From Methylovulum sp. (GTDB lineage Bacteria > Pseudomonadota > Gammaproteobacteria > Methylococcales > Methylomonadaceae), in contig JAURZI010000035.1 of the NCBI GenBank assembly GCA_030653435.1, positions 62,001 to 126,000 on the forward strand: a stretch of 64,000 bases of DNA, given 5' to 3'. Each line of letters opens with the position of its first letter. The stretch's first letter is position 1. The translations under genes were made by a program, and so were the position numbers. The notes beneath the pieces are model-generated. The model ran no database searches and was not told the DNA's origin. It saw only the letters and a program-made list of their open reading frames with translations. This document shows positions 1 through 64,000 of this stretch, piece after piece.

Positions 1-300
1 CAAGCGGACTCGGGGGTTTGCGCGCTGGTTGCAGGCCAGCAAGTGGCGCTGTTTTATATGCCCAAAGACGGGGCGGTGTTCGCCGTCCATAATTACGACC
101 CCTGTGGCAAGGCGAATGTTTTATCGCGCGGTCTGATTGGCGATATTGCCGGCCAGCCGGTAGTCGCCTCGCCCTTATACAAGCAACACTTCAACCTCGA
201 AACCGGTGTTTGCCTGGAAGATGAAACGGTTTGCATACCCGTTTACCCAGTGCGTATCGACGGCGGTAACGTTCAAATCAACATGGGGGAAGCGTTGTGA
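1..300 (+). CDS. nirD: Nitrite reductase small subunit NirD, 3' part
   Basis: The frame is open from base 1 and ends TGA at 298-300, so the 5' end lies outside the window; a GTG at 43 is internal. The visible 99 residues have the NirD pattern: a VCALVAGQQVALFY strand, NYDPCGKANVLSRG, and SPLYKQHFNLETGVCLEDE, then a short acidic tail. NirD is a Rieske-fold protein without the cluster ligands. It pairs with NirB in the cytoplasmic siroheme NADH nitrite reductase that makes ammonium from nitrite; nirB is expected just upstream. The stop overlaps the start of the next gene, so the two are probably translated together. Confidence 0.93.
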   Translation, partial: QADSGVCALVAGQQVALFYMPKDGAVFAVHNYDPCGKANVLSRGLIGDIAGQPVVASPLYKQHFNLETGVCLEDETVCIPVYPVRIDGGNVQINMGEAL

Positions 301-1214
301 AATGTGATTATTATATAGCCGATGTGTTTACGCGGCAGATTTTCAGCGGTGCACAAATAGCGGTTTTTCCTAACGCCGATAACCTGAACAAACAGCAGAT
401 GCAGTTGCTTGCCAGGGAGTTGAACTTATCGGAAACCGTGTTTGTAAAAAAACGCGACAAGCAGACCGGCCGGATGGTCATGCGGGTGTTTTCGCCGCAA
501 CGGGAAATTGACTTTGCCGGACATCCGATTATTGCGACGGCGTTTGTGTTAGCCGAGATCGGCATTATTGAACTCCATGCAGGGGTTACGCCGGTTGTCT
601 TTGAACAAAATGCCGGCTCGATTGCCGTTAACATTTCCGCTGAAGACGGCAAACCGAGTTTTGTGCAGTTCACCGGCAAAGTCAGCCCGATTATCGACCG
701 CTTTGCGCCGACAATAGAAGAACTCGCTGATTTTTTGTCTATCCAGCCTAGCGCGTTTGACGCTAAAAAATATTCCGCCCGTTTGGTGTCATGCGGTTTT
801 CCGTATTTGATTGTGCCGGTGTTTCAGTACGAAACCGTCAGGAAAGCCCGTTTTAATTATGCCAGCTGGAGCCAGTCTTGTGCGCCGCAAACCGCTGCCC
901 AGGAAATCCTGCTGTTTTCGCCGAAAACCTCAATTGCGGACGCCAATTTTCATGCGCGCCTGTTGGGTTCGCGCATCGGCATCCACGAAGACCCGCCGGT
1001 AGGCAGCGCGATGCCCGCGTTTGCAGCGTATCTGTGTTCCTTCGAATTCATGCAGAAAGGCACGTATACCTTTACGGTAGACCGCGGCGAAGAAAAACAT
1101 CGCCGTAGCGTGCTGAATTTGGAAATGGACCATAAAGGCGCGGATAGCCTGACCTTCAGGATAGGTGGCACCGCCGTGATGGTGGCGGAAGGCCGGATAA
1201 CGGTTCCTGACTGA
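297..1214 (+). CDS. PhzF-family isomerase/epimerase-like protein
   Basis: 305 residues, usual length for the PhzF (diaminopimelate-epimerase fold) family. Start is GTG at 297, overlapping the nirD stop as GTGA. Family marks: the N-terminal DVFT..FSGAQIAVFP segment, a glutamate in LNLSETVFV (about residue 46) at the position of the catalytic Glu, the GHP motif at 75-77, and EDPPVGSAMPAFAAYL near the C-terminus, matching the usual EDPxTGSA. PhzF relatives catalyse proton shifts in small metabolites; the substrate here cannot be read. Its place between nirD and a nitrate-reductase electron-transfer gene is unexpected, and a direct role in nitrogen assimilation is only suggested by the tight coupling. 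Confidence 0.88.
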   Translation: MKCDYYIADVFTRQIFSGAQIAVFPNADNLNKQQMQLLARELNLSETVFVKKRDKQTGRMVMRVFSPQREIDFAGHPIIATAFVLAEIGIIELHAGVTPVVFEQNAGSIAVNISAEDGKPSFVQFTGKVSPIIDRFAPTIEELADFLSIQPSAFDAKKYSARLVSCGFPYLIVPVFQYETVRKARFNYASWSQSCAPQTAAQEILLFSPKTSIADANFHARLLGSRIGIHEDPPVGSAMPAFAAYLCSFEFMQKGTYTFTVDRGEEKHRRSVLNLEMDHKGADSLTFRIGGTAVMVAEGRITVPD

Positions 1215-1230
1215 CGGATAAGGCATAGAC

Positions 1231-2454
1231 GTGAAAAAGCAATTAGTCGTTATCGGCAACGGCATGGCGGGCATGCGTACCGTAGAGGAACTGCTGGATG
1301 CCGCGCCGGATAGCTATGAGATCACCGTTTTCGGCGCCGAGCCTTACGGCAATTATAACCGTATCCTGTTGTCTTCGGTGCTGAGCGGTGAGAAGAGCAT
1401 GGACGATATCGTTATCAATGACCGCCAGTGGTATGCCGATAACGGCATCCGGCTTTATACCGGTGCCGATAAAGCTGCCGTGCGTATAGACCGCGCGGGC
1501 AAAAAAGTCTATGCACAAGACGGTACGGTTGCCGCGTATGACCGCTTGTTGATTGCCACCGGTTCCAAGGCCATGATACCGCCTATCCCAGGCCATGATT
1601 TAGGCGGTGTGGTTAGTTTTCGTGACATCGTCGATGTCAATAAGATGTTGGCCTATAGTCGTAGCCACAACAAAGCCGTGGTGCTGGGCGGCGGCCTGTT
1701 AGGGCTGGAAGCGGCTAATGGCCTGGCTTTGAGGGGCATGGATGTGACCGTGGTGCATAACCATGACCGATTGCTGAACCGGCAAATGGACAAACCGGCG
1801 GCACGGCTATTACAGGCAGAACTGGAGCGGCGTGGGCTAAAATTTAAGATGGCTGCCCAAACCCGGCAATTGTTGGGCGATGATTGCGGGCATATCGTCG
1901 CCGTCGAGTTTGAGGACGGCAGCGGGCTGGCCTGCGACTTGTTTGTCATGGCGGTGGGGGTACGCCCGAACATTAGCCTGGCGCAGGCATCCGGGCTGCA
2001 TTGCGGGCGCGGTATTATCGTCAATGACACCCTGCAAAGCTACGATCCCAGCATTTATGCAGTCGGTGAATGTATCCAGCATCGCGGCGACACCTTCGGT
2101 CTGGTCGCGCCGTTGTTTGAGCAGGCGAAAGTCTGCGCCAATCACTTGAGCGCCCACGGCGTCGCGCAATACCTGACGCTGCCGACGGCAACCAAGCTCA
2201 AAGTGACCGGCATACAACTCTTTTCGGTAGGTGATTTTTTGGGTGATGCGGCATGCGAAAGCATCCATTTTACCGACTTCGAATTAGGCATCTATAAAAA
2301 GCTGGTTATTAAAGCCAACAAGCTGGTCGGTGCGGTGTTGTACGGCGATACGGCTGACGGGAGCTGGTATCAGCAATTGCTTGAGCAAGGCCGGGATATT
2401 GCCGGTATTCGCGAAGGACTGATTTTTGGTAAGGCTTATGTGATGGCTGGATAA
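1231..2454 (+). CDS. nasC: FAD/NAD(P)H oxidoreductase, nitrate reductase electron-transfer subunit (NasC-like)
   Basis: 407 residues, GTG start, 16 bp after the PhzF gene. An N-terminal FAD-binding VIGNGMAGMRTVEEL motif, a second dinucleotide motif VVLGGGLLGLEAANGL near residue 150, and an AVGVRPN/YAVGEC segment give the two-nucleotide-site fold of the NirB N-terminus. It lacks the [2Fe-2S] and siroheme domains of NirB, so it resembles the stand-alone reductase that passes NAD(P)H electrons to assimilatory nitrate reductase (Klebsiella NasC, Bacillus NasB). nasA lies 0.9 kb downstream on the same strand. A rubredoxin reductase-like role is the alternative; context favours NasC. Confidence 0.85.
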   Translation: MKKQLVVIGNGMAGMRTVEELLDAAPDSYEITVFGAEPYGNYNRILLSSVLSGEKSMDDIVINDRQWYADNGIRLYTGADKAAVRIDRAGKKVYAQDGTVAAYDRLLIATGSKAMIPPIPGHDLGGVVSFRDIVDVNKMLAYSRSHNKAVVLGGGLLGLEAANGLALRGMDVTVVHNHDRLLNRQMDKPAARLLQAELERRGLKFKMAAQTRQLLGDDCGHIVAVEFEDGSGLACDLFVMAVGVRPNISLAQASGLHCGRGIIVNDTLQSYDPSIYAVGECIQHRGDTFGLVAPLFEQAKVCANHLSAHGVAQYLTLPTATKLKVTGIQLFSVGDFLGDAACESIHFTDFELGIYKKLVIKANKLVGAVLYGDTADGSWYQQLLEQGRDIAGIREGLIFGKAYVMAG

Positions 2455-2461
2455 GAGTTGT

Positions 2462-2484
2462 TTATGCGTATATATTATGCGTAT
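2462..2484 (+). promoter_or_regulatory. Direct repeat before ccdA, candidate CcdAB operator
   Basis: TTATGCGTAT occurs twice without mismatch, at 2462-2471 and 2475-2484, a 13-bp period. It ends 23 bp before the preferred ccdA start. CcdA and the CcdA-CcdB complex repress their own promoter in known systems, and a tandem site here would suit that. The operator role is inference. Confidence 0.4.
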
Positions 2485-2507
2485 TGTTAATGTATAGAGA
2501 CTCTCGC

Positions 2508-2753
2508 ATGCGCGCATTATATGATTCATCCTCTGCAAAAAAGCCAACTAATGTCAGTATAAACAGTGATTTATTAAAGCAAGCAAAAGCCTTGGATATT
2601 AATATGTCTGCCGCGCTGGAACAAAAGCTTGTTGAGCTGATCAGGCAGAAACAGGCTGCCGCCTGGCTGGAGTCCAATCAGGAGGCGATAGCCGGCTATA
2701 ACCGGCACGTCGAAGAACACGGCGTATTTTCTGATGACTTGCGGCGTTTTTGA
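2508..2753 (+). CDS. ccdA: CcdA-type antitoxin
   Basis: 81 residues from ATG 2508; TTG 2484 and ATG 2490 are in frame but sit on the upstream direct repeat, so the later start is preferred. The N-terminal half (KKPTNVSINSDLLKQAKALDINMSAALEQ) reads as a ribbon-helix-helix DNA-binding domain. The C-terminal half (WLESNQEAIAGYNRHVEEHGVFSDDLRRF) matches the toxin-wrapping tail of CcdA. It overlaps ccdB by one base (TGATG), the usual coupled arrangement. It should neutralise CcdB and repress the operon. Confidence 0.9.
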   Translation: MRALYDSSSAKKPTNVSINSDLLKQAKALDINMSAALEQKLVELIRQKQAAAWLESNQEAIAGYNRHVEEHGVFSDDLRRF

Positions 2754-3070
2754 TGGCCCAGTTTGATGTCTACGAAAACCGGAATCCAAAAACCAGGCGC
2801 TTGATTCCATTTTTGCTGGATGTACAAAATGATTTGCTGGCGGATTTGGCAACGACCGTGGTTATCCCGATGTGTCCTGCAACAGAGACAAAAATCTTGG
2901 AGATGGCGCGCCTTATCCCGCGCCTCAATATCAACGGACAGTCTTATGTAATGTTGACGCCGCAACTTGCAGGAATAGCCAGAAAAGAATTGGGCGACAT
3001 TGTTGTAAATGTTGTCGACTACAGGAATGACATTATCGGCGCACTGGATTTTTTGGTGACGGGTATTTAG
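2753..3070 (+). CDS. ccdB: CcdB-type toxin
   Basis: 105 residues from ATG 2753, one base inside the ccdA stop. The opening MAQFDVYENRNPKTRRLIPFLLDVQ, the VVIPM strand, the VMLTPQLAG segment and the end in DFLVTGI are CcdB features. F-plasmid CcdB poisons DNA gyrase through its last residues, Trp-Gly-Ile; here the tail reads Thr-Gly-Ile, as I recall from chromosomal relatives such as Vibrio fischeri CcdB, so this does not show inactivity. The pair lies inside the nitrate assimilation cluster, between the NasC-like gene and nasA, and looks inserted. Confidence 0.9.
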   Translation: MAQFDVYENRNPKTRRLIPFLLDVQNDLLADLATTVVIPMCPATETKILEMARLIPRLNINGQSYVMLTPQLAGIARKELGDIVVNVVDYRNDIIGALDFLVTGI

Positions 3071-3112
3071 GTAACTCGCAAAAAACAACCCTGTCACCAT
3101 CGTTGCCACGCC

Positions 3113-3377
3113 GGAGTTTGGGAGCCAGCGCTCTATCTTTTTGAAACTAAATATAAAACAGACAAGGCAAAATTATTGAATGTGTTGGAGCATTTGTTGC
3201 TTAACACTGCTTTTATTTTGCAACGCCGTGATGTTTTTAAGAGCGGTCGAATTGTTAAAACAAAGCCAAGCGGGGTTTGCCGATTGTATGATATTGGCTG
3301 AAAGTCTCGACATTAAGAGCCTGTTATATGCTTTCGACAAACGCTTAGGCAAACATCCCAACACTCAATTGCTATAA
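3113..3377 (+). pseudogene. Truncated, frameshifted PIN-domain (VapC-like) toxin remnant
   Basis: No intact gene lies between ccdB and nasA, but two frames join to give the C-terminal two-thirds of a PIN-domain protein. The first frame (from about 3113) reads WEPALYLFETKY..LLNVLEHLL..FILQRRDVF. Near 3228-3240, in a T-rich run, the frame must change to continue as AVELLKQSQAGFADCMI..DKRLGKHPNTQLL, ending TAA at 3375-3377. QAGFADCMI carries the PIN Asp, and FDKRLGKHP is the typical C-terminal block. The N-terminal third with the first acidic residues is missing and no antitoxin partner remains. This is probably a dead VapC left beside ccdAB. Confidence 0.65.
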
Positions 3378-3391
3378 GCCATCTCTTCCCC

Positions 3392-6106
3392 ATGACCCAT
3401 ACCATCAAAACTACTTGCCCATACTGCGGCGTAGGCTGCGGCATCAGCGCCGCAGCCGATGAACAGAGCCGTCATGTAAAAATTCAGGGCGACAAAAACC
3501 ATCCCGCTAATTTCGGCCGACTATGCTCCAAAGGTTCGGCATTAGGCGAAACCGTCGAGCTTAAAGGCCGTTTATTACAGCCGCGGGTTTATGGGCGGGA
3601 AACCGGTTGGGACGAGGCATTGGATGCGGTCGCCGATTCGTTTATTCATGTTATCCAAACATACGGTCCGGATGCCGTAGCCATATACGGTTCCGGGCAG
3701 TTGTTGACTGAAGATTATTATGTCGCCAATAAATTGATGAAAGGCTACATCGGCAGCGGCAATATGGACACCAACAGCCGTTTGTGCATGTCGTCTTCGG
3801 TGGCTGGCCATAAACGCGCTTTCGGTTCGGACACCGTGCCGGGTTGTTACGCCGATTTTGAACTGGCGGACATGATCGTGTTGATAGGCTCGAATACGGC
3901 ATGGTGCCATCCGGTCAGTTTCCAGCGCATTCGGGCGGCTAAAGAAGCCAATCCGGCGTTAAAAATCGTCGTCATCGACCCCAGGCGGACAGCAACCTGT
4001 GATATTGCCGATTTGCATTTGCCGTTGGCGGCGGGCAGCGACACGATTTTATTCAATGGCTTGCTGAATTTTTTGAGCGTAGGGTACGCATCGCGTACCG
4101 CACATCTTGCGGATATGCCGGTAAGTGATACCCACTGGGGTATAAATGCGTACGCTGCATTAAACGCGGATTATATCGGGCAACACACCGAAGGGTTCGC
4201 CGAGGCTTTAGCGTGCGCGGCGCGCACGGTTAAGTCCATCGCGCAAGTCGCCGCACAATGCCGATTGGACGTAGCGGATGTGCAACGCTTTTATGAAGGG
4301 TTTGCGGGTAACGAGAAAGTCATGAGCCTTTATAGCCAGGGCGTCAACCAATCGACCTCAGGCACCGATAAAGTCAATGCCATTATCAACTGCCATCTGG
4401 CGACGGGGCGAATCGGCAAACCGGGCATGGGACCGTTTTCGCTGACCGGGCAACCGAATGCGATGGGCGGTCGTGAAGTCGGCGGTCTTTCGCACCAACT
4501 GGCGGCGCACATGGATTTTTGCAGTGCCGAAGACATAGACCGGGTGGCGCGGTTTTGGGGCACTGACCATATTGCCAGAACCGCAGGTTTACCGGCGGTG
4601 GAGTTATTCGATGCGATTTATGACGGCAAAGTCAAAGCGGTATGGATTATGGGTACGAACCCGGTCGTTAGCCTGCCCAATGCCGACAAGGTAAAACAGG
4701 CTTTGCAACGCTGCGATTTTGTCGTCGTTTCCGATTGCATCGCCGACACCGATACGACGGCTTTGGCGCATGTGTTGCTGCCCGCCCAAGGCTGGAGCGA
4801 AAAAGACGGTACCGTGACCAATTCCGAACGCTGCATTTCGCGTCAGCGCACCTTGTTCAGCCCGGCAGGCCAAGCCCGGCCGGATTGGTGGATTATTTCC
4901 CAAGTGGCGGGGCGCATGGGCTTTGGGGCAGCGTTTGCTTATCAAGCACCGGTCGATATTTTTCGTGAACATGCGGCGTTGTCCGGGTTTGAAAATAATG
5001 GCCGAAGGGATTTTGATATTTCCGCATTTGCCGGTATGAGCGCTACGGAATATGAGCAGTTGTTGCCGATACAATGGCCGGTCAATAAAACTTATCCGCA
5101 GGGTAGGGCGCGGATGTTCGACGATAACCGCTTTTTCACGCCATCCGGCAAAGCGCAGTTCATTGCCATCACCCCCAGGCCGCCCGCACACGCACCGGAT
5201 GCAGACTATCCGCTGATATTAAACACCGGTCGTCTGCGCGACCAGTGGCATACGATGACGCGCACTGCGATTGCCGCCAAACTGAACCAGCACAAACCGG
5301 AACCGTTTGTTGAAGTGCATCCGCAGGATGCGGCATATTACTGGCTGGTACAACACGGCTTGGCGCTGATTGAGAGCCGCTGGGGCGCTATGCTGGCGCG
5401 CGTGCAGGTAACGGACGGACAGCAACAGGGCAATGTGTTTGTGCCTATGCACTGGACAGGGCAGTATGCCAGCATGGGGCGTATGGGCACGTTGGTTAAC
5501 CCGGTAGTCGATCCTGTGTCCAAACAGCCGGAGTGCAAACATACACCGGTACGCATCGCGGTTTACCAACCGGTTTGGCAGGGTTTTATGTTATCACGTC
5601 AGGAGTTGACGCTGACTGCGCCGGAATATTGGGTCAAAATCAAGGGCGGTCAGTTTTACCGCTATGAACTGGCGGGGCAAAATCTGCCGGATGATTGGCA
5701 AAACTGGGCGAAAGCGCATTTGGGCGGCGGCGCACAAACGCAATGGCAGGAATATCAGGATGCCGGTACGGGCAATTATCGGGCGGCGCAGTTGCGGGGT
5801 AAGCGTCTGGAAAGCGTGGTTTTTATCGCTGCACATAACAACTTGCCGGAACGTAACTGGCTGACCGGCCTGTTTGATAAAGAGGCGTTAGACTCGCAGG
5901 AACGTCGCGCACTGCTGACTGGCATGGCGCCGCTAGGCGTTCCTGATGTAGGCGCTATCGTTTGCGCCTGCTTTAATGTTGGCGAAAACACCATCAGGGA
6001 GGCGATCAAGGCCCAAGGCCTGAAAACCCATCAGGAAGTGGGGCAGTGTTTAAAAGCGGGGACTAATTGTGGCTCGTGTGTGCCGGAGATTAAGGCGTTG
6101 TTGTAA
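3392..6106 (+). CDS. nasA: Assimilatory nitrate reductase catalytic subunit NasA
   Basis: 904 residues, ATG start. The N-terminus has the [4Fe-4S] pattern C9-C12-C16 (CPYCGVGC) and C45 (RLCSKG). The molybdopterin oxidoreductase domain follows, with RLCMSSSVAGHKRAFG holding the likely Mo-ligand cysteine; LILNTGRLRDQWHTMTRT starts the dinucleotide-binding domain. The last 60 residues form a BFD-type [2Fe-2S] domain (CACFNVGENTI..CLKAGTNCGSC). This C-terminal extension is typical of Klebsiella-type NasA that takes electrons from NasC. It reduces nitrate to nitrite in the cytoplasm for NirBD. A GGTACGC palindrome lies inside the coding sequence at 4083-4099. Confidence 0.96.
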   Translation: MTHTIKTTCPYCGVGCGISAAADEQSRHVKIQGDKNHPANFGRLCSKGSALGETVELKGRLLQPRVYGRETGWDEALDAVADSFIHVIQTYGPDAVAIYGSGQLLTEDYYVANKLMKGYIGSGNMDTNSRLCMSSSVAGHKRAFGSDTVPGCYADFELADMIVLIGSNTAWCHPVSFQRIRAAKEANPALKIVVIDPRRTATCDIADLHLPLAAGSDTILFNGLLNFLSVGYASRTAHLADMPVSDTHWGINAYAALNADYIGQHTEGFAEALACAARTVKSIAQVAAQCRLDVADVQRFYEGFAGNEKVMSLYSQGVNQSTSGTDKVNAIINCHLATGRIGKPGMGPFSLTGQPNAMGGREVGGLSHQLAAHMDFCSAEDIDRVARFWGTDHIARTAGLPAVELFDAIYDGKVKAVWIMGTNPVVSLPNADKVKQALQRCDFVVVSDCIADTDTTALAHVLLPAQGWSEKDGTVTNSERCISRQRTLFSPAGQARPDWWIISQVAGRMGFGAAFAYQAPVDIFREHAALSGFENNGRRDFDISAFAGMSATEYEQLLPIQWPVNKTYPQGRARMFDDNRFFTPSGKAQFIAITPRPPAHAPDADYPLILNTGRLRDQWHTMTRTAIAAKLNQHKPEPFVEVHPQDAAYYWLVQHGLALIESRWGAMLARVQVTDGQQQGNVFVPMHWTGQYASMGRMGTLVNPVVDPVSKQPECKHTPVRIAVYQPVWQGFMLSRQELTLTAPEYWVKIKGGQFYRYELAGQNLPDDWQNWAKAHLGGGAQTQWQEYQDAGTGNYRAAQLRGKRLESVVFIAAHNNLPERNWLTGLFDKEALDSQERRALLTGMAPLGVPDVGAIVCACFNVGENTIREAIKAQGLKTHQEVGQCLKAGTNCGSCVPEIKALL
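4083..4099. repeat. REP-like palindrome inside nasA
   Basis: GGTACGC-ATC-GCGTACC forms a perfect 7-bp stem with a 3-nt loop inside the nasA coding frame. The same arms occur at 37222-37238 with loop TAT, and a shorter TACGC-ATC-GCGTA occurs at 37176-37188. Recurrence of one palindrome at distant places suggests a small dispersed repeat family. Confidence 0.5.
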
Positions 6107-6223
6107 AAAGCCGAAAACTTGACCGTTCAGGTCATGATCTATATAAGAGCCGGTTGCTATCCACACAATGGGTTGCAAGACACGGGAAACCACCGTTTTT
6201 GTTTCTTACTGGGGTCATGATCT

Positions 6224-6532
6224 TCAAATTTTGCGCGGCGTTGGTAAGTTCTGTCCCCACCGTTCATCGACGCGCTGGTCGCCTTTTGTTTTTGTAAATA
6301 TTTTCAGTTGCTTGTCCACCTTCTCGCGCAATTCATCAAGGCGCATCAAATTTTCCTGCGTATGCTGCATGCGGGTTTCCATTTCCAGCCAGGGCGTTTA
6401 TTTTTTGCGAGTCACGTTGTTAACGAAGTGATAGCCTGCAAAAAGTGCGTCATACCACGCCCCTACAAGGGCATATCCCGCAGTATTTCCTGAAAGCCAT
6501 GAGGCTAGGCGCTTGGGAAGATCTACGACTTT
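6224..6532 (-). pseudogene. Decayed minus-strand ORF of unknown family
   Basis: Read on the minus strand, 6532-6401 is open and encodes 44 residues with a hydrophobic stretch (SGNTAGYALVGAWYDALFAGYHF). A TAA at 6398-6400 stops it, and the same frame then continues as a charged helical segment (METRMQHTQENLMRLDELRE..) to TGA at 6224. The lower part alone has an ATG (6382) and would make 52 residues. Continuity of composition across the stop suggests one former gene for a small membrane-helix plus coiled-coil protein. I do not recognise the family. Confidence 0.3.
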
Positions 6533-6976
6533 TCAACTAATGCGTCATATCACAGGTTTTTTGTAATGGGTCTCGATTTATCGGGCAAAAGCGCTGTTTT
6601 CCAATATTCTCGAAGTTAAGGCCAATGAACCGGTAACGTGTTTACTATGACTTATTTATCAAAAGGTTAATGGCATAAAGCAGGTAAAAACGGCATTTGT
6701 AAAAAAGGCAAAAACAACCGTAAAACAATCAAGAGTGGCATGTGGCTTGCTGTGTTTATTGACATGTTCGGCAGATTACGGTCTTTTTTCGTACCAGCCG
6801 CTGCTGAGTTTAGCCGCATGGCTTTGCTCGCCTAAGAGTCATGGTGTACCCCCCTTTAGTTAGCTTCCTTCCCATCTACTGTGCGGATTTTCGGTTAACC
6901 CGCAGTTTTTGCAGACATTATTAGATAACTAGGGCTTTGTTCTTGATACTGTTTTTTTATTGGGCACCCAACAGTC
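6533..6976. other. Intergenic region without a recognisable gene
   Basis: About 440 bp. TGCGTCATATCACA at 6541-6554 is repeated exactly at 29441-29454. There is no convincing ORF with a ribosome binding site. The stretch probably carries the promoter of the downstream exported-protein gene, but I cannot pick a clear promoter. Confidence 0.4.
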
Positions 6977-7891
6977 ATGCTTAAACAGAAGGCAGTTAGT
7001 TTCCAAATAGTCTTGAATGCTTGCTTAGCCCTTGCCGCAACAGGGACGCTTGCTGACCCTGGCGCGCTAAATGCGGCCGTTAAAACGGGCAGCCAAGCAA
7101 CCATAAATCTAGCCCTGTCTAAGCAAAAAGACAGTGCGCTCCGCCTAGAGGTCAGGCACGCAGCGTTAGGCGCCGTGCTTAAAGCAATAGCGGACAAGAC
7201 CGGCGCGGTCATCCATTATTCCGTATTGCCTGAAGAACCGGTTACCGCCACCTGCGTGGGTGCAACGGTTAAACAGGTCATGGAATGTGTGCTCGGAGCC
7301 CGGGTTGACCGCGTTTACCGGAACATGGCCGGCAAATCCGCCGATAAAGGGCATGCAAACACCGCCCTTCAGAAGGAAGAAATCTGGATATTAGGTACGC
7401 GCTATGGAGATTCCGGCAGCAGCATGAACTGCACGCTCGATGCCGGCAGCGCAACAGTGGATGGCACAAGTAAAGCGCGGGAACAGGACGCGCAAACTGC
7501 ATTGTTGCGGATGGCGCAACTTGCTGAAGACGGCCCCATGGCAGAGCTACGCAAACAAGCTTTGTCAATGTTGGCGGCAGGTGGCAAAACCGGCAATCCC
7601 GAAACCGATGCAGAAATCGCAGCAACCTTGGAAGATGCCTTTAAAAATAAAGATGCTGAAGTCCGGGTGCAGGCCGTGTTCGGTCTTGCCCAGCAAGACG
7701 GTGACAATACTGAAGTTTTACGCGCCGCCCTGCAAGATGACAATTCCGATGTGCGCTTAATGGCTGTGGAGAGCGCAAAGAACGACAGCCCGCAGGGTCG
7801 GGCCATTTTGACTGAAGCGTTAAACGATGAAGACGGTACCGTCCGTGCCTTGGCAGGGCAGCGGCTAGGCGTGGAAGCCGATGGGCAATAA
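6977..7891 (+). CDS. Exported STN-domain plus HEAT-repeat protein
   Basis: 304 residues with an N-terminal signal peptide (hydrophobic core about 8-24, then TLADPGAL). Residues about 50-115 (LRLEVRHAALGAVLKAIADKTG..VTATCVGATVKQVMECVLG) read as an STN domain, the short periplasmic domain at the N-terminus of secretins and TonB-dependent receptors. A linker follows, and residues about 190-300 contain two or three HEAT-like repeats (DAEVRVQAVFGLAQ, NSDVRLMAVESAK, DGTVRALAGQRLG). No catalytic motif is visible. It is likely a periplasmic scaffold or adaptor. It begins a run of exported proteins on the same strand and is followed by a strong hairpin. Confidence 0.7.
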   Translation: MLKQKAVSFQIVLNACLALAATGTLADPGALNAAVKTGSQATINLALSKQKDSALRLEVRHAALGAVLKAIADKTGAVIHYSVLPEEPVTATCVGATVKQVMECVLGARVDRVYRNMAGKSADKGHANTALQKEEIWILGTRYGDSGSSMNCTLDAGSATVDGTSKAREQDAQTALLRMAQLAEDGPMAELRKQALSMLAAGGKTGNPETDAEIAATLEDAFKNKDAEVRVQAVFGLAQQDGDNTEVLRAALQDDNSDVRLMAVESAKNDSPQGRAILTEALNDEDGTVRALAGQRLGVEADGQ

Positions 7892-7920
7892 CAGAGGGAA
7901 AACAAAAGGCATAAAAATTT

Positions 7921-7946
7921 GCGGGAGCCAAAGTCTTGGCTCCCGC
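7921..7946 (+). terminator. Strong hairpin after the STN-HEAT gene
   Basis: Eleven perfect base pairs (GCGGGAGCCAA / TTGGCTCCCGC) close a 4-nt loop, 30 bp after the stop. There is no T-run, so this is either a weak terminator or a stabilising 3' hairpin. Confidence 0.55.
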
Positions 7947-8090
7947 AACCGGACGGCATGGCTGCCGCCCGCACCGGCCAGGATACCTCTAATATTCGGT
8001 CGGTTAGGGGAGTTAAGTGAATGTGTGTGCACGCTAACTTCAGGTGATAAGGCATGAAGCGTTAACCACCGTTTTTATTGATATTAAAGC

Positions 8091-8106
8091 GCCGTCATCA
8101 AACGGC
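8091..8106 (+). promoter_or_regulatory. Leader hairpin before first IKPLH gene
   Basis: GCCGT (8091-8095) pairs with ACGGC (8102-8106) around a 6-nt loop, three bases before the AGGAG ribosome binding site at 8110-8114. Matching hairpins precede the next two paralogues (8633-8652 and 9288-9305). Confidence 0.4.
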
Positions 8107-8122
8107 ATTAGGAGTTTACCTT

Positions 8123-8614
8123 ATGAGAACGACATTTGCATTATTGGCTATGGCAATATCCGTTGCCCTGGCATCCACGGCGTTTGCCGGGGTTATCAAA
8201 CCGTTGCATACCTGCGCTTCGGGAACCTTCAGTTTCCCGTCACCTAACACATCCTCCACACACACGGCGGATTGTCCGGCCGGGACGACCTATTTTGAGG
8301 CGCAAGTCAGGGACAGGGCGCCCAACAATGCCAGTACGGTATTAAACATCCAAGTTATTAAGAGCCCGACTAACGGCCCTGTCAGGGCGGATGCCACGGA
8401 TGGCGATGGTAGCACCAGCCTATGCACATTGACGGGGTTTAGTGGCTATTCACGCGTTAGCGGCGGTTCCGGCACGTATACGGTACAAATCACTAAGACC
8501 GGAGGGACTGACTCTGAAGATTATGATGTGAGCCACCACTGTATCAAGGTTGAGTCCAATGGAACCTTGACCGACATGAACGGCAGCCTTTCGACACCGC
8601 CGGTGCAACAGTAA
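8123..8614 (+). CDS. Secreted protein with IKPLH mature N-terminus, paralogue 1
   Basis: 163 residues from ATG 8123, chosen for the AGGAG at 8110-8114; an earlier in-frame start at 8078 lacks one. A clear signal peptide ends ALASTAFA, and the mature protein starts GVIKPLHTC. The mature part holds four cysteines (HTC, ADC, SLC, HHC), enough for two disulfides, and a Ser/Thr/Gly-rich beta-type sequence. It shares the AG-x-IKPLH start and the late CIKV block with the next two genes but is otherwise diverged. I do not recognise the family. It is likely periplasmic or released. Confidence 0.7.
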   Translation: MRTTFALLAMAISVALASTAFAGVIKPLHTCASGTFSFPSPNTSSTHTADCPAGTTYFEAQVRDRAPNNASTVLNIQVIKSPTNGPVRADATDGDGSTSLCTLTGFSGYSRVSGGSGTYTVQITKTGGTDSEDYDVSHHCIKVESNGTLTDMNGSLSTPPVQQ

Positions 8615-8632
8615 CCATTTTTTTGTATCAAA

Positions 8633-8652
8633 TGCCGTTTATAGGAACGGCA
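8633..8652 (+). promoter_or_regulatory. Leader hairpin before second IKPLH gene
   Basis: TGCCGTT (8633-8639) and AACGGCA (8646-8652) form a perfect 7-bp stem with a 6-nt loop, six bases before AGGAG (8659-8663). It may act on translation or mRNA stability, or terminate transcription from the gene before. Confidence 0.45.
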
Positions 8653-8671
8653 CTATTTAGGAGTTTGGATT

Positions 8672-9187
8672 ATGTGCATTAAATTATCAATTTTTGCCGT
8701 CTCTTTGACAGCGCTTATGGCTGCTTCAGCGTATGCCGGGGATATTAAGCCTTTACATGGTGTTGCGGGCAGCCTTGGGAATGGTGAAGATGCCACTGAT
8801 ATCATCAGGTTTAGCTGTGGGACGCTGGAAGGCGTGACGGTAGACCATGCTTTTGCCACCATCCAGGATCTGGATCCAGTGCAAAAGCCGGAGTTAAACA
8901 TAAAGATTGCGGCCTGGACGGGCAGCCATTGCGGTTCGTTTTCCACCGCAGAACCCGATACTGTCGATGACGATGGCTTGGCCGGTGCTGAAGTGGAAGT
9001 TGGCATGCCGGCCGTGGGCGGCCAGTTTTGCTTAAAAGTGTTTAAAAAGCCCGGTCGGCAAAACGGCGCCACGGGACATAAAACGGCTTATGGCGCGGAA
9101 AACTATGAAATCGACACGGGCTGCGGGCAAGAAGGCCTTGAAGAGCATGCCGAGCCGATTTTTGACGCTTATATCAAAAACCAATAA
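8672..9187 (+). CDS. Secreted protein with IKPLH mature N-terminus, paralogue 2
   Basis: 171 residues, ATG 8672 with AGGAG at 8659-8663. The signal peptide ends AASAYA and the mature chain begins GDIKPLHGVAGSLG. Four mature cysteines (FSC, SHC, QFC, TGC) are spaced as in paralogue 3. Shared blocks with paralogue 3 are VDHA, IQDLDPV, VDDDG, QNGATG, GAENYE and a C-terminal YIKNQ. The pair arose by tandem duplication that included the downstream spacer. Family and function are unknown; the disulfide-ready, acidic, exported form suggests an extracytoplasmic binding or structural protein. Confidence 0.75.
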   Translation: MCIKLSIFAVSLTALMAASAYAGDIKPLHGVAGSLGNGEDATDIIRFSCGTLEGVTVDHAFATIQDLDPVQKPELNIKIAAWTGSHCGSFSTAEPDTVDDDGLAGAEVEVGMPAVGGQFCLKVFKKPGRQNGATGHKTAYGAENYEIDTGCGQEGLEEHAEPIFDAYIKNQ

Positions 9188-9287
9188 GCCATAGTCTGGC
9201 TCGCGGTTGTTTGTCCGTCCTGGCGTCCATCGGGGCGGGCGGCATCGTTCCGGGGTAATCCCGCACGGGTTATTTTTATATCAAAAT

Positions 9288-9305
9288 GCCGCTAATGTCG
9301 GCGGC
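9288..9305 (+). promoter_or_regulatory. Leader hairpin before third IKPLH gene
   Basis: GCCGC (9288-9292) pairs with GCGGC (9301-9305), eight bases before AGGAG (9314-9318). The flanks (TATCAAAATGCC and ATTATTTAGGAG) match those of paralogue 2, so the leader was duplicated with the gene. Confidence 0.4.
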
Positions 9306-9326
9306 GATTATTTAGGAGCTTTTACT

Positions 9327-9839
9327 ATGAAAATCAAATTAGCCGCACTGGCGGCATTTTTATCGGCGCTCATCGCTACTGCCGCTGTTGCTGGAGATAT
9401 TAAGCCCTTACACGGTGGCATTGCGGGCAGTCTTGGCGCCAACCCGCTGGCCGAGGATATTGTCCTGTATACCTGTGGCAAGCTGCCAGGTTTGACTATC
9501 GACCATGCGGCGGCAGCTATCCAAGATCTGGATCCTGTCGCAAAACCGCGATTGACTGTGCGGATAGCCAAATGGAGTGGGAGTGTTTGCGGTGTATTTG
9601 CAGCCGCCGCAGGCGACCCCGTTGATGATGACGGGATTCCTGGCGCTGAAGCGGTAAAACCCTTACTGGGCGGTAATTATTGCATCAAGATAAACAAAAC
9701 GGCGGCTAAACAAAACGGAGCGACAGGCCCTAAGTCCGCGAACGGGGCGGAAAATTATGAGTTGGACACGCATTGCCTACAACAAGGCGTTGAAGAGCAT
9801 GCCGCCTCCACCTTTGTCCGTTATATCAAAAATCAATAA
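9327..9839 (+). CDS. Secreted protein with IKPLH mature N-terminus, paralogue 3
   Basis: 170 residues from ATG 9327, after AGGAG at 9314-9318; the longer frame from 9207 has no ribosome binding site and runs through the duplicated spacer. The signal peptide ends TAAVA and the mature chain starts GDIKPLHGGIAGSLG. Four cysteines (YTC, SVC, NYC, THC) and the blocks IQDLDPV, VDDDG, QNGATG, GAENYE and YIKNQ align with paralogue 2 along the whole length. The downstream spacer (9840-9893) resembles the spacer after paralogue 2 (9188-9240). Function unknown. The large outer-membrane protein gene follows and may be its partner. Confidence 0.75.
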   Translation: MKIKLAALAAFLSALIATAAVAGDIKPLHGGIAGSLGANPLAEDIVLYTCGKLPGLTIDHAAAAIQDLDPVAKPRLTVRIAKWSGSVCGVFAAAAGDPVDDDGIPGAEAVKPLLGGNYCIKINKTAAKQNGATGPKSANGAENYELDTHCLQQGVEEHAASTFVRYIKNQ

Positions 9840-9860
9840 ACATTATTGGCTAGCGTTGCT

Positions 9861-9890
9861 TGTCCGCCCTGGCGCCCACCGGTGCGGACA
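9861..9890 (+). terminator. Hairpin in the spacer after paralogue 3
   Basis: TGTCCGC (9861-9867) pairs with GCGGACA (9884-9890), with further GC-rich sequence inside. There is no T-run. Related sequence follows paralogue 2 at about 9208-9240, so it belongs to the duplicated unit. Confidence 0.35.
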
Positions 9891-9962
9891 GACGGTGGAG
9901 GGGAGATTATTTTTTGCAGGTTACCTGGCGCACAACCAACAATACTTGAAGCGTAGCCGTCC

Positions 9963-12764
9963 ATGAAATTGATTAAGCCTTACTACCTGTGCCTATTGCC
10001 CATTATCGGTAATTTTCGCTCCCGGCATCCCGCCAAGCTGGCTTTAACTCATGATAGCCCGGCATGTATTGTCAATTCCCCACTCGCCGCTTTAACTGCC
10101 GCGGCCCTGGTCTTGCCCGGCTTGTTGCCGAATTTTGCAGAAGCAGCCCAGGAAGACGGCGTGGATTTCCAGTATAGCCACTACCAGGAAGGCAAGCGGG
10201 ATATCTATGGCATGGTGAACCATGACCATTCGTTTTTAACGCCCACTATTGCGTCGAAATTACCGCAAAACCTTAAGCCTATTGAAGTAGACAGTGTGCA
10301 TGGCAGCGGGCGCGTCAGCCTGACTGAGTGCGTTAAGTTCGCTTTCAATTACACGCAAGACACCTGGTCCGGCGCAACGCCGATAGGTACTGCACCCGTT
10401 GTTAGCGGGGTCAACCGCCCCACAGGCAGCGTTGACAAATCCTTTGCTATCACCCAAATCACCGGCGCATCGCCGATCATAGGCCAGGGCGCGGGAATGT
10501 CATCCATTTTTACCAATAATAATCAAAGCCGTATTTATCAATATGTTTATGATTCAGTCACTAAAAAATATGTGCCCGGCGATATGAATAACCAGTTGGT
10601 CCATGTCCTGTCCTATGCCTCGCCGGAAACGCGCAAGCAAGGCGATTTTAAACTGGGATATGAGTGGGACGAAGCGGTGCTGGATGCGGGTGGCGGCATT
10701 TCGATAGAAAACGATTACGAATCCCGTTTTGGTAACTTGGGCGGACGGCTGGACTTTAACCAAAAACAAACCACCGTCAATTGGGGGCTCAGTTACACCA
10801 ACAGCGACACTTTCGCGACCCTGGATCCCGATGCTTTGCCTTTTATCGATACCAGTTTATACGATAATTCTTCGCTTAAGTTGGTAAGAATCAATCAATT
10901 TAACGAAGAGGTATACCGGGAAGTCCCTAAGCAAAGCCAGGCCCCGGCAGGGGAGGTCGATAGCACCTACCCGTTGCTAGGGCCTACGGGCAGAACCCGC
11001 AGCTCATCGATATTGCACGGCAACCGTCAAGACTGGGGCAGTCAGTTAGGGCTGACCCAGGTCCTGAACAAAAACGCTCTGCTGGCACTTGACCTAGGCT
11101 ATACCCGCAGCACCGGTTATCAGGCCAATCCTTATAAAGTCGTTTTTGTCTACAGCCTGCCCGCCAAAATGGATGCCGATACGCTTTATGCAGTAAAAGG
11201 CACGGCATTTCTCGAAACCCGTCCGGCTGAACGCAACCAGCTGAACTGGCACATAGGCTATGACCACTACCTGGAACCTATAGAGGCCGCCCTGCATTTC
11301 GACTACCATTTTGCCCATGACGACTGGGGCATTAATGCCCATACCTTTGAAGCCGATTGGGTGCAGCCATTAGGCGCGGACTGGGCGGTCACACCCCGCA
11401 TTCGCTACTATTCCCAGTCAAAAGCGCATTTTTACACGACTGGCGTATTCACCGGAGAAAAATTCGATAGCGTCAATTTCCCAAAATATTATTCCAGCGA
11501 CCAGCGCCTGTCAGGTTTCGGCGCCTTAAGCGGCGGGGTCACCGTCAGCAAACAATTTGCCAAAGGCATCAGCCTGGAAACCGGTTTTGAGTATTACACC
11601 CACCAAGGCGGTTTAAAGCTGGGCGGGGGCGGCGAGCAGGCTTTTGCCGATTATGATTTTTGGGTCGCCAATGCCGCGCTCAAGATTAATCTGGACGCGT
11701 TGAACGCTGGCGGCGGCGGTCATGACGGACATACGCGGCATCCCCATCATAGCAATGCCCCGGCAGGGATAATGTTCGACCATGTTTTGCCCAAGTCCGG
11801 TTTCATGGTGGCTTACCGCTATTTGCGTAGCGAACAGGCAGGTGCCCTGCTATTCGGTGACCAGCCAGTGGGCATAGACAGGGCGCGTGCAAAGGGTTGC
11901 GGACACAAGCCTTGTGCAGTCACGCCCGATTTTATGGCGATGAACATGCACATGCTGGATTTGATGGCGGCGCCCACCGATAGGCTGACCTTAATGCTGA
12001 TGCCGCAGTGGATGGATATGGACATGACGATGACGGCTAACCCGAATGCGCGGCTTACCGGCGGCCATAGCGGCCATAGTTCAGCACACGGCCACCAAAC
12101 CGGCGGCCTCGGTGATCTGGGCCTATATGCCTTGTTTAAAGTCTTGGACCAGTCGAACCATAGCCTCATCTTAAGCTTAGGTGGCACTGCGCCCACCGGC
12201 GCTGTCGATATTACTCTACGCAAAACCGGCACGACCCCCGTCGATAACCAACCCCTGCATTACGGCATGCAGCTAGGCAGCGGCACCTGGGATTTCAAGC
12301 CCAGCCTGACCTATGCCGGGGAGGCGGGGCCATTCGTTTGGGGTGCACAAGTGACCGGTACGTTACGCCTGGAAGGACGCAATGAGTCAGGCTTTGCCTT
12401 TGGCGATATTATTCAGGGCAGTATGTGGGGCGGTTACCACTGGACGAATTGGCTGGCAAGCACCGTGCGCGGCGTTTATACGGGGCAGGACCGGATTCAC
12501 GGCGCTTATCCGCCCAGCACAGCGGTAGACCCTACCACGGGGCGACGTTTTGTCCCGCAACACGTCGGCCCCTTCGACTTCCCTGACAATTACGGCGGCC
12601 AGTTTGTCGATTTAGGCTTAGGGCTAAACGTTACCATCCCAGACGGTGCATGGGTCGGCAACAGCCTTAAGTTTGAATGGCTGCAACCCGTCCACACCGA
12701 CTACAACGGCTACCAGCTCGATCGTGACGGGGGGTTGTCGTTTACCTGGAGCGCGGGCTTTTAA
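9963..12764 (+). CDS. Large outer-membrane beta-barrel protein: DUF3570-like domain fused to a second transporter-like barrel
   Basis: 933 residues. A hydrophobic stretch at about 38-60 (LAALTAAALVLPGLLPNFAEAA) is the likely signal, preceded by an unusually long N-terminal region. Residues about 65-580 read as a DUF3570 protein (VDFQYSHYQEGKRDIYG, VDSVHGSGRVSLTECVKFAFNYTQDTWSGATP). After a His/Gly linker (GGGGHDGHTRHPHHSN) a second barrel begins (FMVAYRYLRSE..) that resembles the phenol-degradation/MetA-type transporter family. It has a Met-rich strand (MAMNMHMLDLM, MPQWMDMDMTM) and a His-rich loop (GGHSGHSSAHGH). Both halves end in alternating barrel strands and the chain ends in Phe. The His/Met clusters suggest metal, perhaps copper, binding; this is inference. 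A DUF4266-like lipoprotein follows, the usual DUF3570 neighbour. Confidence 0.7.
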   Translation: MKLIKPYYLCLLPIIGNFRSRHPAKLALTHDSPACIVNSPLAALTAAALVLPGLLPNFAEAAQEDGVDFQYSHYQEGKRDIYGMVNHDHSFLTPTIASKLPQNLKPIEVDSVHGSGRVSLTECVKFAFNYTQDTWSGATPIGTAPVVSGVNRPTGSVDKSFAITQITGASPIIGQGAGMSSIFTNNNQSRIYQYVYDSVTKKYVPGDMNNQLVHVLSYASPETRKQGDFKLGYEWDEAVLDAGGGISIENDYESRFGNLGGRLDFNQKQTTVNWGLSYTNSDTFATLDPDALPFIDTSLYDNSSLKLVRINQFNEEVYREVPKQSQAPAGEVDSTYPLLGPTGRTRSSSILHGNRQDWGSQLGLTQVLNKNALLALDLGYTRSTGYQANPYKVVFVYSLPAKMDADTLYAVKGTAFLETRPAERNQLNWHIGYDHYLEPIEAALHFDYHFAHDDWGINAHTFEADWVQPLGADWAVTPRIRYYSQSKAHFYTTGVFTGEKFDSVNFPKYYSSDQRLSGFGALSGGVTVSKQFAKGISLETGFEYYTHQGGLKLGGGGEQAFADYDFWVANAALKINLDALNAGGGGHDGHTRHPHHSNAPAGIMFDHVLPKSGFMVAYRYLRSEQAGALLFGDQPVGIDRARAKGCGHKPCAVTPDFMAMNMHMLDLMAAPTDRLTLMLMPQWMDMDMTMTANPNARLTGGHSGHSSAHGHQTGGLGDLGLYALFKVLDQSNHSLILSLGGTAPTGAVDITLRKTGTTPVDNQPLHYGMQLGSGTWDFKPSLTYAGEAGPFVWGAQVTGTLRLEGRNESGFAFGDIIQGSMWGGYHWTNWLASTVRGVYTGQDRIHGAYPPSTAVDPTTGRRFVPQHVGPFDFPDNYGGQFVDLGLGLNVTIPDGAWVGNSLKFEWLQPVHTDYNGYQLDRDGGLSFTWSAGF

Positions 12765-12789
12765 CCGGAATCCCAATGAGCGGGGCACT

Positions 12790-13014
12790 ATGGCTATGTT
12801 CAGACTAAAACCTATTGTAACTTTGTTGGCGCTGTCCTTATGCCTTGCGGCCTGCACCCCGGTGCAACCCTGGGAGCGCGGCCATCTGGCTAAGCCGCAG
12901 ATGGCCTTAGACCCTTATCCCTTGCAAAGCATGTTGCGGGCCCATAACTACGGTAGCCGGGAGGCGTTGTCAGGCGGCAATGCGGCACAGGGGGGCGGTT
13001 GTGGGTGTTATTAA
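12790..13014 (+). CDS. DUF4266-like small lipoprotein
   Basis: 74 residues, ATG 12790, 25 bp after the outer-membrane protein gene. A lipoprotein signal ends LCLAAC with the lipidated Cys at 22. The mature part, PVQPWERGHLAKPQMALD, then SREALSGGNAAQGGGCGCY, matches the DUF4266 pattern of a WERG-LAKP-M start and a Gly-rich end with a CGC tail. The family usually accompanies DUF3570 proteins, often with thioredoxin-like and ApbE-like genes, which are absent here. It is probably anchored in the outer membrane as an accessory of the preceding barrel. Confidence 0.75.
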   Translation: MAMFRLKPIVTLLALSLCLAACTPVQPWERGHLAKPQMALDPYPLQSMLRAHNYGSREALSGGNAAQGGGCGCY

Positions 13015-13051
13015 GTGGGACAGGCAAAAGGCCGTCATAACAGGTGCAAAT

Positions 13052-13190
13052 TTACTCCCATCTGATCGAGTAAATGTCTAAGTATTGAAAACCGGCAACG
13101 CCTACCGTCACACGAATCGTAGGGCGCGCCGCGCGCGCCTTTTCCGGTACCAAAAAAATTCAACGCTTTTTGACTCAATTGGGAGTAAGA
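13052..13190 (+). repeat. Repeat copy A (MITE-like), upstream of subtilase
   Basis: 13052-13151 is about 90 percent identical to the reverse complement of 14941-15039. The left end reads TTACTCCCATCTGATCGAG, and a second inverted version (CTCAATTGGGAGTAAG) lies at about 13174-13190, so copy A has terminal inverted repeats, about 140 bp in all. A GC-rich core (GGGCGCGCC then GCGCGCGCC) sits at 13122-13139 and recurs at 34291-34308. Confidence 0.7.
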
Positions 13191-13330
13191 GGGATTCCAG
13201 GTTATGCCTGTCAATAAGGCATAGCCCGGTTTTCAGCGGATACGGATACTAGCGTAGTGGTGTGAATAAGTTCATATGAAAAAACTGTAATCTCCCTGAA
13301 GAAGGGGTCTTAGATCAGCAAGGATAATTG

Positions 13331-14749
13331 ATGAAAGCAGATTTAATTAAAGTCTTTATTTTGGTCCTTACGACAGGGCAAGAATTCTCACCTCATTGGG
13401 CAATAGCCGCCCAAAATGTCGATTATCCCCTCGCCAAGGAGGTTCGCAATGATGCCCGCTTTGTTGCCAACCAACTGATAATACAATATAAGCCGCGCTT
13501 TAATGTTGCGAGTACCAGGCAACTACGCATCATTCCAGCGCAGACAGCGCGGATGCAAGTGCTGGTGAGCGGACTTAAACGCCACGACGGCAAGGGCGAC
13601 CTTGCGTTAGCAAGCCTTAGCTCTGGGGGCGGCACGCTTAAGCAAATGACCCGACTCATCCAACAAGTCCAAAAGGATCCCGACGTTGAGTTTGCCGAAC
13701 CTAACTGGAGACTTCATCATTTGGCTGGCCGCGCTACACCAGCTTTTCCCAACGATAAATATTATCAAAACGGGGACTTATGGGGGATGTACGGCGACAT
13801 GGGCGAGCCAGCAAATCCTTATGGCTCGCAAGCGGCGGAAGTCTGGGGAAACCGCGCCCAGCCCATTGATTGTAGCGATGTGTATATCGGTATCGTTGAC
13901 GAAGGGGTTATGTTTTCCCATCCTGACCTTAACGCGAGCGTTTGGCGTAATCCGTTCGATCCCCTGGACGGTATCGATAATGATGGCAATGGCTATGTGG
14001 ATGACCGTAACGGCTGGGATTTTTATCATGACGACAGGACGGTATACGATAGTCCTGCCGATATTCACGGCACCCATGTGGCAGGGATTATTGCCGCAGC
14101 AGGCAACAACGGTAAAGGCATTGCTGGTGTTTGCTGGAAAGCAAAGCTAATTGCCGCCAAGTTTATGGACTTCGATGGCGGCGATACGGTTAACGCCATT
14201 AAGGCTATCGATTATATTACCGACCTTAAGGCCCGGCATAAACTCAATATTGTCGCCACCAACAATTCTTGGGGCGGCGGCGGTTATTCAAAAAGCATGC
14301 GTGATGCCATTAAACGGGCGCAGATGGAAAATATTTTATTCGTTGCAGCCGCGGGAAACAGCGCCAACGATAACGACGCCCATCCGCTTTTTCCTGCCAG
14401 TTACGGCAATAGCGCTATTGTTGCCGTGGCGGCGTTGACATCGGTCGGGCGTATGGCGTATTTCTCCAATTTCGGCAAAACCACGGTGGATATCGCCGCG
14501 CCGGGTGACGGTATCCTTTCCACGGTTCCAGGCTTAACCGGGGAGCCAGCTTATGCTTTCGATTTTGGCACATCTATGGCAGCGCCCTTCGTGACCGGCG
14601 CTATTGCTTTGTATGCCCATCAGCATCCTGGCAGTAAAGCGGCTGCTATTAAAAAGGCTTTATTAACCGGTGCAGAACCGACGCCCGGTTTCGTGGGCAG
14701 CACGACGTCAGGCGGACGGCTTGATGTACCTGCTATGTTAATGCGTTAG
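13331..14749 (+). CDS. Exported subtilisin-family (S8) serine protease
   Basis: 472 residues from ATG 13331, with AGGA eight bases upstream. An N-terminal hydrophobic segment ends near WAIAA, then an inhibitor I9-like propeptide region (about 40-130: VANQLIIQYKP, DPDVEFAEPNW) precedes the catalytic domain. The triad is readable: Asp190 in GIVDEGV (family norm DSG/DTG), His246 in HGTHVAG, Ser415 in GTSMAAP; the oxyanion Asn is N343 in AAGNS. An acidic calcium-loop-like run (GIDNDGNGYVDDRNGWD) is also present. It should be secreted and self-processing. It follows the IKPLH and outer-membrane genes and is flanked by inverted repeats. Confidence 0.9.
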   Translation: MKADLIKVFILVLTTGQEFSPHWAIAAQNVDYPLAKEVRNDARFVANQLIIQYKPRFNVASTRQLRIIPAQTARMQVLVSGLKRHDGKGDLALASLSSGGGTLKQMTRLIQQVQKDPDVEFAEPNWRLHHLAGRATPAFPNDKYYQNGDLWGMYGDMGEPANPYGSQAAEVWGNRAQPIDCSDVYIGIVDEGVMFSHPDLNASVWRNPFDPLDGIDNDGNGYVDDRNGWDFYHDDRTVYDSPADIHGTHVAGIIAAAGNNGKGIAGVCWKAKLIAAKFMDFDGGDTVNAIKAIDYITDLKARHKLNIVATNNSWGGGGYSKSMRDAIKRAQMENILFVAAAGNSANDNDAHPLFPASYGNSAIVAVAALTSVGRMAYFSNFGKTTVDIAAPGDGILSTVPGLTGEPAYAFDFGTSMAAPFVTGAIALYAHQHPGSKAAAIKKALLTGAEPTPGFVGSTTSGGRLDVPAMLMR

Positions 14750-14940
14750 AAAATGTTTATGGGTAAATCACTGCTAACGTTTTGGAGTTGAGCGGCACGT
14801 CAACTGATTGGAAACGCCGACAAGATTCGCTTTAATCCAGTAGATAACTAAAGTCACGTAAAACGTGCCGTTCAAACGACGCGTTAGACCGGAATAGTCC
14901 GCAATGTCTGAAGGCTATAACGCCGGGGGCAAGGCGGTTC

Positions 14941-15039
14941 GGTACCGGAAAAGGCGCGCGCGGCACGCCCTACGTTTTGTATGACGGTAGGCGTTGCCGG
15001 TTTTAAAACTTAGACGTTTTCTCGATCAGATGGGAGTAA
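14941..15039 (-). repeat. Repeat copy B, inverted relative to copy A
   Basis: 99 bp that match copy A (13052-13151) in reverse orientation with about eight substitutions and one gap. Both share the ends TTACTCCCATCTGATCGAG and CCTTTTCCGGTACC. Unlike copy A it lacks the outer terminal inverted repeat. It lies in the 307-bp gap between the subtilase gene and the convergent permease gene, where I see no other gene. Confidence 0.7.
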
Positions 15040-15056
15040 TAACTCAAGCTTAGGTC

Positions 15057-16385
15057 TCATTCTTTGCTGCGTCTGGGGTCAAACGCCTCTTGTACGGTAT
15101 CGGCAAATAAATTGGCGGCCAGCACCAACGCAAACATAAATACAAAGGCGGCGGCTAACGACCACCAGACTACCGGCTCGCGCGCCATTTCCAGCCTTGC
15201 GCCGTTAATCATATTGCCCCAGCTGTATGTGGTCGGGTCGACGCCGATGTTGATGTAGGACAGCACGGCTTCCGCGAGAACCAGCGAGCTGAAATCCAGC
15301 ACCACGGAAATCAATACGATGTGCATGACATTCGGCAGGATATGGCGGATTAATATCGTGCCTTGTTTGACGCCTAGCGCGTGGGCCGCCTGCACATAGT
15401 CCATTTCCCGAAGTTTTAGCGTTTCCGCCCGCAGCAAGCGGCACAAGCCCGTCCAGCTGGTTACACCCAGGATCAGGCACAGGAACAGCAAACGCATATC
15501 GGCGCGGACGATGACGCTGGTAAAATCCTCTTCGTGGTTCGCCATATAGACTTGTACCATCAGGATGGAGGCGGCTATCAGCAATACGCTGGGAATGGAA
15601 TTGAGCGTGGTGTAGATGTACTGGATAATATCGTCCACCCAGCCCCGAAAAAAACCGGCGAGTATGCCGAACAGGATAGCCATAGGCAGCATGACCAAGG
15701 TTGTCAGAGTACCTATCACCAAGCCCGTGCGTATGCTTTTGATGGCTTGGTAAAACACGTCTTCGCCGACTTTGTCGGTGCCCAGTACATGGTAGTAGCC
15801 GGATAGATAACACAGCGTATAAGCGCTGCCGAACATCATGAAGACGGTAGCCAAAACAGCTTTAGTTGCCGGTTTAGGTAACCAGCGCTTTAGCTGAGCC
15901 AATAACGGCAATATGGCAAGCACAGCTAGCCCCGTCGCTTGTGCCAGGCCTATCGCCGTTTTTTGCAATATATCCGGGAAGTGTTGCCTGGCCGGATCGT
16001 CCAGATGCTTGCCGCCGAATGCCAGTCGCGGATATCCCCATTGCGTGGTCCCGTTTGCCAGCGTCATCATCTCTTTGCTGTAGAGGGTTGTCGCGAACGG
16101 CGCGGAATAGGTTTTTTCGCCATGTTCCCGCAACGGCTCGGCCCAGTCATCCAGCAGGCTGATAATCTCGTTGCCGTTATTGCCTGGGGGTTGGTAATGT
16201 ATCGAATCCAGTAGGCCGACCAGCATAAAAAACAGCAATACCACCAGCGACACCATGCCGGTTTTGCTGTGCCCTATGTGTTGCAACGGGCGTTTGATGT
16301 GTTCTTTGCCGCGCAGGTAAAACGCCAAACCAGTCAGGATAAGGCACAGCAGAAATATCAGCGCGTCAGTCCATAAAATGGTCAT
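15057..16385 (-). CDS. ABC transporter permease, oligopeptide OppC/YejE type
   Basis: 442 residues. An N-terminal transmembrane segment, a second helix at about 43-60, a long periplasmic-looking loop (about 65-150) and then five or more helices form a binding-protein-dependent permease. The ATPase-docking EAA-like loop reads QAAHALGVKQGTILIRHILPN near residue 340, and the end DTVQEAFDPRRSKE is typical of OppC-like subunits (usual end ADxLRDALDPR). It is longer than ordinary OppC (about 300 residues) because of the large first loop. No binding protein, second permease or ATPase gene adjoins it, so it is an orphan here or its partners lie elsewhere. Confidence 0.82.
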   Translation of the reverse strand: MTILWTDALIFLLCLILTGLAFYLRGKEHIKRPLQHIGHSKTGMVSLVVLLFFMLVGLLDSIHYQPPGNNGNEIISLLDDWAEPLREHGEKTYSAPFATTLYSKEMMTLANGTTQWGYPRLAFGGKHLDDPARQHFPDILQKTAIGLAQATGLAVLAILPLLAQLKRWLPKPATKAVLATVFMMFGSAYTLCYLSGYYHVLGTDKVGEDVFYQAIKSIRTGLVIGTLTTLVMLPMAILFGILAGFFRGWVDDIIQYIYTTLNSIPSVLLIAASILMVQVYMANHEEDFTSVIVRADMRLLFLCLILGVTSWTGLCRLLRAETLKLREMDYVQAAHALGVKQGTILIRHILPNVMHIVLISVVLDFSSLVLAEAVLSYINIGVDPTTYSWGNMINGARLEMAREPVVWWSLAAAFVFMFALVLAANLFADTVQEAFDPRRSKE

Positions 16386-16491
16386 GACGGCGACCTTACG
16401 TGATCTGCTTGGGTTAAGTGGTTCATGGCGTTTTCCGCTACAGGGTTGTCGGCAATAAACTTATAATTCTGCCTTGGCCAGTCAGGTTTCA

Positions 16492-17301
16492 TCAAAACAT
16501 CAAATCCTTGTCGCCAAATAGACGCTTATATAATTCCATGTCTTTTTTGTAGCTCTTTTTGACGATGGCAATAAGCTCGTCATCGTAAAGGGAAGCGGGA
16601 GCAGGTGTTTGTCCGGCGGCTTTTAACGCCTTGATTTCGCCGGGCAGCACATCGGCATAATGTTTGTCGCTTAAGTGTAGCAGCCGGTCTGTGCCGTGTT
16701 GTGTCAATGTCCTGGCATCGGCTATTTTTATACGGGCTTTTTTTTCTATCACAGCTGTTGCCGTTGAAAAATTCTCCAGGTTGAAATAATCGTCATATTC
16801 TTTGTAAACCAGAAAATCCATTTGCGGTTGCCAATGGATGTTGGTTCGTAAGTGCTCGGTTTGGGTTATTGTTTTAATAAACAGCCTGAAAGTGATGGCA
16901 TCCGGCGGCAGTTTCCTTTTCATCGTGTCATGCAAGGCCCAGGCTTCGGTTGTCAGTCCGACGATTTTATCGAGATAGGCGCTGGCCAGTCTGGCGTAGG
17001 GACATCGCAAGATGACAAACGTGTAATCGGCCAGCGCTAAACTGGCAAGATCAGCCCTGAATGTGCCGTTATTGTCATGAATCCAGTTAAAGTCTGCGGT
17101 AGTGGCTATACAGCCGTTGGCGATGGCCAGCGAGACGCGCATGGTCGAACAGGCATTTTTAGGTATAAAGCTATAAATGGAATTGCTGTTATAAATTCTC
17201 AGCGCATGTTCCTGGGCGAATTGGTGCGGCTGGTTTTTAGAGAGGTTGACATAGCTTGCCGCCGGGTATTTAAGCTGTCTTGTTTTCATAGGCATGCTCA
17301 T
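16492..17301 (-). CDS. Sulfotransferase family 2 protein
   Basis: 269 residues. The 5'-phosphosulfate-binding motif is visible as SFIPKNACSTMR (residues about 44-55), and the 3'-phosphate-binding motif as VILRCPYARLASAYLDK (about 95-112). Together these define the PAPS-dependent carbohydrate sulfotransferase family (PF03567-like). A later HWQPQMDFLVYKEYDDYFNLE block is also typical. It would transfer sulfate from PAPS to a sugar or lipid acceptor. There is no polysaccharide gene beside it; the glycan cluster is 32 kb away. It lies 106 bp upstream of the permease gene on the same strand. Confidence 0.8.
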   Translation of the reverse strand: MSMPMKTRQLKYPAASYVNLSKNQPHQFAQEHALRIYNSNSIYSFIPKNACSTMRVSLAIANGCIATTADFNWIHDNNGTFRADLASLALADYTFVILRCPYARLASAYLDKIVGLTTEAWALHDTMKRKLPPDAITFRLFIKTITQTEHLRTNIHWQPQMDFLVYKEYDDYFNLENFSTATAVIEKKARIKIADARTLTQHGTDRLLHLSDKHYADVLPGEIKALKAAGQTPAPASLYDDELIAIVKKSYKKDMELYKRLFGDKDLMF

Positions 17302-17473
17302 GGATATTGATGGCCAACCACCGCAGCGGTTGGCCTGACTGGGCCGTTTTAAGCTATGCCGATAAGCAACGGACTGCCCAGGGCTTGGCCGATGAAAACA
17401 TCGCCATGCTGTGCTTGGACATCGCTATCTGCATCTGCTGTGGAGGCACGCGTAAATGCTTTGTCGGCATCTG

Positions 17474-18373
17474 TTATTTGCTCTCAGGCGAAGACAAATC
17501 CAGGACATGATGGCTGGCGGGTTCTGCTTTGAGTGCATCAGCAGCTAATGGCGCGGCGGGCTCTATCGGCTGGGCTTTAGCAGGGCTTGCGGCAGTCGTT
17601 TTGGCGAGGGCATCATCGACATTATCATCCAGTCCCGATTCAAGCTCAAAGCTCTCATCTTCAGTGGTGTTACCGTCATTGACCAGATAGGTGCGGCGTT
17701 GCTGGTAAGCATTTTTGGTAAATTCATAGCGGTCTTTTTCAGTGGACGCTTCATCGACAATTTTTTCCGTGGCCATTGCATCGGCGCGGGTATCGGCGAC
17801 ATCAACGACTTTTGAGCCTGCCGTAGCCGCTCCGGCGGCGGTGCCGCCAATAAATGAAACATAGGTTAGCGGGTTGAGCAAGGCGTCGCCAATCAGGCCA
17901 ACAGTGTCCCGGGGCGAGCTTGGGCCGAAAATCGGCAGTACCAGGTACGGGCCGGTAGGTATGCCCCAAAAGCCTAAAGTTTGCCCAAAATCTTCACGAT
18001 GTTTGGGCAAATCGATGCTTTGGGCAACATCCATGATGCCTGCAACCCCTACCGTGGAGTTAACAAGCAGACGGCTGGCATCCATGCCGCCCTGTAGGAT
18101 TTTAAACTGGAGCAAGTCATTAACGGTCACGCCAATATCATTAATATTGCTGAAAAAATTGGTGACGCCTTTGTCTACAAAGTCAGGAGTAATCCACTGA
18201 TATCCTTGGGCCAGAGGCTTTATGACGCCTTTGTCGAGACTGTCATTAAAGGACTGGGCGCCTTGGTTCCAGCCTTTCCACGGATCAGTGCCTGACGCAC
18301 AACCACCAAGCAGCATAGAGGCAAGCAGGCCGCTTAGTAAGAGAGGTGTGTTGATAGATTTTTGTGGTCCCAT
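17474..18373 (-). CDS. mlaA: MlaA (VacJ) family phospholipid-removal lipoprotein
   Basis: 299 residues with a lipobox LLGGC (Cys25). The core is clear: DPWKGWNQGAQSFNDSLDKGVIKPLAQGY, VTNFFSNINDIGVTVNDLLQ, LLVNSTVGVAGIMDVA, HREDFGQTLGFWGIPTGPYLVLPIFGPSSPRD. MlaA sits in the outer membrane and removes phospholipids from its outer leaflet, passing them to MlaC and MlaFEDB, which are not in this window. The C-terminal 90 residues are an acidic, Ala-rich extension beyond the usual family end. The upstream region holds the DnaA-box cluster. Confidence 0.93.
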   Translation of the reverse strand: MGPQKSINTPLLLSGLLASMLLGGCASGTDPWKGWNQGAQSFNDSLDKGVIKPLAQGYQWITPDFVDKGVTNFFSNINDIGVTVNDLLQFKILQGGMDASRLLVNSTVGVAGIMDVAQSIDLPKHREDFGQTLGFWGIPTGPYLVLPIFGPSSPRDTVGLIGDALLNPLTYVSFIGGTAAGAATAGSKVVDVADTRADAMATEKIVDEASTEKDRYEFTKNAYQQRRTYLVNDGNTTEDESFELESGLDDNVDDALAKTTAASPAKAQPIEPAAPLAADALKAEPASHHVLDLSSPESK

Positions 18374-18591
18374 GATTTTTTCCCGTTATGTTTTTGTTGG
18401 CGTTCTTATCATACATTGATTGTATGTCAGATATTGATTAAGTAGAACCTAGCGTAATCTTGCTTGCCTGGGCTGATATTTAGGCGGTATGCGGTTCTAA
18501 AGTGGGTTTATTTTACCACGCTTAATTTCACTTCTATAAGCAGTCTGGGTTATCTTTAGTGTTTAAGCCTAATAATCAATCACCTATCCGG

Positions 18592-18803
18592 TTTTCCACA
18601 TAAGCTGTGGATAACGTTGTGCATAAGGTTTGGATAACAGACTTAAGGTATGGAAATACTTGCGGGTTTATCAGATTGTAGTCTTTTTATACAAAAATAC
18701 ATTTATTTATTAATCAATTGCTTAGTATTTTTTTATGGGTGGTCTGGCGAGTTTTTAGGCCCGCCTGTGCTAAAGCGCAGGGATAAAAACAATCTGTGCA
18801 TAA
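18592..18803. other. DnaA-box cluster with AT-rich segment
   Basis: Matches to the DnaA box TTATNCACA: TGTGGATAA (18606-18614), TGTGCATAA (18618-18626) and TGTGCATAA (18795-18803) are perfect on the minus strand; TTTTCCACA (18592-18600) and TTTGGATAA (18629-18637) each differ at one base. The first four lie within 46 bp with starts 11-14 bp apart. An AT-rich tract (about 18676-18737) separates them from the last. The 540-bp gap holds no gene. This could be a replication origin, a DnaA titration site or a DnaA-controlled promoter for mlaA; dnaA, rpmH or parAB are not visible nearby. Confidence 0.5.
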
Positions 18804-18914
18804 ACACTGAGCTATGTTAAGCACGGAGAAAACGCCGCCGCCTGTTTTGCAAGGGCGTTTACTGCACAAACTGTTTAAAAACCGAAAGGCAGGTATTCGT
18901 TTTTACGAATAAGC

Positions 18915-20351
18915 TTAGCTTTTAGCCGGATAGGGTAGCTCAATCGTAATCTGAAGACCGCCTTCCGGGCGGTTAAGCGCATGGATTTTACCGTTATGAA
19001 TTTCTATGGCTCTGCGGGCAATCGCTAAACCTAAGCCTATGCTGTCTGGCTTGGTTTTATGCGCGCCGCGGTAAAACGGCTTGAAAATTTTGCTTAACTC
19101 GGTATCGCCTACGCCGGGGCCTTGATCGGCTATGCTGATAATATAACCATGCTTGAGTTGGTCGGCTTTAGCTTCGACCGAAACCGTTGAATGACTCGCA
19201 GTGTGTTGCACGGCGTTACGTAACACATTCTCGACCGCTCTATAGATTAATTCTACCCGGCCTTTAATCATCGCTTGCTCAGGTCTTGAAAAAACGATGT
19301 TGACTTGTTTATGGCTCGCTTCAAAACGCGCGTCTTCGACGATTTCATCCAGCAATTCGTCCATATCGACTATCTCGTCGGATTGATTCGCATCATCGAC
19401 TTCAAGCCGGGAAAACGTTAATAATTCACCGATTAAATCACTCATGCGTTGGGATTCGCGTTCTATGCGCTGTAACGAACTGTTGATTTTTTCCGGTTGC
19501 TGGAAAGCTAGCCCTATCGCTGCTTGCATTCTGGCCAACGGTGAACGCAATTCATGCGAGACATCGTGCAGCAGTTGTTGCTGTGCATTGACTAGAATTC
19601 GTATCTGTCCGGCCATACGGTCGAAATGTTGGCCTAAGTCGGCTAGTTCATCCCGGCGCGTGCCCATTTTCGGTGCCGCAGTCGTATGTAACCGGCCTTG
19701 CGATAAGTCCTCAAATGCTTGACGCAAATATCTGATGGGCTTGGCAAAATACCAGGCTAATAACGCACTGCACAGCAAGCTGACGACGGTTCCGGCAATA
19801 ATCGGCAGTATCGGACTGCGCGGAAATTCTTGATGTAAGGACTCGTGAGGCGGCGGTCCCGGAGGGCCGATCTCCGGTGGTCTGCTTGGTGAAGTTTTAA
19901 ATGCGTCAAAACCCTGGTGGGGATGATCGGTAAAATCAGGCGGGCTATGTGGGGTTCTTGAGGTAAATAATAAATATCGGTGTTGATCTTCGCTGTCGAT
20001 TAAATAAACAGCGTCATTAGCCCTGTTGCTTTGCACGAGTTCGCGGGCTTCAGTAATCACTTTCGGGGCAATGCTGCGGCCTAACAAGTCCTGGTTTTGT
20101 TCATTTACAGCATAAATAGGCGGAAAGTGATTGTTGTCTTGTTTCGATAAGAAAGACTTTAATCCGGCTACGCCGCCGAATTGCAACACCGACGCGGCGG
20201 CGCTGACAAAATGCGCGTGCAAATCAATTCCGGTTTCGGATTTGGCTTCGTGCAGTTTATGCCAAAATGACACGGATAAGCCGACGCCAACGCCGGCGGT
20301 TAAAAACGCGAATAAAAAGACCAGGAAAAACTTCCAAAACAAACGTCCCAT
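18915..20351 (-). CDS. cpxA: CpxA-type sensor histidine kinase
   Basis: 478 residues. A transmembrane helix (8-30), a periplasmic domain (about 31-180) with a Pro/His-rich stretch (SRTPHSPPDFTDHPHQG), a second helix (181-202), a HAMP domain (FAKPIRYLRQAFEDLSQGRL), then the dimerisation domain with phospho-accepting His266 in HDVSHELRSPL, and the ATPase domain (N box ENVLRNAVQH, G boxes DQGPGVGD and GLGLAIA). It is on the minus strand, 66 bp after the response regulator gene. The Cpx identity rests on the domain order, the CpxR site and the divergent Spy-like gene. Confidence 0.85.
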   Translation of the reverse strand: MGRLFWKFFLVFLFAFLTAGVGVGLSVSFWHKLHEAKSETGIDLHAHFVSAAASVLQFGGVAGLKSFLSKQDNNHFPPIYAVNEQNQDLLGRSIAPKVITEARELVQSNRANDAVYLIDSEDQHRYLLFTSRTPHSPPDFTDHPHQGFDAFKTSPSRPPEIGPPGPPPHESLHQEFPRSPILPIIAGTVVSLLCSALLAWYFAKPIRYLRQAFEDLSQGRLHTTAAPKMGTRRDELADLGQHFDRMAGQIRILVNAQQQLLHDVSHELRSPLARMQAAIGLAFQQPEKINSSLQRIERESQRMSDLIGELLTFSRLEVDDANQSDEIVDMDELLDEIVEDARFEASHKQVNIVFSRPEQAMIKGRVELIYRAVENVLRNAVQHTASHSTVSVEAKADQLKHGYIISIADQGPGVGDTELSKIFKPFYRGAHKTKPDSIGLGLAIARRAIEIHNGKIHALNRPEGGLQITIELPYPAKS

Positions 20352-20417
20352 TAATGGCCGACTCCTGTCCCGGATGACAACAGCGCTGCTTCCGATAGCT
20401 TGCCGATTAGAGCAATG

Positions 20418-21110
20418 TTAATTATTTTTTGCATATAAATAGCCTTTGCCGCGCACCGTAACGATAGCCGCGCCGCCGTTGTCAAAGCGATTCAGTTTTT
20501 GCCGGATGCTGCTTAAATGCACGTCTATGCTGCGGTCGAAGCGGGCCAGCGGTCGTCCTAAGCCTTGTTCGGATAATTCTTTTTTGCTGACTACTTTACC
20601 GGCGTTGTGAGCAAGGATTTCCAATAAGCTGAATTCGGTGCTGGTTAATTCTAAAACCCGGCCGTTCCATTCGGCTTTGCGCTTTTGCGGCCAAATGGTT
20701 AACGGCGCTAAATTAATCACGTTATCTAAACCGTTATCGGCAGCGGAATGCGCGGTTCGGCGCAAAATGGCTCGGATACGCGCGAGTAATTCTCTAGGTG
20801 TGCAGGGCTTTGGCACATAATCGTCGGCGCCGGATTCAAGCCCGACAATCCGATCAACGTCATCGCCTTTTGCGGTCAGCATTAACACCGGAACTCGGCT
20901 ATGCATTCGGATTCTGCTTAATAGGTCTATGCCTTTTATGCCCGGCAACATCACATCCAATACGATAAGCGCGTAATTTCCGGACAGCGCTTCGTGTAAG
21001 CCGCTTTCGCCGTCATGTACCGCAACGACTTCAAAGTCTTCCTGTTCCAGGTATTCTTTCAGCATTTCCGATAAATCAATATCGTCATCAATTAATAACA
21101 CGCGTGTCAT
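20418..21110 (-). CDS. cpxR: CpxR-type OmpR-family response regulator
   Basis: 230 residues. The receiver domain has DDD at 8-10, phospho-accepting Asp52 in LIVLDVMLPG, Thr in MLTAKGD and Lys in YVPKPC. The winged-helix DNA-binding domain ends VHLSSIRQKLNRF..IVTVRGKGYLY. YVPKPCTPRELLARIRAILRR and the GRPLARFDRSIDVH segment are CpxR-like. It is the first gene of a minus-strand operon with the kinase and diverges from the Spy-like gene; a perfect CpxR box lies between, which supports the assignment and suggests autoregulation. Confidence 0.87.
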   Translation of the reverse strand: MTRVLLIDDDIDLSEMLKEYLEQEDFEVVAVHDGESGLHEALSGNYALIVLDVMLPGIKGIDLLSRIRMHSRVPVLMLTAKGDDVDRIVGLESGADDYVPKPCTPRELLARIRAILRRTAHSAADNGLDNVINLAPLTIWPQKRKAEWNGRVLELTSTEFSLLEILAHNAGKVVSKKELSEQGLGRPLARFDRSIDVHLSSIRQKLNRFDNGGAAIVTVRGKGYLYAKNN

Positions 21111-21212
21111 GAGTTTATTCCGGTTAAAAACGGGCTTGGCCGGTGGGTTTGAGAAAGTCCGGATGTCGAGATGTGCATATCAAAGCGTTTTCTTACATTT
21201 AGGGCTATTAGT

Positions 21213-21227
21213 TTTACGCAGCTTTAC
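21213..21227 (-). promoter_or_regulatory. CpxR box
   Basis: TTTAC-GCAGC-TTTAC on the plus strand reads GTAAA-N5-GTAAA on the minus strand, the consensus CpxR operator without mismatch. It lies 103 bp upstream of the cpxR start and 87 bp before the divergent spy-like start, so it can serve both promoters. Confidence 0.75.
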
Positions 21228-21313
21228 ATTGGCTAACCGCAGTTAACTCATAGTTCCAGCATACTAACCCTGAGAGCAATGACTCTCTCCATTACTTTTT
21301 CAGGAGTTCCCTT

Positions 21314-21784
21314 ATGTTAAAAATCTATCCAAAATCTATTTTAGTATTGACATTGTTGCCGGTGTTAGCGTTAGCGGGTCCGGAGTTCGGCGGCCTACCG
21401 CCGTGCGAAAAAGGCGGCAGGCCGTCTATGCCGCATCACGGCGTTATCGGCAATGAATTACCGCCTTATTTAACCGATATTGATTTGACGCAAACTCAAA
21501 AAGACCAAATCAAGCAATTAGTTAGCGCTAAAGGTCAAGGTTTTCAACAAAAATGGCAAGAGTCGTTTAAATTGAAAGCGCAAATTCATGAATTGCCGTT
21601 CTCCAGCGATTATACGGATGATAAAGCCAAAGCATTAATCTCTAATTCCATCCAAACCCATGCCCAAGCGATGTTGGAAAAATCGCAATTGGATAATGCT
21701 ATTTATCGGCTGTTAACCAGCGAACAAAAAGAAAAACTGAAAGCTAACAGGGCGGCGTTTGCGAATCGCGATAATCATGGTTAA
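21314..21784 (+). CDS. Spy/CpxP-like periplasmic protein
   Basis: 156 residues with a signal peptide ending LALAG and an AGGAG at 21301-21305. The mature protein is a helical LTxxQ-type protein: LTQTQKDQIKQLV (about 58-70) and LTSEQKEKLKANR (about 134-146), the paired motifs of the Spy/CpxP cradle. CpxP restrains the CpxA sensor, and Spy is an ATP-independent chaperone; both are Cpx targets in enterobacteria. Divergence from cpxRA across a perfect CpxR box supports a CpxP-like role. A Gly/Pro/His-rich segment follows the signal peptide (GGLPPCEKGGRPSMPHHG) with a single Cys, perhaps a metal site. Confidence 0.85.
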   Translation: MLKIYPKSILVLTLLPVLALAGPEFGGLPPCEKGGRPSMPHHGVIGNELPPYLTDIDLTQTQKDQIKQLVSAKGQGFQQKWQESFKLKAQIHELPFSSDYTDDKAKALISNSIQTHAQAMLEKSQLDNAIYRLLTSEQKEKLKANRAAFANRDNHG

Positions 21785-21842
21785 CGGAATTCGGCTACGC
21801 GCTGTTGCAAGCGCGGCTAATCGGTAGAGTGGTCATTAACTT

Positions 21843-23171
21843 ATGATAAATCAATTTCTTCAAAGTGCTGCTTATCGTAACAGGTCGTCGTACTTAACAA
21901 CTAAACGACTACGACTCTCTGACTTGGCGGCGGTGTTATTAATCACTGGCTTGTCAGCTTGTTTTGTCAAGCCACACCTAACAGCCGAACAACAAATTAA
22001 TAAAATTAACGAGTTTACGGCCGATGGCGGTTATGTTTCAACGCAACAGCAAACGATCAGATCGACTCGGGAAATTTGGCTGCATGACAAAGTGTTGTTG
22101 GATACGACGTTGGTGATACCCGACAAACCAGGGTCGTATCCGGTTGTTTTGTATTTGCCGGGGTTAGGAGAAGATGCGAATGCGGGTTCAGTATGGCGGC
22201 AAAATTGGGCGAAGGCAGGTTACGCAGTCTTTACATTACAACCTATTACGGTGGGTATTGCGCTTAAAGGCTTGGACGTCTTGCCCAAACCGTCGGGGAC
22301 GGATTCGGTAGCCGATAACAATGAACTGACCCGTTTACAAACCTTGCAAATTAACGACTTGCATTATCTAGGGCGCGAATATTTTTCCGAAGCCGAGCTG
22401 ACCAAGCGCGTAAGCCATGTTGCTTATGCGTTATCCGAGTTAACTCGACGAGCTAAGCAAAAATCGTCGCTGTTTGCGCTGTTGGATTTATCTAAAATTG
22501 TGCTGGCAGGCTACGATTTGGGCGCTCAAACCGTAGCCGCGTTAACCGGACAGACAGACGGTCAACCGAAGCTTGCGGAATTTGATACGTTTAAGCCGAT
22601 TGCGGCAATGGTTTTTAGTCCGAGTGTCGATTTGGCTGCCGGTAATGTTTCCGAACGCTATCGTGATTTGAAATTACCCCTGTTGGTGGTGACCGGCCCG
22701 GTCGACGTGGATCCTTACGGAATCAGTATTCCGGAAATACGCGCTGCAATCTGGCAATATGCGCCGGTTGGCGGTAAATATTTATTACTCGTTGAAGAAT
22801 CTGGACATGAAGTCTTTTCCGGATCAAGTTTGCAACCGCAAAAATATGGAATGCCCGAAATCGGTATGGGTAGCCCTGGCGGCGGGCCGCCGGGCTTTAG
22901 CAGGTTTTCGGATAAGCTCTACAGCGTCAATCGGTTTGGTGGTGGCGGTGACATGGGCGGCGGGCCTCCGCCCGGTGCTATGGGCGGTCATCCAGGCAGA
23001 GGAGAGGCTAGAGTAGCTGTGGATAGTTACAAACAAGTGGCGATTATCCGTAGCGTGTCCACAGCGTTCTTGGATGCTACCGTAAAATCCGATACGGTAG
23101 CGCAACAGTGGTTGGTATCGGATGACTTTGCATTATGGGCCGGGAGACTGGCTGTGTTGCAACATAAATAA
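21843..23171 (+). CDS. Alpha/beta-hydrolase-fold lipoprotein with atypical nucleophile
   Basis: 442 residues. An N-terminal hydrophobic segment ends LLITGLSAC with Cys40 as likely lipidation site. A hydrolase fold follows: YPVVLYLPGLGE (strand and oxyanion region, 99-110), then LAGYDLGAQT at the nucleophile elbow, where the usual GxSxG Ser is Asp225, and EESGHEVF with His322 at the catalytic-His position. The overall shape recalls PAF-acetylhydrolase/dienelactone hydrolase relatives. A Gly/Pro/Met-rich insert lies near 340-385 (GGGPPGF, GGGGDMGGGPPPGAMGG). It may be non-catalytic or use an Asp nucleophile as in haloalkane dehalogenases. It sits between the Spy-like gene and an efflux operon. 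Confidence 0.65.
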   Translation: MINQFLQSAAYRNRSSYLTTKRLRLSDLAAVLLITGLSACFVKPHLTAEQQINKINEFTADGGYVSTQQQTIRSTREIWLHDKVLLDTTLVIPDKPGSYPVVLYLPGLGEDANAGSVWRQNWAKAGYAVFTLQPITVGIALKGLDVLPKPSGTDSVADNNELTRLQTLQINDLHYLGREYFSEAELTKRVSHVAYALSELTRRAKQKSSLFALLDLSKIVLAGYDLGAQTVAALTGQTDGQPKLAEFDTFKPIAAMVFSPSVDLAAGNVSERYRDLKLPLLVVTGPVDVDPYGISIPEIRAAIWQYAPVGGKYLLLVEESGHEVFSGSSLQPQKYGMPEIGMGSPGGGPPGFSRFSDKLYSVNRFGGGGDMGGGPPPGAMGGHPGRGEARVAVDSYKQVAIIRSVSTAFLDATVKSDTVAQQWLVSDDFALWAGRLAVLQHK

Positions 23172-23249
23172 ATGCTAATAAATGCTGGTTAACTTGGTAC
23201 AGTACATTTATCCGGTAATGAATATCACCCCAGGTTTAGTCAGATACAA

Positions 23250-24668
23250 GTGTATTTAATAAAGTCATTAGCCGTTTTAATTAGAGTCTCACTGATAAGC
23301 GCGATAGTTTGTGCTTGTGCACCGGTAGGCCCTGATTATCAAAAACCTGAAATTCAGTTGCCTAGCCGTTGGCGTATTAATGACTTGCCTACGCTCACCC
23401 AGCAATCGGATGCCGGGCAATTAACACGCTGGTGGTTGAGCTTTAACGACCCGTTGCTGGCTGAATTGATTACGCTTGCCGCTAAGCAAAATTGGGATGT
23501 ACAACAAGCTCAAGCGCGGGTGCGTGAAGCACGGGCCAAGAATCGGCTTGCGAAAGCTCAGTTGTTCCCCGCGCTGACCGGTAACGCAGGGGTTTCGCAG
23601 ACGGAAAGCAGTCGGGAAGCCGGTTTAGGCACCACAACTGAGTTATTCAGTAATTCCATTGATGCGAGCTGGGAGTTAGATATATTCGGCAAAAAACGGC
23701 GTGATATTGAATCGAAAACGGCGACTCAACAAGCGGCTGACGAAGATTTACGCGATGTTTTGGTGAGTTTGTATGCGGAGATAGCATTAAGTTATGTTGA
23801 ATTACGTTCTTATCAAGCCCGGCTTGCGACTACGGAAAGTAATGCGGCAGCGCAGCAAGAGACTTATCAGCTAACGGAATGGCGTTACCAAGCCGGGTTG
23901 ACAACGCAGTTAGATGTTGAACAAGCTAAGTTTAATAAAGAATCCACGCAATCCGACCTTCCCAGTTTGCGCGAAGGCTTAATCAAAGCCCAACAAGCTT
24001 TAGCCGTGTTAGTCGGACTACAACCGCAAGCATTAATGCAGAAATTAGCGCAAAAACAGCCGATACCGGTTGTTTCAAAATCGATTGCATTTGGAATTCC
24101 GGCGGATATATTGCGCCAACGCCCCGATGTTAGAAAAGCGGAGCGACAATTAGCGGCGCAAACCGCACAAATCGGCGTCGCTAAAGCCGCTAAATATCCG
24201 AATCTAAACTTAACCGGCTCGCTTGGGCTTGAAGCATTAGCATTAGGCAGCTTGTATACGGCGGGCGCGAAAATGTTTCAAATTACGGCGGCTTCGGCAT
24301 GGACGTTGCTGGATGCCGGGCGCATTCAAAGCAATATTGACGTTCAACAAGCTTTACAAGAACAAGCATTGGGGGTTTATCAAGCGGCTGTGTTAACGGG
24401 ACTAAAAGAGGTGGAGCAGGCGTTAACGGCATTTCAGCAAGAGCAAGACCGGATAGTGTTATTACGACTAGCGGTTAGTACGGGCAGGGATGCGCTGGAA
24501 TTGGCGCAATTTCAATATCAATCCGGCATTAATGACTTTCAGCCGGTGTTAACCGCGCAAAAATCCTTGCTCACTATGCAAATCAATTTGATTGCCAGCG
24601 AAGCTAAACTCGCATCCGATGCTATTCGGCTTTATAAAGCATTAGGCGGCGGCTGGACAAATGTTTAA
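23250..24668 (+). CDS. NodT-family outer-membrane efflux factor (lipoprotein)
   Basis: 472 residues, GTG start. The lipoprotein signal ends IVCAC (Cys23), followed by the family opening APVGPDYQKPEIQLP. Two outer-membrane efflux repeats of long coiled coils are visible; the ASWELDIFGKKRRDIES and IPADILRQRPDVRKAERQLAA blocks are diagnostic of the RND/NodT type. It forms the trimeric TolC-like channel for the adaptor and ABC genes that follow 32 bp later. Leucine is often TTA here and in the neighbouring genes, unlike most of the window. Confidence 0.92.
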   Translation: MYLIKSLAVLIRVSLISAIVCACAPVGPDYQKPEIQLPSRWRINDLPTLTQQSDAGQLTRWWLSFNDPLLAELITLAAKQNWDVQQAQARVREARAKNRLAKAQLFPALTGNAGVSQTESSREAGLGTTTELFSNSIDASWELDIFGKKRRDIESKTATQQAADEDLRDVLVSLYAEIALSYVELRSYQARLATTESNAAAQQETYQLTEWRYQAGLTTQLDVEQAKFNKESTQSDLPSLREGLIKAQQALAVLVGLQPQALMQKLAQKQPIPVVSKSIAFGIPADILRQRPDVRKAERQLAAQTAQIGVAKAAKYPNLNLTGSLGLEALALGSLYTAGAKMFQITAASAWTLLDAGRIQSNIDVQQALQEQALGVYQAAVLTGLKEVEQALTAFQQEQDRIVLLRLAVSTGRDALELAQFQYQSGINDFQPVLTAQKSLLTMQINLIASEAKLASDAIRLYKALGGGWTNV

Positions 24669-24700
24669 TTCATTTTGACTCATTTCATTGACTATAAAAA

Positions 24701-25990
24701 ATGTTAAAAACCAAGCTGTCTAAAAATTCGGATATTGTTAAAGTTCTTGGCTTAGAACAAACCCAGTCGAACTCGCTTTACAAAACTATCGGTTGGGCGA
24801 TTACGTTGCTTCTGATAGCGCTATTAGCGATAGTCGTTAACCGTCAGCAAGCGGCTGAAATCAGTTACAGCACGGAAACGGTAACCAGAGGCGATTTAAC
24901 CATGACGGTAAGCGCAACCGGCACTTTAGCGCCGGTTAAAGAAGTTGAAGTAGGGATTGAGGTATCCGGCACCATTAAATCCGTCGCGGTAGATTACAAC
25001 GATCAGGTCAAAATTGGTCAAGTGATAGCGCGCTTGGATACAACCCGATTAGAAGCCCAAGCCTTGCAATCCGAAGCGTCATTAGCGGCTGCAAAAGCCA
25101 AAGTTCAGCAAATTCAAGCCGGGTTGCAAGAAGCGAAGATTAAAATATCCCGGTTAATGAAAGCGTTGGAATTAAGCGGCGGTAAAGTCCCATCGCAATA
25201 TGAGTTGGACACCGCGAAATCCAATTTGGGAAAAGCGGTAGCAGACGAACTCAGCGCGAAGGCGTCGGTCGCCCAGGCTCAAGCGTCCTTGGATGTGAAT
25301 CGTACCGATTTGGCGAAAGCGGTAGTGCATTCGCCGATTAACGGCGTGGTTTTAGAGCGTTCGGTAGAACCCGGACAAACTGTCGCGTCTCAGTTTCAAG
25401 CGCCGGTGTTATTTACGTTGGCGGAAGATTTAACGCAAATGGAGTTGCAAGTTGATGTCGATGAAGCGGATGTGGGTAGCGTCAAAGAAGGCCAAGTTGC
25501 TGAGTTTACCGTTGACGCGTACCCTGATCGAAAATTTCCGGCGCGTATTATTCAAGTTCGCTATAGCGCACAAACCGTAGAAGGCGTGGTGACGTATAAA
25601 ACGGTATTAAAAGTCGATAACGGCGATTTAGAGTTACGTCCCGGTATGACGGCGACAGCGGTTATTACCGTGAATAAAAAAACCAATGTCATTTTAGTTC
25701 CGAATGCGGTGTTAAGTTATGAACCGGCTCAGCAAACACCCGAGCAACAAAGCGAAAATAGTGGCTTGCTGAGTATGATTTTGCCTAAACCACCGGTAGA
25801 TAAATCCGGTAAACCGCCGGTATCGGCAAAAAACGGCAGTCGTCAACAAGTCTGGGTATTAAAGGACGGCGTACCGGTCGCCAAGTCCGTAACCAAGGGC
25901 TTAAGCGACGGCGTAATGACTGAAATCACCGGTGACGATTTAATAGCGGGTACGGTTGTAATCAGCGCCGCTCAGGTTGTTTCGCGATGA
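24701..25990 (+). CDS. macA: MacA-like periplasmic adaptor protein
   Basis: 429 residues. One N-terminal membrane helix (about 31-48) anchors a membrane-fusion protein: a barrel-sandwich half (EVEVGIEVSGTIKSVAVDYNDQVKIGQVIARLD), a helical hairpin (about 110-200) and the return half (VVHSPINGVVLERSVEPGQTV), then a beta-barrel domain. DEADVGSVKEGQ and LRPGMTATAVI are typical. It should bridge the inner-membrane ABC transporter to the NodT channel. The stop overlaps the ATPase start by 4 bp (ATGA). Confidence 0.9.
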   Translation: MLKTKLSKNSDIVKVLGLEQTQSNSLYKTIGWAITLLLIALLAIVVNRQQAAEISYSTETVTRGDLTMTVSATGTLAPVKEVEVGIEVSGTIKSVAVDYNDQVKIGQVIARLDTTRLEAQALQSEASLAAAKAKVQQIQAGLQEAKIKISRLMKALELSGGKVPSQYELDTAKSNLGKAVADELSAKASVAQAQASLDVNRTDLAKAVVHSPINGVVLERSVEPGQTVASQFQAPVLFTLAEDLTQMELQVDVDEADVGSVKEGQVAEFTVDAYPDRKFPARIIQVRYSAQTVEGVVTYKTVLKVDNGDLELRPGMTATAVITVNKKTNVILVPNAVLSYEPAQQTPEQQSENSGLLSMILPKPPVDKSGKPPVSAKNGSRQQVWVLKDGVPVAKSVTKGLSDGVMTEITGDDLIAGTVVISAAQVVSR

Positions 25991-26709
25991 TATCAACAAC
26001 CGCTCAGCCGTTGCTGTCTTTACACGCGGTTAGCAAAATCTACGGCAAAGGCGCCGCAGAAATGCAAGCGTTACGCGGCATTGATTTGCATATTCATCGG
26101 GGTGAATTTGTCGCGGTCATGGGTGCTAGCGGCTCCGGTAAAAGCACGTGCATGAATATTTTGGGTTGTTTGGATACGCCGACTTCCGGACATTATGTTT
26201 TCCAAGGCGTACATGTCGAATCGTTAACCCGAGATCAACGCGCGCTGTTGCGTCGCCATTATCTGGGTTTTGTGTTCCAAGGATTTAATTTGTTGAATAG
26301 AACGACCGCATTGGAAAATGTCGAATTGCCGCTTATTTATTTGGGCGTAAATGGCGAACAAAGACGACTAGCCGCCCGCAACGCATTAAGATCGGTAGGT
26401 TTGGAAGACAGAGAAACCCATACGCCTAATGAATTGTCCGGCGGTCAGCAGCAGCGGGTTGCGATTGCTAGGGCATTAGTGACCGAACCCATTGTGCTGC
26501 TGGCTGATGAACCCACCGGTAATTTGGATTCGCTACGCAGTATAGAAATCATGGAGTTGCTGACGGAGTTTAATCGTCATTTAGGCATTACGATTATTAT
26601 GGTCACGCATGAGCCGGATATGGCGGCTTACGCCGAGCGCATTGTTACCTTTAAAGACGGATTAATTGCCGCTGACCAGGCATGCGGAGACGGCAATCAT
26701 GTGGGTTAA
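25987..26709 (+). CDS. MacB-type ABC transporter ATP-binding protein
   Basis: 240 residues, overlapping the adaptor gene by 4 bp. Walker A GASGSGKST, Q-loop VFQGFNLL, signature LSGGQQQR, Walker B VLLADEPTGNLD and switch His (VTHEPD) are all intact. The LolD/MacB subfamily fits by length and motif context. In E. coli MacB the ATPase and permease are one chain of about 650 residues; here they are separate genes that overlap. It powers export through the adaptor and the NodT channel. Confidence 0.93.
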   Translation: MISTTAQPLLSLHAVSKIYGKGAAEMQALRGIDLHIHRGEFVAVMGASGSGKSTCMNILGCLDTPTSGHYVFQGVHVESLTRDQRALLRRHYLGFVFQGFNLLNRTTALENVELPLIYLGVNGEQRRLAARNALRSVGLEDRETHTPNELSGGQQQRVAIARALVTEPIVLLADEPTGNLDSLRSIEIMELLTEFNRHLGITIIMVTHEPDMAAYAERIVTFKDGLIAADQACGDGNHVG

Positions 26710-27904
26710 TGCGTTTATTCTGGCGTTAACTGAGTTAAAGCGAAATGTCATGCGCTCGGTATTGACTATGTTAGGTATTATTATCGGCGTAGCCGCCGTG
26801 ATCACGTTGGTTACGTTAGGCGATGGCGCAACCCGACAAGTGACTGAACAAATTGCCAGCTTAGGCAGTAATTTACTGATGATCAGTCCGGGTAAGCGGA
26901 TGGGAGCAGGGCAGACGTCCGGCGCACCGTTGTTTAAATTAGCCGATATTGATGCCATTAACCGAAACATTCAACGCTTGTCAGCGGTTGCGCCGATAGC
27001 TTCGGCATCAACAACGGCGATTGTAGCAAACGCGAATTGGTCAACCTCAGTAACCGGTAGCACTAACGATTATTTTATTGCCGGTAACCGTAAACTGGCT
27101 GAAGGACGGCTTTTTGCAGCCGGTGAGTTAAGGTCAGGCGCCACGGTTTGCGTGCTTGGAGAGACCGTAAGAAACAAGTTATTCGGCAAGCAAAGCCCTA
27201 TTGGCAATGCGTTACGATTGCATAAATTATCCTGTCAAGTCATCGGGGTATTGCAAGCGAAAGGCCAATCAACGATGGGAACAGATCAAGACGATGTGAT
27301 TGTGATTCCCATTAGGACTTTTCAGCGACGCATCGCCGGTAATCAAGACGTTAATATGATTCAAGTGTCGGTTAAAGAAGCAGCGGTTACTGAGCAAGTT
27401 AAAACTCAACTACAAATTTTGTTGCGTGCGCGCAGGCATCTTGCTGATACTGAAGAAAATAATTTTAATGTGATGGATATGAAAGAAATAGCCGTGATGT
27501 TATCAGGTACGACGCAAATGATGACGGGTTTGCTAAGCGCGGTAGCGGCGGTTAGTTTGTTGGTTGGCGGGATAGGCATCATGAATATCATGTTAGTATC
27601 AGTCACTGAACGAACCCGCGAAATAGGCATACGGATGGCGATAGGGGCCTTAACGCGCGATGTGTTATTGCAGTTTTTAGTCGAAGCCGTGGTTTTGTCT
27701 TCGTGCGGCGGTTTAATAGGCATAATCCTGGCGTTAATCAGTTCGGCGATTTTATCCGGCTTATTACATGTTCCGTATCTGGTTAATTTACCGATTGTTA
27801 TGGTCGCATTTTTATTTTCCGCGTCTGTGGGAATCGTGTTCGGATATTTTCCGGCTCGAAAAGCGGCGCGTTTAGATCCTATTGACGCGCTACGTCATGA
27901 ATAA
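26699..27904 (+). CDS. MacB-type ABC transporter permease (FtsX fold)
   Basis: 401 residues from ATG 26699 (MWVNAFILALTELKRNVMRSVLTMLG); an upstream in-frame start at 26666 would overlap the ATPase gene more. One N-terminal helix, a large periplasmic domain (about 55-270), then three C-terminal helices with the FtsX signature (VGGIGIMNIMLVSVTERTREIGIRMAIGA). It forms the membrane part of a mechanotransmission-type transporter that drives periplasmic substrates into the outer-membrane channel. Substrates of MacAB relatives include macrolides, lipopeptides and small toxins; none can be chosen from sequence. Confidence 0.92.
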   Translation: MWVNAFILALTELKRNVMRSVLTMLGIIIGVAAVITLVTLGDGATRQVTEQIASLGSNLLMISPGKRMGAGQTSGAPLFKLADIDAINRNIQRLSAVAPIASASTTAIVANANWSTSVTGSTNDYFIAGNRKLAEGRLFAAGELRSGATVCVLGETVRNKLFGKQSPIGNALRLHKLSCQVIGVLQAKGQSTMGTDQDDVIVIPIRTFQRRIAGNQDVNMIQVSVKEAAVTEQVKTQLQILLRARRHLADTEENNFNVMDMKEIAVMLSGTTQMMTGLLSAVAAVSLLVGGIGIMNIMLVSVTERTREIGIRMAIGALTRDVLLQFLVEAVVLSSCGGLIGIILALISSAILSGLLHVPYLVNLPIVMVAFLFSASVGIVFGYFPARKAARLDPIDALRHE

Positions 27905-27925
27905 CTTTAACTTATGAGGTGGGCC

Positions 27926-28411
27926 ATGTTTCTTTTCATCGCTGCCAGTCTGGCCTTGTGCTACTTGGTGCAAACGGCCAGTCCGCTATTGAATTCGCTG
28001 GATTCCGAGATAGCCGTCTATGCCGGCGGGTTAGCGCTGGGCTGTATGGCTGGCATTATTTTCCATAAAAGGCGCGCTAAAATCTGGTGCGATGTGTTTG
28101 CCTGTAGCACATTAATCGCTTGGTTTGCCGGTTGGCGACCATTTTTTAATGAGGATTCACCGATATTTTTTTATTTCCCGGTTTATTTTGTCTTCACGGC
28201 GGTATTTGTCGAGCTGTTTTTTACTGACCAACACCATAAAATGGATACGGCAACGCGACAGCGGATGGAATCGATGGTCAAGCACGTAATTGCCCAGCCG
28301 TGGATGATTATGCTGGGAGTTTTAGCGAGCCTGGCATTGCAGCAACATTATTTGCTATATCCTGTGGCGATGACCTTATTGTTGATGCGTATCAGCATTT
28401 ACACGACTTAG
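27926..28411 (+). CDS. Small integral membrane protein, unknown
   Basis: 161 residues from ATG 27926, which has GAGGTGGG just upstream; ATG 27914 is in frame but lacks a binding site. Four or five hydrophobic helices are visible (about 2-17, 24-40, 48-62, 70-95, 120-155), with a positively charged loop KRRAK and a polar loop DQHHKMDTATRQRMES. I do not recognise the family. It lies 21 bp after the permease gene and may be co-transcribed, but nothing else ties it to efflux. Confidence 0.6.
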   Translation: MFLFIAASLALCYLVQTASPLLNSLDSEIAVYAGGLALGCMAGIIFHKRRAKIWCDVFACSTLIAWFAGWRPFFNEDSPIFFYFPVYFVFTAVFVELFFTDQHHKMDTATRQRMESMVKHVIAQPWMIMLGVLASLALQQHYLLYPVAMTLLLMRISIYTT

Positions 28412-28663
28412 GCCGTAGGCTGGCGATAGCTTAAACAAAAAACAAGGTAGCCAGTATGCCGATAGCTACAGTTGTGGTCATGCGACAATGTGTCGCATTC
28501 CCAATAGGGGCAGGGATAGTTAAACTGTTCCCTAACTGCTAAATGTATATTTTCTTCTTCCAAGGTATCAGAGTTTTAGAAGCTGCGTTAAAGCGCTTCA
28601 CGGAAGTTGTAAAAAATCGCCGCGAGCCGTTTCTTTACAAGTTCCCAGTATCCTCCCTCTTAA
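28412..28663. other. Intergenic region with a small palindrome
   Basis: TGCGACA-ATG-TGTCGCA at 28481-28497 is a perfect 7-bp inverted repeat. I see no gene. A terminator follows at 28664. Confidence 0.4.
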
Positions 28664-28693
28664 TGCGGTCAGCAGCCTGATCGCATCTTTTTT
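28664..28693 (+). terminator. Rho-independent terminator or attenuator
   Basis: TGCGGTCAG (28664-28672) pairs with CTGATCGCA (28677-28685) with one wobble, followed by TCTTTTTT. It ends 21 bp before the next start, so it either ends upstream transcription or attenuates the M41-like gene. Confidence 0.65.
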
Positions 28694-28714
28694 AGCCTGG
28701 CCCCAAGGTTAATC

Positions 28715-29371
28715 ATGAAACGTAATTACCAACTTGATACGACTGCCCCGATAGCATCCCATGACTTGATTAAGCAAATTGCCTTTCATGAAGCGGGCCA
28801 CGCTGCCGGAATTTACCTTTACAACAAACAGCAGGGGTTGCCATCGGTATTTTTTCAAATCACCCAAACTGCCGATAAATTAGTAAACTTGCCTGACGCA
28901 TCGTTGCGCGACTGTTTTGTCGCGGGTGTGGAAGGGGGATATTTAATTGATAATCTGCCGGTTACGCTATTGGAAAGTGCCTGCTATTTTTCAGCGACAG
29001 TACAAGACGCCTATCAAGCTGCTTTCGAGGCGGACATGATCAATTTGCTGGTCGGCGCGCTTGCCGAGGCCAAACATGTGGCGCTACGCGAAGGCGAGTA
29101 TTTTAACGTCAATAAGGCCGGTATTAGCACGTTGCGTTTTTATGGCGGTACTTCAGATCTGGACAAGGTTTTTGATTATCTGGAACGTTTTATTGCGGGC
29201 AGAGAAAAGCGTGAGGACAAAATGATCGGGCTTTTGGCCAAAGCGGTGGCGTTTCTGGACAATGTGGGGCACTGGCAAGCCATAGAGCGTCTGGCGGCTT
29301 TTATCTTGGACAGCAAAGAAAGTGCGATCAGCTGCGAAGAAGCCATTGCAGTGCTTGACCGACCTTATTAA
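28715..29371 (+). CDS. Stand-alone M41 (FtsH)-like metallopeptidase domain protein
   Basis: 218 residues. HEAGH at 25-29 (QIAFHEAGHAAGIYLY) is the zinc site of the gluzincin-like M41 family, and a later FEADMINLLVGALAEAKHV helix resembles the M41 segment with the third metal ligand (usual form DxxxxLGGRAAE). There is no AAA+ ATPase, no membrane helix and no signal peptide, so it is not FtsH but a free cytoplasmic M41-type domain. Substrate and partner are unknown. A terminator-like hairpin lies just before the start. Confidence 0.6.
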   Translation: MKRNYQLDTTAPIASHDLIKQIAFHEAGHAAGIYLYNKQQGLPSVFFQITQTADKLVNLPDASLRDCFVAGVEGGYLIDNLPVTLLESACYFSATVQDAYQAAFEADMINLLVGALAEAKHVALREGEYFNVNKAGISTLRFYGGTSDLDKVFDYLERFIAGREKREDKMIGLLAKAVAFLDNVGHWQAIERLAAFILDSKESAISCEEAIAVLDRPY

Positions 29372-29872
29372 GCCAGCGATTCCAGCTATCATCGATTGCA
29401 TGACTGAGGTCGGCAAATCACCTGGGCGGGTTCGCCCTGTTGCGTCATATCACACACTAAACTAAAACAATCCCCTTGGTTTTACGCTGGCTACCGTTTT
29501 GGTGGGCGATATGCCTTAATCGGCTGTGTCATATCACGTACTTTTCGCCATTGAACGAATCCCCCCCCTTCTCTATTCCGTTAAAACTCTGCCCTGAGCC
29601 TATGGGTTTGACTGATCTTCCCTTCTACAGTTACCTTTTTTAAAGCGGCTTATCGCGGTTGATTTGATTTCAGTCATGCTGATGGCTCACATCTTGCTAT
29701 TGATATGGTTCCCGATAAGGGCCAGGCTATGCCGTGTTGGCAGTGTGTATAGCCGTATAAATCCAAACAAATGTCATTAACCGTTATTAAAGGTTGCTGT
29801 GCGTTGCCGCTAGGCAATGCTGATTGCCCGGCAACGGCGGGCTGTCATTCACTCAAAAATTTAGGAGAACAT
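29372..29872. other. Intergenic region with short repeated motif
   Basis: Contains TGCGTCATATCACA (29441-29454), identical to 6541-6554, and TGTCATATCAC at 29527-29537, 86 bp later. The open frame from 29771 to 29872 is judged non-coding because a good ribosome binding site precedes ATG 29873. I see no other gene; the promoter of the amidohydrolase gene should lie here. Confidence 0.4.
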
Positions 29873-31120
29873 ATGAAATTTAGAAGCCGTTTAGCCGATC
29901 CCCTCTGTTTATCGCTTACGATGCTATTATGCCAAGGCGCCAGCTTTAACGCGCTCGCCCATGGCGAGGTCGTCCAGTCCTGCCAATTATTGATTGCAAA
30001 GCAACTGTTTGACGGGGTTAATTTTCCTCAGGCGAACATGGCTGTGTTAATTGAGGGGGGTAAGGTCAAGCAAGTCGGCAAACCCGGCCAATTGCGCGGG
30101 CTATGTGCAAATAGCATAAACCTGGGCGATGCGACAATTTTGCCCGGTTTCATAGAATCCCATGCCCATATCACTTTCCAAAACGTCAGCAAAGCTGTGG
30201 TGCTGGAGCACGGCATAACCACCGCACAGGACACTGGCGGACCGCTAATGGCGCCTACAGGCGGTCAAGGCAAGCTGCGCTTGCTGAGCACGGGCCCTAT
30301 TATCCAGGCGCCTGGCGGATATCCGCTTAACATTTTCGGTGGTAGTGGCGGTTATGACAAAATCGGTTACCCGGTATTGTCTGTGCTAGAGGCCGAAGAA
30401 GCTGTCCAGCATATTGTCGATGGCGGGGCGACAGCAATTAAGGTGGCTCTGGAACCCGGCGGTGAAGCCGGCGCGCCGTGGATGATGCCTCATGACGGCC
30501 CAGTCCCTGCTACGCCTTGGGATATGCCTTCCGAGGAGATCGTCCAGGCGATTGTGGCTAAAGCCCATGCGCTTAACAAGCGGGTGATTGCCCATGTTGG
30601 CGAAGACGACGGGTTTGAACGGGCGCTTAATTCCGGGGTTGATGAGTTCGCCCACATGCCTTGCTCCACGATCAGGGAAGACTTGTTACAACGCGCGGTG
30701 GACCAGGGAGTTACCTTCGTAACCACGGTTGATACGCTGTCGTCTTGCCAGGGGATACACGGCAACATGATGAGTTTGGCAGGCAAAGGGGCTAAATTTA
30801 TTTATGGTTCTGAAATTGCCCATGACAACGTGCCTTGGGGGATTAATGGCGAAGAAATGCATCTTATGCTGCATTTAGGCAGTGGGGCTTCGATTGATTT
30901 TACCGATGTCGTCAATGTGTTCAAGGCTGCGACTTCCGAGGCCGGCGAACATCTGGGTCTGGCGCCGCTGGGTAGTTTGGCGGCTGGCGCACCGGCCGAC
31001 ATTATTGCCGTGCGCGGCAATCCCTTTCAACGGTTCAAAATACTGGAATATCCTGACTTGGTCATGTCTGGCGGTCACATTATCGTTAATAAATTCCACA
31101 AGAAGCTTGCCGGCAATTGA
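29873..31120 (+). CDS. Exported metal-dependent amidohydrolase
   Basis: 415 residues from ATG 29873 after AGGAG at 29863-29867. A signal peptide ends near NALAHG. The amidohydrolase TIM barrel is readable: strand-1 metal ligands in ESHAHITF, the Lys-bearing AIKVALEPGG, His in RVIAHVGED and DEFAHMP, and Asp in FIYGSEIAHDN. The end GSLAAGAPADIIAVRGNPF is the standard strand-sandwich return. These resemble imidazolonepropionase/Xaa-Pro dipeptidase-like enzymes that act on cyclic amides or dipeptides. It is predicted periplasmic. It stands alone between intergenic regions. Confidence 0.85.
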   Translation: MKFRSRLADPLCLSLTMLLCQGASFNALAHGEVVQSCQLLIAKQLFDGVNFPQANMAVLIEGGKVKQVGKPGQLRGLCANSINLGDATILPGFIESHAHITFQNVSKAVVLEHGITTAQDTGGPLMAPTGGQGKLRLLSTGPIIQAPGGYPLNIFGGSGGYDKIGYPVLSVLEAEEAVQHIVDGGATAIKVALEPGGEAGAPWMMPHDGPVPATPWDMPSEEIVQAIVAKAHALNKRVIAHVGEDDGFERALNSGVDEFAHMPCSTIREDLLQRAVDQGVTFVTTVDTLSSCQGIHGNMMSLAGKGAKFIYGSEIAHDNVPWGINGEEMHLMLHLGSGASIDFTDVVNVFKAATSEAGEHLGLAPLGSLAAGAPADIIAVRGNPFQRFKILEYPDLVMSGGHIIVNKFHKKLAGN

Positions 31121-31520
31121 GAAGGCTTAGCTGTCGCACCATCACTTATAAACTTTTGTTTACCCGAAAAACTGTATGCTAAACCCGTTTGCCGTGTTAA
31201 ATACGGCAAACCCGCAAGGCTGGCAGCTGATAACTTGTCAGCTTCATCACCCCAGTTTGCGCGGCCAAAACACGCGTTAACCACCTCCTGCTCCCCCTTC
31301 GCAATCAATCCTCTTTATACGTATCCGTTCGTCAAACCGGGCGGGTACGCCATGCCTAATGTCTTCAATACAGTTTCATACCAGTATTTGCCGCCGCCGT
31401 AGTGTAAAATATCGGCTTTTTGGACGCTTGTCGTTTCCATGATGTAGGGTCTTTTATTATCAATGGGATAGGATGTGTTGGCGGCCGGGCATAATGAGGG
31501 TAATCACGTTGGGCATACAA
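31121..31520. other. Intergenic region with hairpin
   Basis: GTTTGCCGT (31187-31195) and ACGGCAAAC (31203-31211) form a perfect 9-bp stem with a 7-nt loop, 66 bp after the amidohydrolase stop and without a T-run. In-frame starts for the thioesterase at 31473 and 31494 are less likely than 31521. Otherwise I see nothing. Confidence 0.4.
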
Positions 31521-32015
31521 ATGAGTAAACAAGAGAAGTCGCTAACGATGACGGTGTTGATGACGCCAGATATGGCAAATTTTTCCGGGAATGTGCATGG
31601 CGGTTCTTTGTTGAAATTGCTGGATCAGGTGGCTTATGCGTGTGCGGCGAAATATTGCAAGAATTATGTGGTGACCGCCGCGTTGGATCAGGTTTTTTTC
31701 AAGCAACAGGTCAATGTTGGCGAACTGGTGACGCTTTATGCACGGGTTAACCATGTTGGGCGCTCGTCTATGGAAATCGGTGTGAAAGTGGTAGCTGAAC
31801 ATCTGCGTACTTATGAAAAAAGGCATACCACCTCGTGTTTTTTTACGATGGTGGCGATTGATGAAAACGGCAAATCTGTTGAAGTACCGCGTTTGCAACT
31901 GGAAACCGAAGCCGAAAAACAGCTGTTTGCCGCTGCTGAAATGCGTAAAAAAATACGCCAGGAAAGTCTGGAAAAAACCCGTGCGTTGCAAGTTGATATA
32001 GAGGATGAGTTTTAA
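31521..32015 (+). CDS. Acyl-CoA thioesterase, hotdog fold (YciA/BFIT-like)
   Basis: 164 residues from ATG 31521 (MSKQEKSLTMTVLMTPDMANFSGNVHGG), the point where homologues begin. NVHGGSLLKLLDQVAY carries the catalytic acidic residue and dimer helix of hexameric hotdog acyl-CoA hydrolases; a second block, VYARVNHVGRSSMEIGVKV in form, is also typical. It hydrolyses acyl-CoA thioesters in the cytoplasm. The C-terminal 30 residues are a charged helix. Its TAA directly abuts the GTG of parC, so the two are probably co-transcribed. Confidence 0.87.
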   Translation: MSKQEKSLTMTVLMTPDMANFSGNVHGGSLLKLLDQVAYACAAKYCKNYVVTAALDQVFFKQQVNVGELVTLYARVNHVGRSSMEIGVKVVAEHLRTYEKRHTTSCFFTMVAIDENGKSVEVPRLQLETEAEKQLFAAAEMRKKIRQESLEKTRALQVDIEDEF

Positions 32016-34253
32016 GTGAGGGTAGCAGAGAATTTTGAACAACTGCCGTTAAAGGATTTTGCCGAGAAAGCATACCTGGATTATTCCATGTACGTTATCC
32101 TCGACCGCGCTTTGCCGCATATCGGCGACGGCCTGAAGCCGGTGCAGCGGCGGATTGTGTATGCGATGTCCGAGCTGGGCCTGAGTGCTTTGGCGAAGTA
32201 TAAAAAATCGGCCAGGACGGTCGGTGATGTCTTGGGTAAATACCATCCGCATGGCGATTCCGCCTGTTACGAGGCGATGGTATTAATGGCCCAGCCGTTT
32301 TCGTATCGTTATCCGTTGATTGACGGGCAGGGTAACTGGGGCTCGCCGGACGACCCCAAGTCTTTTGCCGCGATGCGATATACCGAATCGCGCTTGACGG
32401 CTTACGCGCAAACGCTGTTGAATGAGCTGGGGCAGGGCACCGTTGAATGGTCGGACAATTTCGACGGCACCTTGAAAGAGCCTGAGCTGCTACCGGCCAG
32501 ATTGCCCAATATTTTGCTGAACGGCACGATGGGTATAGCCGTCGGCATGGCGACCGACATCCCGCCGCATAATCTCAGGGAAGTCGCCAAGGCCTGCATC
32601 CAGTTGCTGGACGAGCCTGCCAGCAGCCTGGATGCTTTGTTGGCGCATATCAAAGGCCCGGATTATCCGACCGATGCAGAAATTGTCACGCCTGGCGAAG
32701 AGATACAAAAAATCTACATCAACGGCGGCGGCTCGGTGAAAATGCGCGCTAAATATGAGCTGGAAGACGGCGTGATTGTCATTACCGCGTTACCTCATCA
32801 AGTATCCGGCGCCAAATTGATGGAGCAGATCGCCGCGCAAATGCTCGCCAAAAAACTGCCGATGATTGAAGATTTGCGTGATGAATCGGATCATGAAAAT
32901 CCTACCCGTTTGCTAATTATCCCAAAATCCAAACGCCTCGATGTCGAATCGGTGATGTCGCATTTGTTTGCGACGACGGATCTGGAGAAAAGCTACCGCA
33001 TCAATATGAACATGATAGGCATGGACGGCAGGCCCAAGGTCAAAGGTTTGCGCGAGATTCTGATCGAATGGTTGGCGTTCCGTACCGAAACCGTCCGCCG
33101 CCGCTTGCAGCACCGGCTCGATAAAGTGCTGGCGCGGTTGCATATCCTGGACGGCTTGCTGATTGCGTATCTCAATATCGATGAAGTGATTGCGATTATC
33201 CGTAACGAAGATCATCCCAAACCGGTACTGATGCAGCGCTTTGGTATTAGCGACCTCCAGGCGGAAGCGATACTCGAATTAAAATTAAGGCATCTTGCCA
33301 GACTGGAGGAAATGAAGATCCGCGGCGAGCAGGACGCGCTGGAAATCGAGCGGGCTGAACTGGAGAAAATCCTGGCGTCAAAGCCGTTGTTAAATCGTTT
33401 GATCCGCGATGAAATTGCCGCCGATGCGGAAAAATACGGCGATGACCGTCGTTCGCCGCTGGTTGCGAGGGACGCCGCGCAGGCCTTGGCGACGACCGCA
33501 TTGATCAGCAATGAGCCGCTTACCGTTATATTATCGGAAAAAGGCTGGATCAGGGCGGCAAAAGGCCACGATATTGATGTCGCCAGTTTGAGCTACCGCT
33601 CCGGCGACAGTTTTATCGATGCCGTTAAATGCCGGTCAACGCAGCCCGTTTATATCTTCGATTCGACAGGCCGCGCTTACAGCTCCTCGGCGCATGATTT
33701 GCCGTCTGCGAGAACCCAGGGCGAGCCGCTGACAGCGCGGCTCAATCCGCCCCCAGGGGCCGTATTCACCCATCTTCTTGCCGGGAACCCTGATGACTGG
33801 GTTGTGCTGGCCAGCCATCACGGTTACGGTTTCAGGGTTCAGCTCAAGGAATTGCTGACCAAGAACAAGGCGGGGAAGTTGGTGATTACGCTGGCCGATA
33901 ACGCAAAGTTGCTGAAGCCTATACCGGTGCAAAACGACTCCGATCTGCTTGCGGTCGCTACCTTGCAAGGTCGTTTATTGATTTTTCCCGTGCATGAATT
34001 ACCGGCATTGGCGCGCGGCAAGGGCAATAAACTGATTCAGATGACGATGGCCGATCTGGCGGGCGGTAAGGATTATATCGTTGCCGCGGTGGTGATGCCT
34101 GACAACACGCCGTTAAAGGTGTTGTCAGGCAAGCAGTTTTTAACGCTGAAAGCAGTCGATATAGCACAGTATTCCGGTAATCGCGCCAAACGCGGCAACA
34201 GTCTGCCCAGAGGTTTTCAGCGCGTTGACGGCTTGGCGGTTGAGCCGTCTTGA
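32016..34253 (+). CDS. parC: DNA topoisomerase IV subunit A
   Basis: 745 residues, GTG start directly after the thioesterase stop. The breakage-reunion domain holds the catalytic Tyr122 in [10 protein letters not shown]; the quinolone-determining residues Ser82 and Glu86 ([12 protein letters not shown]) are the sensitive type. A short C-terminal domain of degenerate blades follows ([29 protein letters not shown]). The match to E. coli ParC rather than GyrA is shown by the start [39 protein letters not shown] and by the lack of a GyrA box. With ParE (not in the window) it decatenates chromosomes. Confidence 0.96.
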
Positions 34254-34287
34254 TGGGCTATACTTTTTTCGCGCAGGTCACCTTAAT

Positions 34288-34308
34288 GTAGGGCGCGCCG
34301 CGCGCGCC
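34288..34308 (+). repeat. Core of the A/B repeat, third copy
   Basis: GTA followed by GGGCGCGCC and GCGCGCGCC is identical to 13119-13139, the core of copy A. The flanks do not match, so only the core is shared. It lies in the 132-bp gap between parC and hpnN. Confidence 0.5.
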
Positions 34309-34385
34309 AGAGGGTGGCGTTGAAGCCCCAGGTTGCGAAAGGCGCGCAATCATTCATTCTTACCACACCAATCTAATCTATCGCT

Positions 34386-37040
34386 ATGTCATCAAAAAGC
34401 CGTACTCATAACCTGCTTGCCCGCTGGGGGAGCTGGAGCCTTAACCATCCTGTTGTGCTGCTGTCAATCGCCGGACTGCTCATTTTTTCCGCATGGCAAT
34501 ACACGGCCGCTAATTTGAGCATCAATACCGATACCACAGAACTGGTCGCCCCCGATGCGCCGTTTCAGCAAAACCGACGGCATTTTGAAAAAGAATTCCC
34601 TCAGGATATGCGTACGATTTTACTTGTTCTGGAATCCGAAACCCCGGAATTGACCCGGGCGGCTACGACACGGCTCAGCCGCTTGTTGAACACCGACCGC
34701 GATAATTTTGATTCCGTCTACACGCCCAACGATAACGCATTTTTTCGTCGGAATGGTTTGCTTTATCTCGATCTTGATGATTTGCAAAATTTATCGGCGA
34801 CGATGTCGGAAGCCCAGCCGTTTATCGGCAGGATTTCACAGGAAACGCATTTGGGCGGCTTTTTTTCAATACTCGACGATGCGCTGACCTCGTCAGACGG
34901 AAACACGGACTTGCCGATTGATTTGCCGTCGCTGATCAATAAAGTATCGGCGGCGTTGCACACTTCGGTCAATAACGGTGATGCGTTGCTGTCTTGGGAA
35001 GAGTTGATAGCCAGTAAAAAAATAGCGGCAAAAAGCAGCTTTATTATTGTCAGGCCCAAGCTGGATTACACTCAGATTCGCCCCGCTAAAAATGCGATTG
35101 ATGTCATGCGTAAAGCCGTCAATGACATTCAGGAACCGGGTTTGCCCGCAGTCAAGGTTTGGATAACCGGCGAGGTGGGGCTTGAAGATGACGAGTTGTC
35201 GGGCATGAGCACCGGCACATTTACCGCCAGCCTCTTTTCGGTGGTCTTGGTATTGGGTATTTTATTGCTGGCGTATCGTTCGGTTTTCTTAACCCTGGCC
35301 ACGCTGATTACCTTGGCCTTAGGCATGATTTTATGCGGTGCGTTTGCGGCTTTGGCAGTCAAAGAGTTGAATTTGATTTCCGTGGCTTTCGCCGTGTCGA
35401 ATATCGGTTTGGGTGTGGAATATGCCATCCATTTTTGTTTGCGTTACCGCGACAACCTGGGCCATCATCTCGGCCGCGACAAGGCCATACGCGGCACCTT
35501 GATTTCGACCAGCCCTTCATTACTGCTATGTGCAGGCACGACGGCCATAGGACTGTATGCGTTTATACCCACCGATTACAAAGGCGTATCCGAACTCGGT
35601 TTGCTGGCCGGCACGAGCTTGTTTATCTGTCTGTTTGTGACGCTGACGGTATTGCCGGTGCTGCTGAAAATTATCCCTGTGCAGTTGTCGCACTTGCCCG
35701 TGGCACAGGAGACCGGGTTTATCCGGCTGCCTGAAAAACTGGCGGGTTTTACGCTGCATTTCGCAAAACCGATTACGATAGTCGTCGGTATACTTGCGCT
35801 TATTTCAAGCGTGCTGGTGACGGATGTCCAGACGGATTTTAACCCTGTTAACCTGCGCGATCCGAATACGGACTCGGTTATTGCGTTCAAGCATCTCATA
35901 AAAGATAAAGATAACACGCCGATGACGTTGACGGTTTTGGCTAAGGACGAAAATGCGGCTAAAGCCTTGCAGAAAAAACTGGGGTCACTGGCAAGCGTTG
36001 ATAAGACCGTCAGTTTTTTTGATTTTTTACCGGCCGACCAGGACGAAAAATTGGCGGTGATAGAAGAGATGGCGTTGACACTGGGATTGAATTTAAAAAA
36101 ATTTCCGGCGCTAAAATCCGATTATGACCCTGTCGATAGTATTCAACATCTGATAAAAACCATAGATCAGGTTTTGCCTAAGCAAACCGATGCCAAGGAA
36201 ATCAATATATTAACAGGTTTTAAAGCAGAGTTGCAGGGCATGTTGGTCGAGCTTGACACGCGTCAGCAAACCAGCCGCCGCCTGTTTCTTGACAAAGTGC
36301 AATCCACGTTATTGGGCACCCTGCCCGGTGTGATGAATGATTTGTTAACCGGCCTGGATGCCAGGGGGCTTGTGCTGAATGATATTCCGGCCGACATCAG
36401 GGAAAGGTGGTTGAGCAAGGACGGGTGGTATCGTATACAGATATATGCCAAGAAAGATTTGAATGATCTGACCAATCTGGAAGCCTTTATCACCGATGTG
36501 CAATCGGTTGCGCCGGAAACGACGGATTTGCCGATCATGTACTGGGAGTCGATGAAAGCGGTTGTCGGTGCTTTCGAGCAAGCCATTACCATAGCGTTGA
36601 TCACTATTGCGCTAGTGTTATACGGTATCCGCCGCAATATCACCGATACCCTGTTGATTATGACGCCGCTGATGCTGGCCGGACTATTTACGATGGCCAG
36701 CACCGTGATTACCCATACCCCGATCAATTTTGCCAATATTATCGCGTTACCGCTGTTATTGGGATTTGGCGTCGATAACGGCATACATATGGTGGAAAAG
36801 CTGCGGCATTCGCTGTCTGAAAAACAGAATATCTACCAATCCAGCACCGCCCGGGCGATGTTTTACGGCGCATTGACGACCAGTTCCAGTTTTGCAGGTC
36901 TAGCCTTTTCGCCGCATCAAGGCATCGCCAGCATGGGCTTGGTGATTACAATAGGTATTTTCTGGATTATGACCAGCACGTTTGTCATTTTGCCGGCCTT
37001 GAGCAAATTAGTCCTGAAGCCGCAGGCAACTCCGGTTTGA
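34386..37040 (+). CDS. hpnN: Hopanoid-type MMPL/RND transporter (HpnN-like)
   Basis: 884 residues. Helix 1 at about 22-40 is followed by a large periplasmic domain (LSINTDTTELVAPDAPFQQNRRHFEKEFPQD). Then come five helices including GLGVEYAIHFCLRYRDNL, a second periplasmic domain, and six C-terminal helices with LLLGFGVDNGIHMVEKLRH. This duplicated arrangement and the TTELVAPD-type start are those of HpnN, which moves hopanoids from the inner to the outer membrane. No other hopanoid gene is present nearby. Hopanoid-making methanotrophs carry this gene, which supports the host assignment. Confidence 0.88.
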   Translation: MSSKSRTHNLLARWGSWSLNHPVVLLSIAGLLIFSAWQYTAANLSINTDTTELVAPDAPFQQNRRHFEKEFPQDMRTILLVLESETPELTRAATTRLSRLLNTDRDNFDSVYTPNDNAFFRRNGLLYLDLDDLQNLSATMSEAQPFIGRISQETHLGGFFSILDDALTSSDGNTDLPIDLPSLINKVSAALHTSVNNGDALLSWEELIASKKIAAKSSFIIVRPKLDYTQIRPAKNAIDVMRKAVNDIQEPGLPAVKVWITGEVGLEDDELSGMSTGTFTASLFSVVLVLGILLLAYRSVFLTLATLITLALGMILCGAFAALAVKELNLISVAFAVSNIGLGVEYAIHFCLRYRDNLGHHLGRDKAIRGTLISTSPSLLLCAGTTAIGLYAFIPTDYKGVSELGLLAGTSLFICLFVTLTVLPVLLKIIPVQLSHLPVAQETGFIRLPEKLAGFTLHFAKPITIVVGILALISSVLVTDVQTDFNPVNLRDPNTDSVIAFKHLIKDKDNTPMTLTVLAKDENAAKALQKKLGSLASVDKTVSFFDFLPADQDEKLAVIEEMALTLGLNLKKFPALKSDYDPVDSIQHLIKTIDQVLPKQTDAKEINILTGFKAELQGMLVELDTRQQTSRRLFLDKVQSTLLGTLPGVMNDLLTGLDARGLVLNDIPADIRERWLSKDGWYRIQIYAKKDLNDLTNLEAFITDVQSVAPETTDLPIMYWESMKAVVGAFEQAITIALITIALVLYGIRRNITDTLLIMTPLMLAGLFTMASTVITHTPINFANIIALPLLLGFGVDNGIHMVEKLRHSLSEKQNIYQSSTARAMFYGALTTSSSFAGLAFSPHQGIASMGLVITIGIFWIMTSTFVILPALSKLVLKPQATPV

Positions 37041-37175
37041 CCGGGCTTGGTGTTTGCTTTTATGCAGTGTTGCGCTTAACGGCTATGCAGGGTGTGTCGC
37101 ATGCCATGAACATGCCTGCGGAATGTTTTGCTGTAAGGCGTGCACGAATTTACCTCACACGGTCACAATACGGTT

Positions 37176-37238
37176 TACGCATCGCGTATCTTTTCATTGA
37201 TTTTTATCACCATTCTAAAAAGGTACGCTATGCGTACC
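37176..37238. repeat. Two REP-like palindromes between convergent genes
   Basis: TACGC-ATC-GCGTA lies at 37176-37188, and AGGTACGC-TAT-GCGTACCT forms an 8-bp stem at 37221-37239. The arms GGTACGC/GCGTACC equal those inside nasA at 4083-4099. They fill part of the gap between hpnN and the convergent di-haem peroxidase gene. Confidence 0.5.
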
Positions 37239-37248
37239 TACATAAAAA

Positions 37249-37264
37249 AACCGAAAATTCGGTT
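37249..37264. terminator. Terminator-like palindrome between convergent genes
   Basis: AACCGAA-AA-TTCGGTT, with a run of A on the left (37244-37250). On the minus strand this gives a stem followed by T residues, but the minus gene ends at 37379, 115 bp earlier; a bidirectional role for hpnN and the peroxidase gene is plausible. Confidence 0.5.
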
Positions 37265-37378
37265 ATTCAGAGCATAAGTTTTCGCTGGTAAATCCTGCCG
37301 CGCCCTCTGCCAGACTATATCCTGTCTGGTTGGGGGCACGGCAGTTAAGCACGGTTATCTGAGGCTACAGTCCCCCGG

Positions 37379-39523
37379 TTAAGGCCGCAGGTATTGCTGG
37401 AAGGGTTTTAATGGCCCCAATGCCGCATCCCGCCCCTGTTGCCCTACTGCGGGTATGTTCAAATATACATCTTGGGCTTGTTCGGGATTTTGCGGATCTG
37501 CGGCTGGTTTATGCCCGTTAGGCACACTCAGTTGCGGGTGGTCGAACGGAGCACGTTCCCAGCGTACCCGCTCATCGGTCAGAGATTTCAGAAAAGCCAC
37601 CAGATCGGCCTTTTCGTGTGCGCTGATAGTTTGTGGGAATACCAGGGTGGCGAAGTGGTGGGCGTTATTGAAATTGCCGCCGCGAAAATAAAAGTCGACG
37701 ACTTGCTCCAGCGTCAGCAGGCTGCCGTTATGCATATAAGGGCCGGTCAGTTCGATGTTACGCAACGACGGCACTTTAAATGCGCCGTTTACGGCAACCA
37801 AGGCCCTGCCGTCGTTCTTTTTTTCCAGCTCCGCCTTAAGTACGGCGATTTTCGGTATTTTCGCGTAGACAGCACGGTCGCCACAACTGCCAACGATGCG
37901 GGGATCTGGGATGAGTTCGCTGCTGAGGTAATCTTGTGCAAACGCATTGTCCAGATCGCAGGAGTTGACTACCACCGGATCAATCATGGCTGCCCCTGTC
38001 AACAGCTGTTGCAAATACTGTTCACTGAACGATAACGGGTGACCAAATGGATCAACGCCGCCAACGCCGGGATCGCTATTGGCCGGTGTGACGCTGGTGT
38101 TGAAATAACCTTCATCGATCATGCCCTGGGCCACGCCATTGCCGCTGAAAGCGCCGTTTATAGTTTTACGGTTAACCAAGCGTAATGATGAGAACGCATC
38201 GGATAACGTGTAAATATCGGGATGCGCGGCGGAGGACAGGGTTGGCCCTTTATGGCATTCGGAGCAATGGGAGTTAAGGAAAACTTTCAAGCCCCGTTGC
38301 TGACGACGATCCAATCCTTCGGGCATTTGGGGGAAACCTGCCAGACGCGGGGTATCGAAAGGCGTTTGGTCGGAAACTAGGGTTTGTTGATAAGTTTGCA
38401 GAGCGAGACCGAAAAACAGCGAAAAATTGGCTTCGATTTGTGTATAAGGCGTTGCTCCAGCACCGGCCGGCTGCCCGAATTGGCCGATTCCTGACCAGTA
38501 TCGCGGCGCAAAAGCGGCTTTTATCAAGGTTTCATATGTCGTGTTTAGCCCTTGGCCTGAAACATCCCGCAGTTCTGCAAGCACGCTGTCTTCTGGATGG
38601 ATCTCTTGGCTTGCCAACGGACGGCGCGTTAATAATTTGCGTGCAATATCGGGTAAGCCCCGTTGCTGGCAAGACATTTCCGAAGCATTGACAGGCGGCG
38701 CTACGGCCTGGGATGCCAAGGAAGCGTTTTCCAAACGTAGCGCTTGTTTGCTGACGGTGTTGTCTGGCCCGACCACCCAGATGCCCGCATTGGGGTCACG
38801 GACGCCATATACCGAAACGCCATTAAAAATATTATTGGCGCGTCCGTCCCAGAAATTACGGAAATTATAGCCGGCGTTGATGACGCTGGGCGCTTGTCTG
38901 GATTGGACCTGACGGGTGTTTAGGTTGTCCAGGTGGAAAATGGCATCGGTTTCCGGGGTGCAGTTATCGCGTTCGCCATCAAGTTCGCCGAGACTGTTAA
39001 ACTGGGCCAAAAATACTCCCGCCGATGAAACGATGTCATCCGTGTTGAACAACACCGCCGAGTCTTTGTTGTTGGGGTTGGCGAGCCGGTACAACGGAAA
39101 ATCACTGCGTCTGAGCTTGTAATTGGGGCCGCCACTGCCGCCTGACGCAGTCGCTTCGAAAGTCAGCGTCGTTGGCGCCCGTTTATGGAATTGTCCGGGC
39201 GATAGCTGGTTTTTGACGCGCCCGTCAGCACCGGCGTGAAAGTGGCAGGAGGCGCAGGCCATGCCGTCGCTGCCGACATTGACATCCCAGAATAAAGCTT
39301 TGCCGAGCTGGGTCGCGGCGGCTTTGTCGATGATGATCGGGTTATCGCCATCAAATAAGCCCGGTGTGGCAGGGACGTCGACGCCTTGTAGCGAGGGCGG
39401 TGTGTTGCCGTGTGCGGCTACCTCGCCAGCCAGCAATGTGGCAAGCAAAAATAGGGTGCCGGGTGCAACAAGACCTCGAATTCCTGAAGCTGACACCGTG
39501 TTTAAACCGTGACCTGTTTTCAT
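37379..39523 (-). CDS. corB: Di-haem cytochrome c peroxidase-family surface protein (SACCP/CorB-like)
   Basis: 714 residues with a signal peptide (hydrophobic about 20-36, ending EVAAHG). Two haem c sites: CASCH at 90-94 and CSECH at 420-424. Typical MauG/CcpA blocks are KALFWDVNVGSDG, APSVINAGYNFRNFWDGRA and FKVPSLRNIELTGPYMHNGSL. It is about twice the length of classical CcpA and matches the long surface-associated peroxidase relative that accompanies MopE/CorA in methanotrophs. It lies 407 bp downstream of the CorA-like gene on the same strand. Expected location is the cell surface or periplasm; peroxidase activity is not established for this subfamily. Confidence 0.82.
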   Translation of the reverse strand: MKTGHGLNTVSASGIRGLVAPGTLFLLATLLAGEVAAHGNTPPSLQGVDVPATPGLFDGDNPIIIDKAAATQLGKALFWDVNVGSDGMACASCHFHAGADGRVKNQLSPGQFHKRAPTTLTFEATASGGSGGPNYKLRRSDFPLYRLANPNNKDSAVLFNTDDIVSSAGVFLAQFNSLGELDGERDNCTPETDAIFHLDNLNTRQVQSRQAPSVINAGYNFRNFWDGRANNIFNGVSVYGVRDPNAGIWVVGPDNTVSKQALRLENASLASQAVAPPVNASEMSCQQRGLPDIARKLLTRRPLASQEIHPEDSVLAELRDVSGQGLNTTYETLIKAAFAPRYWSGIGQFGQPAGAGATPYTQIEANFSLFFGLALQTYQQTLVSDQTPFDTPRLAGFPQMPEGLDRRQQRGLKVFLNSHCSECHKGPTLSSAAHPDIYTLSDAFSSLRLVNRKTINGAFSGNGVAQGMIDEGYFNTSVTPANSDPGVGGVDPFGHPLSFSEQYLQQLLTGAAMIDPVVVNSCDLDNAFAQDYLSSELIPDPRIVGSCGDRAVYAKIPKIAVLKAELEKKNDGRALVAVNGAFKVPSLRNIELTGPYMHNGSLLTLEQVVDFYFRGGNFNNAHHFATLVFPQTISAHEKADLVAFLKSLTDERVRWERAPFDHPQLSVPNGHKPAADPQNPEQAQDVYLNIPAVGQQGRDAALGPLKPFQQYLRP

Positions 39524-39930
39524 AAGTTACCTATTGAGTAATGTTTTTTTTGGAATCTTGCGGCCTTTAGCTTAAGGCGCTGTTTGTCCTGTTTGGGGCG
39601 ATACGATCAGGGGCATGGTTGCAATATATACGCTGAGAGATCACATCCGGTTTTTTTGCAGGGTGGACATCGGGTATCTTTATATTAGTATAAATCAATA
39701 TGAAAAGTATACGAAGGGCGCCCTACGAAGGCGTGGGAGCCGTAAACATGACCCAGCGAAATATAGTGTGCGTGCCGAAGCATAGCGGCGATATGGCGGG
39801 TGATCGGCTCTTTGCCCAGAGGAAGTAAACAATTGTCCTGTTGTTGCGCCATGTGGTTTAAGGGCTCGCGGTTCCCCACCGCAGCCTGCTGGCTGCGGTG
39901 GTTCCCCATAGGAAATGCTACGAAAACCGC
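39524..39930. other. Gap between corB- and corA-like genes
   Basis: A minus-strand frame at 39685-39909 could encode 74 residues but shows no recognisable domain and runs through the hairpin described next, so I do not call it. The rest appears empty. The length of the gap allows a separate promoter for the di-haem gene. Confidence 0.4.
39877..39900 (-). terminator. Strong hairpin after corA-like gene
   Basis: CACCGCAGCC-TGCT-GGCTGCGGTG, a perfect 10-bp stem with a 4-nt loop, 30 bp after the minus-strand stop. It is bracketed by GTTCCCC at 39871-39877 and 39901-39907. With no T-run it may be a partial terminator that reduces read-through into the di-haem gene. Confidence 0.5.
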
Positions 39931-40572
39931 TTAGGGCGCAGTAACGGTCACATTAACATTGACATTGTATTTTAAAGAGCTGTCAACGCCTGCGTCAGGG
40001 TTAAAGCCACCGACTACGAACATGTAATGGCCTGTGCGTGGCGCTTTGAAAGTCAGTTCCAATTGGCCTGCAACCCCGTCTGTTTTAGGGTGCATGATGG
40101 TCACCCTTTTAGTGTTGCCGTCCCGGTCATAGGCGTGGGCAATATGGCGCATGATGATATTGCCCAATGCTTCGCCGGTGGTTTCATTGGTTGCTCCAAA
40201 TTTAGTGAAATTGGCGTTTTGTGGGTAAAAATGATCAACGACATAATTGTCGGGTGCCGTGTCGTCTGCGCCCCGGAACCAGACGGTGATACCCGGATGG
40301 ATGCCGGCGTCGGCTGCCACCATTTTGATCGTCACCAGTTCGCCTCTCTTGGCGTTAACCGTTCCCCAGTCGGAACTGTGTGTCCAGCCCATGTCGCCAA
40401 ATGCCGGATCACGCCAGCCTTTACTTCTGACGGAAAAAACATCATCGGTGACTTCAGGAGTAAAATCGAAGGTGCTGGAGGGTATTGTTGCCGCTTGGCT
40501 TGCAGTGGCAACCAGCAGGCCGGCTGCAACTAAAGATATGAAACGAGCTACTTGTTTACTTTTTGCTTTCAT
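39931..40572 (-). CDS. corA: CorA/MopE-type copper-binding surface protein
   Basis: 213 residues with a signal peptide ending TASQAA. The mature chain has GWTHSSDWG with Trp63 and His65, and VVDHFYPQN with His114. In CorA of Methylomicrobium album and MopE of Methylococcus capsulatus the copper site is two histidines and a tryptophan oxidised to kynurenine, with a Trp-x-His pair and a later His; I recall CorA numbering of 62, 64 and 114, very close to this. The blocks IHPGITVWFRG and NIIMRHIAHAYD also fit. It is therefore a likely copper-repressed surface protein for copper capture. The SACCP/CorB-like gene lies downstream and a sigma-54-type promoter upstream. Confidence 0.8.
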   Translation of the reverse strand: MKAKSKQVARFISLVAAGLLVATASQAATIPSSTFDFTPEVTDDVFSVRSKGWRDPAFGDMGWTHSSDWGTVNAKRGELVTIKMVAADAGIHPGITVWFRGADDTAPDNYVVDHFYPQNANFTKFGATNETTGEALGNIIMRHIAHAYDRDGNTKRVTIMHPKTDGVAGQLELTFKAPRTGHYMFVVGGFNPDAGVDSSLKYNVNVNVTVTAP

Positions 40573-40695
40573 TGATTTGTTCCTGTGTTAAAGATATGGA
40601 GGTTCAAGGGGTACTCAAACGGGCTGTTTTTCAATTATCTTCGGTGATAATCGTTTAAACAGAAGCACAACAACAGCGTGTTGTGCAGTATTAAA

Positions 40696-40711
40696 AGCAT
40701 GCTTTGTGCCA
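40696..40711 (-). promoter_or_regulatory. Sigma-54-type promoter for corA-like gene
   Basis: On the minus strand TGGCAC-AAAGC-ATGCT gives the -24 GG and -12 GC with ten bases between, close to the consensus TGGCAC-N5-TTGCW. It is 124 bp upstream of the start. From memory, the related mopE gene is also read from a sigma-54 promoter. An enhancer-binding activator would be needed; none is encoded in the window. The remaining 40573-41210 gap is AT-rich and holds no gene. Confidence 0.55.
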
Positions 40712-41210
40712 TAGATACTTTTAATAATTAAATTAATTACTTATGAATTAAGGCTGGGGTTTTTAAAATTAAACTAGGTTATATGGCTTAATCCATAATT
40801 AATAATATGCTAAATAACCTATTTTCTCGTTGTGCCGAAAATGCGGGCGCTTTAATACGATGAAAATACCTTTAAATCAATAAGGTAAATGTTAAGCCGG
40901 AAATTCGGATGTAGTCAGTAACTTGGCATGTAGAGCAGTGATTTAGTTATTTTACTTATAAAACAAGATGTTGTTTTTTAGTAAATTCGGCTTTTAATTA
41001 AACTGTGTTATTTAGCTTATATTATTTTCAACGCTGGCTAGCGAGGTGCCATGCTATTTTTTTGTATTGCCTTGCATTTTCAATACATGGGTGGTGGAAT
41101 CTACACTTGTTGAGATAGTTTTTATGTAGTTTATGGTAGATTCGTTCTTTTCTTGGCTCTTGTAGAATTATTTTTGTTATAACGGCCACCGACCTAATTT
41201 CATACTGATC

Positions 41211-43544
41211 ATGATATTGACAAGTCTATTTTTAGGCGTATTGGTAAATTTTTCTTATCTGTTTGCCAGCCGTTTTTTCCCGGAACTGGATGCCCAAGCC
41301 GGTCCACTGATATTTAACGGTTTGCTCGGCATTTTTTTGTTGATTATCTATTCCCGAAAAGCCCGCGAAAATCGGTCGGTGGAACAAGTTGTGCAGCAGC
41401 ATCGGCTAACAGGAAACCATGCCGTGCATGATGAAACTAATATGCTATCGGATGAACCTGAGCTATTGGATTGCCTGCCTGATTTTCTTTGTTTAAAAGA
41501 TAAAGACGGGCGTTGGCTGAAGGCCAGCCACAATTATTTGCTGGGTTTTAATTTGCAGGATGCCGAATATAGAGGCAAAACCGATGACGAGCTTGCCCAA
41601 TATCCGCAGAGTAACCTGCGGGCATTGAAGCTGAGCGCTATTCAGGATAAGAGTGCTTGGCATTTGGGGCGCCCGGTAAAGGAAACCCGGTTAATTTCTT
41701 CTGCGGACCAAAAAAAAAGGACATTGGAAATTACCAGGACGCCAGTGTTCGACAGTGCCAAAAGCCGCTCAAAACTGATTCTGACCGGACATTTTATTGA
41801 TGAGGACGAACGCATAAAAGGGGATGGGTTTGCTTATGTGTTGCAAACGTGCCATCTGAATATTGTGTTTTTAGATGCGGATTTCAGGGTTAGCCGCGTC
41901 AACAATACGTTTTCGGAGCTCACTGGGTACGGTGCTGATGACATAGCCAACAAACCGTTGTCCTTGCTGATAGATGGTCAGTTTGAGTTGGCGCACCGGG
42001 ATTTTTTGGTGCTTGGCAATGTGCGGACATGGTCCGGTGAGTTGGTTTGTCGGCACAAGAGCGGCCAGCTTTTTCCGATAAAGTTGGAAATTACTGAGAT
42101 AGCAAAAGATACGCAGGCTGTTGTTTATTTTGCGACGTTGCTTGATATCACCCGTCAGAAGCAATCTGAAAAACGCATTATGCAGATTGCCCACTACGAT
42201 GATTTGACAGGTTTGGCTAATCGGGCGATGTATTTTGATCGTTTAAGCCGATTTATATCGGAACAAAAACAGGACAATTTGCATGCCGTCATTTTTTGTA
42301 TCAACCTCGACCGTTTTAAAGCGGTCAACGATGCTTTAGGTCATGATGCCGGCAACCAATTGTTGAAAGAGGCGGCAATCCGGTTGCGGTCACTAATGGG
42401 CGGTCGCGATGTTGTGGCGCGTTTGGGTGGCGATGAATTCGCCCTGTTGATTCTAAACGAAAAAGCCCATGAACAGGCGATGTATTCAGCGTCGATGATT
42501 GCAGGGGAGGTACTGCATAAATTGTCGGAGGCATTTTATATCCACAAACACGATGTTTTTGTCGGCGCCAGCATTGGTATCGCCATTTACCCCGAAGACG
42601 GCGCTTCCGCCGAAATTCTGTTAAAGCACGCAGATGCTGCGATGTACGAAGCAAAGCGGCAAGGCCGAAGCAACTATCAATTCTATAAAAAAGATTTTGT
42701 CAATGCGGCTCAAGATCGGCATTTGATGGAATTTAATTTACGCAAGGCCATTGAAAAAAACGAGTTGCAGCTGTATTACCAACCGCAATACTACGCTGTC
42801 GACGGGAAGATTTTTGGCGCAGAGGTTTTGATCCGTTGGCTGCATGGTGCGGATGGGGAAACTAAAATGATTTCGCCTGACCGCTTCATCGCTATCGCTG
42901 AAGAAACCGGCTACATCATTGAAATGGGTGTGTGGATTATGCGTACAGCCTGTCGACAGCTTAAAACCTGGCTGGATGATGGCTATAGTTTGCAGCAAGT
43001 TTCAGTCAATGTGTCTGCGCGGCAGTTTACGGATAACCAGTTTTTGCAAACGGTCGAAGATGCGCTGTGCGATGCACAGCTGCCGGCCCGGTATTTGGAA
43101 TTGGAGCTCACGGAATCTCTGTTGGTCGGCGACATCAAGCAAATCGAACTGCAATTGCACCGGTTAAAGAAAATGGGCATAAAAATTGCTCTTGACGATT
43201 TTGGCACCGGTTATTCTTCGTTATCGTATTTAAAAAACTTGCCGATTGATGTCTTGAAAATTGACCAGTCTTTTATCAGAAACATGACCCTGAACTCGAA
43301 AGATGCGAGGTTAGCCGCAGCGATTATAAAAATGGGACATTCGCTAGGTCAAAAAGTGATTGCCGAGGGTGTCGAAACCGAACAGCAGCTGGTGTATTTA
43401 ACGCATCGTGGCTGCGATCTTATCCAGGGTTACTATTTCAGCCCACCGTTGCCTGTTAATAAAATGACGGCGCTACTGATCTCTGAGCTAGAAAGCTATG
43501 GGGCGGAGAATAAAAGGGTCAAGTCGTTTGAGTCTACGTTTTAG
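41211..43544 (+). CDS. PAS-GGDEF-EAL cyclic-di-GMP signalling protein
   Basis: 777 residues. A short N-terminal membrane segment region (1-45, two helices), two PAS-like domains (about 85-185 and 205-320; VFLDADFRVSRVNNTFSELTGYG), then a GGDEF domain with intact active loop RLGGDEFALLI (about 403-413) and an EAL domain. The EAL motif reads EVLIRW at about 536; the metal-binding DDFGTGYSSLSYL and late blocks (QSFIRNM, IAEGVETEQQ) are complete. It could make or degrade cyclic-di-GMP, or both. It diverges from the corA-like gene across 640 bp. A small terminator follows. Confidence 0.93.
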   Translation: MILTSLFLGVLVNFSYLFASRFFPELDAQAGPLIFNGLLGIFLLIIYSRKARENRSVEQVVQQHRLTGNHAVHDETNMLSDEPELLDCLPDFLCLKDKDGRWLKASHNYLLGFNLQDAEYRGKTDDELAQYPQSNLRALKLSAIQDKSAWHLGRPVKETRLISSADQKKRTLEITRTPVFDSAKSRSKLILTGHFIDEDERIKGDGFAYVLQTCHLNIVFLDADFRVSRVNNTFSELTGYGADDIANKPLSLLIDGQFELAHRDFLVLGNVRTWSGELVCRHKSGQLFPIKLEITEIAKDTQAVVYFATLLDITRQKQSEKRIMQIAHYDDLTGLANRAMYFDRLSRFISEQKQDNLHAVIFCINLDRFKAVNDALGHDAGNQLLKEAAIRLRSLMGGRDVVARLGGDEFALLILNEKAHEQAMYSASMIAGEVLHKLSEAFYIHKHDVFVGASIGIAIYPEDGASAEILLKHADAAMYEAKRQGRSNYQFYKKDFVNAAQDRHLMEFNLRKAIEKNELQLYYQPQYYAVDGKIFGAEVLIRWLHGADGETKMISPDRFIAIAEETGYIIEMGVWIMRTACRQLKTWLDDGYSLQQVSVNVSARQFTDNQFLQTVEDALCDAQLPARYLELELTESLLVGDIKQIELQLHRLKKMGIKIALDDFGTGYSSLSYLKNLPIDVLKIDQSFIRNMTLNSKDARLAAAIIKMGHSLGQKVIAEGVETEQQLVYLTHRGCDLIQGYYFSPPLPVNKMTALLISELESYGAENKRVKSFESTF

Positions 43545-43562
43545 CTGCCCGCTGTTTTTAAC

Positions 43563-43579
43563 AACGGATAGCCGTTTTT
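43563..43579 (+). terminator. Small terminator after GGDEF-EAL gene
   Basis: AACGG-ATAG-CCGTT followed by a short T-run, 18 bp after the stop. The stem is only five pairs. Confidence 0.45.
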
Positions 43580-43620
43580 CAATGTGGCAAAGTACCGGCG
43601 TTTGAACCGTTAAAAAGTCA

Positions 43621-43665
43621 AAACAGGCAAAAACAGGCAAAGGTCGAGCTAATAAACGCCTGTTT
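43621..43665. promoter_or_regulatory. Tandem and inverted repeat upstream of the pyruvate dehydrogenase operon
   Basis: AAACAGGCAA occurs twice in tandem (43621-43630, 43631-43640), and GCCTGTTT at 43658-43665 is the inverse of AAACAGGC. A 10-bp period places the direct copies on one DNA face. It lies 209-253 bp before aceE in an otherwise empty 329-bp gap. A regulator site is inference; it does not match the enterobacterial PdhR box. Confidence 0.35.
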
Positions 43666-43873
43666 ACTTGGTAACTGATTAAAACGGGTGCATTGCTTCC
43701 CTTCATTTGTATATACTATGCACAGCTACCAGCTCTTTCGGCCGCTTCGATTCTTGTTGAGATTTCGTAGCAAGGCCAACATCACCATAGTCCAAGTAAT
43801 GACTTTTACAGCCATGCGCCATCTAGCGACACGATCAAACCCCCCACAGGATCAAACCCAACAGGATTAACCA

Positions 43874-46582
43874 ATGAAGAATAGTCTAATTTCAGAAATT
43901 ACCGGGCCGAATGATATTGATCCGGCAGAAACCAAGGAGTGGATTGAGGCTTTGCAGGCCGTACTGGAACAGGATGGCAGCGAGCGGGCGCACTTTCTGA
44001 TTGAACAGCTGGTTGCCGTCACGCGGCATTCAGGATTTGACATTCCTTTTAGCGCGAATACCGCTTATCTCAATACCATACCTGTTGAAAGGCAGGCGCA
44101 ATTTCCGGGCGATGCGACGATAGAGCAAAGGATACGTTCTTATGTGCGCTGGAATGCGATGATGATGGTGTTACGGGCTAATAAACATACCAATGTTGGC
44201 GGGCATATCGCCAGCTTTGCTTCGGCGGCGACCCTTTATGACGTCGGTTATAACCATTTTTGGCATGCGGCTTCTGAAGAGCATGGCGGCGATTTGATTT
44301 ATACCCAGGGGCATTTGACGCCTGGCGATTATGCCCGTGCCTTTTTAATGGGACGGTTTAGCCAAGAGCAAATGGACAATTTTCGTCAGGAAGTCCACGG
44401 CAATGGCTTATCTTCTTATCCGCATCCTTGGCTGATGCAGGATTTCTGGCAGTTCCCTACCGTTTCTATGGGTTTGGGGCCGATTATGGCGATTTACCAG
44501 GCGCGTTTTATGCGTTACCTGCAAGATCGCGGTTTTGCCGATACCTCAGCCCGCAAAGTCTGGAGCTTTCTTGGTGACGGTGAAACCGATGAACCGGAAT
44601 CCTTGGGGGCCATCGGTATGGCCGGGCGCGAAAAACTGGATAACCTCATTTTTGTCGTCAATTGTAATTTGCAACGCCTTGATGGCCCCGTGCGCGGCAA
44701 CGGTAAAATAATCCAGGAGTTGGAAAGTGAATTCCGCGGCGCAGGCTGGAATGTGATCAAGCTGGTTTGGGGGCAACGCTGGGATACCTTATTGGCGCGT
44801 GATAAGGATGGCTTGTTGGTTGCCAGAATGATGGCATGTGTCGATGGCGATTTCCAAACCTTTAAAGCTAAAGACGGCGCTTATGTCCGCGAACATTTTT
44901 TCAATAGCCCCGAATTAAAGGCTATGGTCGCCGATTGGTCTGACCGTGATATTTGGGAGCTTAATCGCGGCGGTCACGATCCGGCCAAGGTTTATGCGGC
45001 CTTCCATGCGGCGGTCAACCACAAAGGCCAACCTACCGTGATTTTGGCTAAGACCATTAAAGGTTATGGTATGGGTGAATCCGGGCAAGCACAAAACATT
45101 ACCCATCAACAGAAAAAGATGAGCCCCAGTTCGCTGGGCCATTTCCGTGACCGTTATGGCTTGCCGGTCAGTGATGATGAGCTGCATGAATTACCCTACC
45201 TGACTTTCCCGGAGGGTTCCAAAGAGCTGGACTACATGCACAAACGGCGTGCCGATCTTGGCGGCCATTTGCCGTCACGCAGGACTAAATCATATGCCTT
45301 GGATGTGCCGGTACTGAGTGACTTTAAAGCCTTGCTGGAAGCCAGCGGCGAAGGCCGTGAAATTTCGACGACGATGGCTTTTGTGCGCCTGATCAACATT
45401 CTCGCCAAAGACAAAAACATCGGCAAGCGCATCGTCCCGATCGTGCCTGATGAGTCCAGGACTTTCGGTATGGAAGGCATGTTCCGGCAGTTGGGCATCT
45501 GGTCGCAGGTCGGTCAGTTGTACACGCCGCAAGATGCTGACCAGCTGATGTTTTACAAGGAAGACAAGCACGGGCAGGTTTTGCAGGAAGGCATTAACGA
45601 AGCGGGTGGCTTGTGTGACTGGATAGCGGCGGGCACGTCTTATTCCACGAATAACGTACCGATGATCCCGTTCTTTATTTACTACTCGATGTTCGGTTTC
45701 CAACGAGTCGGCGACCTGATCTGGGCCGCCGCCGACCAGCGCACGCGTGGTTTCTTGATGGGCGGAACTGCCGGACGCACAACCTTGAATGGCGAAGGCT
45801 TGCAACACGAAGACGGGCATAGCCATTTGATGGCGGCGACCGTGCCTAATTGCGTCTCTTACGACCCGACGTATTCTTACGAATTGGCGATCATTATCCA
45901 AGACGGTTTGCGACGCATGTATGTCGAACAGGAAGATGTGTTCTATTACATCACCGTCATGAACGAAAATTATGAGCACCCGGCCCTGCCTAAAGGCGAG
46001 GAACAAAACATACTCAAGGGCATGTACAGTTTTCGCAAGGCCAACAGTCTTGCGGCAGATACGCCGTCCATGGGCATAAGCAAAGCCCCTCGTGTGCAAT
46101 TGCTGGGTTCCGGCACAATTTTCCGCGAAGTTGAATTCGCCGCCGAATTATTGCGTGACGACTGGGGCGTGGAAGCCGATTTATGGAGTTGTCCAAGTTT
46201 TACTGAGTTGGCTAGGGACGGGCAGTTTTGTGAGCGCTGGAATCGCTTGCATCCAACCGAACCCCCAAAACAGGCGCATGTTACCCATAGCTTGGCGAAT
46301 GCCGTCGGCCCCGTTATTGCCGCTACAGATTATACCCGCGCCTTTGCCGAACAAATTCGCAGCTTGGTTTCCGCGCCTTACACGGTGTTGGGCACGGATG
46401 GTTTTGGCCGTTCCGACACCCGCGAAAACTTACGCCGCTTTTTCGAAGTTGACCGCTACCATGTTACGGTTGCCGCTTTAAAGAGCCTTGCAGACCTGGG
46501 GCAATTTGAGCCTGCCAAAGTCGAAGTGGCGATTGCCAAATATGGCATAGCGGCAGATGTCAAAGCACCGTGGCTTATCTAA
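43874..46582 (+). CDS. aceE: Pyruvate dehydrogenase E1 component, homodimeric
   Basis: 902 residues, close to the 890 of E. coli AceE, with AGGA before the ATG. The opening DIDPAETKEWIEALQAVLEQDG and the NTIPVERQAQFPGD region are characteristic. The thiamin diphosphate motif is GDGETDEPES followed by the Asn-containing LIFVVNCNLQRLDG. DEARTFGMEGMFRQ-type sequence (here DESRTFGMEGMFRQ) and AGRTTLNGEGLQHEDGHSH mark the C-terminal domains. It decarboxylates pyruvate and acetylates the lipoyl group of E2. First gene of the aceE-aceF-lpd operon, 15 bp before aceF. Confidence 0.97.
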   Translation: MKNSLISEITGPNDIDPAETKEWIEALQAVLEQDGSERAHFLIEQLVAVTRHSGFDIPFSANTAYLNTIPVERQAQFPGDATIEQRIRSYVRWNAMMMVLRANKHTNVGGHIASFASAATLYDVGYNHFWHAASEEHGGDLIYTQGHLTPGDYARAFLMGRFSQEQMDNFRQEVHGNGLSSYPHPWLMQDFWQFPTVSMGLGPIMAIYQARFMRYLQDRGFADTSARKVWSFLGDGETDEPESLGAIGMAGREKLDNLIFVVNCNLQRLDGPVRGNGKIIQELESEFRGAGWNVIKLVWGQRWDTLLARDKDGLLVARMMACVDGDFQTFKAKDGAYVREHFFNSPELKAMVADWSDRDIWELNRGGHDPAKVYAAFHAAVNHKGQPTVILAKTIKGYGMGESGQAQNITHQQKKMSPSSLGHFRDRYGLPVSDDELHELPYLTFPEGSKELDYMHKRRADLGGHLPSRRTKSYALDVPVLSDFKALLEASGEGREISTTMAFVRLINILAKDKNIGKRIVPIVPDESRTFGMEGMFRQLGIWSQVGQLYTPQDADQLMFYKEDKHGQVLQEGINEAGGLCDWIAAGTSYSTNNVPMIPFFIYYSMFGFQRVGDLIWAAADQRTRGFLMGGTAGRTTLNGEGLQHEDGHSHLMAATVPNCVSYDPTYSYELAIIIQDGLRRMYVEQEDVFYYITVMNENYEHPALPKGEEQNILKGMYSFRKANSLAADTPSMGISKAPRVQLLGSGTIFREVEFAAELLRDDWGVEADLWSCPSFTELARDGQFCERWNRLHPTEPPKQAHVTHSLANAVGPVIAATDYTRAFAEQIRSLVSAPYTVLGTDGFGRSDTRENLRRFFEVDRYHVTVAALKSLADLGQFEPAKVEVAIAKYGIAADVKAPWLI

Positions 46583-46597
46583 TCCAAGGACAAGAAT

Positions 46598-47908
46598 ATG
46601 ACCGATAATAATAAAATGGGGTTGTGTGAAATTAAGGTTCCTGATGTCGGCAACGTCCCAGAAATTGATGTGGTTGAAGTCCTGATCAAGGTAGGCGATG
46701 TCATTGTCTTGGAACAAACCGTTGCCACGTTGGAAACTGATAAGGCCACCATGGAACTGCCATCCAACGCATCAGGCACGGTGCAGCAGGTTTTTATCAA
46801 GCCCGGCGATAAAGTCTCGGAAGGTTCGCTGATTGCAACGGTATTGGCGGACGCAACGCCGGCGGCCAGTGCAGCGCCAACGCAAGAACCGGTCCCAATA
46901 GCTGCAGCGCCGGTCAATGACACGCCAAAAGCTACAGTTGTTGAGCCGGTGGTTGCTGTTCAGCGGTCAGTCGCAGCGGTTGTTGAGCCTATGCCCCAGC
47001 AAAACGGTGTAAAAGCGCATGCTTCACCGTCGGTGCGGCTTTTTGCACGGGAGCTGGGCGTCGATATCGGTAAAGTAAAAACCGGTAGTGGGCGCAAAGG
47101 TCGTATCCTGAAAGAGGATGTGAAAACCTATGTCAAAAAAATCATGGCGGAAGGTGCTCCAGCTACAGGAGCAGGCATACCTGCGATACCTGCGGTTGAT
47201 TTTTCGGTGTTCGGCGAAACGGAAGTGCAAAAACTCAGCAAAATTAAACGCTTGACCGGACAAAATCTGACGCGGGTTTGGTTGAATCTGCCTATGGTCA
47301 CCTATCACGATGAAGCGGATATTACAGATCTGGAAGCTTTTCGTACGGCACTCAATGCCGAAAAAGCCAAAGACGAGACCAAAATTACCGGTTTGATGTT
47401 TATTATTAAAGCCTTAGTTGTGGCCATGCAGCAGTTCCCTAGCTTTAATTCGTCCTTATCCAGCGATGGCGAAAGCCTGATCCTGAAGAAATACTTCAAT
47501 ATCGGTATTGCAGTTGATACGCCCAACGGCTTGGTTGTGCCGGTATTGCGTAGCGTCAATACCAAGAGCATCAACCAGTTAGCCGCAGAATTGGCCGAGA
47601 AAAGCGATAAGGCCAGACTGGGCAAGCTGTTGCCTGCCGACATGCAAGGGGCTTGTATGACCATATCCAGCCTCGGCGGTATTGGTGGCACGGCGTTTAC
47701 ACCGATAGTGAATGCACCGGAAGTCGCCATTTTGGGGGTGACCCGCGCCAAAATGCAGCCGGTCTGGAACGGCAAAGATTTTATGCCGAGGCTGATGCTG
47801 CCGCTGGATCTGACCTATGACCACCGCGTTATTGACGGAGCTGAAGGTGCCAGGTTCATGGCAGTGGTCAAACAACACTTAAGCGACATTCGCCGTTTGT
47901 TACTTTAA
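46598..47908 (+). CDS. aceF: Dihydrolipoamide acetyltransferase E2, single lipoyl domain
   Basis: 436 residues. One lipoyl domain with acceptor Lys49 in ETDKATMELP (E. coli AceF has three), an Ala/Pro-rich linker (about 85-145), a peripheral-subunit-binding domain (SPSVRLFARELGVDIGKVKTGSGRKGRILKEDV) and the catalytic domain ending with YDHRVIDGAEGARF, which carries the HxxxDG His and Asp. It transfers the acetyl group to CoA and forms the core of the complex. It lies between aceE and lpd with spacing of about 15 bp on each side. Confidence 0.97.
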   Translation: MTDNNKMGLCEIKVPDVGNVPEIDVVEVLIKVGDVIVLEQTVATLETDKATMELPSNASGTVQQVFIKPGDKVSEGSLIATVLADATPAASAAPTQEPVPIAAAPVNDTPKATVVEPVVAVQRSVAAVVEPMPQQNGVKAHASPSVRLFARELGVDIGKVKTGSGRKGRILKEDVKTYVKKIMAEGAPATGAGIPAIPAVDFSVFGETEVQKLSKIKRLTGQNLTRVWLNLPMVTYHDEADITDLEAFRTALNAEKAKDETKITGLMFIIKALVVAMQQFPSFNSSLSSDGESLILKKYFNIGIAVDTPNGLVVPVLRSVNTKSINQLAAELAEKSDKARLGKLLPADMQGACMTISSLGGIGGTAFTPIVNAPEVAILGVTRAKMQPVWNGKDFMPRLMLPLDLTYDHRVIDGAEGARFMAVVKQHLSDIRRLLL

Positions 47909-47922
47909 AAAGGAATAGAAAC

Positions 47923-49338
47923 ATGAGTGAAACCGTTATCAACGCAGAAATCGTCGTATTAGGCGGCGGCCCAGGGGGCTATAGCGCCGCTTTTCGTGCG
48001 GCTGATTTAGGCAAGCAGGTCGTGCTGGTCGAGCGTGAGCCGGTGCTGGGCGGTGTCTGCCTTAATGTCGGCTGTATTCCATCTAAAGCTCTGCTGCATA
48101 CTGCACATATCATTCACGAAGCCGAGGAACTGGCGCAGCATGGTGTCAGTTTTGCCACGCCTACGCTAGAGATCGACAAAATTCGCTCTTGGAAAGAAAG
48201 CGTCACCAAGACGTTGAACGATGGCCTGAGCGGCTTGGCCAAACAGCGTAAAGTCACCGTAGTGCAGGGAACAGGGCAATTGGTATCCGCCAATGCACTG
48301 GCTGTGCAGACCGAAGCCGGCACGACGCGGGTTAATTTCGAGCAAGCGATTATTGCCGCAGGTTCACAACCCACCAAGATTCCGGTGTTTCCGAATGATG
48401 ATCCGCGTTTATGGGATTCGACCAGTGCGTTGGCATTGACTCAGATACCTAAAAAACTACTGATAGTTGGCGGCGGTATCATCGGTTTGGAAATGGCGAC
48501 GGTTTATCATGCGTTCGGCTCAGAAATCAGCGTTGTTGAACTGATGGAGCAAATCATCCCAGGTTGCGATAAAGATTTGATTACGCCGCTATTCCGGCGC
48601 ATTAAAAAACAATATAAAAACATCTGGCTGGAAACCCGGGTGACTGCGATAGAAGCTCAGCCGGATGGCTTAAGTGTCTCTTTTGAAGGTAAAGGCGCAC
48701 CTGAATCCGAACTGTTTGATGCCGTGTTAGTTGCGGTAGGCCGACGGCCGAACGGCAAGCTGATAGGTGCAGAACTAGCTGGTGTTAACGTCAATGAGCA
48801 GGGTTTTATTCCTGTCGATAAGCAGCAGCGCACCAATGTGCCGCATATTTTTGCGATAGGCGATATCGTCGGTAACCCGATGCTGGCGCATAAAGCCGTG
48901 CATGAAGGCAAAGTTGCCGCCGAAGTTGCCGCAGGCCACAAAGCCGGGTTTGATGCGCTGACGATTCCTTCAGTTGCTTATACCGACCCGGAAATCGCCT
49001 GGATGGGCCTGACAGAAAACCAGGCAAAACAGCAAGGTACGGAATACGATAAAGCGGTTTTCCCGTGGGCGGCCAGTGGGCGTTCATTGAGCATGGGGCG
49101 CAAAGAGGGTTTGACCAAGATATTATGCGAAAAAGCAACCGGCAGAATTCTGGGTGCGGGCATGGTCGGCCCTAATGCCGGAGAATTGATTGCCGAAGCG
49201 GTGTTGGCCCTGGAAATGGGTGCTGATGCTGAGGATATCAGCTTGACAATACATCCGCATCCGACCTTGTCTGAAACATTCGGTTTTGCCGCTGAAATGA
49301 TTACTGGCACGATTACCGATTTGTACATCAAAAAATAA
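47923..49338 (+). CDS. lpdA: Dihydrolipoamide dehydrogenase E3
   Basis: 471 residues. FAD motif VVLGGGPGGYSAAFRAADLG, redox-active disulfide Cys46 and Cys51 in GGVCLNVGCIPSKALL, NAD motif IVGGGIIGLEMATVY, and the C-terminal HPHPTLSE with the catalytic His-Glu pair. It reoxidises the dihydrolipoyl group of E2 with NAD+. There is no N-terminal lipoyl domain, which some relatives have. Last gene of the operon; no clear terminator follows. Confidence 0.97.
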   Translation: MSETVINAEIVVLGGGPGGYSAAFRAADLGKQVVLVEREPVLGGVCLNVGCIPSKALLHTAHIIHEAEELAQHGVSFATPTLEIDKIRSWKESVTKTLNDGLSGLAKQRKVTVVQGTGQLVSANALAVQTEAGTTRVNFEQAIIAAGSQPTKIPVFPNDDPRLWDSTSALALTQIPKKLLIVGGGIIGLEMATVYHAFGSEISVVELMEQIIPGCDKDLITPLFRRIKKQYKNIWLETRVTAIEAQPDGLSVSFEGKGAPESELFDAVLVAVGRRPNGKLIGAELAGVNVNEQGFIPVDKQQRTNVPHIFAIGDIVGNPMLAHKAVHEGKVAAEVAAGHKAGFDALTIPSVAYTDPEIAWMGLTENQAKQQGTEYDKAVFPWAASGRSLSMGRKEGLTKILCEKATGRILGAGMVGPNAGELIAEAVLALEMGADAEDISLTIHPHPTLSETFGFAAEMITGTITDLYIKK

Positions 49339-49562
49339 CGCGTTACCGATTAGCGAAAGCATCATGATGAGAAGATCTACGATTGTAAACCTTATCTGTA
49401 AGTTAGATGTGTGGTCTGGTAGTGCATCAGCTTTACTGTCCGCTAACAGGGCTGGGGGGGGTAAGCTTGATTGGCAGCAGATTCCCCGATTTTTTATAAT
49501 AAGCAAAAATATGTGTTTGCTTGCATTATTGTCGGGAAAATCGGTCGTTCTAGGTGTATTAA

Positions 49563-50402
49563 ATGACGTATGACCCCCACGCGGCACAACCCACATCCCT
49601 TTATACGTTGGCCAAAAGCCTCTGGCGCAACCGTTTACTAATCGTGCAAATGACTAAGCGTGAAGTGGTAGGGCGTTACAAAGGCTCCATTCTGGGACTG
49701 GCTTGGTCATTCTTCAATCCCGTGTTTATGTTGGTGGTGTACACCTTTGTCTTCTCCGAGATTTTCAAATCTCGCTGGGGAGGGATTGGTGGTGATGATA
49801 GTAAAACCCAATTTGCTGTGGTTCTTTTTGTCGGCATGATTGTGCTTGGCCTGTTTAGTGAGGTTGTCAACCGCGCACCTGGATTGATCCTTTCTAATGT
49901 CAATTACGTGAAAAAAGTAGTCTTTCCCATTGAAATATTACCTGTCATCGTCACAGGCGCTGCGCTCTTCCACGGCCTTATCAGCCTTGTTGTGCTGCTG
50001 GCTGCATTTACAGTGTTTAACGGCTACTTGAATTGGACGGTTATTTTTATCCCACTGGTTTTGCTGCCACTGATTATTCTGATTACGGGGCTGGCCTGGA
50101 TGTTGGCATCCATAGGCGTATTTTTGCGTGATGTCGGGCAAACCATCGGCATCATCACTACGGTTTTAATGTTTCTTTCCCCTGTCTTTTACCCGGTGAC
50201 GGCAGTACCGGAAAGGTTTCGACCGTTTATCATGGCTAACCCGCTAACTTTTATCATCGAACAGTCTCGCGAGGTGCTAATCTGGGGGCATTTGCCGAAC
50301 TGGATAGGTTTGGGCATTTACACCTTGGCCGCTGTCGTCATTGCCTGGGCGGGCTATGCTTGGTTCCAAAAAACCAGAAAGGGGTTTGCCGATGTCCTCT
50401 AG
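49563..50402 (+). CDS. wzm: ABC-2 polysaccharide export permease Wzm-like
   Basis: 279 residues. The cytoplasmic opening (LAKSLWRNRLLIVQMTKREVVGRYKGSILGLAWSFFNPVFMLVVYTFVFSEIF) is the hallmark of O-antigen/polysaccharide permeases, followed by five more helices. It pairs with the next gene, which overlaps by 11 bp, to form the exporter that carries a complete lipid-linked glycan across the inner membrane. It begins the surface polysaccharide cluster that continues to 61369. Confidence 0.92.
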   Translation: MTYDPHAAQPTSLYTLAKSLWRNRLLIVQMTKREVVGRYKGSILGLAWSFFNPVFMLVVYTFVFSEIFKSRWGGIGGDDSKTQFAVVLFVGMIVLGLFSEVVNRAPGLILSNVNYVKKVVFPIEILPVIVTGAALFHGLISLVVLLAAFTVFNGYLNWTVIFIPLVLLPLIILITGLAWMLASIGVFLRDVGQTIGIITTVLMFLSPVFYPVTAVPERFRPFIMANPLTFIIEQSREVLIWGHLPNWIGLGIYTLAAVVIAWAGYAWFQKTRKGFADVL

Positions 50403-51741
50403 TGATGTTGCTATCAGTGTCAGCAACCTTAGCAAACGCTACGAGATTTACGACACGCCGAGCGACCGCTTGAAGCAGTTCGTGCTGCCCCGCCTGCAAC
50501 GCCAGGCAAAGCATTACTTCCGGGAGTTTTGGGCATTGCAGAATGTTTCGTTCGAAGTCAAAAAGGGCGAAACTGTCGGTATTATTGGACGTAATGGTTC
50601 GGGGAAATCAACCCTATTGCAAATTATTTGCGGTACGTTGTCGCCTACCAGCGGCAGTATACGGACCAATGGGCGCATTGCTGCCTTGTTAGAACTGGGC
50701 TCAGGCTTTAATCCTGAATTCACCGGGCGTGAAAACGTTTACTTGAACGCTGCCGTGCTGGGGCTGGGCAAGGATGAAATAGACAGGAGGTTTGACGAGA
50801 TCGCCGCTTTTGCAGATATTGGTATGTTTATTGACCAGCCAGTGAAAACATACTCTTCAGGCATGTATGTCAGGCTTGCGTTTTCAGTGATCGCCCATGT
50901 GGATGCGGACATTCTGGTAGTGGACGAAGCCCTTTCGGTGGGTGATGCTGTGTTTAACCAAAAATGTATGCGTTTTATCCGTGCGTTCCAAGAGCATGGG
51001 ACGCTGTTGTTTGTCAGCCATGATATGGGGGCAATACAAAACTTATGCAAATCGGCCCTATGGTTAGGGCATGGGCAAGTTCAGCAAACGGGCACTTCAA
51101 AAGATGTGGCAGAAGCTTATCTGCATTACACTTTACAAGAAGTCTATGGCGATAAAGTGAAGCTGAGCAGCACATCGGCTGGTGACGGGCCAGCGCATGC
51201 AAGTGAACTGCAAGTCGAGGATAAACCTGTACTTGCTATTGATTATGGCTCCAAACTTACTATCACGGACAATTCACCTAACGCTACAGGTTGGAAAACA
51301 GGTGCGGCGGAAATTGTATCCTTGTCGCTGGAAAAGCTGGGTCCGGGTTCAGAAGCCAGCTTTGAAGGTGGTGAAAAGGTTTGTGTGATTATCCGCGCCA
51401 AGGCGCATGGCATGCTCGAAAGCCCCATCCTTGGATTCGTACTGAGAGATCGTTTAGGGCAGGATATGTTCGGAGAAAATACCTTGTCTTCCACTGCCAT
51501 CAGGCCGCGCAAAGTAATGCCGGGACAAGAGTTTATCGGTGAGTTTGTTTTTAGGTTACCTATGTTGCCTAATGGGCAATACGCTGTCATGGCCTCCGTA
51601 GCTGATGGGGATCAGTATGACAATGTGCAGCATCACTACATGCACGATGCTTTCATCGTCAATGTTTCTTCCAGCAAAATCAGGTTTGGTTTGGTGGGCA
51701 TCCCTTTTGAACGGGTTGCTCTTGAGGTTTGCGATGATTAA
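50392..51741 (+). CDS. wzt: Polysaccharide ABC exporter ATPase Wzt-like, with C-terminal carbohydrate-binding domain
   Basis: 449 residues from ATG 50392; an earlier in-frame start at 50341 lies deeper in wzm. Walker A GRNGSGKST, the family segment LLELGSGFNPEFTGRENVYLNAAVLGL, signature YSSGMYVRLAFSV and Walker B ILVVDEAL are intact. Residues about 300-449 form a beta-sandwich resembling the Wzt carbohydrate-binding domain that recognises a modified non-reducing end (FVLRDRLGQDMFGENTL, EFVFRLPMLPNGQYAVMASVADGD). Presence of this domain implies export of an end-capped glycan; the methyltransferase gene that follows could supply the cap. Confidence 0.93.
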   Translation: MSSSDVAISVSNLSKRYEIYDTPSDRLKQFVLPRLQRQAKHYFREFWALQNVSFEVKKGETVGIIGRNGSGKSTLLQIICGTLSPTSGSIRTNGRIAALLELGSGFNPEFTGRENVYLNAAVLGLGKDEIDRRFDEIAAFADIGMFIDQPVKTYSSGMYVRLAFSVIAHVDADILVVDEALSVGDAVFNQKCMRFIRAFQEHGTLLFVSHDMGAIQNLCKSALWLGHGQVQQTGTSKDVAEAYLHYTLQEVYGDKVKLSSTSAGDGPAHASELQVEDKPVLAIDYGSKLTITDNSPNATGWKTGAAEIVSLSLEKLGPGSEASFEGGEKVCVIIRAKAHGMLESPILGFVLRDRLGQDMFGENTLSSTAIRPRKVMPGQEFIGEFVFRLPMLPNGQYAVMASVADGDQYDNVQHHYMHDAFIVNVSSSKIRFGLVGIPFERVALEVCDD

Positions 51742-52798
51742 GCAGACGCTGGAACAACTGTATGCGGAACATGGCGGCAAAGTATCAGACAAGTGGTCTA
51801 GCTATCTTGCCGAGTATGGACGGCTCCTATGTGGATACAGGGACGGGTCTATTAATTTGTTGGAAATTGGTGTGCAGAACGGAGGCTCGCTTGAAATTTG
51901 GTCAAAATTCTTCCCTAACGCCCAAAAACTGGTCGGTTGTGATATTAACCCTGATTGTTCCAAATTAGCGTATGAAGACCCGCGAGTTGCCGTGGTGATT
52001 GGGGACGCCAATTCGGATGCCGTGCAATTGATAATATTGCAACACACGCCAACGTTTGATGTGATTATTGACGATGGCTCACATTGCTCCAGCGATATCG
52101 TGAAGTCTTTTGCCAGATATTTTCCATATTTGGCAGAAGGTGGGGTGTTTGTGGCCGAAGATCTGCATTGTAGCTATTGGGCAGAATTTGAAGGCGGGTT
52201 GTTTGCCCCCTTTTCATCAATCGCTTTCTTCAAACGGCTTGCAGATATTGTCAATCACGAGCACTGGGGAAGTGAAAAAGCGCGTGCTGATATTTTGCGC
52301 GGATTCTTTTTAAAATTTGATTTCCAAATAGATGAAGATGTTCTGGCACACGTCCATTCTGTTGAATTTGTCAACTCTATGTGTGTGGTGCGAAAAGAGG
52401 CATGCCCAAATAACTTGCTGGGCAGCAGATTTATTTCCGGCCATGATGAAACGGTTGTACCCGTGGACATGGCGTTACAATCAAGTTTCTCACAGACGCC
52501 CAGCCAACTGGCTAATGAATGGACAGCGCGTAAAACACCACCTGACGAGGATGTTTTACGTCTTGAAAATGAGCTTCTGACGCTGGGTAAAGAAATAATA
52601 AAGCGTGAAGAGAATACGCTGTGCCTTGAAAAGGACATTCAGCATCTTGAAAAAGAACTAGCTAAACGAGACGAAAACATCGTTTTCTTGGTGACGTCTA
52701 AGGAGGCTATTTTAAATTCGTTAAGCTGGCGACTTACTTTGCCCTTGCGGTTTGTCGGACATTGCGTTAAGAAAGTTTTGCGGCTATCCGGTATTTAG
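51734..52798 (+). CDS. SAM-dependent methyltransferase with C-terminal coiled coil
   Basis: 354 residues from ATG 51734, overlapping the wzt stop by 8 bp. The first 250 residues are a class I methyltransferase: LLEIGVQNGGSLEIW (SAM motif I), VGCDINPDC, and FDVIIDDGSHCSSDIV. Residues about 265-325 are a heptad-rich coiled coil (VLRLENELLTLGKEIIKREENTLCLEKDIQHLEKEL region), and the end is an amphipathic or hydrophobic SWRLTLPLRFVGHCVKK. This resembles in layout the chain-capping WbdD-type proteins, in which a coiled coil sets O-antigen length. Direct overlap with wzt supports such a role; it is inference. No kinase domain is visible. Confidence 0.75.
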   Translation: MIKQTLEQLYAEHGGKVSDKWSSYLAEYGRLLCGYRDGSINLLEIGVQNGGSLEIWSKFFPNAQKLVGCDINPDCSKLAYEDPRVAVVIGDANSDAVQLIILQHTPTFDVIIDDGSHCSSDIVKSFARYFPYLAEGGVFVAEDLHCSYWAEFEGGLFAPFSSIAFFKRLADIVNHEHWGSEKARADILRGFFLKFDFQIDEDVLAHVHSVEFVNSMCVVRKEACPNNLLGSRFISGHDETVVPVDMALQSSFSQTPSQLANEWTARKTPPDEDVLRLENELLTLGKEIIKREENTLCLEKDIQHLEKELAKRDENIVFLVTSKEAILNSLSWRLTLPLRFVGHCVKKVLRLSGI

Positions 52799-52868
52799 GC
52801 CGCAGATAAATTTGAAAGGGTGCTTTGCCCATTCAGAACTACACTACCTACAAAGGGTTAAAGTTTAA

Positions 52869-54176
52869 ATGATTGATCGTATCTACAAGGTTTATGGGTA
52901 TTGGCGCATTCACGGGACTGTTGCGCTTCGGCAGCTCATTTTTCGTAAGCTGGCTTATCTGTTTCAAGGCCCAACCGATCAGTTGCTGGATTCAAGCCCT
53001 GTTAACCAAGATGCTAAAAACGCCACACAAATTGCTCATGCCCGCTTCCAGGCCATCACGCCGTTAAACACTTATTTTTTGCCGGAATTACAAGCACGAC
53101 GGGTAAACCTAGTGACCGACAGTATCAGCGGTGGCAGTTTGTTTGGTGGCGTAGGCACAGCACTCATTTTCGCTGCGCTCCTGGCCAATAGATTGCATAT
53201 GCAGTTGCGGATTATTACCCGTACCGAGCGGGCTAAACCGCAAAATGTCGATCAGCTATTGTCGCTCTATGGCATAAAGCTGGAACATGAGGTCCAGTTT
53301 AAATTTGCAGCTTTTTATGACCAAAAATATGAGCTTGATATAGTTAAGGACGAGTTATTCATAACCACTTCATGGTGGACTACCGCCGCCACATTGCCGA
53401 GCGTTCCCAGCGGTAACATCATTTATTTACTGCAAGAAGATGAACGGATGTTTTATCCGTTTGGCGATGATAGGCTACGTTGCGAAACCATTTTGTGCAA
53501 TCAAGATATCCGTTTTCTAATCAATACCCGATTATTGTTCGATCATTTGGCCCATGATGGTTTTGACAATATTGTCGCCCAAGGGATGTGGTTCGAACCG
53601 GCTTTTCCTGCTCAGGTTTATTATCCTAGGGCAATGGGTCGGGATGTCAAACGTAAGTTTTTCTTTTATGCCAGACCGAATAATTTGCGTAATCTTTTCT
53701 ATTTGGGTATCGAAGTGATTGAGCAAGCGATTACCCAGCAAGTGCTGGATCTTGAGTTATGGGATATTTTTCTGGTCGGGAAAGACATTCCTGCAGTGAC
53801 GTTCAACGGCGGCTACGCCCCGATTAAATGCGAAAATTTTTCATGGGCTGAATATGCACAACTGCTAGGTACAATCGATATTGGCTTGAGCCTGATGTAT
53901 ACCCCCCATCCGAGTTATCCGCCTCTCGATTTGGCGGCCAGTGGTGCGGTGGTAGTCACTAATCGCTATGCCAACAAGCAGGATTTAAGCGCTTATTCAG
54001 CGAACCTGATTTGTGCGGATCTGGATCGGGATGCGCTTGTTGATGCCATCCGCAAAGCAGTCGGCATTGCAGCCGATACCCACGTACGCGAACAAAACTA
54101 TAACAACAATGGCTTGCTCACAGACTGGCAACAAGCATTCGCGAGCATCATTGAAAAGATTTCGGAAGTGGCTTGA
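52869..54176 (+). CDS. Glycosyltransferase, WsaF/GT4-like
   Basis: 435 residues. Two-domain GT-B pattern: an N-terminal half with RVNLVTDSISGGSLFGGVGTALIFAALLANRL, a middle IIYLLQEDERMFYPFGD, and a C-terminal half with RKFFFYARPNNLRNLFYLG and LSLMYTPHPSYPPLDLAASGAVVVTNRY, the donor-binding end where a Pro-x-x-x-Leu block replaces the usual E-x7-E. These segments are as in WsaF-type rhamnosyltransferases. The donor sugar cannot be fixed from sequence. It overlaps the next glycosyltransferase gene by one base. Confidence 0.8.
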   Translation: MIDRIYKVYGYWRIHGTVALRQLIFRKLAYLFQGPTDQLLDSSPVNQDAKNATQIAHARFQAITPLNTYFLPELQARRVNLVTDSISGGSLFGGVGTALIFAALLANRLHMQLRIITRTERAKPQNVDQLLSLYGIKLEHEVQFKFAAFYDQKYELDIVKDELFITTSWWTTAATLPSVPSGNIIYLLQEDERMFYPFGDDRLRCETILCNQDIRFLINTRLLFDHLAHDGFDNIVAQGMWFEPAFPAQVYYPRAMGRDVKRKFFFYARPNNLRNLFYLGIEVIEQAITQQVLDLELWDIFLVGKDIPAVTFNGGYAPIKCENFSWAEYAQLLGTIDIGLSLMYTPHPSYPPLDLAASGAVVVTNRYANKQDLSAYSANLICADLDRDALVDAIRKAVGIAADTHVREQNYNNNGLLTDWQQAFASIIEKISEVA

Positions 54177-55339
54177 TGTTTTTAGCAAACAATCCCGCAG
54201 TGCCTTATACGGATCCGTGGGCCATTCCTTTGGGCGAACGGATCAAAGCACTAGCACGCGGCAAGCAGCGTGTGGCCTATTTTTACGAAACGGCTAATAA
54301 CAGCACTTTTCGTTATCGCGCCTACAATATGGCGCAAGCGTTGAACGATGAAAAGAATAACGCGGTTTCAGCAAGTTATTTCTTTTTGGATGATTTGCAT
54401 AGTATTGATGCCATTGCCGATCTTGCAGATTTGCTAGTCATTTGCAGGTCGCGTTACTGTCACCGAGTTAACCAGTTGGTCACCAAATTTCGGATCAGAG
54501 GCAAACGCGTGTTATTCGATATTGATGATCTGGTTTTTGATACCCGTTATGCACATCTCATTATCAATACATTGGCCCAGGATGCGAATAACCCGGCAAT
54601 ATGGGATTATTGGTTTGCTTATCTTGGCCGAATGGGCGAGACACTGCGCCGGTGCGATGGTGCTATTACGACCAACGATTATTTGGCGGACAGAATCGCA
54701 GAATTTTCCGGGTTACCGGTAACTGTGGTGCCTAATTTTATAAACAAGGAACAACTGGAACTTTCCGAAGCATTGTTTCATAGCAAAGAAATATCCGCTT
54801 TTGCAAGAGACGATATAATTTGTCTAGGCTATTTCAGCGGCTCGCCATCACATGCTTTGGATTACGAAATTATCATCCCCGCTCTGGAACAGGTGTTGGA
54901 TGATGATCAGAGAGTCGAGCTGATGGTCGTGGGATATATCGAAGCAGGTTCTGCATTGAGCAGATTTGGCAACAGGATCAAATACCAGCCCTTTCAGGAT
55001 TATGTCAATTTACAGCGTCTGCTCGGCAGCGTCGAATTCAATTTAATGCCCTTGCAGTCGAATGTTTTCACCCATTGCAAATCAGAACTCAAGTACTTCG
55101 AGGCGGCGATTGTCGGTACACTAAGTATTGCTTCACCCTCTCATTCCTATGCCGCTGCGATCCAGGATGGCGAGAATGGCTATCTCGCCCAGGCACATCA
55201 GTGGGTATCTGTTATTCAGCGGGCGATAGGGGATATCGGGAGCTATCCTGACATGGCTGCAACGGCTTATGTAGATGCGCGCTCAAAGTACGCTTGGCCC
55301 AACCAGCGTGAAACAATACTAAATGCGCTTGGGTTTTAA
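54176..55339 (+). CDS. Glycosyltransferase, GT4-like
   Basis: 387 residues from ATG 54176 (TGATG overlap with the previous stop; the TTG at 54173 is ignored). RVAYFYETANNSTFRYRAYNMAQAL opens a GT-B fold; LLVICRSRYCHRVNQL and KRVLFDIDDLVFD are typical of group 1 transferases in polysaccharide clusters. The C-terminal donor domain has LGYFSGSPSHALDYEII and NLMPLQSNVFTHCKSELKYFEAAIVGTLSIAS, containing the KSELKYFEAA block. Role: adds one sugar of the repeat unit. Donor unknown. Confidence 0.85.
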   Translation: MFLANNPAVPYTDPWAIPLGERIKALARGKQRVAYFYETANNSTFRYRAYNMAQALNDEKNNAVSASYFFLDDLHSIDAIADLADLLVICRSRYCHRVNQLVTKFRIRGKRVLFDIDDLVFDTRYAHLIINTLAQDANNPAIWDYWFAYLGRMGETLRRCDGAITTNDYLADRIAEFSGLPVTVVPNFINKEQLELSEALFHSKEISAFARDDIICLGYFSGSPSHALDYEIIIPALEQVLDDDQRVELMVVGYIEAGSALSRFGNRIKYQPFQDYVNLQRLLGSVEFNLMPLQSNVFTHCKSELKYFEAAIVGTLSIASPSHSYAAAIQDGENGYLAQAHQWVSVIQRAIGDIGSYPDMAATAYVDARSKYAWPNQRETILNALGF

Positions 55340-55443
55340 GCTCTGCGTAGGGGCGCTGGCAGGGCGCAGGCCATAAACAATTCCGAAGGGCACGGCAGCT
55401 TCGGTTTTACTGATGGATAATGATAAAACTTAGGACATTTCTT

Positions 55444-56349
55444 GTGGATAAAGTGATTGCTGTCGTTGTTACCTATCAGCCTAATGTTGAGCAGTTGTTA
55501 AGGTTACTCAATGTCATCAGCATGCAAACTGAAGAAGTGCTGGTCGTTGATAACAATTCCACTACGAATGTGGGTCATTGGCTGACACATACCGTGGGCT
55601 TATCCAATGTTTATTGTCTGTCCCTTAGCGATAATGTGGGTGTGGCCAAGGCGCAAAATAAAGGTATTGCCTGGGCGCGGGAACAGGGGGCTGAGTATGT
55701 GTTGTTGCTCGATCAGGATAGCGAACCGGCATTTGATATGGTTGGTGAGCTACTGGCAGCGATGAAGCAAAAACAAAACGAAGGTTATAACACGGCAGCA
55801 GTTGGTGCAAACTATGCGGATATAAAAGGCCAACAGGTGCCCCCGTTTGTAAAATTGACAGGGTTTAGGCTGCACCGAATAAAATGCAATGCCAACGAAA
55901 TCGTCGCGGTAGATCATCTGATCGCTTCCGGTTGCCTTATTTCAATGGCTGCGTTGGCTAAAATTGGCGTTATGGAAGAACAGCTATTTATTGATTATGT
56001 CGATACTGAATGGTGTTTGCGTGCAATTCATAGCGGCTATTGTATTTTTGGTGTGGGTTCAGCGCAGATGAGGCATAGCTTAGGTGATAGTTTTGTCCAT
56101 TTGTTTGGTAGAACAATACCTGTCCATTCCCCTTTACGTTATTACTATCTTGTCCGTAATGGTTTATGGTTGTTACGGCAACCTTGGATATCAAATAGCT
56201 GGCGATTGATGGATATTAAACGTTTATTCCTTATTTATATGGCTTACTCATTATTTATAGATCCCCGATATAAAAACTGGAAAATGATGACACTTGGAAT
56301 ATGGCATGGCTTGAGAGGAAAAACAGGTAAGTTAACTATTGATGTTTAA
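55444..56349 (+). CDS. GT2 family glycosyltransferase, rhamnosyltransferase-like
   Basis: 301 residues from GTG 55444, preferred to ATG 55420 because AGGA lies eight bases before it and homologues begin with a short lead into IAVVVTYQPN. GT-A features: VVDNNSTTN, NVGVAKAQNKGI, and the acidic DQD in LLLDQDSEP. A late FIDYVDTEWCLRAIHSGY segment matches RfbF/RfbG-type rhamnosyltransferases. The C-terminus is hydrophobic and basic. It follows an 80-bp gap after the previous transferase gene. Confidence 0.85.
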   Translation: MDKVIAVVVTYQPNVEQLLRLLNVISMQTEEVLVVDNNSTTNVGHWLTHTVGLSNVYCLSLSDNVGVAKAQNKGIAWAREQGAEYVLLLDQDSEPAFDMVGELLAAMKQKQNEGYNTAAVGANYADIKGQQVPPFVKLTGFRLHRIKCNANEIVAVDHLIASGCLISMAALAKIGVMEEQLFIDYVDTEWCLRAIHSGYCIFGVGSAQMRHSLGDSFVHLFGRTIPVHSPLRYYYLVRNGLWLLRQPWISNSWRLMDIKRLFLIYMAYSLFIDPRYKNWKMMTLGIWHGLRGKTGKLTIDV

Positions 56350-56578
56350 CAGGAGAATCGGTCTCGATAACGGAACTGCTTACTACTACCGTGTGAATGT
56401 ATTGCCGGAAAATATCAGGTCGATATTGATAAGCCATGCTCAGCATCCATTTGCATTATATAAGTTGCCATGTGAAAGTTGTTTGAAAGCCAAGGTTGTA
56501 TTAATCCTGGGCAGTATAGATATAAAACTCCGAATAACTTTTACATCGTTACTTAGGAAGCACTTTGGACAGGTGTAA
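56342..56578 (+). CDS. Possible small ORF between two glycosyltransferase genes
   Basis: 78 residues from ATG 56342, overlapping the previous gene by 8 bp. No domain, signal peptide or membrane helix is recognisable and no good ribosome binding site is visible. The region is more AT-rich than its neighbours. It may be spacer or a remnant rather than a gene. Confidence 0.2.
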   Translation: MFNRRIGLDNGTAYYYRVNVLPENIRSILISHAQHPFALYKLPCESCLKAKVVLILGSIDIKLRITFTSLLRKHFGQV

Positions 56579-56600
56579 TAATAGTTAAATGGGGTATGTT

Positions 56601-57392
56601 GTGAATAAAATTTCTATAGTTGTTGTGACATATAACAATGCTGATGTTATTAATGACTGTATTGCGGCGTTGTTAAGCGCTATTGATAAATTAGTTTTTA
56701 CTGCTCAGTTGTTAATTATTGATAACAAGTCAGATGACGCCACAATAGCTGCTCTGCAAGCTTATGTGCACGATGACCGGATTAAAGTGATTGAAAATAA
56801 AACTAATCGTGGTTTCGGCGCCGGGCATAACATCGGGCTTAGCCAAGCCGATAGCTGCTATCACATCATTTGCAATCCCGATATCGTTATTAACGATACG
56901 GCTATCGGTATACTCGCGGATTATATGGGCCAGCATCCCGATATAGGCATACTGTGCCCCAAATTGCTGAATGCGGATGGCAGCTTGCAAGCTAATAATC
57001 ACAGGGAACCGAATATTTTGGATCTGGCCTTGCGGCGATTGGCGCCAATATGGCTGAAAAAAAGGTTAAAAAAAAGGATGGATGCCTATATTATGCTGGA
57101 TGTGGGCTATGAACACAGTTACGAGGTGCCTTTTGTATCCGGTGCTTTTATGTTTTGCCGTACCGATGTGTTGAAAAAAGTGGGCGGCTTTGACGAGCGT
57201 TATTTTCTTTATTTTGAAGACGCCGATTTATCCAGAAAAGTCCGGCAACAAGGCTATAGGACGGTTTATTGCCCAGACGCCAGTGTCGTGCATCAATGGG
57301 GGCGTGCTGCCCATAAAAGTTTGCCCATGGCTTTTGTGCTGGTCGAAAGTGCGGTCAAATATTTTAATAAATGGGGTTATCGACTGTATTGA
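56601..57392 (+). CDS. GT2 family glycosyltransferase
   Basis: 263 residues from GTG 56601 (MNKISIVVVTYNN); an in-frame ATG at 56589 adds four residues. GT-A fold with VVTYNNADVI, LLIIDNKSDD, NRGFGAGHNIGL and the metal-binding acidic motif in CNPDIVIN. The later FVSGAFMFCRTDVLKKVGGFDERYFLYFEDADLSRKVRQQGY block, containing the ED acceptor-site pair, is characteristic of WbbL/rhamnosyltransferase-like enzymes. It should add a sugar to the lipid-linked repeat unit in the cytoplasm. Confidence 0.9.
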   Translation: MNKISIVVVTYNNADVINDCIAALLSAIDKLVFTAQLLIIDNKSDDATIAALQAYVHDDRIKVIENKTNRGFGAGHNIGLSQADSCYHIICNPDIVINDTAIGILADYMGQHPDIGILCPKLLNADGSLQANNHREPNILDLALRRLAPIWLKKRLKKRMDAYIMLDVGYEHSYEVPFVSGAFMFCRTDVLKKVGGFDERYFLYFEDADLSRKVRQQGYRTVYCPDASVVHQWGRAAHKSLPMAFVLVESAVKYFNKWGYRLY

Positions 57393-57420
57393 TGTTGCCC
57401 ATACCATTACCTGTCTTGCA

Positions 57421-58395
57421 ATGACTCATCTATTAGTTACAGGTGCCCATGGCTTTATTGGCAAAGCAGTCTGTGCCGCGCTGATAGCCGACCATAATGG
57501 GTCGCAGCCCAATAAAATGAGTGCTGCTGTGCGGACGGCGGCTATGTGTCCCGATGCCGTAGCGCCTATAGTGGTCGGCGACATGGATGCGACAACGGAT
57601 TGGGCCGCGGCTTTGCAGACCGTGGATGTTGTTGTCCATCTTGCCGCTAGGGTGCATGTGATGCGCGATAAGGCGGCGGATCCCTTGGCGGAATTCCGCA
57701 AGACCAATGTCGATGGCACGATGAACCTTGCCCGACAAGCGTTGCAAGCCGGTGTACGGCGCTTTATTTTTATCAGCTCAATTAAAGTTAATGGCGAATA
57801 TACCTTACCCGGATGTCCGTTTACCGCAGACGGCAGGCTTGCGCCGCTTTACCCTTATGCGCTGTCCAAATATGAAGCCGAGCAGGCTTTACGCGAGTTA
57901 ACTGCAAATAGCGCCATGGAACTCGTTATTATCCGCCCGCCCTTGGTGTACGGGCCGGGAGTCAAGGCCAATTTCCGCACGATGCTGCGCTGCCTGGATA
58001 ACTGCATGCCAATGCCATTAGGCGCTATCGAAAATCGGCGCAGTTTGCTGGCCCTTGACAATCTGGTTGATTTAATCCTCATTTGTATCCACCATCCGGC
58101 CGCCGCGAACCAGGTTTTTTTGGCCGCAGATGGCGAGGATTTGTCGACGACGCAATTGCTGCATCGAGCAGCGGCGGCTTTAGGCAAAACCGCATTCTTG
58201 CTGCCTGTGCCTATCCGGTTATTGGCGGTGGTTGCCCGATTATCGGGTAAGTCGGGAGTGGTGCAGCGCTTGTCCGGTTCGTTGCAAATTGATATAGGCA
58301 AGACGCGTAGCTTGCTGGGCTGGATGCCGCCTGTTAGCGTGACCGATGCTTTGGCTAAGACGGCACAAGATTATATAACGCATCACCGATGTTAG
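57421..58395 (+). CDS. NAD-dependent sugar epimerase/reductase, WbpV-like
   Basis: 324 residues from ATG 57421; an open frame runs further upstream but overlaps the transferase gene. Rossmann motif TGAHGFIG at 8-15, a VVHLAARVHVM block, Ser in FISSIKVNGE, and YALSKYEAE with the catalytic Tyr-x-x-x-Lys. This extended SDR with a WbpL-like and a WbpM-like gene next to it reproduces the Pseudomonas wbpV-wbpL-wbpM set that makes UDP-FucNAc and starts the O unit. Its stop overlaps the next start by 7 bp. Confidence 0.82.
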   Translation: MTHLLVTGAHGFIGKAVCAALIADHNGSQPNKMSAAVRTAAMCPDAVAPIVVGDMDATTDWAAALQTVDVVVHLAARVHVMRDKAADPLAEFRKTNVDGTMNLARQALQAGVRRFIFISSIKVNGEYTLPGCPFTADGRLAPLYPYALSKYEAEQALRELTANSAMELVIIRPPLVYGPGVKANFRTMLRCLDNCMPMPLGAIENRRSLLALDNLVDLILICIHHPAAANQVFLAADGEDLSTTQLLHRAAAALGKTAFLLPVPIRLLAVVARLSGKSGVVQRLSGSLQIDIGKTRSLLGWMPPVSVTDALAKTAQDYITHHRC

Positions 58396-59411
58396 TGCCG
58401 GTCGGGGTTTTATTGCTGGCATTCCTAGCCGCCGTGCTATTGACGGGTTTGTTGCGCCGTTATGCCGAGGCTTCCCAGCTATTGGACATCCCCAATGCCC
58501 GCAGCTCACATCGAATCCCTACTCCGCGCGGCGGCGGTTTGGCGATAGTCATGGTTTTTTTGTTGGGGGTTGCGGTGCTGCCCGTGGCGCATCTGCCGAT
58601 GGTCAAAGCGGTGTGGGTGTTTTGTGGCGTAGGGGCATGGGTTGCGCTGGTGGGTTTTTGGGATGATCATCGCCATATTCCTGCCCGGCAGCGCTTATTG
58701 GCGCATTTTACTGCCGCAGCGACCGGCTTGTATGGGTTGGGCGGCATGCCCCCGCTACTTGTTTTTGGCCATGCAATCGACTTGGGTTGGGTAGGGCAGG
58801 CCATGGCCGTATTGTATTTGGTCTGGCTGTTGAATTTGTATAATTTCATGGACGGGATTGACGGGCTTGCGGGTATTGAGGCCATTACCGTATGTTTGGG
58901 AGGGATGTTATTGTATGGGTACAGCCCTGAAAGCGCAGGGCAGTGCTGGATGCTGGCCTTATTGGCTACGGCGGTGGCCGGTTTTCTATGCTGGAATTTT
59001 CCGCCCGCCCGGATATTTATGGGTGATGCGGGCAGTTGTTTTTTAGGCATAGTCCTGGGGCTTTTTTCAATTCAAGCGACGTCGGTTGCGCCGCAGTTTT
59101 TTTGGAGTTGGCTGATATTGCTGGGGGTATTTATTGTGGATGCGACATGGACGCTGGTGCGCCGGTATTGGTCAGGCGAGAAAGTGTATGTGGCGCACCG
59201 TAATCATGCCTATCAATATGCGTCGCGTCACTACGGCGCGCATCGTCCAGTGACGCTGGCGGTTGCGGTGGTCAATGTGTGTTGGCTGACCCCGCTGGCG
59301 TTATGGGTGGGTGCAGGTGGCCTGGATGGCTTATTGGGGTTATTGCTGGCTTATTTGCCCTTGGTGTTGCTGGCGATCAGGTTTAAGGCCGGCATCAGGG
59401 ATACCGCATAA
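58389..59411 (+). CDS. Undecaprenyl-phosphate sugar-1-phosphate transferase, WbpL/WecA-like
   Basis: 340 residues with about ten hydrophobic helices. PNARSSHRIPTPRGGG is the diagnostic N-terminal loop of the MraY/WecA superfamily; FWDDHRHIP has the paired Asp, NLYNFMDGIDGLAG the catalytic NxxxFMDGxDGLA motif, and GDAGSCFLG the later acidic site. HRNHAYQYAS is the final loop. It transfers a HexNAc-1-phosphate, probably FucNAc or QuiNAc given its neighbours, to the lipid carrier and so starts the repeat unit. Confidence 0.92.
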   Translation: MLVPVGVLLLAFLAAVLLTGLLRRYAEASQLLDIPNARSSHRIPTPRGGGLAIVMVFLLGVAVLPVAHLPMVKAVWVFCGVGAWVALVGFWDDHRHIPARQRLLAHFTAAATGLYGLGGMPPLLVFGHAIDLGWVGQAMAVLYLVWLLNLYNFMDGIDGLAGIEAITVCLGGMLLYGYSPESAGQCWMLALLATAVAGFLCWNFPPARIFMGDAGSCFLGIVLGLFSIQATSVAPQFFWSWLILLGVFIVDATWTLVRRYWSGEKVYVAHRNHAYQYASRHYGAHRPVTLAVAVVNVCWLTPLALWVGAGGLDGLLGLLLAYLPLVLLAIRFKAGIRDTA

Positions 59412-61369
59412 TGGAATCGCAGTTGGCGCATTGGCTGATCGGTCTGTCCCGGCGTAAGAAAGCGTTTATCCTTATTGGCGCCGATATGATCTTTGCGGTG
59501 CTTGCCTTGTGGCTGGCCTTTTCGTTACGCTGGGGAGTGTTGTATGTGCCTAAAGGCGAGCAATGGTATTTGTTTGCCGTCGCGCCGCTTATTGCGGTGC
59601 CGGTTTTCGCGAAATTAGGCTTGTACCGTGCGATTATCCGCTATATAGAAGTCAGGGTGTTATGGGCGATTATTCAGGCTACGAGTTTTTTCGCATTAAT
59701 TTTTGCCTTTGTCGTTTATGAATCAAGTATCCAGGGTATTCCCCGAACAGTTACGCCGCTTTATTGGCTGCTGATGATATTACTGGTCGGCAGCAGCCGG
59801 TTTTTTGCGCGCTGGTGGTTGGGTGATATTTATTCCAGCTTGGCGGGCGGGCGCGGTGCTAGGCATTGCGGTAAAAGAAATGTCGTGATTTACGGTGCGG
59901 GTAGCGCGGGTGTGCAATTGGCGGCGGCATTAGGGCATGGTCGCGAATACAGCCCTGTTGCATTCATTGACGATGACTTATTGCTGCATCATCAAAAAAT
60001 CAACGGTGTAAAAATCCATCCATTAAGTTCCTTAAGCCATCTCATTAAAAAATATCATGTTTCCGATGTGTTGCTGGCTATGCCGTCGGCGAGCCGGTCG
60101 CGGAAAAGCGAAATCATTCGTCTGCTGGAGCCCTATGCTGTGCATGTAATGTCTATGCCGGGCTTGTCAGATATTGCCCAAGGCAAAGTGACTTTTGACG
60201 CGTTGCAGGAAGTTGATATTGCGGACTTGTTAGGTCGGGATTGTGTGGCGCCCAACCCCTCTTTGTTGCAAGCCTGCATCAGTGGCAAGGTGGTGATGGT
60301 GACTGGTGCGGGCGGGTCGATAGGCGCCGAGTTGTGCAGGCAAATCATCCAGTTGCAGCCGCTGACGTTAGTTCTTTTTGAGAGCTGTGAGTTTGCGCTG
60401 TATACGATAGAAAAAGAATTGGCCCATTTGCTGACGAAGGCTAACCGTGTCCAGGACATAGAACTGGTCGCCGTGTTAGGTTCGGTCGTCAATGCCGCGC
60501 GGATAAAGAAAGTGTGCGCTAAGTTTGCCGTGCAAACCATATATCATGCAGCGGCTTATAAACATGTGCCTATCGTGGAGAGGAATCCGGGCGAGGCGAT
60601 ATGGAATAATATATTTGGGACCTTCCGTACGGCGCAAGCGGCGATGGCCTCAGGCGTTGAAACGTTTGTGCTGATTTCGACAGATAAGGCGGTCAGGCCG
60701 ACCAGCACTATGGGCGCAACCAAACGTTTTGCCGAATTGATATTGCAAGCCTTTAGCGCCGACGCCGACAAGTCCCCGCAAACCCGTTTTACTATGGTGC
60801 GGTTTGGCAATGTGCTGGGCTCATCAGGATCAGTCGTGCCGCTGTTTAGGGAGCAGATAGCCAGGGGCGGGCCGGTGACGGTTACGGATGCAAGGATTAT
60901 CCGTTATTTTATGACCATACCCGAAGCTGCTCAGTTGGTCATTCAGGCGGGTTCGATGGGGCAGGGCGGCGATGTGTTTGTGCTCGACATGGGCGCGCCC
61001 GTGCGGATACTGGATCTGGCCAAGCGCATGATTCATCTAAGTGGGCTTGAAGTCAAGGACGATGACCATCCCGCCGGTGAAATCGAAATCAGTTTTACCG
61101 GCTTAAGGCCAGGGGAGAAGCTATATGAAGAACTGCTGATTGGCGACAATGTTTCAGAAACCAGCCATCCCAGAATTATGCGGGCAGAAGAACAGATTAT
61201 TCCGTGGCTGGAGCTGGAAAAAGTGCTTAGCCTATTGGAGCAGGCGACTAAAGACGATGATTTTGAAAAAGTCAGGGAGATTTTGACGCGGGTTGTTTGC
61301 GGTTTTGTGCCTCAGTGTGAGATCGGCGATGTGCTGTGGAAGGGAGCCGGTAAGGGTATTCCACGTTAA
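59411..61369 (+). CDS. wbpM: UDP-HexNAc 4,6-dehydratase, WbpM-like
   Basis: 652 residues, TAATG overlap with the preceding stop. Four N-terminal helices (about 18-125), a first nucleotide-binding domain (VIYGAGSAGVQLAAAL), and a large SDR catalytic domain with VTGAGGSIGAELCRQI, HAAAYKHVPIVERNP, and STDKAVRPTSTMGATKR, where Met replaces the usual catalytic Tyr as in WbpM/CapD. It is membrane-bound and converts UDP-GlcNAc to the 4-keto-6-deoxy intermediate that WbpV-like reductases use. Last gene of the cluster; its stop lies at the edge of a minus-strand terminator. Confidence 0.94.
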   Translation: MESQLAHWLIGLSRRKKAFILIGADMIFAVLALWLAFSLRWGVLYVPKGEQWYLFAVAPLIAVPVFAKLGLYRAIIRYIEVRVLWAIIQATSFFALIFAFVVYESSIQGIPRTVTPLYWLLMILLVGSSRFFARWWLGDIYSSLAGGRGARHCGKRNVVIYGAGSAGVQLAAALGHGREYSPVAFIDDDLLLHHQKINGVKIHPLSSLSHLIKKYHVSDVLLAMPSASRSRKSEIIRLLEPYAVHVMSMPGLSDIAQGKVTFDALQEVDIADLLGRDCVAPNPSLLQACISGKVVMVTGAGGSIGAELCRQIIQLQPLTLVLFESCEFALYTIEKELAHLLTKANRVQDIELVAVLGSVVNAARIKKVCAKFAVQTIYHAAAYKHVPIVERNPGEAIWNNIFGTFRTAQAAMASGVETFVLISTDKAVRPTSTMGATKRFAELILQAFSADADKSPQTRFTMVRFGNVLGSSGSVVPLFREQIARGGPVTVTDARIIRYFMTIPEAAQLVIQAGSMGQGGDVFVLDMGAPVRILDLAKRMIHLSGLEVKDDDHPAGEIEISFTGLRPGEKLYEELLIGDNVSETSHPRIMRAEEQIIPWLELEKVLSLLEQATKDDDFEKVREILTRVVCGFVPQCEIGDVLWKGAGKGIPR

Positions 61370-61403
61370 AAAAAACCTCCCGCTGCATTGCTGCAGGGGA
61401 GGT
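61368..61403 (-). terminator. Terminator for the small minus-strand gene
   Basis: On the minus strand ACCTCCC and GGGAGGT enclose an inner CTGCA/TGCAG stem, followed by eight T. This is a strong intrinsic terminator 75 bp after the stop of the 50-residue gene at 61478-61630, and it abuts the convergent wbpM-like stop. Confidence 0.75.
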
Positions 61404-61477
61404 GGAAAGCAAGCAGAGTGTTATGAGGAGTGTCTGCTTGTAGGTATAACACCAGGAGGTAGTTAAATCGTTAGGGC

Positions 61478-61630
61478 TTAGCTTTTCAGGTGGGCTCTCA
61501 TCACAATGTTGCTGTAAATCGCAGCACTGGCAAATAAAACGGTTGAAATAATAAATTGACCGGAAATAAAGCTCCAAATACCGGCAATAAACATTAATCC
61601 TATCACTATGTCTTTTTTGAAGTCGTTCAT
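61478..61630 (-). CDS. Small membrane protein, 50 residues
   Basis: ATG at 61630 on the minus strand, with AGGA nine bases upstream (61643-61640). The sequence is mostly two hydrophobic helices: about 8-20 (IVIGLMFIAGIWS) and 23-41 (GQFIISTVLFASAAIYSN), ending in a basic MRAHLKS. The gene has its own intrinsic terminator downstream. It is too short for most gene callers. I do not recognise a family. It diverges from a LysR-type regulator gene across 263 bp, the usual arrangement of a regulator and its target. Confidence 0.6.
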   Translation of the reverse strand: MNDFKKDIVIGLMFIAGIWSFISGQFIISTVLFASAAIYSNIVMRAHLKS

Positions 61631-61893
61631 TGTTTATGTCCTGTAAAATGTTTAAAAATCTTCATACAACGTCGAAGTGGTTCGAGATATGTTGCTTTTT
61701 AATCAACTTGGTGCTTACTATACAGAGATAAACTTTGGATACAATATGCCAAATAATAAATGGATTATTTCTTATTAGGAAATTGTAAAAATGTCAATAC
61801 TTTTTCATACAATAAATAATGAAGGTTTAGCTGATGCGTAAAATTAATGTGGACAGCAAGTCTTGCTGTTATGTTCTGAATATCGAGGTGTGA

Positions 61894-62802
61894 GTGGACA
61901 AGTTAACCAGTATGAATGTTTTTGTCCGTGTCGCCAAAGCCGGAAGCTTTGCGGGAGGAGCCAGGGAGTTGGGTATTTCCAGGGCGATGGCAACCAAGCA
62001 TATTATGCAACTGGAAGGCAGTTTGGGGACGCGGCTTTTTAACCGGACGACCCGTAGTTTAAGTTTGACCGATGTGGGCGGGTCTTATCTTGAGCGTTGC
62101 CAGCAGGTGTTGCTTGATGTTGAGGAGATGGAATCCGCCGTGACACATTTGCAGACCGAACCGCGCGGGGTGCTAAAAATCAGCGCGCCACCGGTTATTG
62201 GTGCAACGCACATCACCCGCGCCATAGCCGAATTTCTAAAAATTCATGCCGATTTGACGGTGGATTTGATTTTACAAAGTAGTTCAGGTGACTTAATTGA
62301 TGAAGGCATTGATGTCGCCATTTATTTAGGCACCTTGGACGACACGAGCATGGTAGCCCGGAAATTGGCGAGTTCGTCGATGGTGGTGTGTGGGTCGCCG
62401 GATTATCTTGCACGTCATGGTGTGCCTAAAACGCCGGAAGATTTGCTTGAACATAGCTGTCTTGTCAACTGGGCGAGTTCACCCAGGAATAAATGGAAAT
62501 TTAAGGGTGAGACAGGTTGTTCTGTCATTAATGTATCCGGTCGGATGCAGGCTAATGTCGCTGATGCGATAAGAGTTGCGGCGATTGATGGTTTAGGCTT
62601 GGTGATGTTGGCATCTTATGTTGTGGCTAGGGATATTGAACGGGGTAAATTGAAGGCGGTGCTGGAAAATTACACATTGCCGCCGCTGGATATTCATGCG
62701 GTCTATCCGCATAGAAAATATTTGTCCGCTAAGGTCAGGCGTTTTCTGGATTTTTTACAGGAATGGCTAGGTCCTCAAGTGACTATGCCCGGTACGGAAT
62801 AA
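61894..62802 (+). CDS. LysR-family transcriptional regulator
   Basis: 302 residues, GTG start. N-terminal winged helix-turn-helix (MNVFVRVAKAGSFAGGARELGISRAMATKHIMQLEGSLGTRLFNRTTRSLSLTDVG region) and an effector-binding domain (about 90-300: GVLKISAPPVIGATHI, GLGLVMLASYVVARDI). It belongs to the CrgA/DmlR-like branch by these blocks. The ligand is unknown. The 263-bp divergent gap to the small membrane gene is AT-rich and could hold its operator; the gene on its right, a rhodanese, is 207 bp away. Confidence 0.93.
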   Translation: MDKLTSMNVFVRVAKAGSFAGGARELGISRAMATKHIMQLEGSLGTRLFNRTTRSLSLTDVGGSYLERCQQVLLDVEEMESAVTHLQTEPRGVLKISAPPVIGATHITRAIAEFLKIHADLTVDLILQSSSGDLIDEGIDVAIYLGTLDDTSMVARKLASSSMVVCGSPDYLARHGVPKTPEDLLEHSCLVNWASSPRNKWKFKGETGCSVINVSGRMQANVADAIRVAAIDGLGLVMLASYVVARDIERGKLKAVLENYTLPPLDIHAVYPHRKYLSAKVRRFLDFLQEWLGPQVTMPGTE

Positions 62803-63009
62803 TGCTTAGCACTTAGCCACTGATTCGCGGATAATGTCGAATTAATGGTGGGCTTGTAAGCTGATTTCTTGACCACGCTGTTATGGATGCGATAATAGCT
62901 GAACGTAGCATGGGTGGATTGCAATAGGATCCCGCATCGCTGGCCTGTATACAAATGAAAAAGCAGCCAAGCCCATTATCATCCGAACCGAAACAGCGCA
63001 CTGAAAACC

Positions 63010-63402
63010 ATGATAGAAAACCTAGACCCGCAACAGGCATGGGCTTTGTTGCAACAGCAGGGCAAGGCTGTACTGATTGATGTCAGGACAAAAGTTGAGC
63101 ATGCTTTTGTGGGCCATCCTATAGGCGCTTTGCATATTGCCTGGAAGGAAGCCCCTGATTGGCAGATTAACCCGGAATTTGTTGCGGAGGTGCTTCAGGC
63201 TGTGCCTGATCGCGACACCCCCATTTTATTATTGTGCCGTAGCGGACAACGTTCGCTTGATGCGGCAAAAGCACTCGAACAGGCCGGATACCAACGGCTT
63301 ATTAATATAGAAGGCGGCTTTGAAGGGCCTTTGGATAGTCATAATCATAGGGGCTATCTAGGCGGCTGGCGGTTTTGCGGCTTGCCCTGGCAACAAAGTT
63401 AG
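63010..63402 (+). CDS. Rhodanese-like domain protein
   Basis: 130 residues, a single rhodanese domain. VLIDVRTKVEHAFVGHPIGALHI opens it; the active loop LLCRSGQRS has catalytic Cys76, and NIEGGFEGPLD plus GWRFCGLPW close it. It transfers sulfane sulfur to an acceptor such as cyanide or a thiol protein. There is no signal peptide, so it is cytoplasmic. An intrinsic terminator separates it from typA. Confidence 0.9.
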   Translation: MIENLDPQQAWALLQQQGKAVLIDVRTKVEHAFVGHPIGALHIAWKEAPDWQINPEFVAEVLQAVPDRDTPILLLCRSGQRSLDAAKALEQAGYQRLINIEGGFEGPLDSHNHRGYLGGWRFCGLPWQQS

Positions 63403-63433
63403 GCATCTTCATCAAGCACAACGCTATATCCAT

Positions 63434-63458
63434 GATGGCGATGATCGCCATCTTTTTT
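63434..63458 (+). terminator. Rho-independent terminator
   Basis: GATGGCGA-TGA-TCGCCATC is a perfect 8-bp stem with a 3-nt loop followed by six T. It ends the rhodanese transcript, 31 bp after the stop. Confidence 0.85.
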
Positions 63459-63517
63459 ACTTAATAGTTTCGCCAGCAATGGCAACCCGATTTATTTAAC
63501 CCTCAGAGTACACACAA

Positions 63518-64000
63518 GTGATCGAAAAATTAAGAAATATTGCCATTATCGCCCACGTTGACCACGGCAAAACAACGCTGGTTGACAAGCTGTTGCAACA
63601 GTCCGGCACCTTTGCTTCACACGCAAAAGTCACGGAGCGTATTATGGATTCCAACGATATTGAAAAAGAACGCGGCATTACCATTCTGGCAAAAAACACC
63701 GCGCTGGATTGGAACGGCTATCACATCAATATTGTGGACACCCCTGGCCATGCCGACTTCGGTGGCGAAGTGGAACGTGTATTGTCGATGGTGGATTCAG
63801 TTTTATTGTTAGTCGATGCCGTCGATGGGCCGATGCCGCAAACGCGCTTTGTCACCCAAAAAGCCTTTGCTTTAGGTTTAAAACCCATTGTCGTCATCAA
63901 CAAAATTGACCGTCCGGGCGCGCGTCCAGACTGGGTGGTTGACCAGACTTTTGATTTGTTTGACCGTCTGGGAGCAACCGACGAACAATTGGATTTTCCT
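63518..64000 (+). CDS. typA: Ribosome-associated GTPase TypA/BipA, 5' part
   Basis: GTG start at 63518; 161 residues are visible and the frame is open at the right edge. The translation-GTPase G domain is complete in its motifs: G1 [15 protein letters not shown], effector-loop sequence with [11 protein letters not shown]3 [14 protein letters not shown] and G4 [12 protein letters not shown]. The start [19 protein letters not shown] and the shortness of the lead distinguish TypA from EF-G and LepA. It binds 70S ribosomes and assists subunit assembly under stress. Domains II to V lie outside the window. Confidence 0.95.

Follow-up and report, generated by a model that had tools for sequence, protein, structure and literature searches.

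Small exported proteins with a candidate N-terminal-histidine metal site are encoded alongside the DUF3570 flavinylation system

Results

Three tandem genes belong to an undescribed exported family

Three neighbouring genes in a 64,000-nucleotide stretch of DNA (hereafter the window) encode P1, P2 and P3, distant paralogues, as judged from their sequences, within one undescribed family of exported proteins of about 150 residues. Sequence and gene order firmly support the tie of this new family to the DUF3570 flavinylation system. Beyond that tie, we infer metal binding, the identity of the metal and electron transfer: our preferred reading, to which we give roughly an even chance, is that the family is a secreted metal-carrying (probably copper) partner of a DUF3570 flavin/thiol electron-transfer system.

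Each of the three genes is preceded by an AGGAG-type ribosome site. The plus-strand open reading frames confirm a first-pass annotation in encoding exported proteins with an AG[VD]IKPLH start and four mature cysteines each; the signal peptides end in AFA, AYA or AVA. The end-to-end alignment of P2 with P3 also holds, at 58% identity. P1 had been said to share no more than the start and a late CIKV stretch, which proved wrong: P1 aligns with P3 over its length (24% identity; pairwise E 8e-4). In the alignment, C140 of P1's CIKV falls opposite C150 of P3, in the HC near the C-terminus, and not opposite P3's CIKI (C119), so the CIKV/CIKI likeness is out of register. Moreover, a profile built solely from homologues outside the window matches P3 (3e-16), P1 (1e-14) and P2 (7e-12), which establishes homology rather than chance. 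The four-cysteine pattern is true of each trio protein and does not extend family-wide, where only two cysteines, presumably disulfide-bonded, are invariant; the other pair is confined to the trio's subgroup. The suggestion that no named family covers the trio was borne out, as sequence searches of Pfam (E 0.1, 43 members), NCBIfam and the PDB gave no family match at useful E-values.

The IKPLH start fared differently. Profile searches found numerous homologues in which it is not kept, an outcome that the first-pass annotation had itself named as refuting its idea, and we rejected IKPLH both as a motif of the family and as a sorting tag. Outside the trio, a single variant was seen, IKPRH, in the nearest relative, which belongs to another genus (AADIKPRHGG). 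By alignment, the conserved element within IKPLH is the histidine, which coincides exactly with the family's mature His1 site in P2 and lies no more than one residue from it in P1 and P3; the preceding GxIKPL is a local extension. In the trio this histidine is the seventh residue after the predicted cut, so it does not sit at the exact N-terminus. The first-pass annotation was right that the mature N-terminus matters; its proposal of a recognition or attachment signal is unsupported, and we put in its place a reading of the histidine as a metal ligand, since it co-varies with two distant ones.

With a first profile, 25 of 101 relatives had the family in tandem; with an improved profile, it was detected in 88 of 201 genomes of the order, covering 32 of 48 genera. 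Its genes are often arranged as tandem pairs or trios. The window's genome carries a second trio on contig C32, in a sister cluster where TlpA and ApbE adjoin DUF3570. A narrow-alignment search of genome contigs returned six loci, in MAGs deposited as Methylovulum, Methylobacter, Methylomonas and uncultured Methylococcaceae. These names, together with a CuMMO subunit encoded in the window's own genome (PF02461, 1.4e-130), point to a methanotrophic host.

Family loci encode the DUF3570 flavinylation system

Within 8 kb of family genes at 70 loci, we found DUF3570 (59 loci), a DUF4266-like CxC protein (59), TlpA (53), a second exported family that we call Secr (48), ApbE (43), an STN-HEAT protein (41) and a membrane spermidine-synthase-like protein (23); these counts are lower bounds, several contigs ending early. 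DsbD is present in one cluster (L054). According to PMC8238504, experiments have shown that ApbE flavinylates DUF3570 at [ST]GA[ST] motifs, and DUF3570 clusters with ApbE, thioredoxin, DUF4266 and DsbD; the authors there call the purpose of this flavinylation uncertain. In many relatives the STN-HEAT homologue lies immediately 5' of the family genes.

The window's DUF3570 protein carries two such motifs, SGAT at 136 and TGAS at 167. Its C-terminal part is rich in methionine and histidine, with 15 Met and 18 His beyond residue 560, and its last residue is Phe. This half (MHMLDLM...MLMPQWMDMDMTM...GGHSGHSSAHGH) matched no Pfam model and looks like a separate metal-binding barrel. DUF4266 is present beside the window trio, where no ApbE or TlpA homologue was found; ApbE is encoded on contigs C32 and C6 of the same genome. 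We considered whether the small proteins might themselves be flavinylated, at the [ST]GA[ST]-like xxGATDYY, and rejected this by inspection, the T often being V or I. The subtilase was likewise rejected as a conserved component of the system, occurring at one of the 70 loci, that of the window. A third DUF3570 locus of the window's genome (L143, on contig C43), which has no family members, holds TlpA, a short DUF3570 protein of 462 aa and a further protein of 634 aa, matched by the TlpA profile and perhaps DsbD-like.

Table 1. Positions of the window genes and of selected features at other loci (an arrow marks the predicted signal-peptide cut)
Feature	Position	Strand	Properties
Exported protein with HEAT repeats	6977..7891	+	HEAT_2 2.3e-13; N-terminal part read as secretin/STN-like
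P1, family member	8123..8614	+	163 aa; AFA↓GVIKPLH; retains the His of IKPLH and of HHC, lacks the third
P2, family member	8672..9187	+	171 aa; AYA↓GDIKPLH; Gly in place of the second His, third His present
P3, family member	9327..9839	+	170 aa; AVA↓GDIKPLH; all three His (H29, H149, H158)
Outer-membrane-type DUF3570 protein	9963..12764	+	DUF3570 (PF12094) 1.9e-111
DUF4266 lipoprotein	12790..13014	+	PF14086 2e-20; C-terminal GGGCGCY
Subtilase (S8)	13331..14749	+	PF00082 3.4e-49; directly 3' of the cluster
Secr examples	L007 11635-14459; A5; L142 7696-8802
CxxCH-bearing members	L049 841-2781; L054 9389-10090; L060 8536-9375		N-terminal CxxCH haem motif; none of the three His
Third DUF3570 locus of the window's genome	L143 7148-11110

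Secr is itself an undescribed exported N-terminal-His family, of about 250-350 residues, with the mature start HT[GR] and a nearly invariant H22-G-C24. It gave no Pfam match and no sequence match to PDB chains. The 'HGC' had raised the suspicion of a DUF1775/YcnI protein; a profile search gave no support, and PF07987 (YcnI/DUF1775) was unmatched by either family at E 0.1. In L142 (G029) the two families are fused as one open reading frame.

Three co-varying histidines point to a probable metal site

In most family members, the mature chain opens with a histidine right after the AxA signal-peptide site (e.g. AAAA↓HDINGALG); by inspection, nearly all His-type members show AxA↓H, and the window trio does not. 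An N-terminal His after AxA was counted in 50 of 80 family members and in 27 of 33 Secr proteins (whose starts were placed using His1, with one candidate of at least 240 residues failing, a 5'-truncated ORF), versus 1 of 115 other signal-peptide-like ORFs at the same loci. Two further histidines complete a triad, one in an HC near the C-terminus and one in xHTGT. Across 111 domains, 69 have all three, 31 have none and 11 are mixed. In the group with none, only the three histidine columns stand at 0%; C46 and C128 remain at 100%, D40 at 87% and Y108 at 94%. The Asp residues at 40, 63 and 87 are conserved and persist in the His-less members. Pairwise association of the histidines (phi 0.82-0.90) compares with a maximum of 0.50-0.65 across 1000 simulations of independent evolution on the tree, and for each pair 0 of 1000 simulations reached the observed value. 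Well-supported branches of the poorly resolved tree give about three independent co-loss pairs, three for and none against, which is not significant. Four loci (L098, L100, L110 and L111) have His-less members with two tandem family domains, which adjoin a single-domain His member.

Co-variation of the N-terminal histidine with two distant ones points to metal ligation, and we consider a transition-metal site in the family likely. Copper is our best guess for the metal, with an even chance of being right, because of the analogy with histidine-brace proteins, the Met/His-rich DUF3570 and the copper monooxygenase link given below. Nickel or iron is a possible alternative; published N-terminal-His proteins bind nickel besides copper (PMC12537917). 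P3 retains the whole triad and P1 and P2 two histidines each. On sequence, the trio is a branch that is atypical for the family and partly degenerate. It is the weakest case for our preferred reading: P3 alone has the full triad, no histidine lies at the exact N-terminus, and the cluster lacks ApbE and TlpA.

CxxCH-bearing members accompany short DUF3570, and the family co-occurs with copper monooxygenase

The CxxCH-bearing members (Table 1) occur at the only three family loci with a short DUF3570 (425-465 aa), which lacks the Met/His-rich C-terminal half. The other 56 family loci with a DUF3570 all encode a long version of 839-1052 aa, whose C-terminal part is rich in Met and His, and each of them has one or more His-bearing members. 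The association of short DUF3570 with CxxCH-bearing, His-less members gives a Fisher p of 3e-5, loci being counted regardless of relatedness. Such a swap of haem for metal, together with a short DUF3570, is what would be expected if the family carries a redox metal.

A class-wide draw of 369 genomes contained the family in four, all four with a CuMMO subunit, which was found in 11 of the 369 (p 4e-7); outside the order, CuMMO was present in both family genomes (G483 and G631) versus 7 of 365 (p 3e-4), figures that reflect few events and count genomes regardless of phylogeny. The complete Secr-family-TlpA-DUF4266-DUF3570-ApbE arrangement is present in G631. There are also genomes that encode CuMMO and lack the family.

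The predicted fold is a PPC-type beta-sandwich

AlphaFold2 models built with family alignments reached a mean pLDDT of 83.8 for P3, predicted to be a beta-sandwich, and of 88.1 for a His1-type paralogue. Structure comparisons gave VIA Z values of 8.7-10.9 to Tk-SP, ColG, ColH and the B. anthracis PPC domain, including 10.9 to the jelly-roll domain of Tk-SP (3afg; 100 residues, 2.3 Å) and 9.7 to the collagen-binding domain of ColG (1nqj; 91 residues, 2.4 Å). Calpain C2-like domains and CBM35 were further matches. The models therefore predict a PPC/collagen-binding-type beta-sandwich for the family; at E 0.1, the Pfam PPC models found no sequence match among the 43 members. LPMO, CopC and YcnI chains were not near the top of the VIA-align and Foldseek lists, an absence that excludes nothing.

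The fold bears on two other readings, both of which we hold to be unlikely. The small proteins could be N-terminal-His copper enzymes, akin to the LPMO-type oxygenases or peroxygenases, that draw electrons from flavinylated DUF3570 and act catalytically on an unspecified substrate rather than carry metal. The N-terminal His with its two companions and the dedicated electron-transfer gene set alongside would fit, and oxygenases are found among the histidine-brace proteins (PMC10952591). Against such enzymes stand the predicted PPC-like fold and the lack of sequence similarity to solved structures, LPMOs included, and the haem-bearing and His-less paralogues are easier to reconcile with a carrier than with a fixed enzyme. 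With a similarly small chance, the family could consist of secreted structural or adhesive beta-sandwiches of the PPC or carbohydrate-binding type, in which the conserved Asp loops would hold calcium and the histidines would be incidental. That would account for the matches to PPC, collagen-binding, C2-like and CBM35 domains and for the persistence of Asp 40, 63 and 87 in His-less members, but it leaves unexplained the joint loss of three histidines while fold residues are kept, their placement at the N-terminus, the tie to DUF3570, TlpA and ApbE, and the second N-terminal-His family at the same loci.

Discussion

If the family is the metal-carrying partner that we favour, ApbE, encoded elsewhere in the window's genome, would flavinylate DUF3570, to which a periplasmic thioredoxin and the CxC lipoprotein DUF4266 would supply electrons. 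In the small proteins, the N-terminal His and two further histidines would form a histidine-brace-like site for a transition metal, copper being the most likely, and electrons or metal would pass between these proteins, the flavin and DUF3570's Met/His-rich half. The system would thereby reduce, and perhaps take up, copper at the cell surface for the copper-dependent methane oxidiser. His-less paralogues, often encoded between two His paralogues, may be structural partners. In the window's GxIKPL-His proteins, either the site works without a free amino group or the extension is later removed. That IKPLH marks a pro-sequence boundary at which the window's subtilase cuts off GxIKPL and exposes an N-terminal His, an addition to the favoured explanation, is improbable: the histidine sits at the family's His1 place and the protease gene lies in the window cluster, but that gene was seen at just one of the 70 loci, and in the nearest relative (IKPRH) the residue at the supposed cleavage point is Arg.

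Carried further, the metal-carrier reading leads to a proposal that we hold only tentatively: a flavin-driven extracellular copper-reduction and acquisition system in methanotrophs and other copper-monooxygenase bacteria, in which two new secreted N-terminal-His families would supply a flavinylated outer-membrane protein, itself rich in Met and His, with copper and electrons, and a haem version would replace the copper version in some lineages. The loci are a testable candidate for how methanotrophs without methanobactin gather and reduce copper for methane monooxygenase, and equally for the purpose of DUF3570 flavinylation. This type of locus offers two exported families, both undescribed, for which an N-terminal-His metal site is predicted, together with an exchange of haem for metal within one gene cluster.

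The gene context of MopE and CorA is unlike that of the family. What they share with it is that they are methanotroph proteins tied to copper and either secreted or located at the surface (PMC3423442, PMC3912023); the family and Secr differ from them in having no sequence match to PDB chains. With the PPC/collagen-binding domain (ColG 1nqd and 1nqj, Tk-SP 3afg), the predicted fold is common ground, whereas the family is a stand-alone exported domain with three conserved histidines and an identity of only about 10-21%.

The clusters described in passages of PMC8238504 have the same four neighbours as the family loci (DUF3570, ApbE, thioredoxin and DUF4266), and L054 shares DsbD as well. Those passages describe no small N-terminal-His partners, the main text does not bring in copper or methanotrophs, and DUF3570 at the family loci mostly has an extra Met/His-rich half, unlike in the clusters presented there. 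The N-terminal-His metal proteins, among them YcnI/DUF1775, CopC, PmoF PCuAC, LPMOs, DUF4198, DUF6702 and the anglerases (PMC8424229, PMC12537917), differ from the family in that it has no Pfam or PDB sequence match, matches PPC-like folds and has a metal site that is predicted. Like the family, they are exported, begin the mature chain with His (as most family members do by inspection) and carry conserved potential ligands downstream, and several of them (PMC8424229, PMC12537917) are beta-sandwiches, as is the fold predicted here.
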